From contig NZ_CP035282.1 of NCBI RefSeq assembly GCF_004103715.1, forward strand, positions 2,408,673-2,472,672: a stretch of DNA of 64,000 bases, written 5' to 3'. Of the stretch, positions 1 through 64,000 are shown piece after piece (position 1 is the first letter of the stretch; each line of letters begins with the position of its first letter). The DNA is from Acidilutibacter cellobiosedens (lineage in GTDB: Bacteria > Bacillota > Clostridia > Tissierellales > Acidilutibacteraceae). The translations under genes were made by a program, and so were the position numbers. The notes beneath the pieces are model-generated. The model did no database searches, was not told where the DNA came from, and saw only the letters and a list, made by a program, of their open reading frames with translations.

Positions 1-150
1 ATAAAGCACTATTTCGGTCTTATCTCCCGGAAGAGGGCTGATGGGAGGATAATTATTACTTCCTTCATATATTACATCATAATTCTGACAAGAAGAAAGT
101 ATTGAAATTAAAAGGAGCATAGTAATTATGATAGAAATTACTCGTTTCAT
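1..150 (-). CDS. Partial lipoprotein, possibly GerM-like (N-terminal 50 residues)
   Basis: The gene begins at the ATG at 148-150 and runs off the left edge, so only 50 codons are visible. A GGAGG ribosome site sits just upstream. The peptide has a basic start (MKRV), a hydrophobic stretch and a lipobox ending LSSC at about residue 21, so it should be a membrane-anchored lipoprotein. The mature part reads toward TEIVLY, which resembles the start of a GerMN domain. GerMN lipoproteins commonly follow PhoR/PhoB-like pairs in clostridia, and here the gene lies 33 bases downstream of a histidine kinase on the same strand. The lipoprotein call is firm; the GerM assignment is an inference from very little sequence. 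Confidence 0.5.
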   Translation of the reverse strand, partial: MKRVISIIITMLLLISILSSCQNYDVIYEGSNNYPPISPLPGDKTEIVLY

Positions 151-182
151 GCATATTCCTCCAATTAAATGAATCATAAAAG

Positions 183-1619
183 TTACTGCAAAGGTAATTT
201 TATATAAAAAGTACTTCCCTTTCCGTACTGACTGTCAACCTCAATTATTCCTTTATGAAGAGACACTATCTGCCAAGAAATAGACAAACCTAATCCGGTC
301 CCTCCTGTTTCTCTGGACCTGGCTTTATCCACTCTGTAAAACCTTTCAAATATATGAGGGATACAATCTTCAGGTATCCCAATACCGTTATCTTTAATAG
401 CAATTACTGCATATTGTTCTAAAGTATATAATTTTATTTCAATTAATCCGTTTTGTTGAGTATACTTAATAGCATTATCTATAACATTAATTACAGCTTG
501 TTGAATTTTATCTTGATCTATTGATATCTGAACCTTTTCTTCCAATATCAATGTTAGTTTTATGGATTTTTTTTCAGCCAAAGGTTTCATACTTAAAACT
601 ATTTTCTCCAATAAAAAATTGATATAAGTGGTTCTATAATTTAAAATAATATTTTCCTTTCCCAAAGTTGTTAAAGAAAGCAGATCGCTGATTATATTAT
701 TCAGCCTATCAACTTCACTGTCTATATCCTGTAAAAACTCCCTGTAAATTTCTATATTTTCTTCATTTTCACTCAGCAGAGATTCTGATAATATCTTTAT
801 GGAAGAAAGAGGAGTCCTGAGCTCATGAGAAACATTAGCTACAAAATCTTTCCGCTCCGTATCTGCCTGATCCAATTTAAGTATCATCATATTAAAAGCA
901 TCTGCTACATCCCTAAACTCATCATTTGTTTCAATATTTATCTTCTCTTTTAAATTTCCCTGGGAAGCCTTATTTATTACTCTTTTAAATTCATCTAAAG
1001 GTTGAAATATCAAACCCATTAATAGAAAGCTGATGCAGATGTTTACCAGCATACTTACAATAGATATTATAATGATCTTGTTTTGTATATGTTGAACCTC
1101 TTCATAAATACTGTTGATAGAAGCAGATATAAGAGTAGCCCCGATTACATTTTTGTCAACAGTAACAGGAACAGCTACATACATAACTCGTCCCATAATC
1201 TTAAAATTATGAATGTTGGAAGTTGCCATCCCTTTTAAAGCACTATTTATCTCGTCATGCTTAAAAACTTCCCCTACAAATGTATCTCCTGAGTCCGCCT
1301 GCACTATATTATTTGTATCAACAATGATAATTCTCGACTTAATTTCATTACTATATTCCTTTACCATTGATTTAATATAAGCTAAATCCATATTACGGGT
1401 TAAAAGATAATTTTTAACTCTGATGGAGATGATGTTTGCTTTCGCAAAAGTATCAACTTTTTTCTTTTCTAAGGAATTTTCCAAAATAGAATTGATTGTA
1501 ACAGCATTAATAATGAATAAAGATACCATAAGTAACAACAAATAGGTGGAAATTAATTTCCACCTTACACTATAAAACCATTTTCTCCTATTGAACTTTA
1601 CTCCTAAAATAATAACCAA
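183..1619 (-). CDS. Sensor histidine kinase, PhoR/WalK-like
   Basis: This is a 478-residue membrane kinase. A first transmembrane segment spans about residues 22-42, an extracytoplasmic sensor loop follows to about 180, and a second segment spans about 181-206. A HAMP linker runs to about 255. The HisKA box has VSHELRTPLSS with the phospho-acceptor His at about 265. The GHKL ATPase domain has an N box (NVIDNAIKYT), DNGIGIP and a GTGLGLSI G box. The ATG overlaps the end of the response-regulator gene by 32 bases and has a GGGGAG site inside that gene, so the two are translationally coupled. The stimulus is unknown; neighbouring genes suggest envelope or sporulation roles, but that is inference. 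Confidence 0.9.
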   Translation of the reverse strand: MVIILGVKFNRRKWFYSVRWKLISTYLLLLMVSLFIINAVTINSILENSLEKKKVDTFAKANIISIRVKNYLLTRNMDLAYIKSMVKEYSNEIKSRIIIVDTNNIVQADSGDTFVGEVFKHDEINSALKGMATSNIHNFKIMGRVMYVAVPVTVDKNVIGATLISASINSIYEEVQHIQNKIIIISIVSMLVNICISFLLMGLIFQPLDEFKRVINKASQGNLKEKINIETNDEFRDVADAFNMMILKLDQADTERKDFVANVSHELRTPLSSIKILSESLLSENEENIEIYREFLQDIDSEVDRLNNIISDLLSLTTLGKENIILNYRTTYINFLLEKIVLSMKPLAEKKSIKLTLILEEKVQISIDQDKIQQAVINVIDNAIKYTQQNGLIEIKLYTLEQYAVIAIKDNGIGIPEDCIPHIFERFYRVDKARSRETGGTGLGLSISWQIVSLHKGIIEVDSQYGKGSTFYIKLPLQ

Positions 1620-2283
1620 CTCCCCACTTAGTGAGAATATATTCTGCTTGGCTGGAATCCTTTTCTATTTTTTCTCTTAACCTCCTAATATGAACATCTA
1701 CAGTCCTTAAATCCCCAAAATATTCGTATCCCCAAATAGTCTCCAAAAGTTCTTCCCTTGTAAATACCTTCCCGGGATTCGTCACCAAAAGGAGAAGCAG
1801 ATCAAATTCCTTTGCAGTAAGATTTACTTCCCGTCCTTTAACCGTAAGTTTTCTTCCTAATGTATTAATAGTAAAATCGTCAATTTGAACTACCTGATCT
1901 ACAATTTTCGTATTTTTCATATTAATTCTTCTGAGCACTGCCTTAATCCTTGCTTTCAATTCCAATATATTAAATGGCTTTGTAAGATAATCATCAGCCC
2001 CATATTCCAATCCCAATATTTTATCGATATCGTCTCCCTTGGCGGTAAGCATAATAATCGGGATCTGAGAGTCCTGCCTTATCCTCTGACAAACTTCAAG
2101 GCCATCAATTCCGGGAAGCATAAGATCAAGTATTATCAAATCATAATCTCTTTTAAAGGTTTTATCCAAAGCTTCATGGCCGTCAAAAGCGGTATCAACT
2201 GTATAACCATCCTGTTCAAGGCTGTATTTCAATCCCTTTACAAATATCTTTTCATCATCAACTATTAATATCTTGGTGTCCAT
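1588..2283 (-). CDS. OmpR/PhoB-family response regulator
   Basis: A 231-residue regulator with an N-terminal receiver domain (acidic pair DD at 9-10, phospho-acceptor Asp at about 53 in ILDLMLPG, conserved Thr in MLTAKG, Lys in YLTKPF). It is followed by a winged-helix output domain containing LTAKEFDLL and the recognition-helix region VDVHIRRLREKIE. An AGGTG ribosome site lies just before the ATG. It is the first gene of a regulator-kinase-lipoprotein operon. It begins 61 bases after the end of selB on the same strand; I see no clear terminator in that gap, so read-through from the sel genes is possible. Confidence 0.93.
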   Translation of the reverse strand: MDTKILIVDDEKIFVKGLKYSLEQDGYTVDTAFDGHEALDKTFKRDYDLIILDLMLPGIDGLEVCQRIRQDSQIPIIMLTAKGDDIDKILGLEYGADDYLTKPFNILELKARIKAVLRRINMKNTKIVDQVVQIDDFTINTLGRKLTVKGREVNLTAKEFDLLLLLVTNPGKVFTREELLETIWGYEYFGDLRTVDVHIRRLREKIEKDSSQAEYILTKWGVGYYFRSKVQ

Positions 2284-2344
2284 AAAATTTCACCTCGTAT
2301 TTTAACAAATCTGAGTATCCATAAACCATCAAACAACTTTTACG

Positions 2345-4255
2345 TTATTTTAAATATATTCTTTCATTGTCAATTCTTTTTGTAATTTTCATTTCATCAA
2401 AATTTTCTAGTAAGTTAAGGGCTGCTTTTCTGTTTGTATTCAATAAATCTCTATAATTTCCTACGGATATCTTATCATTATTTTTGAAATATTCCTCTAA
2501 AATATTTAGTGCTTTTAAATAAATTTCTTTATGAATAAAAAAGTCATCTTTAATCTTTAAAATAATTCCCTCATCCAGCAATGCAGCAAATACCTTTTCA
2601 GTTTCCTTTTTATCATATTTCATTATTCTTAATATTTCCTCCTTATTAGGAGGATTTAATTCTGAATCCATATAAACTTTTTCTATTTCCTCTTTGATTT
2701 TTTTCTGAACATCACTATATTTAATTTCAAATTCTTTTAAGGATATACTTTCCTTTACCTGTTTAATATACCCTTTTTCAATCATATAATTTATAAATAA
2801 ATCCCCTACCTTTTGTTTCGTATCCTTCAAATATTTGCTCCTCAATTCCTCCTTTGAAATCCCGGCTTTTAAAGGATTATCTTTATGATAAATATTTAAT
2901 TCGTTAATAATGTTGTTTTTCAAACGCTCAAAATAATCCTTATGAATAACGGCTGTATCTTTTGTCAGAGGAAATAAGATTATTTTATCTGCTTTGCTCA
3001 ATTTCTTTACTTCTTCTTCAACTTTTTCTTCAGGTATGACGGAATACATGGATATATCTTTGATTGTAGGATACAATCTGCTTTTTTCAAATATAATCTT
3101 TTCGATTATGTGAGAAATATCTCCCTTTTCCTTTAATTCCAACTCTTTTATAATCTTTTCATCAAATCTTTTTTTCTTCTCCGGATTAACCTCTATTATC
3201 TCCCCCCCTCCTATAGTAAACATCGGAGAATAGAACCTTAGTATAAACTTATCACCTTTTTTAGCTACTATTTCTTCTTCCAATCTCAACTGGACATATG
3301 CACTTTCTCCCGGATATAAGGATTCCTTATCCAATAATATTATTCGACATAATACCTCTTTGGATTCAATATAAAGTCGGAGCCTTGTTCTGTTTTCTAT
3401 GCTTCTCGAAATATCTTTTAACAATCTGATTTTACCGTCTATCATCATTGTTTTTTTCATGGAACCCTTATATCCTAATACGTCTCCTCTCTGAATTTCA
3501 TTTTTTTTGACTCCTGCAAGATTTGCAGCTACTCTTTGTCCTGCATAAGCTATTGAAACATCCTCATCATGGACCTGCAATGATCTTATCCTGCAAACTT
3601 TATTTCCTGGGAAAATCTGAACTTCATCCCCGACTTTAAAAGTTCCCGAAAGAAGAGTCCCTGTAACTATGGTTCCGATTCCTGGCAGGACAAACACTCT
3701 ATCCACAGGTAGTCTTGGAGTTCCCGTGAAATCCCTTTCCTCCACTTCATCAGCAGCTTTGTCGATAGCACTTATTACTTTATCTATTCCTTCCCCCGTC
3801 ATTGAAGACGCAGGTATTATATCGCAGTTTTCCAGAAAAGTTCCTTTTGTTTCATTTCTTATATCTTCTACTACTAATTTTCTCCATTCATCATCTACCA
3901 AATCAATTTTGGTTAATACAACAAATCCTTTCTTCGTCCCCAGTAAATCAAGTATAGCCATATGCTCCTTAGTCTGAGGCATTATTCCTTCATCTGCTCC
4001 TATTACCAAAATGACAACATCCATTCCCATGGCTCCAGCAAGCATATTCTTTATGAATTTTTCATGACCGGGGACATCGATTATTCCTGCCCGTTTTCCA
4101 CTCGGCAAATCAAAATAAGTAAAGCCCAAATCAATTGAAATTCCTCTTCGTTTTTCTTCTTCTAATCTATCTGTATCTCTCCCGGTTATTGCTCTTATTA
4201 AAGTGGTCTTGCCATGATCTATATGTCCTGCGGTACCAACGATAATGTGTTTCAA
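2345..4255 (-). CDS. selB: Selenocysteine-specific elongation factor SelB
   Basis: SelB delivers selenocysteinyl-tRNA to UGA codons that carry a SECIS hairpin. The 636-residue protein starts with the translation-factor GTPase domain: G1 motif GHIDHGKT near residue 11, the GISID switch region, DVPGHEKF, and a TKID base-recognition motif. Beta-barrel domains follow, then a long C-terminal half made of winged-helix repeats, as expected for the SECIS-binding region of SelB (the usual length is about 610-640). It lies 6 bases after selA. No tRNA-Sec gene (selC) was found in this window. The window itself contains a likely client, the Sec-containing SelD. Confidence 0.96.
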   Translation of the reverse strand: MKHIIVGTAGHIDHGKTTLIRAITGRDTDRLEEEKRRGISIDLGFTYFDLPSGKRAGIIDVPGHEKFIKNMLAGAMGMDVVILVIGADEGIMPQTKEHMAILDLLGTKKGFVVLTKIDLVDDEWRKLVVEDIRNETKGTFLENCDIIPASSMTGEGIDKVISAIDKAADEVEERDFTGTPRLPVDRVFVLPGIGTIVTGTLLSGTFKVGDEVQIFPGNKVCRIRSLQVHDEDVSIAYAGQRVAANLAGVKKNEIQRGDVLGYKGSMKKTMMIDGKIRLLKDISRSIENRTRLRLYIESKEVLCRIILLDKESLYPGESAYVQLRLEEEIVAKKGDKFILRFYSPMFTIGGGEIIEVNPEKKKRFDEKIIKELELKEKGDISHIIEKIIFEKSRLYPTIKDISMYSVIPEEKVEEEVKKLSKADKIILFPLTKDTAVIHKDYFERLKNNIINELNIYHKDNPLKAGISKEELRSKYLKDTKQKVGDLFINYMIEKGYIKQVKESISLKEFEIKYSDVQKKIKEEIEKVYMDSELNPPNKEEILRIMKYDKKETEKVFAALLDEGIILKIKDDFFIHKEIYLKALNILEEYFKNNDKISVGNYRDLLNTNRKAALNLLENFDEMKITKRIDNERIYLK

Positions 4256-4261
4256 CTTACT

Positions 4262-5683
4262 CTACACTCCTTCATCAACTGTTAAGCCATATAAAAGTCC
4301 TTCTATTAATATATCATAATCATCAGGCATTATGGTTCTTAAATCTAAATATATATTATCTTTATATATTCTGGCAATTATAGGCACTTTGAAATTTCTC
4401 AACCTCTTTTCGTATTCCTCCGGCCTGATATTTTTTAACGATAACATTATACACTTGGTCGGAAATTTTCCTATAGGAAAAGAACCTCCTCCAACCTCAG
4501 AATAATCATCAACCAAATCTATATCCGCAAATTTTTTATCAATGCACTCTTTAATTCTATTATACAACTTTATTCCCCTATTTTCCAATTCTTTCGATTT
4601 TAATGTCAACATGCTTAAAGTAGGAATCATCTCTACCGCTTTTTCTTCATCTAAATAAAGCCTCAATGTCTCTTCCAAAGCACATAAAGTTAATTTGTCA
4701 ATTCTAAATGCCCTCGTAAGGGGATTCTTTTTCATCTTATCTATATACGTCTTCCTGCCTACAATTATACCTGCCTGAGGTCCTCCAAGAAGTTTATCGC
4801 CGCTAAATGTAATTATATCCCCTCCGTTTTTAACGGAGTCCTGTACCGTAGGCTCATATTCCATTCCATATTTAGAAAAATCAATAAGGGTTCCGCTTCC
4901 TAAATCTTCAATAACAGGTATACCATATTTATCCTTCAGCCCACATAGTTCCGTTACGGATACGGAAGAAGTAAATCCCAATATTTTGTAATTGCTCGTA
5001 TGAACCTTTAATAAAGCTCCTGTTCTCTCATTAATTGCATTTTCATAATCCCATAAATGAGTTTTGTTTGTCGTTCCGACTTCTAATAAATGAGCCCCGC
5101 TTTCCTCCATAACTTCCGGTATCCTGAAAGAATCTCCTATTTCAATTAATTCTCCTCTCGAAATAATTACTTCTTTCTCCTTTGCAACAGTATTTAAAAC
5201 AAGCAATACCGCCGCCGCATTATTGTTTACAACAATTGCACTTTCACAACCGGCTATGCTCTTAAGAAGTTCTTCCACATGACTATATCTCGAGCCTCTT
5301 TCCCCTGTTTTTAAATTGAATTCCAAATTTGAATAATTGGTTGAAATTTCTTCAAGCCCTTTCAGGACATAAGAGCTTAACATAGAACGCCCTAAATTGG
5401 TGTGAAGCACTACACCTGTTCCATTTATAACCTTTCTTAAATTAAATTTATTTTTATCTTCAATTCTCTTTCCGATAACCGTAGGAAGTTCTTCAATTTT
5501 CTTGACTAAATCCTTTTCTTCAATTCTTCCGTCCTTGATTTTTTTCCTCAGTAAATCTGTTTCATCTCTAATTGAATTTACTATAATTTTTCTGGGAACA
5601 TAATCTATATATTTTTCTATAATGCTATCTTCCAACAATTCATCAACTTTAGGAATCAATTTAAATAGGTTTTTATTTTCCAT
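4262..5683 (-). CDS. selA: L-seryl-tRNA(Sec) selenium transferase SelA
   Basis: SelA is the PLP enzyme that converts seryl-tRNA(Sec) to selenocysteinyl-tRNA(Sec) using selenophosphate. The protein has 473 residues, the usual length. It carries the NGTGVVLHTNLGRS region near residue 87-100 and the PLP-lysine motif SGDKLLGGPQAG with the Lys at about 297. It lies between selD (18 bases upstream) and selB (6 bases downstream) in an apparent selD-selA-selB operon. The ribosome site is AGAGGACAG, a little weaker than its neighbours. Confidence 0.96.
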   Translation of the reverse strand: MENKNLFKLIPKVDELLEDSIIEKYIDYVPRKIIVNSIRDETDLLRKKIKDGRIEEKDLVKKIEELPTVIGKRIEDKNKFNLRKVINGTGVVLHTNLGRSMLSSYVLKGLEEISTNYSNLEFNLKTGERGSRYSHVEELLKSIAGCESAIVVNNNAAAVLLVLNTVAKEKEVIISRGELIEIGDSFRIPEVMEESGAHLLEVGTTNKTHLWDYENAINERTGALLKVHTSNYKILGFTSSVSVTELCGLKDKYGIPVIEDLGSGTLIDFSKYGMEYEPTVQDSVKNGGDIITFSGDKLLGGPQAGIIVGRKTYIDKMKKNPLTRAFRIDKLTLCALEETLRLYLDEEKAVEMIPTLSMLTLKSKELENRGIKLYNRIKECIDKKFADIDLVDDYSEVGGGSFPIGKFPTKCIMLSLKNIRPEEYEKRLRNFKVPIIARIYKDNIYLDLRTIMPDDYDILIEGLLYGLTVDEGV

Positions 5684-5701
5684 AAAAACTGTCCTCTCTT
5701 T

Positions 5702-6730
5702 TTATTCCACTATAATTGAGTGGCTTTCTTTTTTTAATACTTCTCCAATAACATTATACTCAAGGGAAGTCCTTTCCAATTCTTTCAACAACACCTCTAA
5801 GTTTTTCCTCTCCAAAGAAATCAACAGTCCTCCTGAAGTCTGAGGATCATACATGACGTCCTTTATTTCTCTCGGAATTTCAGATTTGAAAAATACTTTT
5901 TCTCCCACATGTTTTTCATTGGAATAAGCCCCTGCAGGTACTAAACCCATTTGGGCATATTCCAACACATTTTTTATTATGGGTAAGCTTCTGTAATTTA
6001 TTTTTATTGTAACATTGCTTCCCTGTGCCATTTCCAAAGTATGACCTAAGAGTCCAAAGCCCGTAATATCCGTCACACTGTTGGCTCCCGCTTTAACTGC
6101 CGCATCTTTGGCTTCTTTATTTAATGTCGTCATAACTTTAACTGCTTCGTTATACGACTTTTCATCTGCCATTTCACCTTTTATTGCAGTATTTACAATA
6201 CCGATACCTAAAGGCTTTGTAAGCACAAGAACATCTCCTGATTTTGAATTGCTGTTGGTAAATATCTTATCAGGATGAACAAATCCTGTTACAGAAAGTC
6301 CATATTTCGGTTCATCATCTTCTATAGTATGGCCTCCTGCTAAAGCTGCTCCTGCCTCGTGAACTTTGTCATATCCCCCTTTAAGTATTTGAACCAATAT
6401 ATCCGGTGATAAACAATTTGGAAAACATACTATATTTAATGCCAATTTAGGTTCCCCACCCATGGCATAGACATCACTTAATGCATTTGTTGCCGCTATC
6501 TGTCCAAAAGTATAAGGATCATCAACAATTGGAGTAAAAAAGTCCAAAGTTTCTATTACAGCCACTTCATCGCTTATCCTATATACACAGGCATCATCAG
6601 AGGTATCGAGACCTACTATTATATTGTTATCATAAGATTGTGGTAACTGGCACAAAACTTGTGCCAAGGCATCCGGCCCCATTTTTGCTGCTCAACCAGC
6701 TTTTTTTGTCAATTGAGTAAGCCTGACCAT
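5702..6730 (-). CDS. selD: Selenide, water dikinase SelD, itself a selenoprotein (UGA at codon 13)
   Basis: SelD makes selenophosphate from selenide and ATP. An ordinary reading begins only at the ATG at 6680-6682, which would remove the catalytic N-terminus. Reading through an in-frame TGA at 6692-6694 extends the protein 16 residues to an ATG at 6728-6730 with a GAGGGA ribosome site. The N-terminus then reads MVRLTQLTKKAG-U-AAKMGPD. This is the family's active-site loop, with Sec in place of the usual Cys and the essential Lys three residues later (U13, K16). A hairpin with the loop GTT follows the UGA. The glycine-rich ATP-binding region and the TSGGLL motif near the C-terminus are intact. 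Full length is 342 residues. The true start and Sec are inferred from family alignment, with high confidence. Confidence 0.93.
6648..6666 (-). promoter_or_regulatory. Candidate bacterial SECIS hairpin in selD
   Basis: On the coding strand TGGCACAA pairs with TTGTGCCA around a three-base GTT loop: eight base pairs, extendable by one T-G wobble. The stem starts 26 bases and the loop 34 bases after the UGA at 6692-6694. Bacterial SECIS elements place an apical loop with a conserved G at roughly 16-37 bases past the UGA, so position and loop both fit. The hairpin itself is seen directly; its role is inferred from the in-frame UGA and the adjacent selA and selB. Confidence 0.7.
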
Positions 6731-6744
6731 ATTATCCCTCTTTT

Positions 6745-7353
6745 CTATTTAACGATTATATATTCTTTAACGCTTTCAAATTTTTTATCTCCAATTCCTG
6801 AAACATTCTTTAAATCTTCAATAGTTTTAAATTTATTATTTTCTCTATATTCTATAATTCTATCGGCCAATACTTCTCCTATACCGTTCAAAGTCATCAG
6901 CTCTTCTTTATCTGCATTATTAATATCAATTTTATCATTTTTTTCACCATTAGTCTGATCTTCAGAATAATTTTCAATTTCTTCTCCGATTGCAGGTATG
7001 TAGATTTTTTCTTCATCTTCCAGCTTCTTAGCAAGGTTTATTTTATCAATATCTGCATCTTTTTTCAAACCATCTGCCTTATCTACTGCATCCTTCACCC
7101 GATCTCCCTTTTGCATTTCATAGACTCCGGGTTTGTACACTTCGCCGCTGATATGGATCATTATACTTTCTTCTTGATCTTTTGTAATATCATCCTCTAT
7201 TTCATATTCTTTCTCATCCGCTTCATCAACTGTTTTCTCTTCTGACAAAGAAATGACATTGTCTTTTTTATCAAATTTCAAAATAGTTATAAAAACCATT
7301 AATACAACTATTATTAGTATAACTATTTGTTCTCTCTTTGTAAAGGAACTCAT
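6745..7353 (-). CDS. comEA: ComEA-like DNA-binding protein (SLBB plus helix-hairpin-helix)
   Basis: A 202-residue protein with one N-terminal transmembrane helix (about residues 8-25), an acidic linker, an SLBB-type domain (about 65-120, starting IMIHISGEVYKPGVYEM) and a C-terminal pair of helix-hairpin-helix motifs (DINNADKEELMTLNGIG and EDLKNVSGIGDKKFE). This is the architecture of ComEA, the surface DNA receptor for uptake in natural competence. The partner channel comEC is not adjacent. The gene ends 15 bases before selD on the same strand. Whether the host takes up DNA cannot be told from this gene alone, since ComEA-like proteins are widespread in clostridia. Confidence 0.85.
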   Translation of the reverse strand: MSSFTKREQIVILIIVVLMVFITILKFDKKDNVISLSEEKTVDEADEKEYEIEDDITKDQEESIMIHISGEVYKPGVYEMQKGDRVKDAVDKADGLKKDADIDKINLAKKLEDEEKIYIPAIGEEIENYSEDQTNGEKNDKIDINNADKEELMTLNGIGEVLADRIIEYRENNKFKTIEDLKNVSGIGDKKFESVKEYIIVK

Positions 7354-7519
7354 CTTTATACCCCCTAAAATATATTCCCTATTCCCATATTCTATTTTAT
7401 AGACATATTTCCTCTTTTTTAAAAAAATTTGTCCATATTAAAAAATTATACATACTATTAAAAAAAAACATTTTTTTTGGTATACTTAAATAAGTACAAA
7501 AAAAAGGTAGGTGGAAAGT
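7354..7519. promoter_or_regulatory. Divergent intergenic region between comEA and dacF
   Basis: This very AT-rich 166-base gap must hold promoters for both comEA (minus) and dacF (plus). A TATACT hexamer about 40 bases before dacF could be a -10 box, but no matching -35 at 17 bases is visible, so the promoter may use a sporulation sigma factor or an activator. An AGGTAGGTGG ribosome site precedes dacF. No repeat or RNA element was recognised. Confidence 0.3.
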
Positions 7520-8785
7520 TTGAAGAAAATAATATCGTTTTTTTTATTTCTATTATTAATAACAAGTTATAGCTATACATTCGCTGATGATTTATCCATT
7601 ACTGGAGAGAGCGCTATCCTAATAGATGGGGATACAGGCCAAATTTTATATGAAAAAGATCCTCACAAGCTTCTCTACCCTGCCAGCACTACTAAGATAA
7701 TGACAGGAATATTAGCTATCGAATTGGGAAATCCCGAAGACGTTATCACCATTGATGAAGAAGTTGTGGATAGGACTGACGGGTCCCATATTGCTTTAGA
7801 ACCCGGAGAACAATTGACACTACACGATCTTCTTCGTGCTCTTTTGATTCAATCCGCCAACGATTCCGCTGTTGCCATTGCCAAATATATTTCAGGAAGC
7901 GTTGAGAGTTTCGCAGATTTGATGAATAAAAAGGCAGAAGAAGTGGGAGCACTAAATACACATTTTAATAATCCTAACGGTCTGCCTGATGAATCACATC
8001 AGACCACTGCTTATGATTTAGCTATGATGGCTAAATATGCAATGAAAAACGATACCTTTAGAAGTATCGTTAAAAACTATACATATACGATACCAAAGAC
8101 AAACAAAAAAGATGAGCCACGGCATCTGCAATCAAATAACAGATTGTTATATAGTAATGAAAAAATTGATGTAAACGGCAAATTAGTCCCTATTAAATAT
8201 GACGGTATAATCGGTATAAAAACAGGCTTTACTAATGCCGCTCAGCAATGTCTTGTGGCGTCTGCCGTGAGAAACGGCAGATATTTAATTTCGGTAGTAC
8301 TGAAGTCAACAGGGAAAAATATATATTCGGATACCCATAAGTTATTGGACTACGGTTTTGACAATTTCAACGAGGTCAATCTCTCCTTTAAAAACGAATT
8401 TATCAAAAATATAGAAATAGACAATGGATCTTTAAACCTTGTTGCGGGAGTTACCGATAAAAATTTAAGTACATTGATTCCTAAGAATTCTTCTGATAAA
8501 ATAGAAAAAAAGATAAACCTTCCCAAAACGATTGAAGCTCCTATAAAAAAAGGAGCGGTTTTAGGGAATATAGAATATTTTTTAGGCGGGAAATCCATAG
8601 GAAAAGTAAATGTTGTATCCACTGTTAATGTTGAAAAAATACCTACAACTAAAATCTTTACAACTTTCATATTCCATAATTTATGGATACTTATATTGGT
8701 ATTATTTTCTATCTTATTATTAAGAAAAATAATAAAATACAATAAAAGAAAAAGAAGAAAAAGGAGAAGAAACAATTACCTCTAA
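7520..8785 (+). CDS. dacF: D-alanyl-D-alanine carboxypeptidase, DacF-like
   Basis: A peptidase S11 penicillin-binding protein that trims the terminal D-Ala of peptidoglycan stem peptides. The TTG at 7520 is chosen as start because GGTAGGTGG lies five bases upstream; a GTG at 7511 would add three residues but sits inside that site. From the TTG the protein has a signal peptide (to about residue 22) and the catalytic SxxK at S56-K59 (STTK). It also has an SxN motif (SAN) and a KTG motif (GIKTGFTN). A C-terminal domain follows, then a final transmembrane helix and an unusually basic tail (many Arg and Lys). Length is 421 residues. DacF-type enzymes are often expressed in the forespore; that is family knowledge. 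Confidence 0.92.
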   Translation: MKKIISFFLFLLLITSYSYTFADDLSITGESAILIDGDTGQILYEKDPHKLLYPASTTKIMTGILAIELGNPEDVITIDEEVVDRTDGSHIALEPGEQLTLHDLLRALLIQSANDSAVAIAKYISGSVESFADLMNKKAEEVGALNTHFNNPNGLPDESHQTTAYDLAMMAKYAMKNDTFRSIVKNYTYTIPKTNKKDEPRHLQSNNRLLYSNEKIDVNGKLVPIKYDGIIGIKTGFTNAAQQCLVASAVRNGRYLISVVLKSTGKNIYSDTHKLLDYGFDNFNEVNLSFKNEFIKNIEIDNGSLNLVAGVTDKNLSTLIPKNSSDKIEKKINLPKTIEAPIKKGAVLGNIEYFLGGKSIGKVNVVSTVNVEKIPTTKIFTTFIFHNLWILILVLFSILLLRKIIKYNKRKRRKRRRNNYL

Positions 8786-8786
8786 A

Positions 8787-8820
8787 TAAAAAAATCCCGT
8801 TAGATAAACGGGATTTTTTT
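8787..8820. terminator. Bidirectional intrinsic terminator between dacF and ridA
   Basis: AATCCCGTT and AACGGGATT form a GC-centred stem around a short AGATA loop, with an A run on the left and a T run on the right. It therefore works as a rho-independent terminator in both directions, for the convergent dacF (plus) and ridA (minus) genes. Confidence 0.9.
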
Positions 8821-8849
8821 AACCATAAGAAAGTCATGTCCTTCCTATT

Positions 8850-9230
8850 TTATTTAAATGCTGTTGCCTCTATTTCAATTTCTGCATTCTTCGGCAATTT
8901 GCTTACCTCAACACAAGTTCTTGCAGGTTTGTGCTTATTAAAATATTCTCCATATATTTCGTTTACAAAGCCAAAATTATTCATATCAGTTATAAAAATA
9001 GTTATCTTTACTATATCCTCTAATGTAAAACCGGCTTCAGCAAGTATTGCCTTAATATTTTCAATACATTGTTTTGTAGCTTCCTTAATATTACCTTCTA
9101 TAAGTTTCTCATTCTCAGGATTTATAGGCAACTGGCCTGATGTAAAAATCACATTATTCGATACTATCCCCTGAGAATAAGGTCCTATTGCCGAAGGTGC
9201 CTTATTTGTTGATACATAAGATTTACTCAT
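8850..9230 (-). CDS. ridA: RidA-family reactive intermediate deaminase
   Basis: A 126-residue YjgF/YER057c/UK114 protein. These trimers hydrolyse reactive enamine/imine products of PLP enzymes, protecting other PLP enzymes from damage. The family motifs are present: AIGPYSQGI near the start, FTSGQLPINP, a conserved NIKAIL helix, and the substrate-binding Arg in KPARTCVEVSKLP. A GGAGG-like site precedes the ATG. It is the last gene before the terminator shared with dacF and sits 13 bases from rsfS. The deaminase role is family knowledge; the substrate here is unknown. Confidence 0.95.
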   Translation of the reverse strand: MSKSYVSTNKAPSAIGPYSQGIVSNNVIFTSGQLPINPENEKLIEGNIKEATKQCIENIKAILAEAGFTLEDIVKITIFITDMNNFGFVNEIYGEYFNKHKPARTCVEVSKLPKNAEIEIEATAFK

Positions 9231-9242
9231 AAATATCTCCTC

Positions 9243-9611
9243 CTACAATTTTATTGCATTTAAAAAACGACCGTTGTCAATTTCCTCTCCATCTGACCAA
9301 AGTCTTTCCAAATTATAAAATTCTCTGTCCTCCCTGTGAAAAACATGAACAACAATATCTCCAAAATCCAAAAGAATCCATCTGCTTGACTTATAGCCTT
9401 CTTTATGAAATACATTAAAACCATTATCACTCATCTTTTCTTCTATTTCATCTGAAATAGCGGCAACCTGAGTAGTAGAATTCCCACTTGCTATTATAAA
9501 ATAATCAGCAATGGACGTCAATTTTGATATATTCAATGTTTTAATATTAAAAGCTTTTTTATCATCACATGCTTTAACTATTATAGATATTCTCTTATCA
9601 ATATCTTCCAA
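9243..9611 (-). CDS. rsfS: Ribosome silencing factor RsfS
   Basis: A 122-residue DUF143/Iojap protein that binds ribosomal protein L14 and blocks subunit joining when nutrients are short. The core motifs SIADYFIIASGNS and WILLDFGDIVVHVFH are intact. Translation starts at a TTG (9609-9611) with AGGAGG nine bases upstream; no ATG is available in frame with a ribosome site. It belongs to the familiar obgE-yhbY-nadD-yqeK-LCP-rsfS chain. Confidence 0.95.
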   Translation of the reverse strand: MEDIDKRISIIVKACDDKKAFNIKTLNISKLTSIADYFIIASGNSTTQVAAISDEIEEKMSDNGFNVFHKEGYKSSRWILLDFGDIVVHVFHREDREFYNLERLWSDGEEIDNGRFLNAIKL

Positions 9612-9632
9612 CCACTATACCTCCTGTAAATA

Positions 9633-10583
9633 TTAATTTGGTTCTGTCAAATCTTCAGATTGATTTTCTACAGTTTTATGTTCTAAGAACATATTGTTAA
9701 CTATGTCTTCATTCTCCTCTTTATATAACACATAATAGGATACTCCGTCTATGGTTTTCGGTTCGCCTTGAAGAGTCGCTGTTTGTATATTGTCAACATC
9801 AATTTTATTAAACTTCAAAGCAAATTTCGTTAACAAATCAAAAGGAATATTTGTATCCACATTGGAATAATAGCTCTTAATCATCCCTGGAACTTTTGTA
9901 ATATTACTGGGCTTTAAAGCCTGGCTTATGGCAGCCTTAACAAATTCCTGCTGTGCTTTTATTCTTCCTAAATCTTGATCTTTATATCCCTTTCTGTATC
10001 TTAAAAATTCCATAGCCTTGTCCCCATCAAGAACCTGATTTCCTTCCTTCAAATGAATATGAAGAGGAGGATCCGCAGTAGGATCGTCATAATTCATATC
10101 CATAGGGACATTCATTTCTACTCCGCCTATTAACTCAACAACATCTTTAACTAATTTATAATCTACTCTGACATAATAATCTAAATCTATACCCAATAAA
10201 TCTCTTACGGTTTTCACGGATAATTCCGGTCCTCCATAAGCATGAGCATGGTTGATCTTTTCTTCATTTTTTCTTCCTCTTATAACAACTCTTGAATCCC
10301 TCGGAATCGAAAGTATTGATACTTGACCACTTGATTTGTCGACTTTGCAAAGCATCATAGTATCGGATCTTTCCTTATCCCTTTTAGTAATATCTTTAGA
10401 ATCTATACCCAACAATAAAAAAGTAAGTTCATCCTGATCATCTGCAAGCCTCGTTAAAAAATTACCTCCATTTTCATCATTACCATCCTTCTTAAAATTA
10501 ATCCAATAATAAATAGCCCCTGAATAAATCAATACAAATGCCAAGAAAGAAACTAAGAACGTTCTCAAAAATTTTTTCTTCAT
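9633..10583 (-). CDS. LytR-CpsA-Psr (LCP) family cell-wall glycopolymer ligase
   Basis: A 316-residue protein with a short cytoplasmic end, one transmembrane helix (about residues 8-27) and an extracytoplasmic LCP domain. Visible family motifs include LLGIDSKD, RSDTMMLCKVD, SIPRDSRVVI, HAHAYGGPE and the late LRYRKGYKDQDLGRIKAQQEF. LCP enzymes transfer polyprenyl-linked polymers such as teichoic acid or capsule onto peptidoglycan. The acceptor and donor here cannot be told. It lies between yqeK and rsfS, a common clostridial order. Confidence 0.93.
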   Translation of the reverse strand: MKKKFLRTFLVSFLAFVLIYSGAIYYWINFKKDGNDENGGNFLTRLADDQDELTFLLLGIDSKDITKRDKERSDTMMLCKVDKSSGQVSILSIPRDSRVVIRGRKNEEKINHAHAYGGPELSVKTVRDLLGIDLDYYVRVDYKLVKDVVELIGGVEMNVPMDMNYDDPTADPPLHIHLKEGNQVLDGDKAMEFLRYRKGYKDQDLGRIKAQQEFVKAAISQALKPSNITKVPGMIKSYYSNVDTNIPFDLLTKFALKFNKIDVDNIQTATLQGEPKTIDGVSYYVLYKEENEDIVNNMFLEHKTVENQSEDLTEPN

Positions 10584-10590
10584 TTCGACC

Positions 10591-11163
10591 TCACTCCGAA
10601 TCTTTTTCTAATATAAGATAATTTCTTGCTTTAATTGTATCAAGATGAATCAATATTTTCTTGTCTACAATATACTTTATAGTATTATCCATAGATTGTA
10701 TCAAGCTTTCATTTAAATCCACAAAAGCCAATTCTCTAACACGTTCTACTCCTTCAAAATCTCTGTTCGGTTCAATATAATCTGCTATATATACTATTTT
10801 TTCAAGTAAGGACATATTTTCCTTTCCAGTAGTATGATAATATATCGCGCTCAATATTTCCTTATCATGAACATCGTACACCTTTTCTGCTATTTTAGCC
10901 CCAAGGGGTCCATGGATAAGGTCTATATTATGTTCCATAACATTATCTAAAATTATATCAAAATCATCAATCATTTTCAAATAATTTTTTTTATCCTGCA
11001 ATTTCCCGCAATCATGAAGTAAACCTGCCATTCGAGCCTTATCCATATTACAGTTATATATCTTCGATAGTTTCACGCTTGTTTCCATAACCCCTACAGA
11101 ATGAATATATCTTTTATAGCCTATATCGTCTATAAGCCTTTTTTCAATCCATTTTTCTATCAT
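10591..11163 (-). CDS. yqeK: YqeK-family HD-domain diadenosine tetraphosphatase
   Basis: A 190-residue HD phosphohydrolase. It has the conserved RYIHSVGVMETS start, the metal-binding HD pair in GLLHDCGK, a second His in HNIDLIHGPLGA, and YIADYIEPNRDFEGVERVRELA. YqeK enzymes of Gram-positive bacteria split Ap4A symmetrically to ADP. The gene follows nadD directly and precedes the LCP gene, the standard nadD-yqeK pairing. Confidence 0.93.
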   Translation of the reverse strand: MIEKWIEKRLIDDIGYKRYIHSVGVMETSVKLSKIYNCNMDKARMAGLLHDCGKLQDKKNYLKMIDDFDIILDNVMEHNIDLIHGPLGAKIAEKVYDVHDKEILSAIYYHTTGKENMSLLEKIVYIADYIEPNRDFEGVERVRELAFVDLNESLIQSMDNTIKYIVDKKILIHLDTIKARNYLILEKDSE

Positions 11164-11178
11164 TTTAACACCTCTTAA

Positions 11179-11787
11179 TTATCTGTACAACCTATTTTTC
11201 TTTATGTAAGCTTCAACATCCAAGGGTAAATAATACTTTATGTTCTCTCCATTTTTTACTCTTTTTCTTATATCCGTGGAAGAAATATCAATATATGGGG
11301 TTGTAACTGAAAATACAATTTTAGAATATTTATCATTAATCTCATTTATTCTCTCTTCAAGAAGAGAATATTCTATACCTACTCTTTTAGCAACAATAAA
11401 CTTACTTTCTCTTAACAGTTCTTCTGAATTTTTCCATTTATCTATATTTATTAAAGAATCAGCTCCAATAATAAAAAATATCTCGGATTTCGGATACCTC
11501 TTTTTGAAATATTTAATTGTATCTATAGTATAAGTTAGCCCTTCTCTTTTTATTTCTATATCTGATATATAGAAATAAGGATTGTGCATAATGGAAAGAA
11601 GAGTCATTTCATATCTATGCTTTGCTGAAGTTACATTCTTAAGATTTTTATGGGGTGGTTCTCCTGTAGGAACAAATATTATCTTATCTAAATCAAAATT
11701 AACCCTCGATTCTTCAGCGATTATTAAATGTCCAATATGTATAGGGTCAAAAGTACCTCCCATAATACCTATCTTATTGCTCTTCAT
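11179..11787 (-). CDS. nadD: Nicotinate-nucleotide adenylyltransferase NadD
   Basis: NadD forms deamido-NAD from nicotinate mononucleotide and ATP. The ATG at 11785-11787 is chosen because GGAGGG lies upstream with good spacing; a longer reading of seven more residues lacks a site. The 202-residue protein has the nucleotidyltransferase motif GGTFDPIHIGH, a PTGEPPHK loop and the C-terminal ISSTDIRKRV motif. It sits between yhbY and yqeK. A strong hairpin lies between the yhbY stop codon and this ribosome site. Confidence 0.95.
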   Translation of the reverse strand: MKSNKIGIMGGTFDPIHIGHLIIAEESRVNFDLDKIIFVPTGEPPHKNLKNVTSAKHRYEMTLLSIMHNPYFYISDIEIKREGLTYTIDTIKYFKKRYPKSEIFFIIGADSLINIDKWKNSEELLRESKFIVAKRVGIEYSLLEERINEINDKYSKIVFSVTTPYIDISSTDIRKRVKNGENIKYYLPLDVEAYIKKNRLYR

Positions 11788-11810
11788 ATATAAATCCCTC
11801 CAATACACAT

Positions 11811-11837
11811 ATAAAGATTGGCAAAGCCAATCTTTAT
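11811..11837 (-). terminator. Perfect 12-bp hairpin overlapping the yhbY stop codon
   Basis: ATAAAGATTGGC pairs with GCCAATCTTTAT around a three-base loop (a perfect inverted repeat). It includes the yhbY TAA. No T run follows on the minus strand, so it is either a weak attenuator that lowers expression of nadD and later genes or an mRNA processing/stability hairpin. Seen directly; function inferred. Confidence 0.5.
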
Positions 11838-12124
11838 GGAAGTTCTATTTTCTTTTTTTCCTTAGACTCTCTATAAATAATAAATTTATTCCCTATACTC
11901 TGAACAAATTCTGCTCCTACTAACTCTGAAATTTTTTTTGCCATTTCATCTGTCTCCAAAAAACTATTATTCAATACTTTAATTTTAATTATTTCTCTTG
12001 ATTCCAATGCACTATCCACTTGTTTAATAAAATTATCGGTAATTCCATTTTTACCTATTTGAAAAATTGGTTCTATACTATTTGCTATAGCTTTTAAAAA
12101 GCTTCTTTGCTTCCCTGTTAACAA
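11834..12124 (-). CDS. yhbY: YhbY-family ribosome assembly RNA-binding protein
   Basis: A CRS1/YhbY-domain protein of 96 residues that binds pre-50S ribosomes. The TTG at 12122-12124 (reading MLTGKQRSFLKA) is taken as start: it gives the exact family N-terminus and has AAGGAG eight bases upstream, whereas a GTG nine bases earlier overlaps that site. The motif FQIGKNGIT and the C-terminal GNKFIIYRESKEKK are typical. It sits between obgE and nadD, the usual order. Confidence 0.93.
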   Translation of the reverse strand: MLTGKQRSFLKAIANSIEPIFQIGKNGITDNFIKQVDSALESREIIKIKVLNNSFLETDEMAKKISELVGAEFVQSIGNKFIIYRESKEKKKIELP

Positions 12125-12145
12125 TAGGAACACTCCTTCTTATCT

Positions 12146-12328
12146 TTAAACTTCTACTTCTTTTCTGGTTTTTCTTCTATGGATTTCATAACCTTTAGTT
12201 CCCTTTTTCCACCCTGATCTGGACTTTTCTTCTGGTACATAATTCTTATTTATAACAACTTCCCCCTTCGCAAGGCAATAATAGGTAGGCTGATTTTCTT
12301 TACAATTTCCACAATTCATACATTCCAT
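12146..12328 (-). CDS. Small cysteine-rich protein of unknown function
   Basis: A 60-residue protein with a cluster of cysteines at its N-terminus (MECMNCGNCKE, then YYC), which looks like a small zinc or iron-sulfur site, followed by a basic C-terminal tail rich in Lys and Arg. A GAAAGG ribosome site precedes the ATG and it is packed between obgE and yhbY, 26 and 22 bases away, so it is very likely translated. I do not recognise the family. The setting among ribosome-assembly genes hints at a translation-related role, which is inference only. Confidence 0.7.
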   Translation of the reverse strand: MECMNCGNCKENQPTYYCLAKGEVVINKNYVPEEKSRSGWKKGTKGYEIHRRKTRKEVEV

Positions 12329-12353
12329 AAAACCTTTCTAACCTCCATTTTAT

Positions 12354-13637
12354 CTATTCAAAAAATTCGAATTCATGATCACAGATGAATACCGATTCGT
12401 TTTCCCGTATGCCTAACCTTTTTAACTCATCTACTATTCCCCTCTTTCTCATAGTATTCTGAAAATATCTAAGTGAATCAATATCATCAAAATTAGTTGA
12501 GTATAAAAGTTTTTCAACAAAACTTCCTTCTACAATATACTTCTCATTTTCCTTTTTAACTATTATGTCATCTTTATTATTTTTATTACCTTCTTCTCCA
12601 CTAAATTCTAACACTTCGTCAAAAGTTTTATAATCCCTTTCTATTTTGAGCAACCTGTTCCATATATTATATTTAAGGGCATCTATTCCTTCCTTAGTAA
12701 CCGAAGATATTTTAAATACCTCAAAACCTTTTTCCTTAAGTTCATTTTCAATGGAAAAGCTTCTTTCCATTGCACCCGGAATATCCATTTTATTTAAAAC
12801 TACAATTTGATATTTATCCGATAATTTTTCATTGTATTTAAACAGCTCATCATTAATTTTATAAAAATCATTCAAAGGGTCTCTCCCTTCAGAAGCAGAG
12901 CCGTCCAATACATGAACTATAAGCCTTGTTCTTTCTATATGGCGAAGAAAATCATGCCCCAATCCTACTCCTTCGGCAGCTCCTTCTATTAGTCCCGGAA
13001 TATCTGCCATAACAAAACTTTCTCCTTCTCCAATATATACTACCCCTAAATTAGGCTCTAACGTAGTAAAAGGATAATTCGCAATTTTAGGTTTAGCAGA
13101 TGACAATATAGATAAAATCGTCGATTTGCCTACATTAGGAAAACCTACCAATCCTACATCAGCCAAAAGTTTTAGTTCCAGTATTATATTTTTTTCATCC
13201 CCCTTTTCACCAGCTTCAGCAAACCTCGGTGCTTGTCTGGTAGAAGTAGCGAATTTGGCATTTCCCTTACCGCCTTTTCCGCCTTTAGCAATAATAAACC
13301 TTTGATTTGCTTCCTTTAAATCCGCTATTACTTTCTTTGTTTCTCCATCTTTAATTAAAGTTCCTGCAGGAACTTTAATTAGAAGATCTTTTCCTTTTTT
13401 CCCATACTGCTTTTTTGTTTTTCCATCTTCTCCATTCTCGGCTATATATCTTCTTTTATATCTAAAATCCATTAAAGTTCTGATACTTTCACTGGACTCA
13501 ATAATTACACTTCCTCCATCTCCCCCGTCTCCCCCGTAAGGGCCGCCTGAGGGCTCGAACTTTTCTCTTCTGAAAGAAACTGCTCCGTTTCCGCCCTTTC
13601 CTGCTTTGACAAATATACTGGCTGAATCAATAAACAT
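12354..13637 (-). CDS. obgE: GTPase ObgE/CgtA
   Basis: A 427-residue Obg-family GTPase acting in 50S assembly and, in Gram-positive bacteria, in stress and sporulation control. The glycine-rich Obg domain (residues 1-158: FIDSASIFVKAGKGGNGAVS and many GG pairs) is followed by the G domain with P-loop GFPNVGKST, DIPGLIEGA and NKMD. A C-terminal OCT domain follows. It lies in the L21-Prp-L27-Obg gene order. The gap to rpmA is 210 bases and holds a long structured element. Confidence 0.97.
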   Translation of the reverse strand: MFIDSASIFVKAGKGGNGAVSFRREKFEPSGGPYGGDGGDGGSVIIESSESIRTLMDFRYKRRYIAENGEDGKTKKQYGKKGKDLLIKVPAGTLIKDGETKKVIADLKEANQRFIIAKGGKGGKGNAKFATSTRQAPRFAEAGEKGDEKNIILELKLLADVGLVGFPNVGKSTILSILSSAKPKIANYPFTTLEPNLGVVYIGEGESFVMADIPGLIEGAAEGVGLGHDFLRHIERTRLIVHVLDGSASEGRDPLNDFYKINDELFKYNEKLSDKYQIVVLNKMDIPGAMERSFSIENELKEKGFEVFKISSVTKEGIDALKYNIWNRLLKIERDYKTFDEVLEFSGEEGNKNNKDDIIVKKENEKYIVEGSFVEKLLYSTNFDDIDSLRYFQNTMRKRGIVDELKRLGIRENESVFICDHEFEFFE

Positions 13638-13766
13638 ATAATCATCCCTACTTTTATTTTCAATATTGCCTTGTTCTTTAGTAATTTAATTATATCAATT
13701 TTACATGGTCTGTCAATATTTATAGAAATATTTCTCTTTTATTGTTTTCTTTTAACAAAAATTTAT

Positions 13767-13810
13767 GCGGTATCTTCTCTGATTTCTCCTCGTCTCAGAA
13801 AAAACACCGC
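13767..13810 (-). ncRNA. Long strand-specific RNA hairpin between rpmA and obgE
   Basis: Read on the minus strand, a 16-base arm starting GCGGTGTT pairs without a gap with a 16-base arm ending ATACCGC, around a 12-base loop (GACGAGGAGAAA). Three of the 16 pairs are G-U wobbles, which on the plus strand would be A-C mismatches. The structure is therefore fully paired only in the direction of the operon. No T run follows directly, so it is not an ordinary terminator. It could be an obgE leader element, a processing site or a small RNA; the function is unknown. Confidence 0.55.
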
Positions 13811-13847
13811 AATCTTTACAAAGCTTGTTAAAAAAGTAAATGCGAAC

Positions 13848-14138
13848 TTAGGCCAACTCTTCTTTTTTATATATGCTTACCTGCTTTTTATCTTTTCCTT
13901 TTCTTTCAAATTTAACTACTCCGTCTATCTTTGCAAATAATGTGTCGTCTCCGCCTCTTCCTACATTAATTCCCGGATGAATTTTAGTTCCTCTTTGGCG
14001 TACCAATATATTTCCGGCCAAAACAAATTGTCCGTCTCCTCTTTTTACTCCGAGTCTTTTAGATTCACTGTCTCTTCCATTTCTTGAACTTCCTACTCCT
14101 TTTTTATGAGCGAACAATTGTAAATTCAATTTTATCAT
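13848..14138 (-). CDS. rpmA: 50S ribosomal protein L27 with cleavable N-terminal extension
   Basis: A 96-residue L27. The N-terminus [14 protein letters not shown] carries the Firmicutes-type extension that must be cut between Phe9 and Ala10 so that the mature end reaches the peptidyl-transferase centre. The rest ([25 protein letters not shown]) is standard. The gene for the dedicated protease Prp is immediately upstream, three bases away. Confidence 0.97.
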
Positions 14139-14141
14139 TAA

Positions 14142-14489
14142 TTACACCTCCTCATCCTCAAGCCTTACATTTTCAGGGTAACTTTCCATCAAATTTTTAA
14201 TTCCCAATTCCATAGTGCTTAAAACTATATAAACATTATTTCTTTGTACCTCATTCAGATTTCCCTGAAGCAAAACTTTCAATATTCCTTCTTTATCATC
14301 AATATAGTATTTAATATTCTCTTCATCGACACCACATACTTCATGTAAAGCTATAAGTGAATTTTGAGTTAGTATCGATACAGCAGCACATACAATATCT
14401 CTCCCTTTACGGGAGTAACCAGAATGACCTTCAACATTGTATCCTACTATACCTCCTTCACTGTTTCTCAAAATTTTAACTTTAATCAC
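14142..14489 (-). CDS. prp: Ribosomal-processing cysteine protease Prp (YsxB)
   Basis: A 115-residue cysteine protease that removes the N-terminal extension of L27. The catalytic pair is visible: His22 in VEGHSGYS and Cys34 in GRDIVCAAVS. The TTTAATC region before the start and tight spacing to rplU (4 bases) and rpmA (3 bases) place it in the conserved rplU-prp-rpmA operon. Confidence 0.96.
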   Translation of the reverse strand: MIKVKILRNSEGGIVGYNVEGHSGYSRKGRDIVCAAVSILTQNSLIALHEVCGVDEENIKYYIDDKEGILKVLLQGNLNEVQRNNVYIVLSTMELGIKNLMESYPENVRLEDEEV

Positions 14490-14493
14490 GGCA

Positions 14494-14805
14494 TTAACCT
14501 ACAATCTTTTCTACTTTAACCTTTGTATATGGTTGACGATGGCCTTGTTTTTTTCTATAATTCTTCTTCGGCTTATATTTGAATACAATTATTTTCTTGC
14601 CCTTGCCTTGTTCCAAAACAGTACCTTCAACTTTAGCATCGCTTATATACGGATTCCCGATTACCGAATCATCATCCTTTGCTATGAAAAGTACTTTTTC
14701 AAATTCAACTTTTTCTCCTTCTTGAAGGTCAATTTTTTCAACAAGTACTATATCTCCTTCTTTAACCTTGTATTGCTTTCCACCTGTTTCAATAACAGCA
14801 TACAT
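14494..14805 (-). CDS. rplU: 50S ribosomal protein L21
   Basis: L21 of the large ribosomal subunit, 103 residues starting [14 protein letters not shown] at the ATG 14803-14805. A GAGGAGGTG ribosome site lies upstream; a reading 12 codons longer would run into the structured leader and is rejected. The C-terminal [12 protein letters not shown] is typical. It is the first gene of rplU-prp-rpmA. Confidence 0.97.
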
Positions 14806-14883
14806 AAAAAACACCTCCTCTAACCAGTCTCGCCGATGCAAGGTGCCTAAGCTTTAATACCTTCACCGAGCGGCTACTTCCGA
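14806..14883 (-). ncRNA. Ribosomal protein L21 leader
   Basis: The transcript upstream of rplU starts near 14883 and folds. CGGTG-AAGGT pairs with ACCTTGCATCG (one bulged C), flanked by GCCG/CGGC, before the GAGGAGG ribosome site. Position, size (about 75 bases) and pairing fit the L21 leader of Firmicutes, a presumed autoregulatory element. It was recognised by eye, not by a covariance search. Confidence 0.68.
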
Positions 14884-14889
14884 AATTAA

Positions 14890-14918
14890 ATTGTATCAAA
14901 ATAAAACTTTTTTGTCAA
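14890..14918 (-). promoter_or_regulatory. Sigma-A promoter of rplU-prp-rpmA
   Basis: A consensus -35 TTGACA (14913-14918) and a -10 TACAAT (14890-14895) are separated by exactly 17 bases on the minus strand. Transcription should begin near 14883 and run through the L21 leader. Confidence 0.85.
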
Positions 14919-14939
14919 CAATCTTTGAAATTTTACTTT

Positions 14940-16160
14940 TTATATTCTTCCTCTTCCTCCACACATAGGACATATGGAAGTAAGCTTTGATGACAGAGTA
15001 TTCCTTGCTTTTTTCCTTGTCATTTCAACAAGGCCCAAATTCGTTATTCCATATAAATTTGTTTTCGTTCTGTCTTTTTTCAATACTTCTTTCATCTTTT
15101 CCATAACTAAATTTATATCCTTTTTGTTTCTCATGTCAATAAAATCAATGACTATTATTCCTCCGATATCCCTTAATCTTATCTGCTTACCTATTTCTTC
15201 TGCCGCCTCCATATTAGTATTAAACACAGTACTTTCCAAACTTAAATCCCCTGTATATTTTCCCGTATTTACATCTATTGCCGTCAGTGCTTCCGTTTCA
15301 TCAATAACTATATATCCTCCGCTTTTTAATTTAACCGTCCTTTTTAATGCTCTGCTTAATTCTTCTCCTACATTTTTAAAACTCATAATATCCAAATTTT
15401 CATCTAATATTATCTTGTCTGTCAAATCTGCAGAAACCGATTTCACTAATTTCGATATGCTTTTATATATTTTCCTGTCATTTACAATAACATTATCCAT
15501 ATTATTTAGTATCACGTCTCTGACAATTCGTTGGGTGATATCCATTTCCTTATATAATAACTTAGGGCAGGGAAGAAAATTTTTTTCCATTTCAATTCTT
15601 CTCCATATACCCATAAGAAATTTCAGTTCTTTTTTTATTTCCTCCTTATCAGCTCCCATAGAAGCCGTTCTCAAGATCATCCCGATACCTTCAACTTTAA
15701 TCTCCTTAGCTATATTAAAAAGCCTTCTTATTTCCTCTTTGTCCTCTATTTTTTTAGATATATTTATTCTATTATTAAAAGGAGTAAGGACCAAATACTT
15801 CCCGGGAATAGTAATATGAGTTGTAACCTTAGGTCCCTTGTTTTGAAATGATTCTTTAACTACCTGAACTATTATTTCTTGCCCTGCCTTTAACGCTTCC
15901 CCAATGGAAACATTTTTACCGGAAGAAATCATGGGTTTGGGAATTACGTCTTTTATATATAAATAAGCATTCTTACCAATTCCTATATCAACAAATGCTG
16001 CTTCCATACCCAGAAGTACATTTTTCACTCTTCCCCTGTATATATTTCCCACAATTTCATCTTCCGGTTCTTCTTCTATATAATATTCAACTAATTTATC
16101 CTCTTCCAATATGGCTACCTCGGTTTTTTTGTTATTATAATATATTAAGATATAATTCAT
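14940..16160 (-). CDS. rng: Ribonuclease G/E family endoribonuclease
   Basis: A 406-residue RNase E/G catalytic-core protein for single-strand RNA cleavage in rRNA maturation and mRNA decay. The ATG at 16158-16160 (MNYILIYYN) is used; longer readings overlap the upstream gene. An S1-like part (GNIYRGRVKNVLLGMEAAFV) is followed by the catalytic Asp motifs DVNTGKYTG and DFIDMRN. The C-terminal zinc-link CPMCGGRG completes the fold. Length matches RNase G rather than the longer RNase E. It follows the two radical-SAM-linked genes and precedes rplU, a common clostridial order. Confidence 0.93.
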   Translation of the reverse strand: MNYILIYYNNKKTEVAILEEDKLVEYYIEEEPEDEIVGNIYRGRVKNVLLGMEAAFVDIGIGKNAYLYIKDVIPKPMISSGKNVSIGEALKAGQEIIVQVVKESFQNKGPKVTTHITIPGKYLVLTPFNNRINISKKIEDKEEIRRLFNIAKEIKVEGIGMILRTASMGADKEEIKKELKFLMGIWRRIEMEKNFLPCPKLLYKEMDITQRIVRDVILNNMDNVIVNDRKIYKSISKLVKSVSADLTDKIILDENLDIMSFKNVGEELSRALKRTVKLKSGGYIVIDETEALTAIDVNTGKYTGDLSLESTVFNTNMEAAEEIGKQIRLRDIGGIIVIDFIDMRNKKDINLVMEKMKEVLKKDRTKTNLYGITNLGLVEMTRKKARNTLSSKLTSICPMCGGRGRI

Positions 16161-16182
16161 AAAAAAGATGCCCCCTGTCATT

Positions 16183-16881
16183 TCATATAATGTTGAATAT
16201 GGAATTTTCTTTTTCTCCATACATATCAATCCTATGAATATTTACACAATAATCATCCAAGGACAAATGATAAAAATCAATAAACGAGGAAAGAAAATCT
16301 TTAGGTTTTAAATTTCCATTTTCTGATGTTTTAAGTAAAACATCTAAAACAATTATCCTGTCTTCTTTATTTTTTAAGACGATATTTCCAACTTGAGGTC
16401 TTATGTTTTCAATCTTTTGCTGTAATCTCCCTTTTTTCTTCCTTTCTTTCACAAATTCAATGCTATCGCAATTTAGATAATCCTTCATAAGTTTTTTAAT
16501 TTCGTCTTCTGTCAATTCTTCTTTGATTTTAAATTCTATTTTATAATAACTCCACTGTATAACGGAGGACAAAGACGGTTTATCCTCCACATATTTTCCA
16601 CAAATAATTCTAATATCTTCAGGCAATACTTTATTCATGGATTTTATAAATTCATCTATGGAAACTTTCCTTTCCAAATCGACATCCATATACTCTCCAT
16701 CACTTGATATTCCTAAGGACAAAGGTGCCCCTATAGAAAACTTAAGATGAGGATTAAATCCTTCAGTATGTTTAACCGGCATATTACACCTTTTAAATGC
16801 TCTTTGAAACAATCTCATCAGATCCAAATGAGAGATATATTTCAAATAATTTTTTTTAGTGAACTTAATTCTTAAATTCAA
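16183..16881 (-). CDS. Radical-SAM-linked protein of the DUF2344 (TIGR03936) type
   Basis: A 232-residue protein starting MNLRIKFTKKNYLKYISHLDLMRLFQRAFKR, with KHTEGFNPHLKFSIGAPLSLG. Both stretches are hallmarks of the DUF2344 family. Its start overlaps the end of the radical SAM gene by four bases (ATGA), so the two are co-translated. In some bacteria the two domains are fused, which suggests one enzyme in two parts. The reaction is unknown. The fixed position next to RNase G and L21 suggests an RNA- or ribosome-related modification, which is inference. Confidence 0.88.
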   Translation of the reverse strand: MNLRIKFTKKNYLKYISHLDLMRLFQRAFKRCNMPVKHTEGFNPHLKFSIGAPLSLGISSDGEYMDVDLERKVSIDEFIKSMNKVLPEDIRIICGKYVEDKPSLSSVIQWSYYKIEFKIKEELTEDEIKKLMKDYLNCDSIEFVKERKKKGRLQQKIENIRPQVGNIVLKNKEDRIIVLDVLLKTSENGNLKPKDFLSSFIDFYHLSLDDYCVNIHRIDMYGEKENSIFNII

Positions 16882-18722
16882 TCACATACACCACCCGAAA
16901 AACTTTCTTTGATTCCGCAATCGTTGCAGGCTAATCTACAATCTTTTGTCAATTCGCCCTTTAGAGATTTTTCATACTCCCTAATCAGATATTTCTTTGA
17001 TACCCCTATATCTATAAAATCCCAAGGAAGCACCTCATCGGTTTTTCTTTCTCTCAATGCATAAAAATCTCCATCTATATTCATTTCTTTAAAGGCTTCC
17101 ATCCATTTATCAAATTTAAATAAATTACCCCAACCATCAAACTTACATCCTTTTTCCCAAGCCCTTATTAAGACCTTACCTATTTTTCTGTCTCCTCTGG
17201 CAAGAATTGCTTCTAAATAACTCAACTTAGGGTCATGATAATTAAATGTTACCTTCTTATCCCTTATACTATTTCTCAATAAGGAAATTTTTCTGTTAAA
17301 TTCATCTAAGGAATTCTGTCCCACCCACTGAAAAGGTGTAAAAGGCTTTGGTACAAAACACGCGGCACTTGTAGTGATTCTCAAATTTCCTTTTCTCCTT
17401 TCGGAAGGTGTAGCAAAAAACAAGTCCTTTACTTTATAAGATAAATCCTTTATTCCCAGGATATCCTCATCCGTCTCGGTGGGAAGTCCAATCATAAAAT
17501 ACAGCTTAATGGATGACCAGCCCTCACTAAAAGCATAAGTGGATGTCCTTATAAGGTCTTCTTCTGTCACTCCCTTATTAATTACATCTCTAAGCCTTTG
17601 ACTTCCTGCTTCCGGAGCAAAAGTCAAACCCGTTTTCCTTACTTTTTCGATTTCTTGTATTACATCTAATTGGAAAGAATCCAATCTTAAAGACGGAAGG
17701 GATACTCCAACATCATCCTTTTCGAATTTTTTCATAAGTATTTTAATCAGATTTTCCAGCTGAGAATAATCACAGGAACTCAAGGAAGTAAGTGAAACAT
17801 TATCATATCCGGTTTTTAATATTAGTTCTTCTGCAGTTCTTACAATAGTATCTACTTTTTTTTCTCTTACAGGCCTATATATCATTCCTGCCTGACAAAA
17901 CCTGCAGCCTCTGCTGCAGCCTCTAAATATTTCAACAGGTACTCTGTCATGTACTATATCTATATATGGAACTATCAACTTATCGGGATAATATACATTA
18001 TCAAGATTCTTGATTATTCTTTTTTTAACTTTAGAAGGAACATTATTATACTTAGGTATAAATTCTCTTACTGTTCCGTTATCATTATAAGAAACTTCAT
18101 AGAATTTAGGAACATATACTCCCTCTATTAAGCAAACTTCTCTTAAAAATTCATCTCTTGATTTACTTTCCTTTTTCCACTTTTTAAATTTTTCGGTTAT
18201 CTCAAAAAAAGCTTCTTCACTTTCCCCCATAACAAAAAAATCCATTATTTCCCACAAAGGTTCCGGGTTATAAGCACAAGGCCCGCCGGCTATAATAAAA
18301 GGATCTTCCTCTGTCCTGTCTTCCGAAATTATAGGAATACCGCCAAGATCAAGCATATTGATAATATTGGTATAGCTCATTTCATATTGAAGGGTAAATC
18401 CTACAAAATCAAATTCATTTATAGGAACCTTGTTTTCAAGAGTAAACAGGGGAATCCCTTCTCGCCTCATTCCATTTTCCATATCAGGCCAAGGGGCAAA
18501 CACCCTTTCGCAGGCAATATCATCTTCTTTGTTCAATAAATTATAAATAATATGAAGGCCTAAATGAGACATTCCAACTTCATAAACATCTGGAAAAGCA
18601 AATGCAAATTTGACATTTATATTGTTTAAATCCTTTTTAACGGAATTCAATTCCATTCCTATATATCTTGCAGGTTTTTCTACTATAGGAAGAATCTTAT
18701 CCAATTTCTCCACATTAATCAA
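16878..18722 (-). CDS. TIGR03960-type radical SAM protein
   Basis: A 614-residue radical SAM enzyme. The N-terminal third resembles a B12-binding-like domain (FAFPDVYEVGMSHLGL). The radical SAM core starts near residue 270 with the iron-sulfur motif CSRGCRFCQAG, and a further part contains FTPFQWVGQ. Four extra cysteines lie near the C-terminus (CRLACNDCGIKES). The family is widely conserved in anaerobes but uncharacterised. Its partner DUF2344 gene overlaps it by four bases. Confidence 0.9.
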   Translation of the reverse strand: MINVEKLDKILPIVEKPARYIGMELNSVKKDLNNINVKFAFAFPDVYEVGMSHLGLHIIYNLLNKEDDIACERVFAPWPDMENGMRREGIPLFTLENKVPINEFDFVGFTLQYEMSYTNIINMLDLGGIPIISEDRTEEDPFIIAGGPCAYNPEPLWEIMDFFVMGESEEAFFEITEKFKKWKKESKSRDEFLREVCLIEGVYVPKFYEVSYNDNGTVREFIPKYNNVPSKVKKRIIKNLDNVYYPDKLIVPYIDIVHDRVPVEIFRGCSRGCRFCQAGMIYRPVREKKVDTIVRTAEELILKTGYDNVSLTSLSSCDYSQLENLIKILMKKFEKDDVGVSLPSLRLDSFQLDVIQEIEKVRKTGLTFAPEAGSQRLRDVINKGVTEEDLIRTSTYAFSEGWSSIKLYFMIGLPTETDEDILGIKDLSYKVKDLFFATPSERRKGNLRITTSAACFVPKPFTPFQWVGQNSLDEFNRKISLLRNSIRDKKVTFNYHDPKLSYLEAILARGDRKIGKVLIRAWEKGCKFDGWGNLFKFDKWMEAFKEMNIDGDFYALRERKTDEVLPWDFIDIGVSKKYLIREYEKSLKGELTKDCRLACNDCGIKESFSGGVCD

Positions 18723-18789
18723 TTAATCCTCCACCTTCCTATTTTTCATAAGTAATATAATACCACTTTTTATACTTTTTTAATAGATT

Positions 18790-18818
18790 AAAAGCAAAAT
18801 CAAGATGATTTTGCTTTT
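18790..18818 (-). terminator. Terminator after the M23-like gene
   Basis: AAAAGCAAAATC and GATTTTGCTTTT form a perfect 12-bp stem around a five-base loop, overlapping the TAA stop of the M23-like gene. A short T run ends the stem on the minus strand. It separates the min-M23 region from the radical SAM genes. Confidence 0.7.
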
Positions 18819-19488
18819 AAAAATTAATATATTCTTCCGGATTTACAGGTTCCCCCTTCACTCGTATTTCAAAATGTAAATATCTATTTCCTTCTTTAAG
18901 GTTTCCAAGGCTTCCAATCTTTTGTCCTTTAGCGACTTTGTCCCCTTTTTCAACATGAACTTCTTTCATCTGACCGTAAACGGCACTGATTTCTCCATAA
19001 TCTACGGTAACAAAATATCCCAAACTATTTTTGTCCTCAATATCTGATACGGTTCCGTCGCCGATAGAATAAGCTACTCCTTCACTTGCAGGAATTATAT
19101 CAATTCCGTTGTTAAAAACCTTATTTTTTACTTGTTTCCCTTCTCCAAAGTATTTATATATTTTTCCCTCCATCGGAACAATATATTCCTCTTTCCCTTG
19201 AAAACTGTTGAACACGGTTACAATTTTATCAGGTATCTTAATCTTGTTTTTAGCAAAATCAATTATCTTTTTACCGTCCTTTTTAATTTCAAATTTATAA
19301 TTAACCCCTTTATCTATAATCCTTATAACATTATTGGAAAAATTAGAATTAATCCTTTTTAAAATTAAAATGATAATGATTATTATTAAAATGATAATCA
19401 TTCTTTTTATCTGTTTTTCATAAAATCTTCTGTCCTTATAAAATTGCGTATTTATCCTAAAAATTTTGTTTAAATTTTTAATATTCAT
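18817..19488 (-). CDS. Membrane-anchored M23 (LytM-like) protein with degenerate zinc site
   Basis: A 223-residue protein starting at the ATG 19486-19488 (AGGTGG seven bases upstream). One transmembrane helix lies at about residues 28-44 and a peptidase M23 fold fills the C-terminal half. The metal ligands are altered: the HxGxD motif reads NNGID (His to Asn), the YAHL motif reads YGQM (His to Gln), and the HxH motif reads YLHFE (first His to Tyr). Only one of the usual His ligands remains. It is therefore likely a non-catalytic LytM-type scaffold or activator, comparable in kind to the non-hydrolytic LytM domain of some SpoIIQ proteins. This is inference from motif loss. Confidence 0.85.
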   Translation of the reverse strand: MNIKNLNKIFRINTQFYKDRRFYEKQIKRMIIILIIIIIILILKRINSNFSNNVIRIIDKGVNYKFEIKKDGKKIIDFAKNKIKIPDKIVTVFNSFQGKEEYIVPMEGKIYKYFGEGKQVKNKVFNNGIDIIPASEGVAYSIGDGTVSDIEDKNSLGYFVTVDYGEISAVYGQMKEVHVEKGDKVAKGQKIGSLGNLKEGNRYLHFEIRVKGEPVNPEEYINF

Positions 19489-19571
19489 ATTATCCACCTG
19501 CCTATCAATATATTAATAGAATATTTTAAACAGACAGGTTTTATTACTAATAATATTCTTCTTTTTATCTT

Positions 19572-19600
19572 AAAAAAACCCTAACCTCCGCAGTTAGGGC
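19572..19600 (-). terminator. Terminator after minE
   Basis: On the minus strand GCCCTAAC pairs with GTTAGGG around a short loop (TGCGGAG) and is followed by a run of seven T. It ends the mre-min transcript just after minE. Confidence 0.88.
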
Positions 19601-19612
19601 TTACAAACACTA

Positions 19613-19891
19613 TTATGATTTATTTTTAATCTTTAATATGGGAATGTTGGCTACCAATGCCGGAATAGGCATATTATCAGTTTCCCTCCTGGTTCTTGTC
19701 ATCTTGATATCCAATCCGTCCTTATCAATTTCTACATATTCAGAGATTACCCTTATTATATCTCCTTTAATCATTTCAAGAAATTTAGGCGACAAATCTC
19801 CTCTATCATGTACTAAAACAAGTTTTAATCTCTCTTTAGCAATGTTTTTACTGTTCGAGCTACTTTTACTAAAAAATCTTAATAAATCCAA
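19613..19891 (-). CDS. minE: Cell division topological specificity factor MinE
   Basis: A 92-residue MinE that releases MinD from the membrane and restricts MinC activity to the poles. The N-terminal membrane-targeting and anti-MinCD region reads AKERLKLVLVHDRGDLSP; the C-terminal topological domain is shorter and ends basic. It lies 12 bases after minD. The presence of MinE, rather than DivIVA-only positioning, is typical of clostridia. Confidence 0.95.
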   Translation of the reverse strand: MDLLRFFSKSSSNSKNIAKERLKLVLVHDRGDLSPKFLEMIKGDIIRVISEYVEIDKDGLDIKMTRTRRETDNMPIPALVANIPILKIKNKS

Positions 19892-19903
19892 AAAAATCCC
19901 CCC

Positions 19904-20698
19904 TTACCTTCCAAAAAGAATTTTCAATATTTTATTAAATTTTCCCTCATCGGTATTTAAATCAAGAAAATCTACTTTCTCTCCGAGTATTCTTCTTGCA
20001 ATATTTCTATAGGCCATCCCTGAACGAGCATTTTGATCAGTAACTACCGGCTCACCTTTGTTAGTAGAAATAACTATGGCTTCGTCATCTGGAACAACCC
20101 CTAAAAGCTCAATTGCCAAAATGTCTATTATATCATCAATATTCATCATATCTCCCTTTTTAACCATATCTTGGCGAATTCTGTTAACTATAAGCCTTGG
20201 ATTATGTAAGCCCTTTGATTCCAACAAACCTATTACTCTATCTGCATCTCTTACCGCTGATATTTCCGGTGTAGTTACAACAATAGCTTCATCCGCTCCT
20301 GCAATTGCATTTTGAAATCCCTGTTCGATACCGGCAGGAGAATCTATTATTACATATTCAAATTCTTCTTTTAAATTATTACATAGTTCCAACATTTGTT
20401 CAGGATTTATTGCGGTTTTATCCTTCGTTTGAGCAGCAGGAAGAAGATATAAACCCTCATATCTTTTATCTCTTATTAACCCTTGCTTTAATCTGCAAAC
20501 TTTTTCTACTACGTCTACTATATCATAAACAATTCTATTCTCCAATCCCATTACTACGTCAAGATTCCTCAGTCCTATATCTGAATCCACTACTACTACT
20601 TTCTTTTCAAGTAATGCTAATCCAGTACCTATATTTGCTGTGGTAGTAGTTTTACCTACTCCTCCTTTACCAGATGTCACAACAATAACTTTGCCCAT
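19904..20698 (-). CDS. minD: Septum site-determining ATPase MinD
   Basis: A 264-residue ParA/MinD-family ATPase. The deviant Walker A motif GKGGVGKTT is near residue 10, with DSDIGLRNLDVVMGLENR and DSPAGIEQGF (Walker B). The C-terminus ends in a short amphipathic membrane-targeting helix (FNKILKILFGR). It forms the membrane ATPase of the Min oscillator or gradient together with minC and minE on either side. Confidence 0.97.
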   Translation of the reverse strand: MGKVIVVTSGKGGVGKTTTTANIGTGLALLEKKVVVVDSDIGLRNLDVVMGLENRIVYDIVDVVEKVCRLKQGLIRDKRYEGLYLLPAAQTKDKTAINPEQMLELCNNLKEEFEYVIIDSPAGIEQGFQNAIAGADEAIVVTTPEISAVRDADRVIGLLESKGLHNPRLIVNRIRQDMVKKGDMMNIDDIIDILAIELLGVVPDDEAIVISTNKGEPVVTDQNARSGMAYRNIARRILGEKVDFLDLNTDEGKFNKILKILFGR

Positions 20699-20714
20699 AC
20701 TTTCTCCTCCTCTA

Positions 20715-21338
20715 CTATTTATTCTTAAGTAAATAAGGCTCTATTACCACTTCTCCATCACATACTCTGGCTATTTCAGGCCATTTTGAAATATTCACTT
20801 CCCCATCGGGTTTTCTTGCAATAATATCAGCTATTCTAAGTTGGGTAGGGTTTAACTCGTAAGCGGCAACAAAAACTTTTTTGTTTCCATCTACTCCGGC
20901 ATGAGCAATTCCTCTCAAATGTCCAAGTACTACAATGTTGCCTTTAGCCGATATCATCCCTCCCGGATTTATATCTCCCAGTATTACTAAATTGCCAGAA
21001 TACTCTATAGTTTGTCCAGATCTCACAGTGGTAGTAATAAATTTTGTCATTCCTTCACTTTCATCCCTCAGAAAACCTTCCTCTAAGTTTTCCGAAGCTA
21101 AAGCATTTTCATTGATGTCCAATTTATATTTATCATTTATTAATTCCTTAATTTCACTTTTTTCTTCTTCTGTTAAAGCTTTTCCCTTAATATCAGATAT
21201 TCTCCCTCCTTTGAAAAATGAATTCGACCTTTTCAGCTTCCTATCTAACTCATTTTTTATTAAAGAAAAATTCCCATCCTTTATATATATACATATTCCA
21301 TTTCTTGTTCCCTTAAAAGAAACCAACTCATTGCTCAT
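20715..21338 (-). CDS. minC: Septum site-determining protein MinC
   Basis: A 207-residue FtsZ inhibitor. The ATG at 21336-21338 (MSNELVSFKGTRNG) has a GGAGG site seven bases upstream; a longer reading of eight residues has none. The N-terminal FtsZ-binding domain and the C-terminal beta-helix (SGNLVILGDINPGGMISAKGNIVVLGHLRG) are both visible. First gene of minCDE, 87 bases downstream of mrdA. Confidence 0.96.
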   Translation of the reverse strand: MSNELVSFKGTRNGICIYIKDGNFSLIKNELDRKLKRSNSFFKGGRISDIKGKALTEEEKSEIKELINDKYKLDINENALASENLEEGFLRDESEGMTKFITTTVRSGQTIEYSGNLVILGDINPGGMISAKGNIVVLGHLRGIAHAGVDGNKKVFVAAYELNPTQLRIADIIARKPDGEVNISKWPEIARVCDGEVVIEPYLLKNK

Positions 21339-21424
21339 CTGCAGACCTCCAACAAATAACACTATTAATATTCTTCATTTAATTTGTAATTCCTTCTTTA
21401 TTAAAAAATGAATTGGAAGGTGGA

Positions 21425-24400
21425 CTACCTTGACAATTCATTTTCTATTGGTAACACTTCTTTTTGTTCTTCCTCTTCATTTAGACCAAGATATTCAGCT
21501 ATAACATCTCTTGCTATTGGGCCGGCATAACCTCCGCTTCCTCCTTGAAATATTACTACCGATATGGCAATCTGAGGGTCATCGTATGGTGCAAAGGCCA
21601 CAAACCATGCATAATCATCATAGGTATCCAATGTAACGGGATTAATACCGCTTTTTTGTGCCGTTCCCGTTTTAGCAGCCACTTTCACTGGGAATTTAGA
21701 AAATATGCTCTTTGCCGTACCTTCTACGGCAACCTTTCTCATCGCATATTTAACACGTTCCAAATTCTCATAATCGTTAAGCTTTATCTTGTGACCCGAA
21801 TCTTCTCTTTTATATTCCACTGCAGAATTATCATAATTTTTTATTGAGTCAACCACTGACATCTTATGAAGATATCCTCCGTTTGACAAAGTGGCTATAT
21901 AATTTGCCATCTGTATTGGAGTATAAGAATTTTGCCCTTGTCCAATAGTAATATTAAGAGTATCGGCTATATTCCAACCTGCCTGATTTAAATAAGTATA
22001 TTTAATTTTATCGGCTAACCCTTCTCTTTCTCCCTCAAGCCTTTTTTCAGGATCTATTCCCATTTTATCCAATCTTTTTATTACTTCCGTTCTGGATAAA
22101 AGCTCTTCATTTCCTACCCAACTGATTATTTCATTTATTACTTCTTCTAAATCCTTATCGTCTAATTTTACGCCATCTTTTACATATTTATTTATGTTTT
22201 CTTTAAGATATCTTTTTAAAATGCCCTTAGTACTTGCAATCTTTTTACTTGGATCAGGAACTCCACCATGAGCTTCCGCCGGAACATCTATTTCTATTCC
22301 CGTTTTATCATTCAACCCAAATTTTTTAGCCATATTGGTGATATCCTCAATATCCAGCTTAATTCCAATACTTTCTCCTGTCCTTTGATTTTTTCCGAGA
22401 GCTAAGGTATAAAAGTAATAGTTACAGGAATCTCTTATAGCATTATATACATTTTCATTTCCATGACTTCCTCTGCCATTTTTCCATATCAGGCATGTAA
22501 ATCTCTTATTGCCTATATCTACATAACCCATATCTCTGATGGTCTTATTAGGATCCATACCTTTCTCCAAAGCCGCCATAGCGGTAACCATCTTAAAAGT
22601 GGACCCAGGCTGAATAGCCGTTTGTAAAGCAACATTGTATAAAGGCCTTGGTGCTAAAGTGTCCTCCTCGTTTTCGGGAAAGAGGCTTTCCCAATCTGAA
22701 TTTGATATTCCTGTGGAAAACATATTTGGATCATAGTCCGGATAATTGGCTAAGGTCAATATTTCTCCGGTTTTTACATCTGTGGCAACCAAAGCTCCGC
22801 TTGTTGCATTGACATAAGGTCGTCCTTTTTTCTTATTGGTTCCAAATTTATAATTTCCCCACTTGCTTTCGTAAACTCCGCCTTTTTGAATTGCTTCTAT
22901 GCCCTTTTTAAGAGCGGCTTCTGCTACCTCTTGTAGCTTCGCATCGATAGTAAGATATAAATTATCTCCCGGTGTGGGATCTTCCTGACTGATTGTATTA
23001 ATTGTATTTCCAAAGGCATCAACCTCCACAATTTTTTTGCCTTCTTTTCCTTTCATCTGATCTTCATACTTTTCTTCTATTCCCGTTTTTCCTATTATAT
23101 CATTGGGAGAATAGCCGTTTTCTTCAACGTATTTTTTTATTTCATTAGATTGAGATATCTTTCCTAAGTATCCTAATATATGAGATGCAGTATTCCCGAG
23201 GGGATAATATCTTATCGGTTCAATAGAAACCTGAACACCTGACATATCCATTTTTCCCTCTTCCAATTTTGCTACAGTTGAATCCTTTATCCCATATGCG
23301 ATATTAATCGGTTGATAAGCTCTATAGCCTTGGCTGTTCAACTGATCCAATATTAAAAGCATAGGTCTTACTTCATATTCGCTAAGTTTTTTATCTATTT
23401 CAAATTTATCTCTCAAAAAGTAAAAAGCTTCTTCCGCACTGCTTTTTTTTGGAATATTAAATTGGCTAAACCAATTATTTTTATTATTTATACTTACATA
23501 TTGTAAATTTGAAACGGATATCTTGGGATTAACACCATTATTCAGCAAAACTTCCTGAGCAATATTTTTAACTTTCTTATCCAATATGGTTTCTTTTAAC
23601 GCACCTGTTTTTTTACCCAGCTCTATTAAAACGTTTATAGGTGTATCAGAGCCTGAAGAACTATTGTCTTTGAATTTGTAAATCAAGCCCGTCTTTTCCT
23701 CATTCAACTCATAAGTAACGGGACATTTAACATTCTTCTCTTCGATCTTGGAAATTAATATTTTACCCGGAATTATAGTCTCCGTAACTTTGCCCTTATC
23801 ATCTTTTTCCTCTACTACCTTTTCCAATAAATTATTAACGGAAGTCTGCATTACTATATTCACGAAATCATCTTTTGCACTACTCTTCATCGTTATATTA
23901 TTATATTTCTTCATGAGAGATCTTTTCTGACTCTCATATTCCTCGTCAAATGTTAAATCAAAAGGCTGAATTTCAATATCGTCTACATATCCTTTACTTT
24001 TTAATAAATCATAAGTTAATTGTCTGGATATAGGATGATCTATTATTTTTCTTATAATGTTTCTGTCATTACCTATAAGGCTAAGTATACATTCCTCGGG
24101 AGACGATTTAAGAGGCAGTTTGTTCTCCGTCTTCCATTCATCTATGTCTTTCCCCTCCTCAAAATTAAAAACAACCCCTCCGTCAGCAAGAGAAATTTCT
24201 ATAGGCATGTCTATTCCTTTGCTCTGCAGAGCATGAATAGCTTTATTCCCTGTTAAGAACTTAAAATTTTCGTTATCAACATAAAATGTATTTAATATTT
24301 GATGAAGAAAATTATTATTAATTATTATATCAATGATTTTTTCTTCCGGATCTTGGTTCTCATTATTATATGAGTCTTCATTTTTGTATTTAAAAACATT

Positions 24401-24766
24401 CATTTCTATAGGAAATTCATCTATATAATTAACGCCATCCTCCTCTAAAAGTCTTGACAAATTTAATACTGTTTTATTTCTTTCTTTTTTATCCTTTAAA
24501 TTCAATTCATCTTTTAAAATCTGAACAGTAAAACTTGGCTTGTTCCCTGCCAACAGCCGTCCATACCTGTCCCTGATTTCTCCTCTCGGTGCGGTAATGG
24601 AAATTTCTTTCAGTCTTTTATTATCGGATATATCCCTATAATAATCTCCCTGAACTATTGTTAATCTTGCCAATTGAAAAAAAAGAACAAAAAATACTGC
24701 AAAGATAAAAATCATCAGTATGTTATATCTGTCCTTTAATTTATCAATAAGTTTCACAGAACTCAC
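21425..24766 (-). CDS. mrdA: Elongasome transpeptidase PBP2 (MrdA), unusually long
   Basis: A class B penicillin-binding protein that crosslinks peptidoglycan during rod elongation with RodA and MreBCD. One N-terminal transmembrane helix, the SITAPRGEIRDRYGRLLAGN motif of the dimerisation domain, and the transpeptidase motifs STFK, SCN and KTGTAQ are all present. At 1113 residues it is much longer than the approximately 630-700 of proteobacterial PBP2. The extra length includes a long segment between the N-terminal motif and the LGYLGKIS region, and a charged insertion in the transpeptidase domain between SCN and KTG (around KKIASTKGILKRYLKENINK). Long versions occur in clostridia. It starts three bases after mreD ends. 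Confidence 0.93.
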   Translation of the reverse strand: MSSVKLIDKLKDRYNILMIFIFAVFFVLFFQLARLTIVQGDYYRDISDNKRLKEISITAPRGEIRDRYGRLLAGNKPSFTVQILKDELNLKDKKERNKTVLNLSRLLEEDGVNYIDEFPIEMNVFKYKNEDSYNNENQDPEEKIIDIIINNNFLHQILNTFYVDNENFKFLTGNKAIHALQSKGIDMPIEISLADGGVVFNFEEGKDIDEWKTENKLPLKSSPEECILSLIGNDRNIIRKIIDHPISRQLTYDLLKSKGYVDDIEIQPFDLTFDEEYESQKRSLMKKYNNITMKSSAKDDFVNIVMQTSVNNLLEKVVEEKDDKGKVTETIIPGKILISKIEEKNVKCPVTYELNEEKTGLIYKFKDNSSSGSDTPINVLIELGKKTGALKETILDKKVKNIAQEVLLNNGVNPKISVSNLQYVSINNKNNWFSQFNIPKKSSAEEAFYFLRDKFEIDKKLSEYEVRPMLLILDQLNSQGYRAYQPINIAYGIKDSTVAKLEEGKMDMSGVQVSIEPIRYYPLGNTASHILGYLGKISQSNEIKKYVEENGYSPNDIIGKTGIEEKYEDQMKGKEGKKIVEVDAFGNTINTISQEDPTPGDNLYLTIDAKLQEVAEAALKKGIEAIQKGGVYESKWGNYKFGTNKKKGRPYVNATSGALVATDVKTGEILTLANYPDYDPNMFSTGISNSDWESLFPENEEDTLAPRPLYNVALQTAIQPGSTFKMVTAMAALEKGMDPNKTIRDMGYVDIGNKRFTCLIWKNGRGSHGNENVYNAIRDSCNYYFYTLALGKNQRTGESIGIKLDIEDITNMAKKFGLNDKTGIEIDVPAEAHGGVPDPSKKIASTKGILKRYLKENINKYVKDGVKLDDKDLEEVINEIISWVGNEELLSRTEVIKRLDKMGIDPEKRLEGEREGLADKIKYTYLNQAGWNIADTLNITIGQGQNSYTPIQMANYIATLSNGGYLHKMSVVDSIKNYDNSAVEYKREDSGHKIKLNDYENLERVKYAMRKVAVEGTAKSIFSKFPVKVAAKTGTAQKSGINPVTLDTYDDYAWFVAFAPYDDPQIAISVVIFQGGSGGYAGPIARDVIAEYLGLNEEEEQKEVLPIENELSR

Positions 24767-24768
24767 CT

Positions 24769-25284
24769 CTATTTTCCTCCAAATTTAATGGAAGAAACAG
24801 TAAATTTCTTCAATAACCATTTATATAATGGAATTGATAAAATAACATTATATATTATTTCAATAATTATAACATTTCTTATAAGATCATAAAAATAAGA
24901 ATTCATTGATAGAAAATACATTATTATAAAATACAGGAGATGATATATAACCGTTCCCAGGGAAATAAAAATAAAAGGTGCGATTAAGCTATCCTTATAT
25001 ATTTTAGTTTCCATAATTCCAATAAAATATCCTATTAAAAAATATATAAGAGCATTTACCCCAAGTACAGGACTAAAAAAAATGTCCTGAAGAAATCCTG
25101 CGATTATCCCTACCACAGCTCCCTCCCTTTTTCCGTTCAAAATAGCTAGGGATACTACAATTATCAAGGCAGTATTAGGAACAACCCCTAATACTGCTAT
25201 ATGTGGAATAATCGTACTCTGCAATATGAAGTTGAAAATAACAATGCATAAAATAATTAACCAGCGCAAATTTCTACCCCTCAT
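24769..25284 (-). CDS. mreD: Rod shape-determining membrane protein MreD
   Basis: A 171-residue integral membrane protein with about five hydrophobic helices and little else. The N-terminal NFILQSTIIPHIAVLGVVPN and the FLQDIFFSPVLGVNALIYFL segment are typical MreD. It overlaps mreC by one base and mrdA follows at once, so mreB-mreC-mreD-mrdA is a single unit. Confidence 0.92.
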   Translation of the reverse strand: MRGRNLRWLIILCIVIFNFILQSTIIPHIAVLGVVPNTALIIVVSLAILNGKREGAVVGIIAGFLQDIFFSPVLGVNALIYFLIGYFIGIMETKIYKDSLIAPFIFISLGTVIYHLLYFIIMYFLSMNSYFYDLIRNVIIIEIIYNVILSIPLYKWLLKKFTVSSIKFGGK

Positions 25285-26123
25285 TATTTATTAATAATTA
25301 TATATACTTTATATATCTTTTTAAAATTTATGGCCGGGTCCACTAAAATACTTTTCATCAAATTTTTTTCATCTTTTTCTACTTCGGTCACTTCTCCGAC
25401 ATATAAATCTTTCACAAAACCTTCTCCAAGTCCGGAAGTAAAAAGCTTGTCTCCTTTAACTATATCTGCATCACTGTCAAATAAATATCCTGACAACTTT
25501 CCATCAACACTTCCCGATAAAATCCCTCCGTCTTGAGTTCTTATTATCTTATAAGAAATATCACTATTTTCATCTATTATAGATATAACCTTTGCCCAAT
25601 TATCTCCTACATCTGAAACTCTTCCTACCAATCCTTCTTGCACAACATTATTTTCAATTTCTATTCCCTGAACAACTGTGTCACCCTTTTTTATTCCATC
25701 TTTTAGTCCTTTATCTATAACAAATCTGTCAAACCAATTTCCAGGTTCTTTTGCAATGATATTAGCACCTACCAAATTATATTTTGTATTATTTAATAGC
25801 TGTTCTTCTTTCTGAAGATAATCTGCTTTAGAAATAATATTTTCATATTCCCTATTTTTATTTTCTAATTCTGCTACTTTTTTTCTGAGGTTTTCATTTT
25901 CCTCCTTTAAACGAAAAACATTCTTTACAGAATCTATTCCATTAACAACCTTATTACTTGCAGCAGAAAAAACTTTTTCCACCGGAGAAAAAATATTTCC
26001 TATTATTCTCTCCACGGAAGTCAACTGCATTCTTTCAGAACCCGTTAACCCGATGATGGCTATTAGAATGATAGTAATTGAAATAACTATCATTCTATCT
26101 CCATATTTTTTTAGAAATGACAT
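25284..26123 (-). CDS. mreC: Rod shape-determining protein MreC
   Basis: A 279-residue protein starting at the ATG 26121-26123 (MSFLKKYGDR); a GTG 12 bases earlier overlaps the mreB stop. A short cytoplasmic end and one transmembrane helix are followed by a coiled coil (about residues 60-95: LKEENENLRKKVAELENKN) and the beta-rich MreC domain (ANIIAKEPGNWFDRFVIDKG). It links MreB filaments to PBP2. Confidence 0.95.
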   Translation of the reverse strand: MSFLKKYGDRMIVISITIILIAIIGLTGSERMQLTSVERIIGNIFSPVEKVFSAASNKVVNGIDSVKNVFRLKEENENLRKKVAELENKNREYENIISKADYLQKEEQLLNNTKYNLVGANIIAKEPGNWFDRFVIDKGLKDGIKKGDTVVQGIEIENNVVQEGLVGRVSDVGDNWAKVISIIDENSDISYKIIRTQDGGILSGSVDGKLSGYLFDSDADIVKGDKLFTSGLGEGFVKDLYVGEVTEVEKDEKNLMKSILVDPAINFKKIYKVYIIINK

Positions 26124-26134
26124 AATTATCACCA

Positions 26135-27166
26135 CTAACCAATTCTATTATTATTGGACGACGTCCTTTTAAGCACATCTATGCTGCCTAAAGTTTTCCC
26201 CGCCCCCAAAGCCACACAATCTAAGGGGTTTTCCGCTATATATACAGGCATTCCCGTTTCTCGGCTTATAAGCCTATCAATCCCATCAAGTAAAGCTCCG
26301 CCTCCGCTTAATGTTATTCCCTGCTCCATTATATCAGATGCAAGTTCCGGAGGAGTCTTCTCAAGAGTAAATTTTATAGCCTCTACTATATTATTAACCG
26401 GCTCCTTCATTGCTTCATATATCTCTGAAGAACTTATCTCTATAGTATTCGGAAGTCCGCTTATCAGATCCCTTCCTCGTATACTCATCTTCGTTTCTTT
26501 TTCCTTAATATCAGCCGAACCAATGGAAATTTTCACTTCTTCCGCTGTTCTTTCACCAATCATCAAATTATATTCCTTCTTAATATAATATACGATAGAT
26601 TCATCTAATTCATCTCCGGCAATTCTTATAGAACGGCTGGTAACTATTCCTCCCAAAGATATGACTGCAACTTCCGCTGTACCTCCTCCTATATCTACGA
26701 TCATGCTTCCGGTTGCTTCGTGAACAGGAAGACCTGCTCCTATTGCTGCGGCCATAGGCTCTTCTATTAAATAAGCCTCTCTTGCTCCTGCATGAATAGT
26801 AGCTTCTTCTACAGCTCTCTTTTCCACCTCGGTAACACCTGATGGAACACATATTACCACTCTCGGCTGAAATATTGTTTTCTTCTGAATTGCTTTTCTT
26901 ATAAAATATTTAAGCATATTCTGCGTTATATCAAAATCAGCAATAACTCCGTCCTTTAAAGGTCTTATAGCTACTATATGTCCCGGAGTCCTGCCTATCA
27001 TTTTCTTTGCCTCTTCGCCTACTGCTAAAACCTGCTTTGTATTTGTCTGAATTGCTACTACAGAAGGCTCTCTCAATACTATTCCTTTTCCTTTCATATA
27101 TACCAAAGTATTTGCTGTTCCTAAATCTATACCCATATCTTTCGTAAAACTACTGAATAAGCCCAT
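26135..27166 (-). CDS. mreB: Actin-like rod shape protein MreB
   Basis: A 343-residue bacterial actin. The phosphate-1 region [21 protein letters not shown], the [17 protein letters not shown] phosphate-2 motif and the adenosine motif [12 protein letters not shown] are present. It organises lateral wall synthesis. First of mreBCD-mrdA-minCDE and 24 bases after radC. Confidence 0.97.
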
Positions 27167-27190
27167 ATATTGTTCCTTCCTTTCTTCTCC

Positions 27191-27904
27191 TTAAATTATA
27201 CTTCTTTCCTTAAAACTTACATATCTATTATCACCAATTATTATATGGTCTAACACCGTAATCCCGACAATATTACCCGCTTCTATTAGTCTATTAGTAA
27301 TATTGATATCTTCAGGACTGGGATTTGGATCTCCACTTGGGTGATTATGTATTAAAATAATGGAATTTGCACTCTTTCTAATAGCCAAATTAAAAACTTC
27401 CCGAGGATGCACAATGGAAGAATTCAAATTTCCAACAGAAATTGTTTCAATACTTATTATATTATTCTTTGTATTTAATATCGCTATTTTAAAATATTCC
27501 TTTTTTAAATATCTCATCTCCTCCATGAGCAGATTTACTAAAACCTCAGGAGAACTTACCTGGATTTTTTCCATATTATAATTATATTGAGATGAAATTC
27601 TCTTTCCCAGTTCGACTGCAGCGACTATCTGTGCTGCTTTACAATATCCGATTCCCTTGATTTGGGTTAACTCTTCCTGTTTAACATCAGACAAATATCC
27701 GATTCCGTTTTGATCCATGGATAATATCTTCTGAGCCAAGTCCATAGCGGTATCATCTTTATGCCCGGTTCTTATGATTATGGCCAAAAGCTCCGAATTA
27801 GATAAAAAACCTACACCATGCCTTTGAAGCTTTTCCCTTGGTCTCTCTGAAACAGGCCAGCTTTTAATCGTATAATTCCCTAAGGTTACATCTTTTTTCT
27901 CCAT
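27191..27904 (-). CDS. radC: RadC/MPN-domain protein
   Basis: A 237-residue protein with an N-terminal helix-hairpin-helix region (ELTQIKGIGYCKAAQI) and a C-terminal JAMM/MPN+ domain with the metal motif HNHPSGDPNPSPEDINIT. Despite the name, a DNA-repair role is not established. The maf-radC-mreB order is conserved in Firmicutes. Confidence 0.94.
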   Translation of the reverse strand: MEKKDVTLGNYTIKSWPVSERPREKLQRHGVGFLSNSELLAIIIRTGHKDDTAMDLAQKILSMDQNGIGYLSDVKQEELTQIKGIGYCKAAQIVAAVELGKRISSQYNYNMEKIQVSSPEVLVNLLMEEMRYLKKEYFKIAILNTKNNIISIETISVGNLNSSIVHPREVFNLAIRKSANSIILIHNHPSGDPNPSPEDINITNRLIEAGNIVGITVLDHIIIGDNRYVSFKERSII

Positions 27905-27938
27905 AGGATTTTCTACTCTCCTTGAAAATAATGTTTTT

Positions 27939-28520
27939 TCATAATAAACTTATATTAAAATATTTTTCTAAAAGATAATCAAGTTTAAAAACCGGCATAC
28001 CTACTACATTAGAATAACATCCCTCAATTCTTTCAACTAATATTTCTCCATATCCTTGTATTCCGTACCCTCCAGCTTTATCCTCATATTCATTGGTTTC
28101 TATATAATTTTTGATTTTATCATCACTTAATTTTCTAAACACTACCTTTGTTTTCTCATAATCTATAATTTTAATATTTGAATCTGCCTCTATAATTGAT
28201 ATTCCAGTTACTACATTATGTTCTCTCCCACTCAACAGTTTTATCATATTAAAGGAATCCCACTCATCTTTAGGTTTTCCCAATATCATATTATCTATAT
28301 AAACAACAGTATCAGCTCCGATTATTATTTCGTGATTTTTAAAATACTTTTCAACACTTTTGGCTTTCTCGAATGATAATGACATAACCGTTTCTTCCGG
28401 ACTAAAATTTCCCCTTACTTTTTCATTTATAAAACTGGGATATATTTCTAAGTCAATCTTATATTTAGAAAGAATATCCTTTCTCCTTGAAGAAGAGGAT
28501 GCCAATATTACTTTTCTCAT
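27939..28520 (-). CDS. maf: Maf-family nucleotide pyrophosphatase
   Basis: A 193-residue Maf/HAM1-like enzyme that hydrolyses non-canonical or excess nucleoside triphosphates (dTTP/UTP class in many members). The start is set at the ATG 28518-28520 with AGGTGG nine bases upstream; a GTG 12 bases earlier lies inside that site. Motifs: ILASSSSRRKDIL, IIGADTVV, LGKPKD, EYEDKAGGYGIQG. Upstream of radC in the usual order. Confidence 0.93.
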   Translation of the reverse strand: MRKVILASSSSRRKDILSKYKIDLEIYPSFINEKVRGNFSPEETVMSLSFEKAKSVEKYFKNHEIIIGADTVVYIDNMILGKPKDEWDSFNMIKLLSGREHNVVTGISIIEADSNIKIIDYEKTKVVFRKLSDDKIKNYIETNEYEDKAGGYGIQGYGEILVERIEGCYSNVVGMPVFKLDYLLEKYFNISLL

Positions 28521-28532
28521 ATATAATACCAC

Positions 28533-29057
28533 CTAATCTCTATTAATTCCTATTTTTTTTAAATTTTTTTCTAAATTTTTATTAATATAAATTGAAGAAA
28601 GACCAACAAAATATCCTGTAAGAAGACTTACGGGAAGCAATGGGGGTAAATAAGAAAATACCTTAAAATTATTCATTATCAGACTTGCCACTGCCACTTG
28701 AGAAACATTATGAGCTACTGCCCCAAATATACTTACTCCAATAAGACTAAATATATTGGAAAAGTATTTATAGACAAAATACATAATTAGGCAACTAAAA
28801 ACCGAACCTAATAAACTATATATTAAACTGGAAACACTTCCTGTGCTTAACACAAAAGCTATACTCTTCAATATTCCTACAATTAATGCTTCTTTAAAGC
28901 CAAATAATACTAAAGTTATCAATATGACAATATTGGAAAGTCCCAGTTTAGCTCCAGGTATAATAAAAGGGACAGGAATAAAGGATTCTATAATACTTAA
29001 TGCCAATCCCATAGAAACCAGCAATGCCAAAAACAACATACTCCTTATATTTCTCAC
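28533..29057 (-). CDS. Gx transporter family membrane protein (HepS1-like)
   Basis: A 174-residue integral membrane protein with five to six hydrophobic helices. It shows the family's FIPVPFIIPGAKLGLSNIV motif and glycine-rich helices. Such proteins were once annotated as heptaprenyl diphosphate synthase component I; current naming is Gx transporter, with unknown substrate. It follows a NusG domain II protein, its usual partner. Confidence 0.83.
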   Translation of the reverse strand: MRNIRSMLFLALLVSMGLALSIIESFIPVPFIIPGAKLGLSNIVILITLVLFGFKEALIVGILKSIAFVLSTGSVSSLIYSLLGSVFSCLIMYFVYKYFSNIFSLIGVSIFGAVAHNVSQVAVASLIMNNFKVFSYLPPLLPVSLLTGYFVGLSSIYINKNLEKNLKKIGINRD

Positions 29058-29072
29058 AAATACCCCGCTTTC

Positions 29073-29462
29073 TTAATAGCTAAGATAATCTATTTCATTT
29101 TCACCATTTTCTCCTTTGATTTCAATTATTAGTCTATTCGGCAAGCAAACTATCGTTTCTCCAGGCTTAGAAATATATCGCTGCTTCACATCTAATTTAT
29201 CAGGACAATCTGCCTCAATTACTCTAACTTTTTCATCCCCTATTTCTATTAAATTATAACCGTATTTCGTTTTAATTGGTATGGTTTTTCCTACCATTTT
29301 CGGATTAAAAGTAATTTTTTTGTACTCCTTCCCATTCACTTGAATACTAATATATTTTGAATTATACGATGTTGCATCTCTTTCCACATATATAATAGAA
29401 ATTAGGCTTATGATTATAATAATGATTATTAAATATTTATCTCCTTTTGTCAATAGAAACAC
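29073..29462 (-). CDS. NusG domain II-containing exported protein
   Basis: A 129-residue protein with an N-terminal membrane helix (about residues 9-24) and one beta-rich domain (YISIQVNGKEYKKITF, NLIEIGDEKVRVIEADCPD, ETIVCLPNRLIIEI). This matches the stand-alone NusG domain II family found next to Gx transporters and often near flavin-linked Rnf or ApbE genes. Neither of those lies here. Function unknown; extracytoplasmic location inferred. Confidence 0.82.
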   Translation of the reverse strand: MFLLTKGDKYLIIIIIIISLISIIYVERDATSYNSKYISIQVNGKEYKKITFNPKMVGKTIPIKTKYGYNLIEIGDEKVRVIEADCPDKLDVKQRYISKPGETIVCLPNRLIIEIKGENGENEIDYLSY

Positions 29463-29555
29463 CTTTCCATTATAAATGAATTAGGTATTATACATAATTA
29501 GTTTACCATTTATATTTTTCATTTACAAGCTACAATTTTATGTAAAAATATATAA

Positions 29556-29590
29556 ACAAAAAATACCCTAACTACTTCATAGGGTATTTA
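29556..29590 (-). terminator. Terminator after the hydrogenase-like signalling operon
   Basis: On the minus strand AAATACCCTA pairs with TAGGGTATTT around a nine-base loop, followed by T residues. It ends the six-gene cluster that finishes at 29644 and insulates it from the NusG domain II gene. Confidence 0.82.
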
Positions 29591-29643
29591 TAAAATCCAC
29601 AAAATCAAAGGACAATTGTATAAAAAAGTTTTCCATGGAATCA

Positions 29644-30195
29644 TTAATACATCTTTTTCTTAATTTCAGCTATATTATCGTTAATGTAATCCCTTATCCA
29701 TAGCAATATATCGGGACTGTTTATATCAACAGAACCAAGAATTTTCTTTATTTGTATCGTATCGAAGATAAACTCATTTTTGTCATAAATATGTTTATAA
29801 TAAATATCTACGTCTTTATTTGTGTTGATTAAAGTCATTATTGTCTGTCCCATGTTTCCAAGGGGTTCCCTGTCTATGTGAAAATATTTGAAAGAAAATT
29901 TTATCCTTGTTCCCTTGCCTTTCACAGATTCAATATTAAAATCTCCGCCACACTGTTTAGCCGCCTGCTCGGTTAATGGAATTCCCAGTCCTACTTTTCT
30001 TGTCTTTCTCGTTGTTACAAAAGGGTTAACCGCATTATTGGCAGTATATTCATCCATTCCCTTACCGTCATCATCTATCTCAACAGATAAGATATCATTT
30101 TTCGTATCTTCATTTATTACTATAGTTATTTTATTTGCTTCAGCATCTATAGAATTTATGCCCAAATCTAAAACATGAAGTGACAGTTCTTTCAT
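29644..30195 (-). CDS. GHKL-fold ATP-binding protein of a hydrogenase-like signalling cluster
   Basis: A 183-residue protein consisting mainly of a histidine-kinase-type ATPase domain without a phospho-acceptor domain. Visible are the N box (VLDLGINSIDAEA), the DDDGKGMD G1 motif, a lid with TTRKTRKVGLGIPL and the GKGTRIKFSF G3 motif. About 60 extra C-terminal residues have no match I recognise. The start codon overlaps the PHP gene by four bases (ATGA). It is the last gene of the cluster. It may be a serine kinase or anti-sigma-like switch; the substrate is unknown. Confidence 0.82.
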   Translation of the reverse strand: MKELSLHVLDLGINSIDAEANKITIVINEDTKNDILSVEIDDDGKGMDEYTANNAVNPFVTTRKTRKVGLGIPLTEQAAKQCGGDFNIESVKGKGTRIKFSFKYFHIDREPLGNMGQTIMTLINTNKDVDIYYKHIYDKNEFIFDTIQIKKILGSVDINSPDILLWIRDYINDNIAEIKKKMY

Positions 30196-30917
30196 TTTAT
30201 CCGTTTCTCCTTATTTCTTAGATACCTAAAAACTTCATTTAAATTCAAACTGCTCAATTCCATAAAATTTTCGGCTTCGTTTATTTGCCATAGATCATGG
30301 GCATCCGAATTCGTAATGATATTATAAATGCCCTTTATGTTCATTTTTTCTATCATTTCTTCATTGCATTCAGAAGAAATTTCCACAGTGGATATGTCTA
30401 AATTTTTTGGAATAAATCCGAGGACAGACAGTATACTGTAAGATTTCCTGTCTATATGGGCAGGAACAATTATTCCGTTATATTTCTTAACTAATTTATC
30501 TATTTCATCTATAGAATAGCTGCTGGCACTGGTAAGAAGCTTCTCTTCCCTATATATTACAGAATCCTCTTCATCTAATGCCAGCTGTTGTCCAAAAAAT
30601 TTTTCTGCATTTTTTATGTCAGGAATACTATCATATATCAGTTTCCCAAATTCCAATCCTTCTTCAATATTCCTAAAATAACAGAGAATATGAACCTCTT
30701 CTTTCGTATTTACTTCCATTCCCGGTATCAATAGTATTCCTCTTTTATATGCAATTTTTTCTGCTGAACTTACATTTATCATTGAATTATGATCCGTTAT
30801 GGAAATAATATTGAGCTTTTTTATATATGCCATATTCACAATATTGTTAGGCGTCATATCATCAGATGCACATGGAGATAAAGACGAATGTATATGCATA
30901 TCAAAAGAATATTTCAT
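30192..30917 (-). CDS. PHP-domain phosphoesterase
   Basis: A 241-residue PHP (polymerase and histidinol phosphatase) domain protein. Metal-site motifs in order: DMHIHSSLSPC (HxH at about 8-10), SITDHNS, PGMEVNTKEEVHIL, PAHIDR and TNSDAHD. Stand-alone members hydrolyse phosphoester bonds of nucleotides or related small molecules, but the substrate here is unknown. It lies in a six-gene operon with DRTGG, GHKL and HsfB-like proteins, so a signalling nucleotide or phospho-protein is plausible; this is inference. Confidence 0.86.
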   Translation of the reverse strand: MKYSFDMHIHSSLSPCASDDMTPNNIVNMAYIKKLNIISITDHNSMINVSSAEKIAYKRGILLIPGMEVNTKEEVHILCYFRNIEEGLEFGKLIYDSIPDIKNAEKFFGQQLALDEEDSVIYREEKLLTSASSYSIDEIDKLVKKYNGIIVPAHIDRKSYSILSVLGFIPKNLDISTVEISSECNEEMIEKMNIKGIYNIITNSDAHDLWQINEAENFMELSSLNLNEVFRYLRNKEKRIK

Positions 30918-30918
30918 A

Positions 30919-31248
30919 TTAAATACCCAAATTATTTAATTGACAGGCAATTTCATAACTGGTAAGTTTAGATTTAAATAAAGCTACTTTTTCCTCTTTA
31001 GCTTTTTCAACAGTATTTTTATCAATTTCCATATCTTCAGCTATGATTATGCCGGACATATTTACTAAAACAGCAACTGCAATAATATTAATATGAGTCT
31101 GAATGGTAATCCAAATATTGTTTTCTTTTCCATTGGCCATCACAACACTTAACAAATCTCCTATATATGCTCCGTCGACTTCCCTGTTTTCATCAAATCC
31201 CCCTATTGCTTCCAATTTTAAATTTTCAGCTATATCTTTAAGTTTCAT
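30919..31248 (-). CDS. DRTGG-domain protein
   Basis: A 109-residue protein matching the DRTGG fold (MKLKDIAENLKLEAIGGFDENREVDGAYIGDLLSVVMANGKENNIWITIQTH in its first half; read in pieces). DRTGG domains occur with CBS domains and in phosphotransacetylases and are thought to sense small ligands. The ATG overlaps the HsfB-like gene by four bases and has a GGAGG site. A second, related gene is at the head of the same operon. Confidence 0.82.
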   Translation of the reverse strand: MKLKDIAENLKLEAIGGFDENREVDGAYIGDLLSVVMANGKENNIWITIQTHINIIAVAVLVNMSGIIIAEDMEIDKNTVEKAKEEKVALFKSKLTSYEIACQLNNLGI

Positions 31249-32534
31249 ATTTCTCCTCCATCATCATTTAATTTTTTCAAATCCTTTATAAATATGCAAT
31301 CTTTTACTTGGGCAAAACCCCTTATGGTATCTTCCGCCAAAGCATGACAAGTTGGAGCTCCGCAAGAACCGCAGTCAAGTCCCGGTAATGCGTTTTCTAT
31401 TCTTTTCATTCTTGCCAATTTTTCCATCGCCCTATTTATATCCTCATCTAAATTCAATATTCCCTTCTGTTCAATTTTATTTGTCCAATTTATAATTCCA
31501 TTTTCTAATATCTTCTTAATATAATCTTCATCAGTATATTTAGTAGCGGTTACATTATATCCTGTATAGTAAGATAACCTTTCAATAATACTTTTAGCTA
31601 TAAAGGGATTTTCCACATTTAAAGGTCCTCCTACACATCCTCCCATACAAGCTAACCCTTCAAAGTACACTACACTATCAAGCTTTCCAAGTTCCATCTT
31701 CTCCAATACTCCTATTACATTTTCAATTCCGTCTACTGCAATATAATTATCTATTCCAATGGATTTACTCTGCCCCCCTACCGTTGCCCAGCTTATCCCA
31801 TTTACAGTCCCTTTTTCATAATGATTACAGGACTCAATCCTCTTCATCTTTTCAACAACTGGGCCATATATCTTATTTATTGCAATAGCTCCGTTTAATG
31901 AAGACTTCTCTATTCCTATGGGTTTCATGATGCTGGTAACCTTTGCAGGACATGATGCCAAACAAAATACTCCTATTTCTTCTGACTTATAACCATATTG
32001 TCTCTCTGCAGCTTCTCTTGCCAATCTTCCCGCTATTTCCATCGGAGATTCGACATTAACTATATTTTCTATAAGAGAAGGAAATTTAACTTGTATAAGC
32101 CTTAATATTGCCGGGCACATAGAAGATATAATAGGTTTGCGAATATCTTTCCTGTTAATCATATGCTTAATAACATTAGTCAATATATCAGCTGCTATTC
32201 CTTCGTCAAAAACACAATCAAAACCTATTTCCCGAATTCCCTCATATACCCTGTCCATATCTACGCTGCTGTTAAATTGTCCATATAAAGATATGCTTGG
32301 AATAGCTATATTGAATTTAAACTCCTTTAATCTGCTTAAGTCATCTGTAACAGAATTCTGTGCATGACTTGGGCATACTCTTATACATTCTCCGCAATCA
32401 ATACATCTTTCCTTTGTAATAACAGCCTTTTTATTTCTGACCCTTATAGCTTCTGTAGGGCATCGTCGCATGCAATTTGTACACCCTATGCATTTCTCAT
32501 CATTCAATACTACGGAATGAAAATATTCTCTCAT
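31245..32534 (-). CDS. HsfB-type [FeFe]-hydrogenase-like iron-sulfur protein
   Basis: A 429-residue protein. Residues 1-60 hold two ferredoxin-type 4Fe-4S motifs (C15, C18, C21, C25 and C44, C47, C50, C54). The middle is the large-subunit C-terminal domain of [FeFe]-hydrogenase. Its signature sequences are altered but keep four cluster cysteines: SSMCPA (C140), ASCPAK (C195) and LACMGGC (C296, C300). The proton-relay Cys next to C140 is Met139. The C-terminus has a further iron-sulfur domain (C388, C391, C396, C413). Known HsfB-type proteins are proposed redox or H2 sensors rather than producers. The DRTGG, GHKL and PHP genes around it fit that view. Confidence 0.88.
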   Translation of the reverse strand: MREYFHSVVLNDEKCIGCTNCMRRCPTEAIRVRNKKAVITKERCIDCGECIRVCPSHAQNSVTDDLSRLKEFKFNIAIPSISLYGQFNSSVDMDRVYEGIREIGFDCVFDEGIAADILTNVIKHMINRKDIRKPIISSMCPAILRLIQVKFPSLIENIVNVESPMEIAGRLAREAAERQYGYKSEEIGVFCLASCPAKVTSIMKPIGIEKSSLNGAIAINKIYGPVVEKMKRIESCNHYEKGTVNGISWATVGGQSKSIGIDNYIAVDGIENVIGVLEKMELGKLDSVVYFEGLACMGGCVGGPLNVENPFIAKSIIERLSYYTGYNVTATKYTDEDYIKKILENGIINWTNKIEQKGILNLDEDINRAMEKLARMKRIENALPGLDCGSCGAPTCHALAEDTIRGFAQVKDCIFIKDLKKLNDDGGEI

Positions 32535-32560
32535 TTTTCATACCACCTAATCCAATTTTA

Positions 32561-32989
32561 TTAGCTAATATATATTTTCATATTTACAGTTGTTCCCTTA
32601 TTAATTTCTGAAGCAATATCAAATTTATCACAAAATTTTTTCATATTAGGAAGTCCCATTCCTGCACCAAAGCCAAGTTCTCTTATATCATTAGATGCGG
32701 TTGAATATCCTTCCTGCATAACTAAATCAATATCTTCAATTCCTGGGCCTTTATCTTCAGCTATAATTTCTATTTCCTTTGGAGAAATATTTACAAATAT
32801 TTTCCCTCCAATAGAATGAATCACTAAATTCATTTCCGCCTCATAAGTAACTATAGCTGTCCTTCGTACTATTTGGGGATTAATTCCCAGTTGAACAAGA
32901 ATCTTTTTTATATTGCTTGATGCATCCCCTGCAGTAGCAAAATCATTTCTGGCTACTTCATACTCCATATTGATTAAATTATTGCTCAT
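32561..32989 (-). CDS. RsbT/SpoIIAB-like serine kinase (GHKL ATPase)
   Basis: A 142-residue ATP-binding protein of the anti-sigma-factor kinase type: VTYEAEMNLVIHS as N box, EDKGPGIED, and a lid with GFGAGMGLPNMKKFCD. The length and lack of other domains resemble RsbT or RsbW. It overlaps the upstream DRTGG gene by four bases (ATGA). A target sigma factor or antagonist is not encoded in the window. Confidence 0.86.
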   Translation of the reverse strand: MSNNLINMEYEVARNDFATAGDASSNIKKILVQLGINPQIVRRTAIVTYEAEMNLVIHSIGGKIFVNISPKEIEIIAEDKGPGIEDIDLVMQEGYSTASNDIRELGFGAGMGLPNMKKFCDKFDIASEINKGTTVNMKIYIS

Positions 32990-33354
32990 TGGTTGCCAAC
33001 TTCCTTTTTAATAGTAAGTCCCTCTAAATTCTCCTTATATAATTTTCCAGATGCAGTATACATTGTCTCTTCAGTAAACATTATAACAAAGTTCTTCTTT
33101 TTCGCTATCTCAATTATTGTGCTTGCAGGCCTTTTCCCTCTAACAAATACAATTGCCGATAGGTCAACCATCTCCGCCGCCTTCATTATTTGAGGATTAT
33201 TAAGTCCTGTTAAAAGTATAGTTTCCGAATTCACACAAGCAAGTATATCACTCATCAAATCAGAACTAAATGCATACTTCACCTCTCTGTCGAGATATTC
33301 TTCTCCCGTTAAGATTTCTGCATTTAAAATTTCCTTTATTTCTTTAATTTTCAA
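32986..33354 (-). CDS. DRTGG-domain protein, first gene of the redox-signalling operon
   Basis: A 122-residue DRTGG-fold protein starting at a TTG (33352-33354) with GGGAGGTG upstream. Recognisable parts are GEEYLDREVKYAFSSDLMSD, the ligand-pocket-like ILLTGLNNPQIMKAAEM and AIVFVRGKRP. It is longer than the second DRTGG protein of the operon and probably binds a different or the same ligand at another step; that is inference. Confidence 0.83.
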   Translation of the reverse strand: MKIKEIKEILNAEILTGEEYLDREVKYAFSSDLMSDILACVNSETILLTGLNNPQIMKAAEMVDLSAIVFVRGKRPASTIIEIAKKKNFVIMFTEETMYTASGKLYKENLEGLTIKKEVGNQ

Positions 33355-33474
33355 TATTACACCTCCCTGCCATATTTACCATCATAAGTGAAAATTATAT
33401 AGTTAATTTATTTTATCTTAATTCAAATTATATCATAAATAAAGGATTATCATAAACTCCATTAAAAATAAATT

Positions 33475-35703
33475 TCATGATATTACATTCCGTTTAAACA
33501 GAGTATAGGTAACTGATAAATAACAGATAAATACTAAAATAAAAATTCCATAGATGTTTAAAATATTTGTAAATACCTGATGCTCTGTAACATAAGGGAT
33601 ATATTCCCGATAGTTTGCCTTTGATAAGTAGGCAAAAACTGCTCCTGAACCGCAAAACGCCACTAAAATGGGAATACCAAACCATACGGACATTTGTTGC
33701 CGGATATAACGACTGATTTGTTTTTTATCCACTCCCAGTTTTCCTATAATTTCAAAGCGCTTTTTATGTTCTGTTGCATCTGTAAGCTGCTGCAATGCTA
33801 AAATAGTGAGACATATGACAATTAACACCAAGCTTGTATAAGTTCCCCCAAGACGAAGCATAAGAGAGTTGGATATTCCCTCGTTAAGCTGTAACGTTTT
33901 AAGTCTCACATATCCACTGTCTTTTGGAATAATACCAGTATCGTTTAGCCAATGGCTTACTTCATTATCCATATTTACTGCGAAATCATAAGAAAGAGGC
34001 TCCGTGGTATTTGCAGCATAATAGGTGGTTCCAAGGGTGAGTGTATTACACACAGAATCAGGCAAGATATAAACCGCCTTCATACGGCTTGTAAAAATCC
34101 CCATACCCACATTTATCTGATAATCTGCTCCCTTGGCCTTCGTAAGTGTGCATTCCCCAGCCCGTATTTGTGTATGCAGTTTATTGAATTGCCTTATTTC
34201 ATCAGATAATGCTGTATTAGACCAAGCGACGGCAAAACTGTTTTTGGGCAGGGATATTTCCTCATGTCCCGATAGCCTAAGCAGAGAGTTGTAATCGCTT
34301 AATGAAATGCCAAGAACAGGCATATAATTTTCTATTCTTATATTAAAATCGCTGTCTTTTAGAAAATATGTTTCCACATTTGCGGTACCAGCAACTTCAT
34401 AACCTCCCTTCGCCAAATAAGTATCAATGTATGAATAATCCATTTCTGCCTTTGGTAAATCATTAATATTATCCACTCTTGTATATGCTGAAAAGATTTG
34501 TACGTCGTAGATAGAACGCACTTTCAAATATCCGTCTGCCTGTGCAGTATAGGTAGGCATCCATCCAAGTAAAACAAGTGAACTCATAAAAACGCAGGTC
34601 AAAATTGCCATAGTTTTTGAATTTGTTTTTAATTTTGAAATAATTTGCCCCAACAAAAACAGATTCTGAAACCGGAATTTTTTTGATTTCTTTTTTGCAA
34701 GAACCACCATCCATGAAATACAGCAAAAAAAGGCAACAAGACTAAATATAACCATTCCCATTGAAAGCACCGGGGGAACGAAATTATAAATTCCTCCGCT
34801 GATCATACCCATTCTCAGCATATCATCAATAAGTCCTTGCATTTGTAACAAGAAAATACCTGTTGCCAATCCGGTGACGGAAAGCAGAGCAGCAACCAGA
34901 CTTCCCTCTCTTTTCATTTTACAAGTCGTAACAACAAAGATAGCGGCACAAATCAAAAAAATTATCGTGCCGAATGTACAGGCAGCAACCAGCTTCATTG
35001 CTCTTTGGCCGAATTGATTCCAAAAGGGAATGATCTTTATAAAACAAAGGAGCAAGATACAGATAGCTAAAGCAGAAGATAATATCACACTTGAAAAAAG
35101 CATATCCTTTATGGTAACCGTGCTTTCCGTATTATAGCTGTCATGAAGCATGTCAATTACTTTCTGCTTACGGATTACATGAACGTTTCCAAATCCGATG
35201 ATAATAAACAATGCGGTAAAAAACGTCAGTGTCCATAAAATCGTGTCCGGAAATATCGAAAAATAAAAATGATAAGATTCTCCAAAGGAAGCCATGATAA
35301 TAGCGCTTACAATTTGCGATAGTAATGTCCCAAAGAGAATTCCCATAACAACGGCAATCAGTCCCATTAAGAGCATTTCTATAAAAAACATATAGGCAAC
35401 TGTTCGCTGCTCCATACCCATAATAATTTGTAGTGCAAATTCTTTCTTCCTTCGCTTAATCGTATAGCGATTTACGTAAGAAATCAAAAAAACAAGCAGC
35501 ATGGCAATCAGCGGTATAATAATTTTCATCTTGCCAGAAAAATAATCCAGATTCATTTGAATAGGTAACCTGCTGTTATAAAACGGACTAGTAATGGAAA
35601 GAAATCCATAAAACAAACCCACAGAAAGAACCATGGTCAGCAGATAAATTAAATAATCCTTTGCGGAACGTTTTACATTTCTCAGAGCTAATTTAACGTA
35701 CAT
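33475..35703 (-). CDS. BceB-type ABC transporter permease
   Basis: A 742-residue FtsX-superfamily permease with ten hydrophobic helices and a large extracytoplasmic domain of about 200 residues between helices 7 and 8 (around residues 385-620). This is the hallmark of Bce-type peptide-antibiotic resistance transporters. The ATG at 35701-35703 is chosen over an upstream GTG because AGGTG sits nine bases before it. It overlaps the ATPase gene by 11 bases. Base composition is visibly richer in GC than in the core genes to the left. Confidence 0.9.
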   Translation of the reverse strand: MYVKLALRNVKRSAKDYLIYLLTMVLSVGLFYGFLSITSPFYNSRLPIQMNLDYFSGKMKIIIPLIAMLLVFLISYVNRYTIKRRKKEFALQIIMGMEQRTVAYMFFIEMLLMGLIAVVMGILFGTLLSQIVSAIIMASFGESYHFYFSIFPDTILWTLTFFTALFIIIGFGNVHVIRKQKVIDMLHDSYNTESTVTIKDMLFSSVILSSALAICILLLCFIKIIPFWNQFGQRAMKLVAACTFGTIIFLICAAIFVVTTCKMKREGSLVAALLSVTGLATGIFLLQMQGLIDDMLRMGMISGGIYNFVPPVLSMGMVIFSLVAFFCCISWMVVLAKKKSKKFRFQNLFLLGQIISKLKTNSKTMAILTCVFMSSLVLLGWMPTYTAQADGYLKVRSIYDVQIFSAYTRVDNINDLPKAEMDYSYIDTYLAKGGYEVAGTANVETYFLKDSDFNIRIENYMPVLGISLSDYNSLLRLSGHEEISLPKNSFAVAWSNTALSDEIRQFNKLHTQIRAGECTLTKAKGADYQINVGMGIFTSRMKAVYILPDSVCNTLTLGTTYYAANTTEPLSYDFAVNMDNEVSHWLNDTGIIPKDSGYVRLKTLQLNEGISNSLMLRLGGTYTSLVLIVICLTILALQQLTDATEHKKRFEIIGKLGVDKKQISRYIRQQMSVWFGIPILVAFCGSGAVFAYLSKANYREYIPYVTEHQVFTNILNIYGIFILVFICYLSVTYTLFKRNVIS

Positions 35704-36460
35704 CGGACAGGTCACCTCCCAGCAGTGTCATCACATCAAGGATTTTTCCAAACAATTGTTTACGGGATTGTTCGCCCCTCTGTATTTCTGTGAAAATTCG
35801 CCCATCCTTCAGAAACAGAACCCTCCTGGAATAGCTGGCAGTAAAAGCATCATGAGTAACTATAAGGATAGTTGCATTAAGCTCTTGATTCATGGTTTGA
35901 ATAGTGGTAAGAAGCATTTGTGCGGAATGGCTGTCCAGGGCTCCAGTCGGCTCGTCAGCCAAAATCAGTTTGGGATTATTGATCATTGCCCTGGCACAGG
36001 CACATCGTTGCTTTTGTCCGCCGGAAACCTGATAGGGAAACTTATTCAGAATGGAGAGAATGTCAAGCTTTTCGGCCATTTCCTCCACACGCCGGTCTAT
36101 ATCATTCTCAGGTACTTTATTGATAGTCAAAGCCATGGCAATGTTTTCACCTATAGTCAGGGTATCCAGAAGGTTAAAATCCTGAAAAACAAAGCCCAAA
36201 TTTTCCCTGCGGAAACGAGCCAAGTTCTTTTCCTTGATTTCCGTAATATCGGTATTATCCAAAAAAATATGGCCGGCACTGACCGTATCAATAGTGGAAA
36301 TACAGTTTAAAAGTGTTGTTTTCCCGGAACCGGAAGCTCCCATAATGGCAATAAACTCACCGTTGCTAACTTCAAAGCTGATATCGTCAATAGCTTTGGT
36401 GATATTTCCCTTGTTCCCATAATATTTTTCAATATGTTCGATCCTTAAAATTTGTTCCAT
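35693..36460 (-). CDS. BceA-type ABC transporter ATPase
   Basis: A 255-residue ATPase of the MacB/Bce class: Walker A GASGSGKTT, Q loop VFQDFNLLD, signature VSGGQKQR, Walker B LILADEPTGALD and the switch His in VTHDAF. It powers the adjacent FtsX-type permease. A GAGGTG site precedes the ATG. The 96-base gap to the kinase gene contains an operator-like repeat array, so this gene starts its own transcript. Confidence 0.93.
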   Translation of the reverse strand: MEQILRIEHIEKYYGNKGNITKAIDDISFEVSNGEFIAIMGASGSGKTTLLNCISTIDTVSAGHIFLDNTDITEIKEKNLARFRRENLGFVFQDFNLLDTLTIGENIAMALTINKVPENDIDRRVEEMAEKLDILSILNKFPYQVSGGQKQRCACARAMINNPKLILADEPTGALDSHSAQMLLTTIQTMNQELNATILIVTHDAFTASYSRRVLFLKDGRIFTEIQRGEQSRKQLFGKILDVMTLLGGDLSDVR

Positions 36461-36482
36461 TTATTTCACCTCATATTCATTT

Positions 36483-36511
36483 TAAGGAATAGAGAAATTA
36501 AAGTGTATCGA
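36483..36511 (-). promoter_or_regulatory. Putative promoter of the bceAB-like genes
   Basis: On the minus strand a weak -35 (TACACT) and a -10 (TAAAAT) are separated by 17 bases, just downstream of the repeat operator at 36515-36545. The weak -35 suits activation by the response regulator. Seen directly; use inferred. Confidence 0.45.
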
Positions 36512-36514
36512 CTT

Positions 36515-36545
36515 TTCTTACACAGTTCTTACAAAAATGTAAGAA
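36515..36545 (-). promoter_or_regulatory. Putative BceR-type operator (11-bp direct repeat plus palindrome)
   Basis: TTCTTACA occurs twice exactly 11 bases apart (36515 and 36526), and its inverse TGTAAGAA follows at 36538, giving the palindrome TTCTTACA-AAAA-TGTAAGAA. It lies between the kinase gene and the transporter ATPase gene. OmpR-family dimers bind direct repeats with an 11-bp (one-turn) phase, so this is a likely site for the regulator encoded at 37567-38232. Confidence 0.65.
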
Positions 36546-36556
36546 GTACAGAAATT

Positions 36557-37570
36557 TCACCCCCGAACTTTAACAAAGTCACCTTTTGGAAAACTAAGTT
36601 CTATTGTCGTCCCCTGCCCTTGCTTTGAATGGGCTGAAATGCCGATACCTAATTTGTCACACAGCCGTTTGCATAAGTACAAACCGATGCCTGTAGAATT
36701 TCTGCCGGTTCTTCCGTTTTTGCCGGTAAAGCCTTTATCAAAAATTCGCGGCAAATCGCTTGCGGAAATTCCGATGCCATTGTCTCGAATAAGGAGCTTA
36801 ACCTTGCTCTGCTCAGAACAAGACTCAAAAATCAAAAGAGGATGATCGCTTCTGTATTTTACCCCGTTGACAATAAGCTGATTTAAAATAAAACCAATCC
36901 ATTTCTCGTCGGTATAAACGGTATATTCACAATTCTCTACCCGGACGGAAATATGGTTTTGAAGAAGAAGTTGTTTGTTTTCCCCAATGGCGGCATGAAC
37001 CATATCCGATAAAACGACTTCTTTAATCAGATAATCCTTTTCCACATTTTCGCTGCGGGCATAGTAGAGCGCCTGATCTACAAAATGGCTGATTTTCTCT
37101 AACTCTGCCATTACCTTTCTTGTAGTATCGGATTTATTGTTTTCACATACAAGCTGCATAGCGGCGATAGGTGTTTTTACATCATGTATCCATTGTTCGA
37201 TATATTCCTTATATTCTCCCCGTTCCCGCTTAGAGCGAGATACCTCTTCTATCATGGATTTATTAGATGTCCTCAAAATATTATAATATATTTTGTCATC
37301 CTCTCGTGTCGGCATATCCATCACTTCAGCAATCAGATACTTTTTATCCAAACTGTCAAGCTGTAAAAGAATTTGTTTAAAATATCTGTATCGAAAACAG
37401 TAACATATGCCTATATAAAAAATTACAATCAAAGCCCATGAGATAAGAAGAATACAGATGATATCTTTATCAATGTTTACTGCAGACATGAAAACAGTAA
37501 AACCTACCATGGAAAGAATATGAGTAATGATGCAAGGAATCTGATCCTTTAAATAATCCCTGCAGCTCAT
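36557..37570 (-). CDS. BceS-type intramembrane-sensing histidine kinase
   Basis: A 337-residue kinase with two N-terminal transmembrane helices and almost no loop between them, as in intramembrane-sensing kinases that read the state of a Bce transporter. The H box is WIHDVKTPIAAM, N box NQLIVNGVKY, then DNGIGI and GRNSTGIGLYL. Its ATG overlaps the regulator stop (ATGA), so the pair is co-translated. Confidence 0.92.
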   Translation of the reverse strand: MSCRDYLKDQIPCIITHILSMVGFTVFMSAVNIDKDIICILLISWALIVIFYIGICYCFRYRYFKQILLQLDSLDKKYLIAEVMDMPTREDDKIYYNILRTSNKSMIEEVSRSKRERGEYKEYIEQWIHDVKTPIAAMQLVCENNKSDTTRKVMAELEKISHFVDQALYYARSENVEKDYLIKEVVLSDMVHAAIGENKQLLLQNHISVRVENCEYTVYTDEKWIGFILNQLIVNGVKYRSDHPLLIFESCSEQSKVKLLIRDNGIGISASDLPRIFDKGFTGKNGRTGRNSTGIGLYLCKRLCDKLGIGISAHSKQGQGTTIELSFPKGDFVKVRG

Positions 37571-38232
37571 ATCATATACCCCTGACGGTGTTTGGTTTGG
37601 ATCAAATCCGCCACTCCTATTTGCCTGAGCTTATCCCTAAGCCTTGTTATATTCACACTCAAAGCATTATCATCTATATAAAGCTGATTATCCCAAAGAT
37701 ATTCCACTAAATCTGCACGAGGAACAATTTTCCCGGCATTCTTAAAAAGAAAAACCAAAATCTTTAATTCGTTTTTTGTGAGTTCAGCAAAGTTATTTTG
37801 ATATTCTACCTTACTGCTTTCCAAATGCAGGGTTATTTCATGATAGGTCATTAAATCTACCTGTCCCGAGGCATAGGCACGTTTCAGCAGAGAAGCAATA
37901 CGAGCTAACAAGATGGAGGTATTATAAGGTTTCGTGATAAAATCATCCCCACCTAACATAATACTGTTCAATTCGTCCATATCCGTATCTCGGCTTGTTA
38001 CGAAAATAATAGGCACATTTGAAAAGGTACGAATGTTAGAGCATATTTTAAAACCATCCTGTACAGGCAGATTTATATCCAGTAAAATCAAATGAGGGTT
38101 ACAATTTTTTATATCATTGATAATGTTTGAAAAATTCATCGGGATATTAACGGAATAACCGCTGCCTCTCAAAAGAACAGATAATTCTTCCCGAATTACA
38201 GGGTCGTCTTCAATAATCATTATTTTATACAT
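37567..38232 (-). CDS. BceR-type OmpR-family response regulator
   Basis: A 221-residue regulator: receiver with EDD at 8-10, phospho-acceptor Asp in ILLDINLP (about residue 52), Thr/Ser in FVTSRD and Lys in FITKPYN. A winged-helix output domain follows, with LTKNELKILVFLF and DDNALSVNITRLR. AAGGAG precedes the ATG. It heads the four-gene regulator-kinase-ATPase-permease module that ends at 33475. The inducing peptide is unknown. Confidence 0.93.
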   Translation of the reverse strand: MYKIMIIEDDPVIREELSVLLRGSGYSVNIPMNFSNIINDIKNCNPHLILLDINLPVQDGFKICSNIRTFSNVPIIFVTSRDTDMDELNSIMLGGDDFITKPYNTSILLARIASLLKRAYASGQVDLMTYHEITLHLESSKVEYQNNFAELTKNELKILVFLFKNAGKIVPRADLVEYLWDNQLYIDDNALSVNITRLRDKLRQIGVADLIQTKHRQGYMI

Positions 38233-38419
38233 GGATTACATCACTCCTTTTTTCTGTTTTCTTTCGGCATACCGTTTTGAGGCTCCTGAAATATTTTAAT
38301 ATTGCCAATGGGCAGACAATGGTATTGGTTGTGTACGTCTGTCCATTATGCGAATATCTTAATCTCAGTATATACGCAGAAACAGATAACATCAAGGGAA
38401 TGATTTTTTATAGCTTTCG
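38233..38419. other. Intergenic region between the two peptide-response loci
   Basis: 187 bases between the bceR-like start and the end of the lantibiotic-immunity-type operon, both on the minus strand. The bceR-like ribosome site (AAGGAGTG) is at its left end. GGGCAGAC and GTCTGTCC could pair over a 19-base loop, but no T run follows. No gene was found. Confidence 0.4.
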
Positions 38420-39202
38420 TTACCATCCTTTTTTAGGAACTGCTTTCACATGTTTTTTAGCAGGTTTTTTAAGTTCCATCTTATTATCCGTTGCTAATAT
38501 CAAAATTACGGACAATAAAAGTGTAAGTCCCAGACTGAAAATACATAAAGGAGTATTCCATCTAACGGAAGGATCATAGGCTCTATACCGTACTATGCCC
38601 AGCGCCGCTGTAATGGGGTACATGTTATACAAAAATTCACTTCCGGCAGCAAACATACCTCCGTACCCATAAGCAAAAGCAAAAATAACACCTACAAGGA
38701 AACCGCTCTGGGCTTTGCTGGTAACGATAATAATGGGCATAACCGCAATATAAAGCAGCAAATTCACAATGGTGGTTTGAATAAGTCCCCGCAACGCCAG
38801 TTGCAAAGTGAATCCCGGGAAACCCGCAATAAAATTGAAAATAATCGTGAATACCGTACATACGATCCCAAAGGTCAGCGACAAAATCGATCCTACAATC
38901 AGTTTTCCTGTCAGCAGCTTTCGAAAGCTCACCGGCACTGTTAAAATGCTTTTCAGAGTATCGTCTCTTTGTTCTCGGGTAATGAGATACCCCATAATTA
39001 ATGTAATGCATGCTGGAAAAAATGTCGTCATGTTGTTTTTAATGACCTGTTCCGTAAAGTAGGTAAAATCCCAAACAGAACCATCATTTGCCATAGAAGT
39101 GAATATTGTCAACAATACGGATAATAACATCAAGGCCACTCCAATGAACGGTATGGAGTAGTGTTTCATTTTATAAAGTTCCGTTTTTATAATGCTTCTC
39201 AT
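38420..39202 (-). CDS. ABC-2 type permease, lantibiotic-immunity type (second permease)
   Basis: A 260-residue membrane protein with six hydrophobic helices. It starts at the ATG 39200-39202 (MRSIIKTELYKMKHYS) with GGAGG upstream; longer readings run into the neighbouring gene. The N-terminal amphipathic start and the helix pattern match the MutG/SpaG type of permease that pairs with a second permease and one ATPase. Genes are one base apart. No lantibiotic precursor or modification enzyme is present in the window, so immunity or resistance, not production, is likely. Confidence 0.82.
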   Translation of the reverse strand: MRSIIKTELYKMKHYSIPFIGVALMLLSVLLTIFTSMANDGSVWDFTYFTEQVIKNNMTTFFPACITLIMGYLITREQRDDTLKSILTVPVSFRKLLTGKLIVGSILSLTFGIVCTVFTIIFNFIAGFPGFTLQLALRGLIQTTIVNLLLYIAVMPIIIVTSKAQSGFLVGVIFAFAYGYGGMFAAGSEFLYNMYPITAALGIVRYRAYDPSVRWNTPLCIFSLGLTLLLSVILILATDNKMELKKPAKKHVKAVPKKGW

Positions 39203-39203
39203 A

Positions 39204-40010
39204 TCAGCACTCCTCCCATTTCTTATACAGATATATAATGATTCCCACAGAGGTAAATGCCATAACTGCCAGAATTGTAAAGGTAAGTTTCGTAGAGGGA
39301 ATAAGGTCAAGAGATTTAAACATCAGCAAGTCATCGGCATCACCCATAATCACATGGTTTTGCATATCGTTAGATGACCACAGGTTAATAAGCGGAACAG
39401 GTAAAGCAAATACAACGGCTTTTGGCAGCTCAGTCATCATAAATTCCGCAAAGGAATTGAGCACACTATAAAAAATACATAGTAAAACAGAGAAAATATA
39501 GGTTTTGTTAAACAGTACGATAACAATAACCAAAGGTAGAGTTCCTGCTGTAACCATAATCCCCATCAGTACTGACATCCACAATTTATAGAAAACACCT
39601 GTTACTTCAAAAAATACTCCGCCTAACAATATAGAAACTATTGTCGATGCAAGACAGAAAATGATGCTAAAGATAAAAAGCACGGCTATTTTTCCTACTA
39701 CCATTTGTTTACTTGTAACCGGAATAGCGCGCAAATTTTTAAAGGTATTGTTGTCCCTTTCCATAAAAAATAGAATTGCTGCTAAAACACCTAAGATACA
39801 AGGCAGCAGCATTTGAATTCCAAAGCCGAGTACGGACTGCCACATTCCGTCAAACTGCATAGCGGCAGTAGGATATTTATCATGAAGTCTTGGAAGCAAT
39901 AAAAACATTGCAGTCATAGGTATTGGAAACAGTAATGCCGCTAAAATTACAAGAAAAACAAAATGTTTTCTTTTCAGTTTAGCAAATTCGCAGTGAATAA
40001 TTTTAAGCAA
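39204..40010 (-). CDS. ABC-2 type permease, lantibiotic-immunity type (first permease)
   Basis: A 268-residue membrane protein with six hydrophobic helices, starting at a TTG (40008-40010) that overlaps the end of the ATPase gene by eight bases. The start MLKIIHCEFAKLKRKHFV and the FMERDNNTFKNLRAIPVTSKQ loop are typical of MutE/SpaE-type permeases. It forms a heteromeric exporter with the genes on both sides, acting at the cytoplasmic membrane to expel peptide antibiotics. Confidence 0.84.
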   Translation of the reverse strand: MLKIIHCEFAKLKRKHFVFLVILAALLFPIPMTAMFLLLPRLHDKYPTAAMQFDGMWQSVLGFGIQMLLPCILGVLAAILFFMERDNNTFKNLRAIPVTSKQMVVGKIAVLFIFSIIFCLASTIVSILLGGVFFEVTGVFYKLWMSVLMGIMVTAGTLPLVIVIVLFNKTYIFSVLLCIFYSVLNSFAEFMMTELPKAVVFALPVPLINLWSSNDMQNHVIMGDADDLLMFKSLDLIPSTKLTFTILAVMAFTSVGIIIYLYKKWEEC

Positions 40011-40926
40011 TACCTACACCCCCCGTAATTCTTTTAAAGTAATCCTCTAATGTGTCTTCGCAAACATGAGATTCCGTAAGCTCAATTCCTTTTTCTATGA
40101 ACGCTCGGTTAACCTTCGGTATTTCAAGTGAAAATTCATACAAACGTATATTGTATTCATCTTCCACGTGGAAATTCTGAGTCTTAAAAGTCGTTTTCAA
40201 AATTTGAGCCGCTTCTGCCGAATTCGATACACCAAAATGAATATATCTCATATTCTGCTTTTCCAGTTCCCTCAAGCTTTCTTCTTTTAGCAAAACTCCA
40301 TGATCTATAATTCCGATATCATCAGCCAACAATGAGATTTCCGAAAGAATATGACTGGAAATAAGAATGGTCTTCCCTTTTACATCACAGAGCTCTCGAA
40401 AAAATGAACGAATCTCGGCAATACCAATAGGATCAAGACCATTAATCGGTTCATCTAAAATCAACAGCTCCGGATCATGCATAACCGCCAGCGCAATTGC
40501 AAGACGCTGTTTCATGCCGAGAGAATATTTTGAAAACAGTTTTTTGTCTTTATAGGGAAGTCCTACTAAATTCAGTGCATCTTTAATCGCATTTTGATTT
40601 GTCATGTGACGTAATTCTGCAAAAATTTTTAAATTTTCCGTCCCAGTAAGATTGGGATAGAATCCCGGAGATTCAACCAAGCTGCCTATGTGAGGTAAAA
40701 TATATCTCTCCCCGGTCCCCATATCTTTACCGAAAATGTATACCTTACCGGAGGTCGGTTGAATAAGATTTAAGAGCATTTTCATAGTTGTTGTCTTTCC
40801 TGCACCGTTACGTCCAAGGAGACCGTATATCCTGCCTTTTCTTACATTGAGATTCAAATCGGCAACACTTTTTTGCTTTCCGTATATTTTTGTTAGACCG
40901 GACGTTTTAATTATAAAATCATTCAT
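40003..40926 (-). CDS. ABC transporter ATPase, lantibiotic-immunity type
   Basis: A 307-residue ATPase. The start is the ATG 40924-40926 (MNDFIIKTSGLTKIYG) with AAGGAG upstream; a longer reading has no ribosome site. Walker A GRNGAGKTT, signature YSLGMKQR, Walker B LLILDEPINGLDP and switch His SSHILSE are intact. An extra C-terminal part of about 80 residues is common in SpaF/MutF-like ATPases. First gene of the operon, divergent from a two-component system across a repeat operator. Confidence 0.92.
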   Translation of the reverse strand: MNDFIIKTSGLTKIYGKQKSVADLNLNVRKGRIYGLLGRNGAGKTTTMKMLLNLIQPTSGKVYIFGKDMGTGERYILPHIGSLVESPGFYPNLTGTENLKIFAELRHMTNQNAIKDALNLVGLPYKDKKLFSKYSLGMKQRLAIALAVMHDPELLILDEPINGLDPIGIAEIRSFFRELCDVKGKTILISSHILSEISLLADDIGIIDHGVLLKEESLRELEKQNMRYIHFGVSNSAEAAQILKTTFKTQNFHVEDEYNIRLYEFSLEIPKVNRAFIEKGIELTESHVCEDTLEDYFKRITGGVGIA

Positions 40927-40973
40927 ATTGTATTCTCCTTTCATTTTTATATAAAAATTGTACTCCATCAATA

Positions 40974-41011
40974 TTGAGACTATTTTGAGATAACCTTGAG
41001 TTTGCCTTGAG
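40974..41011. promoter_or_regulatory. Four TTGAG repeats phased at exactly 11 bp in the divergent region
   Basis: TTGAG occurs at 40974, 40985, 40996 and 41007, each exactly 11 bases from the next; on the minus strand these read as four CTCAA boxes. They lie in the 186-base region between the transporter operon (minus) and the regulator-kinase genes (plus). This is the pattern expected for tandem binding of OmpR-family dimers on one face of the helix. The neighbouring regulator at 41113 is the obvious candidate. The repeats are seen directly; the binding is inferred. Confidence 0.7.
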
Positions 41012-41042
41012 ATTTCTCCTTATCATATACATATTTGTTATA

Positions 41043-41062
41043 TCATTGTATAATAATAGCAG
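41043..41062 (+). promoter_or_regulatory. Possible -10 region of the regulator-kinase operon
   Basis: A TATAAT hexamer is visible in this stretch about 60 bases before the regulator ATG. No good -35 sits 17 bases upstream, which fits an activator-dependent promoter served by the nearby phased repeats. This is weak evidence. Confidence 0.3.
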
Positions 41063-41112
41063 GAGCAGTCCGGCTTAAGTTTAATGGTTATGCAGAGAAG
41101 GAGGTACATTTC

Positions 41113-41808
41113 ATGAAGGACAGTTCGATTTTAGTTATAGATGATGAGTTGGAACTATTGACCATGATAAGGTCAATTTTTGAACGGGCAGGTTTTACAC
41201 AGATTACAACTGCAGCATCAGGTAAAGAGGCCCTTGAAGTACTTAAGCAAAAAATGCCTGCTATGGTTATATTGGATGTGATGCTGCCTGATATTGATGG
41301 TTTTACATTACTGAAAGAAATACGAAAAGTCAGCAAAGTTCCCGTTTTAATGCTTACAGCAAAAGGAGAAGCCGAAGACAGGTTTTCAGGTTTTGAATTA
41401 GGTGCAGATGACTACGTAGTAAAACCTTTTCTGCCAAAGGAGCTCTTACTCCGAGTTCAGGCAATATTAAAGCGAACATATCCGAGAGGTAACCGTATTG
41501 TTATTCTCCCGGCAGCAGAGGTAGATTTGGATAAAGCAGAAGTGCACCGTTTTGGTAAAACTATTCCTTTGACGGCAAAAGAATATAATATTTTTCTGAA
41601 GCTTTCAGAAAATGCCGGCCGTATCGTAACAATAGGCGCACTGTGCCAAACCGTTTGCGGGGAAATATGGCAGGGTTATGAAACAACATTGATGACTCAC
41701 ATTCGTCATCTTCGAGAAAAAATAGAAAAAAATCCTTCTGCTCCCGAAGCCCTTATAACGATAAAGGGATTAGGGTATAAACTTGTTTTGAAGGAGGTAC
41801 AACGGTGA
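41113..41808 (+). CDS. OmpR-family response regulator of the lantibiotic-response pair
   Basis: A 231-residue regulator starting at the ATG 41113 (MKDSSILVIDDE) behind a near-perfect AGAAGGAGGT site; upstream in-frame codons are ignored. The receiver has DDE, the phospho-acceptor in VILDVMLPDIDG, MLTAKG and VVKPF. The winged-helix domain has LTAKEYNIFL and MTHIRHLREKIE. Its stop overlaps the kinase GTG start (GTGA). Confidence 0.93.
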   Translation: MKDSSILVIDDELELLTMIRSIFERAGFTQITTAASGKEALEVLKQKMPAMVILDVMLPDIDGFTLLKEIRKVSKVPVLMLTAKGEAEDRFSGFELGADDYVVKPFLPKELLLRVQAILKRTYPRGNRIVILPAAEVDLDKAEVHRFGKTIPLTAKEYNIFLKLSENAGRIVTIGALCQTVCGEIWQGYETTLMTHIRHLREKIEKNPSAPEALITIKGLGYKLVLKEVQR

Positions 41809-43175
41809 AAACAGCACAGCGTTTCTTTCGAAAATATCTGCTTTCAACCTTTGGAATTCTTTTACTATTTCTTTTGCTTAATTGCATACTGGTTACAGTT
41901 ATTGCCATATCATCCTCTAATCTGTCCGCCAAGTCTGACCTTCCCATAAGCCGCTTGGCAAAGCTCATAACAGTAAACGATAAAGGTATAGAGACTGATA
42001 AAAATTTTTCAAAACTTTTGTATGAACAAAATGCTTGGGCAATGATATTAAACGATCGTGGGAAAGTGATCTGGGAAGAAAATTTACCTGAAGAATTGCC
42101 CCGAAATTATACTTCTACCCAAATTGCACAATTCAGCAAGTGGTATTTACAGGATTATCCGGTTAGGGTTTGGAAACATCCGGCGGGACTTTTTGTCGTA
42201 GGATATCCTAAACACTCTGTTGTTAAATATACATTTACTATGGATTACGATTATCTTTTTTCCGGTCTTATAGGTATCATTGTGATATTTTCCGCTAACA
42301 TCCTTTTAATGCTGATTCTATTTTGGCACAACATCCACCGAGTAGAAAAAGCAGTCAGTCCTATTCTTACGGGCATCGAAATGATGGCAGAAGGGAAATC
42401 AGTCAAGCTCACTGAGAAAGGTGAACTTAAAGAGATTAATACTGAGTTGAATAAAGCTGTCAATCAACTTATAAAAAAAGATTCTGCCCGTTCCGAATGG
42501 ATATGTGCCATATCCCATGATATCCGTACCCCTCTCTCCATTATGCTGGGATATGCCGGAGAAATAGAAGATGACGACAGGCTTACCACTGAAACCCGGA
42601 CACAAGCCGGAATTATTCGCAAACATGGGGAAAAACTACGAAAACTTATTATGGACTTAAACCTCGCATCAAAATTGGAATACTCAATGGAACCTATAAA
42701 TAAAACCTTGATTAGCCCTGTAGAATTAACCCGGCAGGTAATAAGCGACTTTCTAAACAACGGTTTAGATTCATCATTTGTTTTAGACTTAAAAACCCAT
42801 TCATGTGCTGAAAAAATTGTTATCGAAGGAGATTCGGATCTTCTTGCACGAATGCTCGAAAATCTGATTCACAACAGTATCACTCATAACCCTCATGGCT
42901 GTAATATCAATGTTACTATTTCAGACGATGAGAACTGTTGTGTTATAGTAGTTGAAGATACAGGAAAGGGAATCTCTCCGACTTTGTTAGAACGACTAAA
43001 TTCTGCACAGGTAAAATCAATTGTGTGTGATAAAGGCGGTGAGCCTGTTCATGGTTTAGGATTAAATTTGGTACGCCAAATAGTAAAAGCCCATAAAGGG
43101 AAAATCAGTTTTCAGAATGTTGAACCTCATGGGTTAAGAATTTCAATAAAATTTCCCATTAAAAATAAAGTTTGA
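41805..43175 (+). CDS. Sensor histidine kinase of the lantibiotic-response pair (NisK/SpaK-like)
   Basis: A 456-residue kinase that starts with GTG behind AAGGAGG. One transmembrane helix lies at about residues 14-37 and a second at about 145-167, with an extracytoplasmic sensor domain of about 105 residues between them. A HAMP-like linker, H box AISHDIRTPLSIM, N box LENLIHNSITHN, DTGKGI and GLGLNL follow. The size and topology fit kinases that sense lantibiotics or host peptides. The gene pair is divergent from the three-gene transporter it presumably controls. Confidence 0.92.
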   Translation: MKTAQRFFRKYLLSTFGILLLFLLLNCILVTVIAISSSNLSAKSDLPISRLAKLITVNDKGIETDKNFSKLLYEQNAWAMILNDRGKVIWEENLPEELPRNYTSTQIAQFSKWYLQDYPVRVWKHPAGLFVVGYPKHSVVKYTFTMDYDYLFSGLIGIIVIFSANILLMLILFWHNIHRVEKAVSPILTGIEMMAEGKSVKLTEKGELKEINTELNKAVNQLIKKDSARSEWICAISHDIRTPLSIMLGYAGEIEDDDRLTTETRTQAGIIRKHGEKLRKLIMDLNLASKLEYSMEPINKTLISPVELTRQVISDFLNNGLDSSFVLDLKTHSCAEKIVIEGDSDLLARMLENLIHNSITHNPHGCNINVTISDDENCCVIVVEDTGKGISPTLLERLNSAQVKSIVCDKGGEPVHGLGLNLVRQIVKAHKGKISFQNVEPHGLRISIKFPIKNKV

Positions 43176-43187
43176 GAACTGCTCATA

Positions 43188-44390
43188 TTATAAGGTCGAA
43201 TTAATTTTAAAGCTTCTTAAATATCTGCCTTCTCCATATATATCTGGCGGCAATGATACAACCTCTTTCTTTACTAAATATTCATTGGTAAGGCCAAAAA
43301 TCTGATGCCATAATTCATTCGCTATTTCCTTTATATCAACCTCATGCTTTAATGCTGTTAACCCAGGCATCTTAACCTGAAATTTTTGAAAGGCTTCTCT
43401 TACTATTGGAAATATGTTTGAAAGTATAATATCCGATATATCCTTGATAATTGTTTTTTCAGATGAGTAGAATATTGGCACATCTATCGTTATAGAGTTA
43501 TCAAATTCATTAATATTAATATATTTAAGTTGTTTTAGAAGATTAAGCAAATTTTTTTCCCTTTCCGAAAACTGATTATACTTAGTGTGTTTAGTAAGTA
43601 TATTGATTATTAGTTCTCCGCAATTTTGTGCAATTTCTTTGTTCATGTCGTTCAGAGTTCTGTTATACGATATATTTAGATCATGAAAAGGTGTCGCATT
43701 ATCAATATATTCTTCTATCATCCTGAAAAACCTGTACATATCCCTTCTTGAACCATTTGAATCTCCAAAACTGTTAAATATAAATTCTGAACTTCTGTAA
43801 TTATTACTGCTGCATAGTAATTTGTTACTGTGTGTTTCTACTGTTTTGCTATCTTCATAACCTATTATTATATATGCCCTATTACCGGGCTGAATTTTTG
43901 ATGTGCAAAAGATACCCCTTTCTGCAAAAAAATCAAATGACATATCGTCGAAAACATCATCACAAATAATATGATAAAGTATTCTTTCTTTATTATAATG
44001 CTTTGAACATTCTAAGTCCGATAATTTGGGGTTAATTACATTCTGTAATGATATTATCTTATCTCCAATAACTTCACCTATATTACTCAAGTATTGCTCC
44101 ATTTTCGTTATATCTCCTTCTAAAAAAACTGGAAACGTTGTCCTATATGTATTATCTCTACATTCTATTGCATTAATTAATCCAAGATCATTAATAATAT
44201 TATCAACTTTTTCCTCATTTAATCTTAGAATATTTGCTATTTCATATTTAGATATTGAATATGGTTCATTTGATGCGATTATATATAGTATCTCAGGTAC
44301 ATACTCTTTATTACATACATAAGCCGGATTATATCGGTCATAATCACCGATTTCTCCAAAGAAATAGAAATTCAATTTATTATTTATCAT
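43188..44390 (-). CDS. Unrecognised protein with N-terminal winged helix
   Basis: A 400-residue protein starting at the ATG 44388-44390 (MINNKLNFYFFGEIGD) with AAGGAG nine bases upstream. Residues about 30-80 look like a winged helix (EILYIIASNEPYSISKYEIANILRLNEEKVDNII, read in parts), so DNA binding is plausible. The remaining 300 residues are helical, hydrophilic and carry no motif I know. There are no signal or membrane segments. It is convergent with the lantibiotic-response kinase, 12 bases away, and otherwise stands alone. Codon use is AT-rich, unlike the neighbouring island genes. Confidence 0.6.
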   Translation of the reverse strand: MINNKLNFYFFGEIGDYDRYNPAYVCNKEYVPEILYIIASNEPYSISKYEIANILRLNEEKVDNIINDLGLINAIECRDNTYRTTFPVFLEGDITKMEQYLSNIGEVIGDKIISLQNVINPKLSDLECSKHYNKERILYHIICDDVFDDMSFDFFAERGIFCTSKIQPGNRAYIIIGYEDSKTVETHSNKLLCSSNNYRSSEFIFNSFGDSNGSRRDMYRFFRMIEEYIDNATPFHDLNISYNRTLNDMNKEIAQNCGELIINILTKHTKYNQFSEREKNLLNLLKQLKYININEFDNSITIDVPIFYSSEKTIIKDISDIILSNIFPIVREAFQKFQVKMPGLTALKHEVDIKEIANELWHQIFGLTNEYLVKKEVVSLPPDIYGEGRYLRSFKINSTL

Positions 44391-44852
44391 ATTTATATCC
44401 ACTCCTTTTGCAAGCTCAAGGCATAAAACATAATAAAAAATGTTTTTTGAGCTACTTCTTATTTTATAATCAGATCATAGAAAACTCGGCATACTACAAA
44501 TCATCAGAAACTAATAATAGTTTAATAACTCCATTGTATTACTATTTAATAAATTAATGAAGCCTTTTTTTGAAACCCATTTAGGTCAACTCATATTATG
44601 GAAAACTCGATTTCCCTATGTGCCCCAGCAGTTCTCTTCAGCACATTTTCTCTTATTTATCAGCCTTACGAGTGTACATAGACAAAAAGATGGATTGATG
44701 ATAGGATAAAAGTGTATGTAAAAATTCATAGATTTATTAAAGGTATATAATAAAATTAGAGGAAGAAAGTTTTATGTACAGTTATAGGTAGTTTAACAAT
44801 GGGAAAAATAATAAAATGAATTTCACAATATTTTCTGAGAAAGGAGAACCGT
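44391..44852. other. 462-base intergenic stretch, promoters only
   Basis: The left end has the ribosome site of the winged-helix gene. The right end has a TATAAT about 90 bases before the Eis-like gene, with no clear -35, and then its AGAAAGGAG site. A 14-base near-repeat around GAAAACTCG occurs twice (near 44479 and 44600). No RNA gene or remnant of a protein was recognised. Confidence 0.35.
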
Positions 44853-46064
44853 ATGAGTCGAAAAAAAAATTTAAAAATGCATAAGGTCGGAGTAGAACAT
44901 CTGGAACAGTACAATCAATTGTTACGATATGTTTTCCAGGTGACGGATAACGATCTGCACAAAATCGGGTGGGAAGATCGGGACATGGTCCGTGCCAAGT
45001 CACCTGTTCTGAAGGAAGCTGATGTCTTAGGATGGTTTGATGGGGATAAGTTGGTCTCTCAAGTAGCAGTTTATCCTTTTCAGGTCAGAATATTCAATCA
45101 TACCTATGACATGGGGGGACTGACAGGCGTTGGTACCTTCCCTGAATATTCTAATCAAGGTTTAATGCATAAACTGTTATATCAAGCACTATCAAATATG
45201 CAAGAAAAAAAACAGTCAATTTCCTTTCTGTACCCCTATTCCATTCCTTACTACCGCAGAAAGGGGTGGGAAATCATCTCTGATAAAATAACCTTTGAAG
45301 TTAATGATTATCAATTACCTAAAAACAAACAAGTGTCCGGTGAAGTGGAACGAACCGATGTCAAGAGCGATGCCATAAAGAAAACATATGAACGTTTTGC
45401 TCTCCAAACTCACGGTGCAATGTTACGAAATGATCTGGCTTGGAACGAATACTGGTTGTGGGATCCTGATGACCTGATGGCAGCTATTTATTATAATGAC
45501 GAAAGGCAACCAGACGGTTATGTCCTTTACTGGATAGAAGACGAGGTTTTCCACATTAAAGATATGATATTCGTCAATGAAGAAGCCCGCAGCGGACTAT
45601 GGAATTTTATCAGTGCACACTTTTCCATGATTTCAAAAGTCATAGGCGATATTCATATGGATGAACCTCTGGCATTTTTATTGGAAGATGCAGATATCAA
45701 AGAAACCATAGCTCCTTATTATATGGCTCGTATTGTAGATTTGGAGCAATTTATAAAACAATATCCCTTTAAGCCGGATACAGGAAAACGAGAATGGACC
45801 TTTACATTGGACGATCCGCTTCTTTCATGGAATCAAGGAACTTTTACCTTGCGAATCAGTCCGGATGGAAAAGGTGAGGTCGTTCGTGCGGCAGAACGCA
45901 GCAGTGCAAAGACCGATATCCAAACTATGACAACCATGCTCCTTGGATACAAGCGACCGGATTATCTTCATAGGATCGGACGCATTTCATGCACCCCAGA
46001 AATACTGGATATGCTGGAGGATGCAATTGAACAGCAGACACCTTATTTCTCGGATTATTTTTAA
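44853..46064 (+). CDS. Eis-like N-acetyltransferase (GNAT plus SCP2-type C-terminus)
   Basis: A 403-residue protein with the layout of the Eis family: an N-terminal GNAT domain (GVGTFPEYSNQGLMHKLL is the acetyl-CoA loop), a second GNAT-like domain, and a C-terminal sterol-carrier-like domain (WTFTLDDPLLSWNQGTFTLRISPDGKGEV). Eis enzymes acetylate amines of aminoglycosides or peptides at several positions. AAAGGAG precedes the ATG. A broken relative lies at 48175-48293. The substrate is not predictable. Confidence 0.9.
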   Translation: MSRKKNLKMHKVGVEHLEQYNQLLRYVFQVTDNDLHKIGWEDRDMVRAKSPVLKEADVLGWFDGDKLVSQVAVYPFQVRIFNHTYDMGGLTGVGTFPEYSNQGLMHKLLYQALSNMQEKKQSISFLYPYSIPYYRRKGWEIISDKITFEVNDYQLPKNKQVSGEVERTDVKSDAIKKTYERFALQTHGAMLRNDLAWNEYWLWDPDDLMAAIYYNDERQPDGYVLYWIEDEVFHIKDMIFVNEEARSGLWNFISAHFSMISKVIGDIHMDEPLAFLLEDADIKETIAPYYMARIVDLEQFIKQYPFKPDTGKREWTFTLDDPLLSWNQGTFTLRISPDGKGEVVRAAERSSAKTDIQTMTTMLLGYKRPDYLHRIGRISCTPEILDMLEDAIEQQTPYFSDYF

Positions 46065-46066
46065 TC

Positions 46067-46176
46067 TTAAAACATTCGTCGCATATTTACTCTAATACTA
46101 TCATATCCGCCTTTATCGAATTCCTCTGCGGTTGGCGGGTATTGAATTTTATTAATACACAGCGGCGAAACAAACT
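46067..46176 (-). pseudogene. Coding remnant directly after the DUF6179 gene
   Basis: On the minus strand a frame stays open for about 36 codons from inside the end of the DUF6179 gene to a TAA at 46067-46069. The peptide contains KFVSPLCINKIQYPPT, then AEEFDKGGYDSIRVNMRRMF. It looks like the C-terminus of a real protein rather than random sequence, but it has no start codon or ribosome site of its own. I do not recognise the family. It is probably what is left of a deleted gene. Confidence 0.35.
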
Positions 46177-47541
46177 TTACTCTTCTTTTAGTTTTAAAAG
46201 TTTAACCATCCTTTCAATCCATTTTTGCTCTTCATTTGTGAGCGAATTCACAAACTTTTTCAGACAATTACACAAAAGTCTTTCATTTTCCTTCATGTCC
46301 AGCATTTCCAAATCGTTTTGATATGGATATTTTTTTGCTAAGGCTGCTAATTCTACCGGGTTTAGTAGTTTCAAAACTTCGGGAATTTCGGCCGAAGAAA
46401 ACTCGGCATCCAGCAATATATCTGCAAAATCTGCGAAAGAGTTAATTTTCTCTTTTATTATCATGATCTTATCTTCTGTCATATTGCATTGCATGATTTC
46501 TTCCACAAGTTTACGATATCGATCATTATCCATTTTTTCTCCATATGAAAAGGAAACAAAGGGATCATTCTCTGGATAGTACGGTATAACAAAGACCTTA
46601 TCCGTTGTATGCGTCCTGGAAGAATTCCAAATGTCAGTAGCAATTCGGGAAAGGCTGTCATTCAGGTAGTTCATCAAATTATCCGATAGCGATAATGCCT
46701 GCTTCACCTTATCAAGTACCTGCCTGAGTATGGATTCGATTTCACTTTTATCCGTATTTTTAAATAGACGGTCAAGATATGTTATATCAAAAAAAGACAA
46801 CTCTAATGCACGTATATCCTTATCGACAAGTGCACAACCAAGTGCTGAGGTCAACACAGGTTCATAGATATTAAAAAGTAAATTCTGATAGTCTTCATGA
46901 TATCCGCAAAGCAAATGATGTATGTTTTCTACTGGAAAACACGCACAAAATGTATTTTCGCAGTAGATACTTTCAAGATATTTCCGAATAAACTCAACTC
47001 CCGCTAAATCCGAAACGCCATTGCATGTAGGATAATCTCCTGTAATATGGATCTCCTGCGCCCCAAATTCCGGATAATACAGTTTGAAGAATCCCCTAAT
47101 AGCATCGACAACAGTAGAACGATAAAAAACATTCTGCGTATCCACCAAATGCTGAATGATATTGGAATGAAGAATTTTTGTAGTATTCACCATTCGGTCA
47201 ATTTGACGCCTTCCTTCTTCAAACAACGTTTCCATTTTTTCGTTTTGGAGTGCAATGACAGCATCATCGGGATTTGTATATGTCTTTAAGCACATACCAA
47301 TTGTATACATGACAGACACCAATATATTTTGTGCAGTTTCAATCCGTATGGAACTGCTGTCCCCGCTGTTGTAACGTTCTGTCTGCTTTGCTAAAATAGA
47401 AAGACAATCAAATTGTATTCTCTCTAAATCAGAATCAAGCAACAAACCACAATGGTAAGCCTGTTCCAGCAGAGACTGAAAATAATATTCTCCGCTAAGT
47501 TTGGATCTATCTATCCTGCTTATTTTATCAATACTCTCCAT
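46177..47541 (-). CDS. DUF6179-type protein of unknown function
   Basis: A 454-residue soluble protein starting at the ATG 47539-47541 (MESIDKISRIDRS) behind GGAGGG; a reading 22 codons longer lies within the upstream gene. It is mostly helical, with motifs such as LLEQAYHCGLLLDSD, FEEGRRQIDRMV and PVELAALAKKYPYQ. I believe it belongs to the DUF6179 family, which pairs with DUF6323. No catalytic motif, membrane helix or signal was seen. The start overlaps the DUF6323 gene by 14 bases, so the two are made together. Confident as a gene; the family name is from memory. Confidence 0.7.
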   Translation of the reverse strand: MESIDKISRIDRSKLSGEYYFQSLLEQAYHCGLLLDSDLERIQFDCLSILAKQTERYNSGDSSSIRIETAQNILVSVMYTIGMCLKTYTNPDDAVIALQNEKMETLFEEGRRQIDRMVNTTKILHSNIIQHLVDTQNVFYRSTVVDAIRGFFKLYYPEFGAQEIHITGDYPTCNGVSDLAGVEFIRKYLESIYCENTFCACFPVENIHHLLCGYHEDYQNLLFNIYEPVLTSALGCALVDKDIRALELSFFDITYLDRLFKNTDKSEIESILRQVLDKVKQALSLSDNLMNYLNDSLSRIATDIWNSSRTHTTDKVFVIPYYPENDPFVSFSYGEKMDNDRYRKLVEEIMQCNMTEDKIMIIKEKINSFADFADILLDAEFSSAEIPEVLKLLNPVELAALAKKYPYQNDLEMLDMKENERLLCNCLKKFVNSLTNEEQKWIERMVKLLKLKEE

Positions 47542-47998
47542 CTTCACCCTCCTCATCATCTGCAGAATAGCCATACCGCAGATTATGAGCCAATTTGTAC
47601 AACTCACGTCCAGATAACAGTTCTAAGGAACCACGACATTTACCATCAAATGCATTTTTCATATAGCTTATCAAGTCATCATCACTGATGAGATCAAGCG
47701 TTTCATTCTTATAGTAATAAAACATTTCAATCAGATCGTGCAGGGTTTCCTCATAATTATGCATGGAAATGTAGGGAGAATCACAAAATTCATAGATAAT
47801 TTTATCGATAACGCCGCCGCCAAACTCAATTCTTCCTGTTTCTTTCAGAGCAAAGAAACGAGTTTCCACCAATTCAATTGCTTGTTTCTCTGTTAAAACG
47901 AGGCCGTAACGCATAGTCAAGTCATTGCATTTTATGATCTCGCTGACAGCTTGCTTTTGTATTAAAGAATGTTGAAATAAAGCAAGTTTAAATTCCAA
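47528..47998 (-). CDS. DUF6323-type protein of unknown function
   Basis: A 156-residue protein starting MEFKLALFQHSL, mostly helical, with an acidic tail (ADDEEGEDGEY). It contains RYGLVLTEKQAIELVETRF and GGGVIDKIIYEFCDSPYIS. I take it to be a DUF6323 protein, the regular partner of DUF6179. It is the first gene of a two-gene unit. A recognisable ribosome site (GGGGAGTG) precedes the ATG. The function of the pair is not known to me. Confidence 0.7.
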   Translation of the reverse strand: MEFKLALFQHSLIQKQAVSEIIKCNDLTMRYGLVLTEKQAIELVETRFFALKETGRIEFGGGVIDKIIYEFCDSPYISMHNYEETLHDLIEMFYYYKNETLDLISDDDLISYMKNAFDGKCRGSLELLSGRELYKLAHNLRYGYSADDEEGEDGEY

Positions 47999-48174
47999 AT
48001 AATATCACTCCCCTGGGTACACATAGCATTAATATTTGTATTGCCTGATTTAAGACATAAGTGTCAAAAAGTATCTCAGGCTGATTTATATATTACCCCA
48101 TCGGTAATTACCAATGGTATCACAGAATTTAAACTGTGTCAACAGAAACAAAGAGGCACCCGGTCAACTTGGCC

Positions 48175-48293
48175 GTGTTACAAAATGATCTGGTTTAAAA
48201 TGAATAGGGGTTATGGAATTCAGAAGATTTGATAACCGCTATTTATTAAAATGGGAAAAGACAACCAGATAGCTATCTTATTTATTGGATAAG
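48175..48293 (+). pseudogene. Fragment of an Eis-like acetyltransferase gene
   Basis: Read on the plus strand from 48175, about 39 codons match the middle of the intact Eis-like gene at 44853-46064. The fragment gives VLQNDLV*NE*GLWNS where the intact gene has MLRNDLAWNEYWLWDP, then EDLITAIY*NGKRQPDSY and LIYWI where it has DDLMAAIYYNDERQPDGY and VLYWI. Three in-frame stops show it is dead. The 3' end overlaps the end of the next GNAT gene on the other strand. It is a degraded paralogue, not a recent duplication, since many bases differ. Confidence 0.78.
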
Positions 48294-48730
48294 TGTTTTT
48301 TCAGATATACCATATCAGTAAGTCGCTTACCACCTTCGAAAATAGGATGGTCGTAGTTGTCAATAAAAAAATCTTTTATCCTGTGGGAAATCACAAAACC
48401 ACATTTCTGATAAAAAGGAATGGTGGCAGGACTATCACCAGTGCCGACAAGCATTGTAGAACATTCGCTTCTATAATGTTCGAAAAGGTAATTGACAAGT
48501 TGTTTTCCGTAACCTTGCCCTTGATATTTTGGTACTGTTGCAATATTTTTAATTTCAAAGATACCTTTTCCTTCATTTGTAACAACACAAATTGCCTTTA
48601 AGTCGTCATCACATAAGACAAACATATCTCCACGTTCCAAGTATTTGTCTATCATACTTTCCTGTTCATCAGCAAGCAAAAGTAAATCGATATATTGCTT
48701 TTTATTTTCAAAAATCTGTTTTATCTCCAT
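48278..48730 (-). CDS. GNAT-family N-acetyltransferase
   Basis: A 150-residue single-domain GNAT. The acetyl-CoA binding motif is IATVPKYQGQGYGKQLVNYL, followed by PATIPFYQKCGFVISHRIKDFF. The start has AGGTGA eight bases upstream. It resembles YvbK-like small acetyltransferases. The substrate is unknown. It is the only intact one among several GNAT pieces in this stretch besides the Eis-like gene. Confidence 0.88.
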   Translation of the reverse strand: MEIKQIFENKKQYIDLLLLADEQESMIDKYLERGDMFVLCDDDLKAICVVTNEGKGIFEIKNIATVPKYQGQGYGKQLVNYLFEHYRSECSTMLVGTGDSPATIPFYQKCGFVISHRIKDFFIDNYDHPIFEGGKRLTDMVYLKKHLSNK

Positions 48731-48810
48731 TTGTTAATCACCTGATCAAAAATTTGAATTTTGCATATTTATGCTTCAAAACTTTCGAAAACCTATATAC
48801 ATCTATTTGG

Positions 48811-48834
48811 GGCAAATGGCTTATACCATTTGCC
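48811..48834. repeat. Hairpin between GNAT genes
   Basis: GGCAAATGG pairs with CCATTTGCC around a six-base loop (CTTATA): a perfect nine-bp stem. There is no T run on either side, so it is a weak terminator at best, possibly marking a junction of the rearranged acetyltransferase region. Confidence 0.4.
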
Positions 48835-48941
48835 GGATTTAGATGCATTTATTCAGTTCAAGCATCTTACTGAAGTTATTTAATATATTTTATATAATTC
48901 TCCGATTGAAAATATATATTGTCTTCTCAATAAATTGAAAT

Positions 48942-49468
48942 TTATAGGTGTATCCAATATCTTTCAAGGTACACATCATCAGATTCACAATACACGGTAC
49001 TTTCATATATTCCACCGTTTGCCATAATGGTTCGTTTACTTCCTTCATTCCCTTGAATACATAAGATCAGAACATCCTTAAGTCCATAAGCCTTACAAAT
49101 TTGCAGACAATCAGAAAGCATTCTCTTGGCATACCCTTTTCTTCTCTCATCCGGTCGAACAGAATAACCGATATGGCCAGCATACTTTTCAATATAATCA
49201 TTGAAATAGTGACGAAACTGAATCATACCAATGATTTTGTTGTCAATTGGACGTTCAATGAAACCAAATCTTTCATAAAATTGCTCTTTAACTTTTGCTG
49301 ATATCAATACAATTTTAACTTTCCATCCCGTTTTAAGCGACTAACAGCCATCCTTGAACGCTCAATACCAGCTTGAGCCCGCTCATTGTTCAAAGTGCTC
49401 CAACCTACTGCAGCTCCGAGTTTGTTATAATCGTCAACCCTAACTCCGTTTTTATATATAAAATTCAT
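48942..49468 (-). pseudogene. Mosaic pseudogene joined from two different GNAT acetyltransferase genes
   Basis: An ATG at 49466-49468 starts MNFIYKNGVRVDDYNKLGAA and continues into GWSTLNNERAQAGI, the usual N-terminus of one small GNAT family. After about 50 codons the frame breaks at a TGA (49304-49306). In the next frame WKVKIVLISAKVKEQFYERFGFIERP follows (read in parts), the usual C-terminal end of that same family, so the acetyl-CoA-binding middle has been deleted. Directly afterwards the frame goes on as IIGMIQFRHYFNDYIEKYAG and HIGYSVRPDERRKGYAKRML, the C-terminal half of a different GNAT family. The result is a frameshifted chimera. The sequence is seen; the recombination history is inferred. 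Confidence 0.75.
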
Positions 49469-49495
49469 CCCATCATCTCCGTCATAAATTGGAAT

Positions 49496-49999
49496 TTAAC
49501 AATCGCTGTTTTCGATTTCTCGACGTATTTTTAAAAATTCTAAGCTGTTCTCTGCATCTACTTTTGATTTGTAGAATACAATATTATGATTAGGAGTCAT
49601 GTTCGTTCTCCAATCATATTCCGACGCAAGCATCTTCAAAAAAACTTTTAAGCTATCCGCAATCGAAAAGCTCTCTTTGCTTTTATTAATATAACAAATG
49701 GGCGCAGCATCATCTATATCCGTTGTTTTACCAATTGTACCAAATAACCCTCCCAGGCTGTCTTTTGCAAAAATACCAACTCGGGGAACCGTATAAAAAC
49801 CAATTTGGGGAATGTCATCATCAAATATAAATTTCAAATCATATGTATCTGCATATCTTTGATACTCCGTATTCTTATCCTTGACGCTCATGAGATAAAG
49901 CGTTGTTCCTGCAGAAACAACTTCTGTATCCTTTGCAGAGACTCCAATGTACCCAATGCACCCTTCGCTTTCAGATACATCCCAATATAACTTTTTCAT
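49496..49999 (-). CDS. Hypothetical protein, 167 residues
   Basis: A soluble protein starting MKKLYWDVSESEGCIGYIGV with an AAGGAAG site upstream. It has alternating beta strands and helices, a GIFAKDSLGGLFGTIGKTTDI stretch and a C-terminal helix (SKVDAENSLEFLKIRREIE). No family was recognised. It may belong to the immunity-like SMI1/SUKH group, since such proteins often start with a short acidic beta region, but I see no decisive motif. It lies at the left of the tRNA-Leu terminator, at the edge of the accessory stretch. Confidence 0.6.
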   Translation of the reverse strand: MKKLYWDVSESEGCIGYIGVSAKDTEVVSAGTTLYLMSVKDKNTEYQRYADTYDLKFIFDDDIPQIGFYTVPRVGIFAKDSLGGLFGTIGKTTDIDDAAPICYINKSKESFSIADSLKVFLKMLASEYDWRTNMTPNHNIVFYKSKVDAENSLEFLKIRREIENSDC

Positions 50000-50078
50000 C
50001 TTTCTTCACTTCCTTGATAAGGTAAATTCTTGTTTATCTGTTCATTAATACAAGCAACCTGCATTTTCATTTTATCAT

Positions 50079-50121
50079 AAAAAATGAAAGAAATCGATCT
50101 TCTGCAATCGACTTCTTTCAC
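50079..50121 (-). terminator. Terminator after tRNA-Leu(GAG)
   Basis: On the minus strand TGAAAGAAGTCGAT pairs with ATCGATTTCTTTCA (one G-U) around an eight-base loop and is followed by TTTTTT. It ends the tRNA-Leu transcript. Confidence 0.9.
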
Positions 50122-50134
50122 CAAAACAAATTAG

Positions 50135-50219
50135 TGCGGAAGAAGGGACTCGAACCCTCATACTCTTATGGAGCAATAGCCCCTCAAACTATCGCGTCTG
50201 CCTATTCCGCCACCTCCGC
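50135..50219 (-). tRNA. tRNA-Leu (anticodon GAG)
   Basis: An 85-base class II tRNA on the minus strand. The acceptor arm is GCGGAGG with CTTCCGC, discriminator A. The anticodon stem ATAGT/GCTAT encloses TTGAGGG, so the anticodon is GAG, reading CUC and CUU. There is a long variable arm, as in all tRNA-Leu, and the T arm has GGTTCGAGTCC. CCA is not encoded. It lies downstream of the peptide-binding lipoprotein gene and has its own terminator. Confidence 0.96.
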
Positions 50220-50277
50220 ATACTTTGACTATTAAATTTATTAACAACCTAATATATATTATAATGATTTTAAAAAA

Positions 50278-52032
50278 TTAATCAACATTTTTCTCCTGAA
50301 ATTCCTTTGGTATATACCACTTCTCAATATTATAGTACAAATTATTAGACTGGGGATTTATATTTCCCTTAATATTTTTATCAATAAGCAGAGCTTCATT
50401 CCTAAAAAATAAACTTACATAAGGCAGATCTTCAAGTATCTTATCTTCCAATTTTCCATATGCTTTCTTTTTTTCTTCTCTGTTAGTTGCACTGAAAGCA
50501 TCGAATAACAATTGATCCATTTCTTCATCGGAATATCTTATAAAATTAGTTCCATAATAAATTTGAGAAGAATGGAAAGCAAAAGATAAATCACATACAT
50601 CTGATAGTTGCCATCCCATTAGAGCTATGTCAAAATCACCTTTCTTAATTTTTTGTGTATATTTTTGCCACTGTTCCTCTACTTCTTCATCTGTAATATT
50701 ATTAGGAACATTATCTTCATAATCTTTAGTTGCATTTATGCCTATTGCTTTTAAATTTTCTACTATTAAATCAGCGGTTTTGAGTCTCAAAGGATTATAA
50801 GAGTTTGTAGTAACTTTTAAAGTCAAAGTCTTCCCATTTTCATCTTCTACAAAACCATCCCCGTTTTCGTCTTTATAACCGGCAGATGATAAAATTTCCT
50901 TAGCTTTATCTATGTTAAATCCATATATATTACTGTTGTCGGAAATAAGCCACGAATTAGGATATATGGGCAAGTCCACCTGGGTAGCATGACCCATATA
51001 TACTTTTTGAATAATAGATTGTCTATCTATTCCATAAGCTATTGCTTTCCTTAATTCTTTTCCCTTTTCATCAGCAAAAATTTTTCTTGAAAAATTAAAT
51101 CCTAAAAGTTCGTAGTTTTGAGATACATATTCAATAATTTTTACTCTCTTGCTTTGAAAATATTTTTCCCAATCTACACCTACTGAAGTAGTCAAATCCA
51201 CTTGATTTGCTTCAAAAGATGTCATCGCCAAATCTTCGTCCTTCATTATTTCTCCAATTATAGTAGAAATATATGGTTTACCCTGCCACCAATTAGTATT
51301 TGCCTCAAGGTTAATGCTTTTAATTTTTTCGTATTTAGAAAATTTGTATGGTCCTGTCCCTATGGGAGTATAATTATCTTCAGCCAATGCAGCCTTATAA
51401 GAAGAACTATTTTCTCTTCCCTTTACAAAGATATGCCTTGGTATTATGGGAAAAGTTAAAATTTCCAGCCCATTGCTAAAAGCTCTGTCAAATACTATCT
51501 CTATATTATAGTCATCAATTATCTTTACGTCCATTATATGTCTCAAATCAGAAGAAGTATAAGATTTAAAATTACTTAAAATGCTGTTCTTATATATATT
51601 ATCATTTCCTGCATATTTTAGAGTATCTATCGTAAATTTTACATCCTTAGCAGTAAATTTTTCTCCATCATGCCATACTACATTTTCTCTCAACTTTATT
51701 CCTATTACTTTTCCGTCTTCTTTTATCTCACAATTTTGAGCCAATTGATTTTCAATATTTAAATTTTTATCTAATTTAAATAATCCTTCAAAAATAAGTT
51801 TGCTAAAATTATAATAGCTTATATTTTCACTTATCAGCGGATTTAAAGTCTCAACAGTAGTCAACGGTACTCTTAAAGTCCCTCCGTACTCTGGTTTTTC
51901 TTCTTCTCCGCTTTCAATTTTTTCTTTATTATTATCTATAGTCCCTCCAACTTCATTTTTATTTTTACAGCCAACAGACAAGATTGTCAATACGACTAAC
52001 AAAAATACCGCTATTATTCTTCTAAATTTCAA
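50278..52032 (-). CDS. ABC transporter substrate-binding lipoprotein, oligopeptide type
   Basis: A 584-residue SBP_bac_5 family protein. The N-terminus has a basic start, hydrophobic core and lipobox ending SVGC at about residue 22. The family motif GGTLRVPLTTVETLNPLI, then GTGPYKFSKYEKI and RKAIAYGIDRQSI are present. It would capture peptides or nickel-type ligands outside the cell for an ABC importer. No permease or ATPase of that type lies in the window, so it is an orphan here. Its neighbours on the same strand are a transglycosylase and coaE. Confidence 0.92.
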   Translation of the reverse strand: MKFRRIIAVFLLVVLTILSVGCKNKNEVGGTIDNNKEKIESGEEEKPEYGGTLRVPLTTVETLNPLISENISYYNFSKLIFEGLFKLDKNLNIENQLAQNCEIKEDGKVIGIKLRENVVWHDGEKFTAKDVKFTIDTLKYAGNDNIYKNSILSNFKSYTSSDLRHIMDVKIIDDYNIEIVFDRAFSNGLEILTFPIIPRHIFVKGRENSSSYKAALAEDNYTPIGTGPYKFSKYEKIKSINLEANTNWWQGKPYISTIIGEIMKDEDLAMTSFEANQVDLTTSVGVDWEKYFQSKRVKIIEYVSQNYELLGFNFSRKIFADEKGKELRKAIAYGIDRQSIIQKVYMGHATQVDLPIYPNSWLISDNSNIYGFNIDKAKEILSSAGYKDENGDGFVEDENGKTLTLKVTTNSYNPLRLKTADLIVENLKAIGINATKDYEDNVPNNITDEEVEEQWQKYTQKIKKGDFDIALMGWQLSDVCDLSFAFHSSQIYYGTNFIRYSDEEMDQLLFDAFSATNREEKKKAYGKLEDKILEDLPYVSLFFRNEALLIDKNIKGNINPQSNNLYYNIEKWYIPKEFQEKNVD

Positions 52033-52045
52033 TTTTATTTCCTCC

Positions 52046-52705
52046 CTATCGGACTATCGTAACAAATTTTTTTAACAGTTTTTTAAAATTATTTATTAGA
52101 TAAACAAAGTTATTTTTGATAAATCTTTCTTCTTCCATAAATCCATTTTTGTAAACTTTTCTATAAATTTCATTATATCGCAAAACTTTATTTACATATT
52201 CTTCTGTTTCTTTATAAGGTATTCGATCAAGAGTTTTACCGTCTTTACTATATTTTTCATCTTTTAACCACTTTGATACGTTTCCGCTTCCTCCATTATA
52301 GGCAGCAAGAACAAGACGGAGATCTCCATTGAATTCCTCTTGCAGAACATTCAAATACCAACATCCGACCATTATATTTGTTTCCGGTTCATATAATTTA
52401 TCTAAAGTATAACCGTCAATATTCAATTCCGTAAAAGCCCATTCTCCTGTGACAAGGGATATTTGCATAAGCCCCCTGGCATCCTTATGAGATCTGGCGT
52501 CTTCGTCATATTTACTTTCAACATTGATAATAGCTGCAACCAAATAAGGATCAACGCCAAAATTTTTTGAGTATTTCTCAATATAATCTCCATAATTTAC
52601 AGGGTACATCAGCCTTAGAAACAAATTACTCACAAAAAAAGCAATAAAAATAACAAACAGGATTTTAAAAATAATTTTTAATGTTTTATTAGATATTTTG
52701 AACAA
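52046..52705 (-). CDS. Membrane-bound lytic transglycosylase, SLT domain
   Basis: A 219-residue protein with one N-terminal membrane helix (about residues 11-30) and a soluble lytic transglycosylase domain. The catalytic Glu lies in AIINVESKYDEDARS, followed by KDARGLMQI and VLAAYNGGSGNVSKWL. It cleaves the glycan chain of peptidoglycan to 1,6-anhydro ends. The coaE-SLT order downstream of polA is conserved in clostridia. Confidence 0.94.
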   Translation of the reverse strand: MFKISNKTLKIIFKILFVIFIAFFVSNLFLRLMYPVNYGDYIEKYSKNFGVDPYLVAAIINVESKYDEDARSHKDARGLMQISLVTGEWAFTELNIDGYTLDKLYEPETNIMVGCWYLNVLQEEFNGDLRLVLAAYNGGSGNVSKWLKDEKYSKDGKTLDRIPYKETEEYVNKVLRYNEIYRKVYKNGFMEEERFIKNNFVYLINNFKKLLKKFVTIVR

Positions 52706-52725
52706 CTATACCACTCCATTTACTA

Positions 52726-53340
52726 CTATAGAGATTTTACTAATTTTTCTACTATTTTTGTCAAGTGTTCTTTCCCATATTGGTTATCAATCAAACGTGT
52801 AGCGTATTTTCTTTTAAAATCCATAGACATTTGTGATTTAATCCGTTTCTCAGCTTCTTCCGACGAAATTTTATCCCTCATCATAAGCCTTTCTCTTTGC
52901 TCTTTTTCGCTTACAAATACCAGCCATATTTCATCATATTCTATTCCATATTTTTTTGAATTCTCTATTTCCTCTATAAGGAGAGGAATATCAAGAAATA
53001 TTATTTCATCCCTTTGGGCATTAATCCTTATTTCCTGAATCATCTTCTTATATACTTCAGGATGAACCATCTCATTTAATTTTTTTCTTTTTTCTTCATC
53101 ACCAAATATAATGCTTCCCAATTTTTTTCTATCTATAGATAAATCTTTTCTAAGAATGTCATCGCCGAAATATTCATGTATCTTTTCATAAGCGGATTCT
53201 CCAATGTCTGTTACTTTTCGTGAAATATCATCTGCGTCAATTACTGTATATCCTTTCTTTCTCAATATATCGGAAACCGTACTCTTACCCGAAGCTATTC
53301 CTCCGGTGATTCCTATAATCTTACATCTATTTTGTTTCAT
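52726..53340 (-). CDS. coaE: Dephospho-CoA kinase CoaE
   Basis: The last enzyme of CoA synthesis, phosphorylating dephospho-CoA. The ATG at 53338-53340 (MKQNRCKIIGITGG) is used, with AGGTGA eight bases upstream; a GTG four codons earlier lies inside that site. The P-loop is GITGGIASGKST, and DADDISR, FLDIPLLIE and RMMRDKI-like lid residues follow. Length is 204. The start overlaps the end of polA by 14 bases. Confidence 0.95.
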   Translation of the reverse strand: MKQNRCKIIGITGGIASGKSTVSDILRKKGYTVIDADDISRKVTDIGESAYEKIHEYFGDDILRKDLSIDRKKLGSIIFGDEEKRKKLNEMVHPEVYKKMIQEIRINAQRDEIIFLDIPLLIEEIENSKKYGIEYDEIWLVFVSEKEQRERLMMRDKISSEEAEKRIKSQMSMDFKRKYATRLIDNQYGKEHLTKIVEKLVKSL

Positions 53341-56002
53341 ACCAACTTTCACCTACTTTTACATCAGCTTTTAAAGGAACATTTAGAACAGTAGATTTTT
53401 CCATTATATCCTTTAGCAATTTCATCACTTCATCCTTTTCTTCTTTCTCTGCTTCTACTATCAATTCATCATGGATCTGAAGTATCAATCTTGATTTTAA
53501 TTTTCTCTTCTTAAGTTCATAATAGACATTAACCATCGCCACTTTTATTATATCTGCGGCACTTCCCTGAATAGGGGTATTCATAGCAATTCTTTCTCCA
53601 AAACTCCTTACATTAAAATTTTTGGAATTCAATTCGGGGATATATCTTCTTCTATGAAGTATAGTTTCAACATACCCCGTTTCCCTGCCTCTTTTCACTA
53701 TATCATCCATATAGCTTTCTACCATACTATAATTTTCAAGATAATTTTTGATATATTCCTTTGCTTCTTTTCGAGATATATTTAAATTTCTTGAAAGACC
53801 ATAATCACTTATACCATATATTATTCCAAAATTAACTGCCTTAGCTCTTCCTCTCATGGCAGGTGTTACATCTTCTTTTTTTACTTTAAAAACTTCGCTT
53901 GCGGTCCTTGTATGAATGTCTTCATCATGAAAAAATGATTCCTTTAATTTTGGATCATCGGAGATATGAGCCAACACTCTCAGCTCTATTTGAGAATAAT
54001 CTCCATCAACTAACAGATAATCATTATTTTCTGGAACAAAAGCCTTTCGTATTCTCTTTCCCTCTTCAGTTTTTACAGGTATATTCTGGAGATTTGGCTC
54101 GGTACTGCTTATTCTTCCTGTATTCGTAACTGTTTGATTAAAACTGGAATGAACTCTGCCAGTATTCTTATCAATTAAAGCAATAAATCCGTCAATATAG
54201 GTAGATTTTAATTTGACTAACTGTCTATATTTAAGGATATTATCAACTATGGAATGTTTATCCTTTAATTTTCCCAGCACTTCCGCATCTGTAGAATATC
54301 CGGTTTTTGTCTTTTTAATAACAGGAAGATTCAGTTTTTCAAATAATATTTCTCCCAATTGCTTTGGTGAATTTATATTAAATTCTTCTCCTGCTAAATC
54401 AAATATTTTATGTGTCAATTTTTCTATTTCTTCTTCAAATTCCTCTCCAAGACTTTTAAGTATATTTTCGTCTACTTTAAATCCATACCATTCCATGCTG
54501 GCCAATACCTCTATAAGGGGCAATTCTACATTGTTATAAAGTTCAGTCATACCAAAGCTTTCAATAAATCCCTCCATAGTATTTTCTAAGGAATAAACCA
54601 TATTAAGTATGTTTGAAAAATATTCTGCTCTCTCCGATACGGATAAATCTTTAAAAGTCCTCTTGTTTTTCCCTTTCCCCAATATTTTTTCTTTATCTTC
54701 AATATTTACATTCAAATATTTTTCAGATAATTTTCCAATACTATAATCCGTTTGAGAAGGATTAATTAAATATTGCGCAATGGCACTATCAAATGTAATA
54801 TTTTTAATATCTATTCCCATCCTAAATAATCCTAAGATATCCCCCTTTAAGTCATGACCTATTTTTTCTATATCATCTCTCTCAAAATATTCTTTAAAAT
54901 TATGCTTAAATTCATCTATTAAAGAAGGTTCTCCCAAAAAATCCAAATATAATGAAGGAAAATCATTACATTTTAAGGCAACTCCTAATATCTCATCTTT
55001 TATATAATCCGAATCCTCAAATACAAATTTAAAAGAAAATTTCTTTTCCTTATCTATTCCCTTTAAGATTGTATTAATATTATCTTTTCCTCCTATAAAG
55101 TATTCCGATCTATAGATATTCTTATTATTGTGTTCAATTTCATCTTCCGGAATCTTATTAATTAAGCTTTTGAATTCCAATTTCTCATAAATTTCTTTTA
55201 ATTGTTTGAAATCAGCTTTTCTGACTTTCAAATCTTCCAATTCAATATCCAGCGGAACATTTGTGATTATTTCAGATAATTTTCTGCTCATAAATGCTCC
55301 TTGTTTATATTCTATTAAAGAATTTTTAACTTTATTTCCGGAAACCTCATCTATATGTTCAAAAATATTTTCAATGGAGCCGAACTGCTTTATAAGTTTA
55401 ATTCCCGTTTTTTCTCCAATTCCGGGAACCCCCGGAATATTATCGGACTGATCTCCCATAAGGCCTTTTAAATCTATAAATTGTTGGGAAGTAATTCCAT
55501 ATCGTTCTTCCATTTTTTTCTCGTCATATTCTTCTAATTGAGTTATTCCCTTTCTGACTAAAAGAACTTTGGAATGAGGAGAAACAAGCTGAAGATAATC
55601 CTTATCCCCTGACACCAATATAACTTCCATATTGTTTTCTTTTCCTATATTGCATACAGTGCCTGCAATGTCATCAGCTTCATATCCATCTGTTTCAATA
55701 AAGGTAACATTCATTGCTTTTAACACTTCTTTGAGTATGGGGAACTGTATAGACAATTCATTAGGCATCTGCTGCCTATTTGCCTTATATTTATCAAATT
55801 CTATATGCCTGAAAGTTGGCCCTTTCTTGTCAAAAGCTATACATATATAATCCAGGTCATATTCATCCTTTATCTTATAAAACATAGTCAAAAATCCATA
55901 TACCCCATTAGTATATATTCCATCTTTTGTAGACAAAAGAGGCAGCGCATAAAAAGCCCTATATAAAAGGCTGCTTCCATCAATTATCATGAGTTTATCC
56001 AA
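53327..56002 (-). CDS. polA: DNA polymerase I
   Basis: An 891-residue family A polymerase for repair and Okazaki fragment processing. Residues 1-290 form the 5'-3' exonuclease (MIIDGSSLLYRAFYALP, GDKDYLQLVSP, GLMGDQSDNIPGVPGIG). The central 3'-5' exonuclease domain lacks the expected Asp-x-Glu at its first motif (reads KFVFEDS), so proofreading is probably absent, as in Bacillus PolA. The polymerase domain has motif A DGDYSQIELRVLAH, motif B RGRAKAVNFGIIYG and motif C LQIHDELIVE. Gene order polA-coaE is conserved. Confidence 0.97.
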   Translation of the reverse strand: MDKLMIIDGSSLLYRAFYALPLLSTKDGIYTNGVYGFLTMFYKIKDEYDLDYICIAFDKKGPTFRHIEFDKYKANRQQMPNELSIQFPILKEVLKAMNVTFIETDGYEADDIAGTVCNIGKENNMEVILVSGDKDYLQLVSPHSKVLLVRKGITQLEEYDEKKMEERYGITSQQFIDLKGLMGDQSDNIPGVPGIGEKTGIKLIKQFGSIENIFEHIDEVSGNKVKNSLIEYKQGAFMSRKLSEIITNVPLDIELEDLKVRKADFKQLKEIYEKLEFKSLINKIPEDEIEHNNKNIYRSEYFIGGKDNINTILKGIDKEKKFSFKFVFEDSDYIKDEILGVALKCNDFPSLYLDFLGEPSLIDEFKHNFKEYFERDDIEKIGHDLKGDILGLFRMGIDIKNITFDSAIAQYLINPSQTDYSIGKLSEKYLNVNIEDKEKILGKGKNKRTFKDLSVSERAEYFSNILNMVYSLENTMEGFIESFGMTELYNNVELPLIEVLASMEWYGFKVDENILKSLGEEFEEEIEKLTHKIFDLAGEEFNINSPKQLGEILFEKLNLPVIKKTKTGYSTDAEVLGKLKDKHSIVDNILKYRQLVKLKSTYIDGFIALIDKNTGRVHSSFNQTVTNTGRISSTEPNLQNIPVKTEEGKRIRKAFVPENNDYLLVDGDYSQIELRVLAHISDDPKLKESFFHDEDIHTRTASEVFKVKKEDVTPAMRGRAKAVNFGIIYGISDYGLSRNLNISRKEAKEYIKNYLENYSMVESYMDDIVKRGRETGYVETILHRRRYIPELNSKNFNVRSFGERIAMNTPIQGSAADIIKVAMVNVYYELKKRKLKSRLILQIHDELIVEAEKEEKDEVMKLLKDIMEKSTVLNVPLKADVKVGESWYETK

Positions 56003-56104
56003 AAAATCATCTCCCCATATTCTTATATAAGCTATTATTTTTTAACAGCTTCATAATAAGTATATCCTAAAAAAAATAATCAGTAAACAATTTAAAATAA
56101 TATC

Positions 56105-56133
56105 TTGATTTTTGTTTTGTTATATGTTAACAT
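56105..56133 (+). promoter_or_regulatory. Putative promoter of tRNA-Leu(CAA)
   Basis: TTGATT (56105-56110) and TAACAT (56128-56133) are separated by exactly 17 bases. Transcription would start near 56140, a dozen bases before the tRNA. Confidence 0.45.
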
Positions 56134-56151
56134 ATTTTTTGTAACCGTTAA

Positions 56152-56237
56152 GCCGAAGTGATGGAATTGGCAGACGTGCTGGACTCAAAATCCAGTGGGG
56201 CTTAAACCTCGTGCGGGTTCGACTCCCGCCTTCGGCA
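56152..56237 (+). tRNA. tRNA-Leu (anticodon CAA)
   Basis: An 86-base class II tRNA on the plus strand. The acceptor arm GCCGAAG pairs with CTTCGGC, discriminator A. The anticodon stem CTGGA/TCCAG encloses CTCAAAA, so the anticodon is CAA for UUG. A long variable arm (TGGGGCTTAAACCTCG) and the T arm CGGGTTCGACTCCCG are present. CCA is not encoded. It is divergent from polA and followed by a terminator. Confidence 0.97.
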
Positions 56238-56275
56238 TTATTACTATTCGCACAGACTATGATTTTTAAAAAATA

Positions 56276-56309
56276 AGTAGGGACAAATAATCCCTACTAT
56301 TTTTATTTT
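56276..56309 (+). terminator. Terminator after tRNA-Leu(CAA)
   Basis: AGTAGGGA pairs with TCCCTACT around a seven-base loop and is followed by a T-rich run (ATTTTTATTTTATT) on the plus strand. Confidence 0.8.
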
Positions 56310-56553
56310 ATTATTTATTGTCAATAAAGCCTTTGTAAAAAAATTATATAATGTTTTTTTAATCATAATAAGATCATTTTTTGTCACTTCTTCCATTGGT
56401 TCTTTTCCATTAAAATGATGCATTACTACAGTATTACCATATTTATTTTGATCTGTTGAAGTCAAACTTTCATTTTTTTGCTGAAATTCCAATAAAATTT
56501 TGACTTTCTTTTATTATTGTTTTTTATAAATTAAAATTCAGATATTTCCAGTC
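56310..56553. other. Intergenic region without a convincing gene
   Basis: An open minus-strand frame (56244-56492) runs through this stretch. It begins at a TTG without a ribosome site and its end is made of the tRNA terminator. It may be a remnant of a small gene (it contains NTVVMHHFNGKEPMEEVTKN), but nothing supports translation. No RNA element was recognised. Confidence 0.35.
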
Positions 56554-56580
56554 AAAAAAAGGCCCAAATTAATGGGCCCT
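56554..56580 (-). terminator. Terminator after the FakA/YloV-like domain gene
   Basis: GGCCCA and TGGGCC form a GC-rich stem around a six-base loop. On the minus strand it is followed by seven T. It may also end transcripts reading through from the CRISPR array. Confidence 0.85.
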
Positions 56581-56616
56581 TTTGTTTATCCTAATTTCTC
56601 TCATATATAATTGTGT

Positions 56617-56868
56617 TTAGCCTTTTAGGCCATTGGTTTGTCGTTCCATATTTTCTATGACAACATCATAAACATCGCCCAGTGAAGCACAATATTCAAG
56701 CACTTTCCAAGGAGTATTCGTGTGAAAATGAATTTTTATCGTCTCTTCACTGCCGACCGCTAATAAACAATCTCCCTTTATATTTTTGGTAATATATTCA
56801 CCAATTTTATCCTCAGAAAGATTCTTCCCATCTATTAATAGTTGCGTATCATATTTAAATTCAAGCAT
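56617..56868 (-). CDS. Stand-alone domain similar to the C-terminal end of YloV/FakA
   Basis: An 83-residue protein starting at the ATG 56866-56868 (MLEFKYDTQLLIDG) with GGAGGG upstream. The pattern GDCLLAVGSEETIKIHFHTN, then TPWKVLEYCASLGDVYDVVI and ENMERQ matches the last part of the DAK2/FakA-like YloV proteins, where this stretch reads GDSLVVVGDDDLVKVHVHT. No kinase domain is attached. It could be a free regulatory or binding domain. It starts only 40 bases from the end of the CRISPR array on the same strand, so it may receive array read-through. Confidence 0.78.
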   Translation of the reverse strand: MLEFKYDTQLLIDGKNLSEDKIGEYITKNIKGDCLLAVGSEETIKIHFHTNTPWKVLEYCASLGDVYDVVIENMERQTNGLKG

Positions 56869-56908
56869 ACTTACCCTCCTATTTTTATATTTATACATCC
56901 AAGTTATA

Positions 56909-59544
56909 GTTTTAATTCCTTATAGGTATTCTGATACGGAACAGAAAAATATGGAACACCATTAGAGTCATAAGTTTCAATTCCTCATAGGTATTCTGAT
57001 ACCAAGTATCTGGCTTAATCTGCACTCACTTGATACGAGTTTCAATTCCTCATAGGTATTCTGATACGCTAATACTTCTCCTGTCATAAATTCATTCATT
57101 CTAGTTTCAATTCCTCATAGGTATTCTGATACCTGTTCAAGGAAGAATCCAAACAAGAAGTTATGAAGAGTTTCAATTCCTCATAGGTATTCTGATACTA
57201 AAAGAGTCTTCAAATCCAAAGTCCATTCCTACCCTGTTTCAATTCCTCATAGGTATTCTGATACGACCGGAATTGAAATATCAGCAGGCGGTTGATTTAG
57301 GTTTCAATTCCTCATAGGTATTCTGATACTATGGAAATATCTATAAGGATTTTTGTAGTTCACATGTTTCAATTCCTCATAGGTATTCTGATACATTTTT
57401 TTATTACTCATTTTCCCACACCCCTATTATAGTTTCAATTCCTCATAGGTATTCTGATACTCCTTACTATGGCCTGAATACTCCCGTCCTTTTCCCTAGT
57501 TTCAATTCCTCATAGGTATTCTGATACTAGAAGCATGAGAATCTTTTCCGCTCCCGGCTTAAGGTTTCAATTCCTCATAGGTATTCTGATACAACATTAT
57601 CGTTGTCATATCCATGATTGGAGTAAATGTTTCAATTCCTCATAGGTATTCTGATACAAGGGTTGGACACGTGAAACCTTTAGACATAGAAAGTTTCAAT
57701 TCCTCATAGGTATTCTGATACCTGGGGGGTGAGCAACTTAAGAGGACGGATTCTTAGTTTCAATTCCTCATAGGTATTCTGATACCACCTAATTGCATGG
57801 TATGAGGGTAGTTCTTTTGGGGTTTCAATTCCTCATAGGTATTCTGATACCTGCTTAAACATGCCATGGCAGATGATATTGTAGAGTTTCAATTCCTCAT
57901 AGGTATTCTGATACCACCGACGCAAGCCACCCTATCGCCAGCAGACTGAGTTTCAATTCCTCATAGGTATTCTGATACTCTATATGGAAACTATAGACAA
58001 TTTTATTATTTTTAGTTTCAATTCCTCATAGGTATTCTGATACTCACAGAGTGCAAAAAAGAGATTAAAGAGCAATTTAAGTTTCAATTCCTCATAGGTA
58101 TTCTGATACCTAAAATTTAGGAGGTTTGAGGCAATGTACAGTGAAGGTTTCAATTCCTCATAGGTATTCTGATACTGGTGGACTAACGAAATGTTAGAAA
58201 GTGTAAATGAGTTTCAATTCCTCATAGGTATTCTGATACTTGCTTTGTTGTCTGTATCATAATCGGTTATTGAAGTTTCAATTCCTCATAGGTATTCTGA
58301 TACCCGACATTTGCAAAGTGACAACTTTCAACTTTTGTGGTTTCAATTCCTCATAGGTATTCTGATACGTGAAAGCAAAGGTGAAAAGATGATTAGAAAG
58401 TATTGTTTCAATTCCTCATAGGTATTCTGATACCAACGAAAGTTGCAAAAATATTATTAATTCATTTGAGTTTCAATTCCTCATAGGTATTCTGATACAA
58501 GTTGAGGATGAAAAACCTGTTAAAGATGAATTTGGTTTCAATTCCTCATAGGTATTCTGATACTAAAAAGATATAGATGGTCTGATGAAAAGAAAAAATA
58601 GTTTCAATTCCTCATAGGTATTCTGATACTGGTATCATGTACTTCTCTATTTCTCTCATTTTCCTCGTTTCAATTCCTCATAGGTATTCTGATACAAGCT
58701 AAAGGAATTCATCAAGCTTATTGGGCCTCAGACGGGTTTCAATTCCTCATAGGTATTCTGATACTAGACAGTTTTTATTTTTTCCTGTTCTTCGCTCAAG
58801 TTTCAATTCCTCATAGGTATTCTGATACTATTATGCAAGGATGGGGCAACTCACTTATGAAGAATGTTTCAATTCCTCATAGGTATTCTGATACTTCAAC
58901 CAACAGAAACACACATCGGAATTTTAGAAGGGTTTCAATTCCTCATAGGTATTCTGATACTTTGGGATTAGTATTTCACGTAGTTAGAACAAAATTGTTT
59001 CAATTCCTCATAGGTATTCTGATACTGGAGGTGTAATATTTATCAACACATTGTTTTCCTTGTTTCAATTCCTCATAGGTATTCTGATACTCTACCAATG
59101 AAGGCAGTTATATAATTTTATATGTTGTTTCAATTCCTCATAGGTATTCTGATACATAAACAGAGGGATTATTGATTTTACAATTTATTTGTTTCAATTC
59201 CTCATAGGTATTCTGATACCATGTGCTTCATCAAGTTGAAATGTTATTTCCTCCGTGTTTCAATTCCTCATAGGTATTCTGATACCAGTTGTTGGTTTGC
59301 AATAGAGTATCGAAATTTAGGTTTCAATTCCTCATAGGTATTCTGATACCTCAGCTTCAAAAAATTGTTCGCCAAAAATTAGTAGTTTCAATTCCTCATA
59401 GGTATTCTGATACTCCGCTACCTTCTGCCTGATCCAGCGGTCAAACTGCAGTTTCAATTCCTCATAGGTATTCTGATACTATGCTATCTATGGAAGTTTG
59501 TATTTTAGCTTTTCTGTTTCAATTCCTCATAGGTATTCTGATAC
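56909..59544 (-). CRISPR. CRISPR array, 41 repeats and 40 spacers, read on the minus strand
   Basis: Forty-one 29-base repeats were counted. In crRNA sense the repeat starts GTATCAGAATACC and ends GAGGAATTGAAAC; the ATTGAAAC end is the 5' handle typical of type I-B and some type III systems. Forty repeats are identical; the one at 56909-56937 has two changes, marking it as the old, leader-distal end. Spacers are 35-38 bases, with one of 40 (58696-58735). A consensus promoter in the minus direction lies immediately right of the array. No cas gene occurs in the window. Targets cannot be assigned by eye. Confidence 0.99.
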
Positions 59545-59766
59545 TCATTTATTTATTGATATTACTATACTTCTCTTTTTTTGTCAAATCAACAAATATT
59601 GTATGTTTATCACTTAATCTTGGCATACGTATTGGATTTGCTTATGTTTATAAAAAAATAAATTATTGTCGAACCCCGGTAGTTTTTACATTATTGGAGG
59701 TCGACGATAAAAATTTCAATAAAAGGGTCAAAATTAATTTTAACCCTTTTGAAAGGAGATGACTAT
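59545..59766 (-). promoter_or_regulatory. CRISPR leader
   Basis: The AT-rich stretch right of the newest repeat contains the array promoter and two dyads. One is an imperfect inverted repeat of about 16 bases per arm (59663-59710: TTATTGTCGAACCCC against GGAGGTCGACGATAA). The other is a 30-base near-perfect palindrome (59721-59750: AAAAGGGT, AAAATTAATTTT, ACCCTTTT). The first could be a docking site for spacer acquisition; that is inference from position. Confidence 0.72.
59559..59587 (-). promoter_or_regulatory. Promoter of the CRISPR array
   Basis: On the minus strand a consensus TTGACA (59582-59587) and TAATAT (59559-59564) are separated by exactly 17 bases. Transcription would begin near 59552, about eight bases before the first repeat. 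Confidence 0.85.
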
Positions 59767-60041
59767 ATGCAGTTTTTTTCTGGAATTTTCATCACATATA
59801 TAATATAGAGTTGTTTGAAATTTGGTTACTATGAGCTTGTTAAATTTATTAATTTAAAATTTTTCTATTGCTATAGTCCGCCACTATATGGTAAGCAATC
59901 TGGATATTAAGTTGGTACAAATATACTGCCACGCTTTCGGCTTAGAATAACTTTGTTAAATAAGCCAATTACAATGCAATTGACTTATTTTGTTTTATAT
60001 GATAGTTTCAAAGTACAAAATATGTTGGGAGGATTGTTTTC
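59767..60041. other. Gap between CRISPR leader and the DJ-1/PfpI gene
   Basis: It opens with a strong AAAGGAGAT ribosome site and a 13-residue frame (59767-59808, MQFFSGIFITYII then stop), probably the start of a lost gene. A 12-bp stem-loop (59959-59989, AATAAGCCAATT with AATTGACTTATT) is fully paired only on the minus strand through a G-U. GGGAGG precedes the next gene. Nothing else was recognised. Confidence 0.4.
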
Positions 60042-60626
60042 ATGGATATAAATATTTTGTTGTTTCCCGATTTTGAAACATTGGATGCATTTGGACCTGT
60101 GGAAATTTTGAGCCGTATCGAAGAATACCATATGCACTATATTTCAATTAATGGTGGCATCATTAAAAGTAGACAAGGAACAAATATTTTCACCGCACCG
60201 TTAAAGAATGCTGATTTTTATGGTATACTCTTAGTTCCAGTCGGGCAAGGTACGCGGTCTTTAGTCACGGATATAAAATTCATTGAAAAACTAACGCAAA
60301 TCGCCGCTCACTCAACATATTGCCTAACGGTATGCACCGGTTCTGCCCTTTTAGCAAAAACAAATCTACTGGATGGTAAAAAAGCAACTTCAAATAAAAG
60401 AGCCCTTAAGTGGGTAAAATCAGTAAACTCAAAGGTAGACTGGATTACCCATGCAAGATGGGCAGTAGATGGGAAATTTTATACTTCCTCTGGTATATCG
60501 GCAGGAATGGATATGGCACTCGGATTTATTGCTGAAAGATTTGGTGTAAATAAAGCAAAAGAAATTGCAGATAGTATTGAATATATATGGAATTCTGATA
60601 AAGATAATGACCCATTTGCTAAGTAG
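60042..60626 (+). CDS. DJ-1/PfpI-family protein
   Basis: A 194-residue protein of the DJ-1/ThiJ/PfpI superfamily. The nucleophile elbow is LTVCTGSALLAKT with Cys about residue 100; VPVGQGTR and TSSGISAGMDMALGFI are also typical. The sequence resembles isonitrile-hydratase-like and related members more than proteases. The substrate is unknown. GGGAGG precedes the ATG. It stands alone, convergent with the ABC exporter. Confidence 0.9.
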   Translation: MDINILLFPDFETLDAFGPVEILSRIEEYHMHYISINGGIIKSRQGTNIFTAPLKNADFYGILLVPVGQGTRSLVTDIKFIEKLTQIAAHSTYCLTVCTGSALLAKTNLLDGKKATSNKRALKWVKSVNSKVDWITHARWAVDGKFYTSSGISAGMDMALGFIAERFGVNKAKEIADSIEYIWNSDKDNDPFAK

Positions 60627-60741
60627 TTTGTCTTTGTGGACAATTTATCCTAAAACCGCTTAAAAATAACCTTAAAGTTCAGTATTCAGAAAAATTTTGT
60701 TTTAACGGTTTTGCATATATTATAATAATAGTTGGTAAGCA

Positions 60742-60767
60742 ATGCCTCCGTACGTATACGGAGGCAT
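60742..60767. terminator. Perfect 11-bp hairpin between convergent genes
   Basis: ATGCCTCCGTA pairs with TACGGAGGCAT around the four-base loop CGTA. It lies between the convergent DJ-1/PfpI and ABC exporter genes, where a terminator is expected. There is no T run, so it may work with a partner factor or be a stability hairpin. Confidence 0.55.
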
Positions 60768-60853
60768 CTTCATCAGATTTGCCTATTGGCCGACAAAACT
60801 ATTTCTATTCTATCAAAACGGGTTAACTTTATATACCATTCTTAATACAAAAA

Positions 60854-62542
60854 TTATTTGTTTACCGTTGCATAATACAATTCTCTGAAATATGGATTGT
60901 TTTCCAACAACTCTTGAAATTTACCTTGTCCTATAATATCTCCATTTTTGAATACAACAATGCGTTCAAAGTTCTTTATTGAATTCAAACGATGAGCTGT
61001 TACAATTACAGTTTTTTCTTTCAATAAATCCATAACGTGATTCATGACGTTTTCTTCCGTTATATTATCCATTGCAGAAGTAGCTTCATCCAACAGAATT
61101 ATATTTGCCTTTGAAAACCACAAACGCCCTAAAGCTATTCTCTGTCTTTCCCCACCTGATAAGGATATTCCCTTTTCGCCTAATTCCGTACCCAATCCAT
61201 CTTTTAGTTTATAATACAACCCCGACAGTTCAACTTGATTTAGAACATTAACAATTTCTTTATCATCTACATTTTTATTAAACACAAGATTCTCTCTCAA
61301 AGTTCCATCAAAGATAGACGACTCTTGGGGAACATAATCAATATAGTCATAATAGCTATTTAGATCTATTCTTGACAGATCATAGTCATCTACCAATATC
61401 TTACCTCCACCAGGTTTCAGCAGTCCCGCGAGAAGTTTAATCAGCGTTGATTTTCCTGAACCGCTTTCTCCTACAAACGCAATTTTCTCACCGGAATTAA
61501 CAGTTAAGTTCAAATTGTTAAATATCAATCTATTTCCATATAAAAATTTTAATCCGTAAAAAGAAATATTTCCTCTAAGAGCGGGAATCATTTTACCTTT
61601 TCCGAATTGATAATCGTTATCCAAATCCAAAAAATCCGTATAACGCTTAAATGCTCCTTTGTCCAGTTTATACTGAACATATAAAACGTTAAATATAGCA
61701 ATAGGAATATATGCATTATCAACTAAAGATATCAATGCAACAACAGCACCTATTCCAAAGGATTTTGTAATCCATCCGTAAACAATTACAGCAACTTTAA
61801 CAGATATGACCATCAATTCAAAAATAGTAAAAAAAGCTTCATGAATAAGAGTCATTTTTACCTTTGAACCTACTATTTCTTTTTCAGCAAACTTTGCCTT
61901 TTCTATTTCATAATTAAATCTTTTGTTTATCCTAAAAATGACCATTTCCATAAATCCTCTGACAAGAAAATGATTCATCTCCTCTTCGTTTAACAAAATA
62001 TGTTCTTTAATCCGATATAACCTTTTAAGAAGTAAATTTGTAACAATAAAAACGAAAATATAGCCAATAAGTATTACCCACATAATAATCTTATTAATTC
62101 TATAAATAAAAATCATGCTGAATAAAATAGAGGGAATCAATTTTCTTGTTAATTCAAAAATAAAATCAAATAACATACTTTTCCCAGCGGAAGCACCGTT
62201 CTCAATTCTCTGAACCAATTTACCAGTACCCATTGTCTGATATGATTTATAATCCACGCGGCTAATCTTCTTCAATGCCTCTATTTTCAAATCAAGAAAA
62301 ATACCGTGTTCTAATTTACGTCCCGGATACTCATCTAAATAACTTAAGACACATAGCATGACAAGAACAAAGGCATATATTATAATAACAGATGCTGTTA
62401 AGGACCTGTCATTAAATTTATTTATTAAAGTTTGAAAATAGCTTGCAGTAAAATTTTCTAAAAAAGCCAGTAATATACCTAATAATAGATAGCTGCCAAC
62501 CAATAGTTTATTCTTCTTTACAATTTTCATCAAGTAATTCAT
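60854..62542 (-). CDS. ABC exporter, fused membrane and ATPase domains
   Basis: A 562-residue half-transporter. Residues 1-310 form six transmembrane helices of the exporter type; residues 340-562 are the ATPase: Walker A GESGSGKST, Q loop YVPQESSIF, signature LSGGERQR, Walker B IILLDEATSAMD and the switch His in VTAHRLNS. It should work as a homodimer or with an unseen partner. The cargo is unknown. It is preceded by a 340-base region with dyads that may control it. Confidence 0.92.
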   Translation of the reverse strand: MNYLMKIVKKNKLLVGSYLLLGILLAFLENFTASYFQTLINKFNDRSLTASVIIIYAFVLVMLCVLSYLDEYPGRKLEHGIFLDLKIEALKKISRVDYKSYQTMGTGKLVQRIENGASAGKSMLFDFIFELTRKLIPSILFSMIFIYRINKIIMWVILIGYIFVFIVTNLLLKRLYRIKEHILLNEEEMNHFLVRGFMEMVIFRINKRFNYEIEKAKFAEKEIVGSKVKMTLIHEAFFTIFELMVISVKVAVIVYGWITKSFGIGAVVALISLVDNAYIPIAIFNVLYVQYKLDKGAFKRYTDFLDLDNDYQFGKGKMIPALRGNISFYGLKFLYGNRLIFNNLNLTVNSGEKIAFVGESGSGKSTLIKLLAGLLKPGGGKILVDDYDLSRIDLNSYYDYIDYVPQESSIFDGTLRENLVFNKNVDDKEIVNVLNQVELSGLYYKLKDGLGTELGEKGISLSGGERQRIALGRLWFSKANIILLDEATSAMDNITEENVMNHVMDLLKEKTVIVTAHRLNSIKNFERIVVFKNGDIIGQGKFQELLENNPYFRELYYATVNK

Positions 62543-62884
62543 AACTGTACTCCTTCTTTCTCCGAAATTTATAATTATCTCATCTCAGAACAGTACAGTT
62601 GTGACTGCTGACAGATATTTTCTTTATAGCTCAGTACAATCTGCCAACAAATTATATCAACTGTACTGAGCAGTTACCCTGTTTAATTCTCATTTTGAAT
62701 TCACTTCCTTTCTAAATATAAAACAAATGATATTTCTATTATACTTATTCTTGATAAAAAAACCAATAAATTAACCACATTCAAATCGAAATTCATCACC
62801 ACAAAAGAAGTATTATATTTTAATTCTATAATCTGGCACAAATCAAATCTATTGTACACAAAATTTTACTGCTGTATCTTAAAA
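62543..62884. promoter_or_regulatory. Upstream region of the ABC exporter with repeated CAGTAC dyads
   Basis: CAGTACAGTTG at 62591-62601 is repeated as its exact inverse CAACTGTACTG at 62658-62668. A third copy, CTCAGTACA at 62630-62638, pairs exactly with TGTACTGAG at 62662-62670. The three sites lie 50-130 bases before the exporter start, so they look like a multi-copy operator or a switchable hairpin pair. No gene was found here. Confidence 0.5.
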
Positions 62885-63499
62885 CTACTTGTTATGATTA
62901 TAATAGATTATATGTTTTATGCCTAATACAATTGCCACTACTGCACCTAATAATACAATACTATCATCCACCTTAGAATTATTTAATGGTTCATAAAATA
63001 AACTTATAATAAGTCCTATAGAAATTGCAAAAAATACTACAATTTCAAACATTACTTTTCCCTTGGAAAATTTTATTTCTTTTTTTCTTTTGGCTTTTTC
63101 ATTTTTTATGGCCGGTAACTGAGGAAGTATTTTTTTATTGAAATATACGGTAAATCCCATATACATAAACAATCCGATAACAACCCATAGCCAGTAACTC
63201 AATTTGGCCAGCCAACCTATAATTATAGCAACAGAAATTGAATTGAATAATAAATTTTGAAACATGCCTACAGAATTTATATTTTTTTCAGATATCAGAT
63301 AATATTGATCGGTTTTCTTTACATGAAAAACATAATTTCCGGCTTTATTAGTAAATACTTCGGTAAATAAACTTAATATCATAAATATCCTCCCAATATA
63401 AGAAATTGCACAAATGCTTATTATTTTCATAACCAAATTAACAAAGGAAACAAAAACATTAGCAAGAATACTATGTGCTACAATCATTAATCTAATCAT
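62885..63499 (-). CDS. Membrane protein of unknown function
   Basis: A 204-residue protein with about five hydrophobic helices (residues 20-45, 80-105, 105-120, 150-172 and 183-198) and a basic loop (NEKAKRKKEIKFSKGK) before the fourth. The ATG has AGGAGAG upstream. I recognise no family. It lies between a PTS EIID gene and the ABC exporter, all on the minus strand. Confidence 0.7.
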   Translation of the reverse strand: MIRLMIVAHSILANVFVSFVNLVMKIISICAISYIGRIFMILSLFTEVFTNKAGNYVFHVKKTDQYYLISEKNINSVGMFQNLLFNSISVAIIIGWLAKLSYWLWVVIGLFMYMGFTVYFNKKILPQLPAIKNEKAKRKKEIKFSKGKVMFEIVVFFAISIGLIISLFYEPLNNSKVDDSIVLLGAVVAIVLGIKHIIYYNHNK

Positions 63500-63652
63500 A
63501 AAATTATCTTCTCTCCTTTGTCAAGTTAAAAATTTCAATATAGCATTTATTCTGTTGATTAATAAATGTTCTTTGGAAAGATATATAAGCTTCCCAAAGA
63601 ACATCCCTTACAAAACGAACCGATTATTTATATAAATGAGTAATATATTAAA

Positions 63653-64000
63653 CTATCCAATGATACCTAACGCTCCACCAATAAAACCTATAATAAACAG
63701 CATTAGCAATACAAAACTTGCACTTTTACCTTTAACTTGTAATCTCCAGGCAAACAGAGTCACAATTAAAGGCAATAGCTTAGGAAGAATTTTATCAAAG
63801 ACATCCGCTAAAGAAAATTTTGAACCTGTGCTGAGCACAGTATTGTAGATTGGAGCAATAGAAACAAACTTGACCACCATAGCACCCAAACTGAATAGAC
63901 CGACTATTCCTAAGAATGTAGTTACTTTGCTGACAAAACCTTCATCTAAGAGCTTGTCAATCGAATTTAATCCTAATTTATAACCTCTCACAAATGAAAA
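63653..64000 (-). CDS. PTS mannose/fructose/sorbose-family EIID component (C-terminal part)
   Basis: The frame is open to the right edge, so the N-terminus is outside the window. The visible 115 residues have the C-terminal pattern of EIID: LLDEGFVSKVTTFLGIVGLF and SLGAMVVKFVSIAPIY, then LADVFDKILPKLLPLIVTLF and a last hydrophobic helix. EIID is a membrane subunit of the mannose-family sugar phosphotransferase transporters, working with EIIC and EIIAB. Those genes would lie to the right. Confidence 0.8.
   Translation of the reverse strand, partial: FSFVRGYKLGLNSIDKLLDEGFVSKVTTFLGIVGLFSLGAMVVKFVSIAPIYNTVLSTGSKFSLADVFDKILPKLLPLIVTLFAWRLQVKGKSASFVLLMLFIIGFIGGALGIIG

Follow-up and report, generated by a model that had tools for sequence, protein, structure and literature searches.

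A conserved six-gene sensor cassette in Acidilutibacter cellobiosedens, probably a redox- or H2-responsive switch for Rnf or HydABC

The window, that is the whole 64,000-nucleotide stretch analysed here, carries on its minus strand a six-gene cassette running from 33354 to 29644. The first gene (32986..33354) codes for a single-domain DRTGG protein, DRTGG1 (Pfam PF07085, 9.5e-10), and is followed by genes for a RsbW/SpoIIAB-like GHKL Ser/Thr kinase-type ATPase (32561..32989; Pfam HATPase_c 6.9e-9), a HydS-like sensor (31245..32534; Pfam Fer4, Fe_hyd_lg_C 8.2e-27 and the FeS domain PF04060 2.4e-11), a second single-domain DRTGG protein, DRTGG2 (30919..31248; Pfam DRTGG 1.1e-5), a PHP-family metal-dependent phosphoesterase (30192..30917; Pfam PHP 1.1e-7) and a stand-alone histidine-kinase-type ATPase, GHKL2 (29644..30195; Pfam HATPase_c 1.4e-13). 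An earlier, sequence-only reading had described a six-gene cluster with two DRTGG proteins, two GHKL ATPases and a PHP phosphoesterase around an iron-sulfur sensor, with four-base overlaps at several junctions, and this description is borne out by the ORF check and the Pfam domains. The overlaps of 4 bp are present at three of the five junctions (DRTGG1/RsbW-like, HydS/DRTGG2 and PHP/GHKL2), with gaps of 1 bp between DRTGG2 and PHP and 26 bp between the RsbW-like gene and HydS.

GHKL2 is followed by a terminator-like stem-loop with T residues (29560..29595, minus strand; -14.4 kcal/mol, z -3.07), lying at the site where rnfC begins in relatives, and because of this structure the cassette unit probably ends after GHKL2. 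The hairpin is absent from the list of a consensus scan, probably owing to its 9-nt loop. Next comes the gene for a NusG_II protein (29073..29462, minus strand), a flanking marker which is found after rnfB in relatives and directly after GHKL2 here. A promoter scan gave nothing above chance and no Rex box was found before it, though Rex-like sites precede some Hyd-linked cassettes and hydC. Upstream of the cassette (33475-38232) there is a BceAB-like ABC transporter with its two-component system, a block standing where relatives carry the polA/coaE/dinB genes that flank the cassette or rnf.

The sensor HydS is a protein of 429 aa with two N-terminal [4Fe-4S] motifs and a Cx2Cx4Cx16C cluster at its C-terminal end. 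Its H-domain keeps all four H-cluster cysteines (C140, C195, C296 and C300), which together with the eight N-terminal cysteines are invariant in the alignment of HydS homologues. The proton-transfer cysteine C299 is absent, with a Met at position 139 in its place. No PAS domain was detected with Pfam, a domain that in group C sensors follows the FeS domain. From these sequence features HydS is classed as a sensor of the group D (M2e) [FeFe]-hydrogenase-like type, a type already known, which agrees with the iron-sulfur sensor proposed for the centre of the cluster. Replacement of M353 by Ser or Thr is described as a well-conserved property of group D (PMC8163306) and is seen in 51 of 53 members of the clade, the window HydS having an alanine (Ala193) at this position.

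By its published description, the group D sensor TamHydS of Thermoanaerobacter mathranii (PMC8163306, PMC13104023) shares with the window protein the two N-terminal [4Fe-4S] motifs, the H-domain cysteines, the loss of C299, the C-terminal Cx2Cx4Cx16C cluster and the lack of a PAS domain. Its congener Thermoanaerobacter wiegelii has the same cassette ahead of hydABC, with a HydS that is 47% identical to that of the window over 432 aa. The window clade differs from TamHydS in being linked to rnf and not to hydABC, and in the residue at the C299 position. Of 77 Hyd-linked homologues, 63 have Ala there; in Rnf-linked ones the residue is N, L, H, Y, F or M, hinting at a different pocket. A sequence search of the PDB returned no solved group D structure. 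The route by which group D sensors signal without a PAS domain was left open by the TamHydS papers (PMC8163306, PMC13104023).

HydF and HydG were not found above cut-off in about 24 of the 55 cassette-bearing genomes, and these genomes carry a canonical HydA. Near-complete same-order genomes (G038, G014, G028, G018, G019, G032, G033 and others) have canonical group A [FeFe]-hydrogenases and no HydF or HydG match above cut-off, pointing either to an unusual maturation or to assembly gaps. As such genomes still hold canonical HydA, the presence of maturases was dropped as a means of telling H2 sensing from redox sensing.

The statement of the sequence-only reading that the window has no catalytic hydrogenase holds, and four other Fe_hyd proteins, including the bifurcating hydABC, are encoded elsewhere in the genome. 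There is also an hfsBCD-like operon (L010:8530-12913) with a PAS-bearing candidate group C sensor and a PP2C-like phosphatase, so that sensors of both types occur in this genome, the one partnered by a phosphatase and the other by a kinase. Group C HydS/HfsB and its PP2C-like partner HfsC (PMC11837493) resemble the cassette in that an H-domain sensor with an FeS domain in its C-terminal part is paired with a protein of phospho-signalling. However, HfsB has a PAS domain and a phosphatase as partner, whereas the cassette has the RsbW-like kinase, and the two sensors are about 29% identical.

The product of the second gene had previously been labelled RsbT-like, for which SpoIIAB/RsbW-like is a better description. 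It matches the anti-sigma F factor model at 7.1e-16, but with 58 bits against the family cut-off of 135, and SpoIIAB structures match it at 2e-9. It has the fold, the N-box glutamate and the ATP-binding motifs of the SpoIIAB/RsbW anti-sigma kinases. Its N-box (E50/N54/H58), G1 (DxGPG) and G2 (GFGAGMGLPN) motifs show little or no variation among 124 homologues, with the catalytic glutamate E50 and N54 strictly invariant. As the sequence-only reading had noted for both GHKL ATPases, a HisKA or other phospho-acceptor domain, as expected of a two-component histidine kinase, was found in neither (Pfam).

Kinases of the SpoIIAB type classically phosphorylate STAS proteins. A search of the genome with the Pfam STAS model alone gave only two such proteins, both of which have an RsbW-type kinase and a sigma factor of their own alongside, and neither a STAS anti-anti-sigma protein nor a sigma factor paired with the cassette was found, in which respect it differs from the SpoIIAB/RsbW systems. 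These results bear on an explanation by transcriptional control, in which the kinase would act by partner switching, with a sigma factor or another transcription factor as its target, and the state of HydS would alter rnf or hyd transcription. The match of the kinase to the anti-sigma F profile and SpoIIAB structures speaks for it, as does the PP2C-like phosphatase beside group C sensors (hfsBC), this being the opposite activity in classical partner switching. However, both STAS proteins are already paired, the loci examined have no sigma factor or DNA-binding protein in the cassette, and GHKL2 tracks an enzyme and no regulator, so that control of this kind is considered unlikely. Anti-sigma/STAS partner switching in particular is disfavoured, there being no free partner among the Pfam STAS proteins of the genome. 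With both of these accounted for, the preferred mechanism is a phospho-switch acting directly on proteins of the cassette or on the enzyme.

The DRTGG1 gene has a TTG start with a strong Shine-Dalgarno sequence. Residues D32, S35 and D36 and the VRGK motif are invariant among 125 homologues of its product, from which the window protein departs at R58K, T59A and G109N. DRTGG2 is a diverged paralogue of DRTGG1 (27% identity). The PHP enzyme has the complete metal ligand set (H8, H10, D42, H43, E68, H76, H154, D205 and H207), invariant in 120 homologues, and its AF2 model (pLDDT 95.7) is similar to EndoQ, RNase AM and a PHP enzyme with bound AMP. A literature search for DRTGG proteins linked with hydrogenase or Rnf returned nothing relevant.

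Among 150 genomes of the same order searched for HydS, about 55 have an orthologue. The gene order of the cassette is unchanged in about 50 loci or genomes of the order, far beyond what is expected by chance. Of 110 loci with enough flanking sequence on either side, among them named loci contributed by a genome-wide scan, 104 contain all five core genes, a figure conditional on HydS because the loci were found through it. The frequent separation of the genes in relatives that would have spoken against their acting as one unit is thus not seen. Twenty same-order genomes were scored as HydS-negative; in 19 of them rnfC has no gene of the cassette beside it, and the twentieth is uninformative as its contig ends inside GHKL2. 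Many of these genomes have dinB, or its usual neighbours, and then rnfC directly. Where the cassette is missing, it is thus cleanly absent as a unit from the rnfC neighbourhood.

In same-order relatives the cassette is followed by rnfC, D, G, E, A and B and then by nusG_II and hpreI. This rnfCDGEAB operon comes next in 48 of the 49 same-order loci with room downstream, the window being the only exception. A second same-order locus without rnf downstream, besides the window, is a solo paralogue (L042). A hydrogenase neighbour had been expected for this lineage, an expectation which was dropped when the HydB-like matches downstream proved to be RnfC and RnfB. In the window 180 bp between GHKL2 and nusG_II replace the entire rnf operon. 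The rnfCDGEA genes of this genome lie at 1.98 Mb, about 450 kb from the cassette, and are followed, right after rnfA, by a truncated rnfB of about 91 aa (L100:11865-12140, about 1.986 Mb), of which the FeS domain PF04060 alone remains. No full-length rnfB was found elsewhere in the genome, and because of this and the truncation the Rnf of this organism may be altered or may not function. In a concatenated Rnf tree the rnf genes of this genome stand among the expected relatives, as vertical descent predicts, so that relocation of the operon is indicated, with no support for its replacement by horizontal transfer. The window cassette is therefore intact but separated from its usual enzyme, Rnf.

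One explanation for this particular genome is that the cassette is a relic, with its target Rnf broken and its six genes decaying. Eleven of 250 conserved positions deviate, mostly in DRTGG1, the highest number among the complete sets of the order, and with this slightly raised divergence and no enzyme alongside the cassette may be drifting; the relocated rnf operon, with no full rnfB found in the genome, points the same way. On the other hand, all six frames are intact, the catalytic residues are kept, the overlaps are preserved, and hydABC and hfsBCD could serve as targets in trans. That the cassette is already a relic is therefore regarded as rather improbable.

In most other Clostridia, examples being Thermoanaerobacter wiegelii, Acetivibrio and Christensenella, the core of the cassette is followed by hydC, GHKL2, a 2Fe2S-like gene, hydB and hydA, coding for the bifurcating hydrogenase. 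Rex-like boxes (0-1 mismatch, above shuffled sequence) lie before hydC in six Hyd-linked loci (L141, L145, L121, L134, L122 and L114). In a small clade there are hybrid loci (L117, L127, L128 and L142) with the cassette, hydC, GHKL2, the 2Fe2S gene and hydB, without hydA, and then rnf, which may encode an unusual NuoEF-Rnf combination. In Tepidanaerobacter, hyd is reported to adjoin rnf (PMC4374699), and this arrangement and the hybrid loci suggest a possible route of the cassette between the two enzymes. In the HydS tree the window falls in a single Rnf-linked clade with 50 rows (support 98), and three Rnf/Hyd partner changes are needed in all, the partner labels of L120 and L176 having been assigned as Hyd by hand after reading of their neighbourhoods.

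The gene which stays with the enzyme at nearly every locus is GHKL2: in 49 cases rnfC comes next, and in 46 the 2Fe2S/hydB pair does. Even in genomes whose five-gene core is encoded at another site, GHKL2 still adjoins hydC, the 2Fe2S gene or hydB, in all 13 of those with a match. Its N, G1 and G2 boxes (D10/N14, DxGxGM and GLG) are conserved in more than 100 homologues, as is a private motif, D108-R-x-P-x-G. Over about 100 residues the AF2 model (pLDDT 90.8) aligns with histidine kinases, longer structural alignments to GyrB/MutL-type ATPases being loose, and there is a conserved C-terminal extension, alpha/beta in the model. HydB and RnfC both contain the NuoF-type flavoprotein domain Complex1_51K (1.6e-48 and 1.5e-54, respectively), which is the likely common target. 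As GHKL2 stays beside the enzyme and the two subunits share this domain, the most economical inference is that it acts on the flavoprotein subunit.

The position of GHKL2 inside the enzyme operon and the flavoprotein domain common to HydB and RnfC would also suit a role in assembly or maturation, with the ATPases, DRTGG proteins and PHP enzyme building or inserting the cofactors of the flavo-iron-sulfur enzyme and HydS as electron donor or scaffold. HydE of the Acetobacterium woodii hyd operon (Awo_c27000), which has been suggested to function in assembly or signalling (PMC3315566), is by its description a stand-alone histidine-kinase-type ATPase like GHKL2 in kind and operon setting; it differs in that GHKL2 of the window lineage is joined to a six-gene cassette and precedes rnfC. 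However, most same-order genomes have rnf but no cassette, rnfC being above cut-off in 147 of the 150, and the hydABC operon of the window genome has no GHKL2 of its own. An assembly role is thus considered improbable.

Because the cassette lies directly in front of either enzyme in related bacteria, it is probably a switch for HydABC or Rnf, and on balance we favour a reading in which a transferable phospho-signalling unit, responsive to redox state or H2, controls a NuoF-type ferredoxin:NAD oxidoreductase. We infer the direction of the signal and all of the biochemical steps. HydS would sense either H2 or the redox poise of the low-potential pool via its iron-sulfur and H-cluster sites and would signal to the SpoIIAB/RsbW-like kinase. 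The two DRTGG proteins would probably be nucleotide-binding partners or substrates, and the PHP enzyme may strip off the phospho mark, or a nucleotide messenger. GHKL2 would be the output, acting either on the NAD-binding flavoprotein subunit of the enzyme, which is RnfC here and HydB in other Clostridia, or on the assembly of the enzyme, and in the lineage of the window the target enzyme would be the Rnf pump. Against the favoured reading, genomic context differs from function, and Rnf works without the cassette in most same-order genomes; the window copy has no enzyme beside it and may be drifting, and binding of an H-cluster by HydS is made less certain by the genomes without HydF or HydG matches, although these have canonical HydA. 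The interpretation in the sequence-only reading is thus supported in part: the shared target of kinase and phosphatase that it proposed may be something other than a sigma factor, as the cassette tracks an enzyme operon, rnfCDGEAB in this lineage and hydABC in others.

More tentatively, the five-gene sensor core and the enzyme-bound GHKL ATPase might form an exchangeable H2/redox-gated post-translational switch on NuoF-type flavoproteins, which was passed from the bifurcating hydrogenase to Rnf and is now a dedicated Rnf regulator.

That bifurcating hydrogenases of clostridia have kinases and phosphatases encoded upstream was noted earlier (PMC3492117). The same source cites a fourfold fall, when H2 is high, in the hydrogenase activity of Thermoanaerobacter tengcongensis that depends on NAD(H), and places kinase genes upstream of the hydrogenase of this organism. 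In the open-access papers searched, neither the full partner set nor the Rnf linkage was found described; the sensor type is known and the partner set is newly assembled here. Group D sensors have been studied biochemically, and the cassette supplies them with a defined set of partners (a kinase, a phosphoesterase, two DRTGG proteins and a GHKL output) and with two concrete candidate targets, HydABC and Rnf, which have one subunit type in common. If this is correct, a single portable sensor would gate the principal ferredoxin:NAD energy converters of anaerobes, which would be of relevance for H2 yield, acetogenesis and ethanol engineering.

Three further loci (L130, L157 and L170) have an RsbW-like kinase and HydS without DRTGG or PHP genes, near a gene with a GHKL domain (histidine-kinase-like), and represent another wiring of the same sensor. 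In L130 the RsbW-like/HydS pair lies after a response regulator and before a second HydS-like protein of 637 aa.
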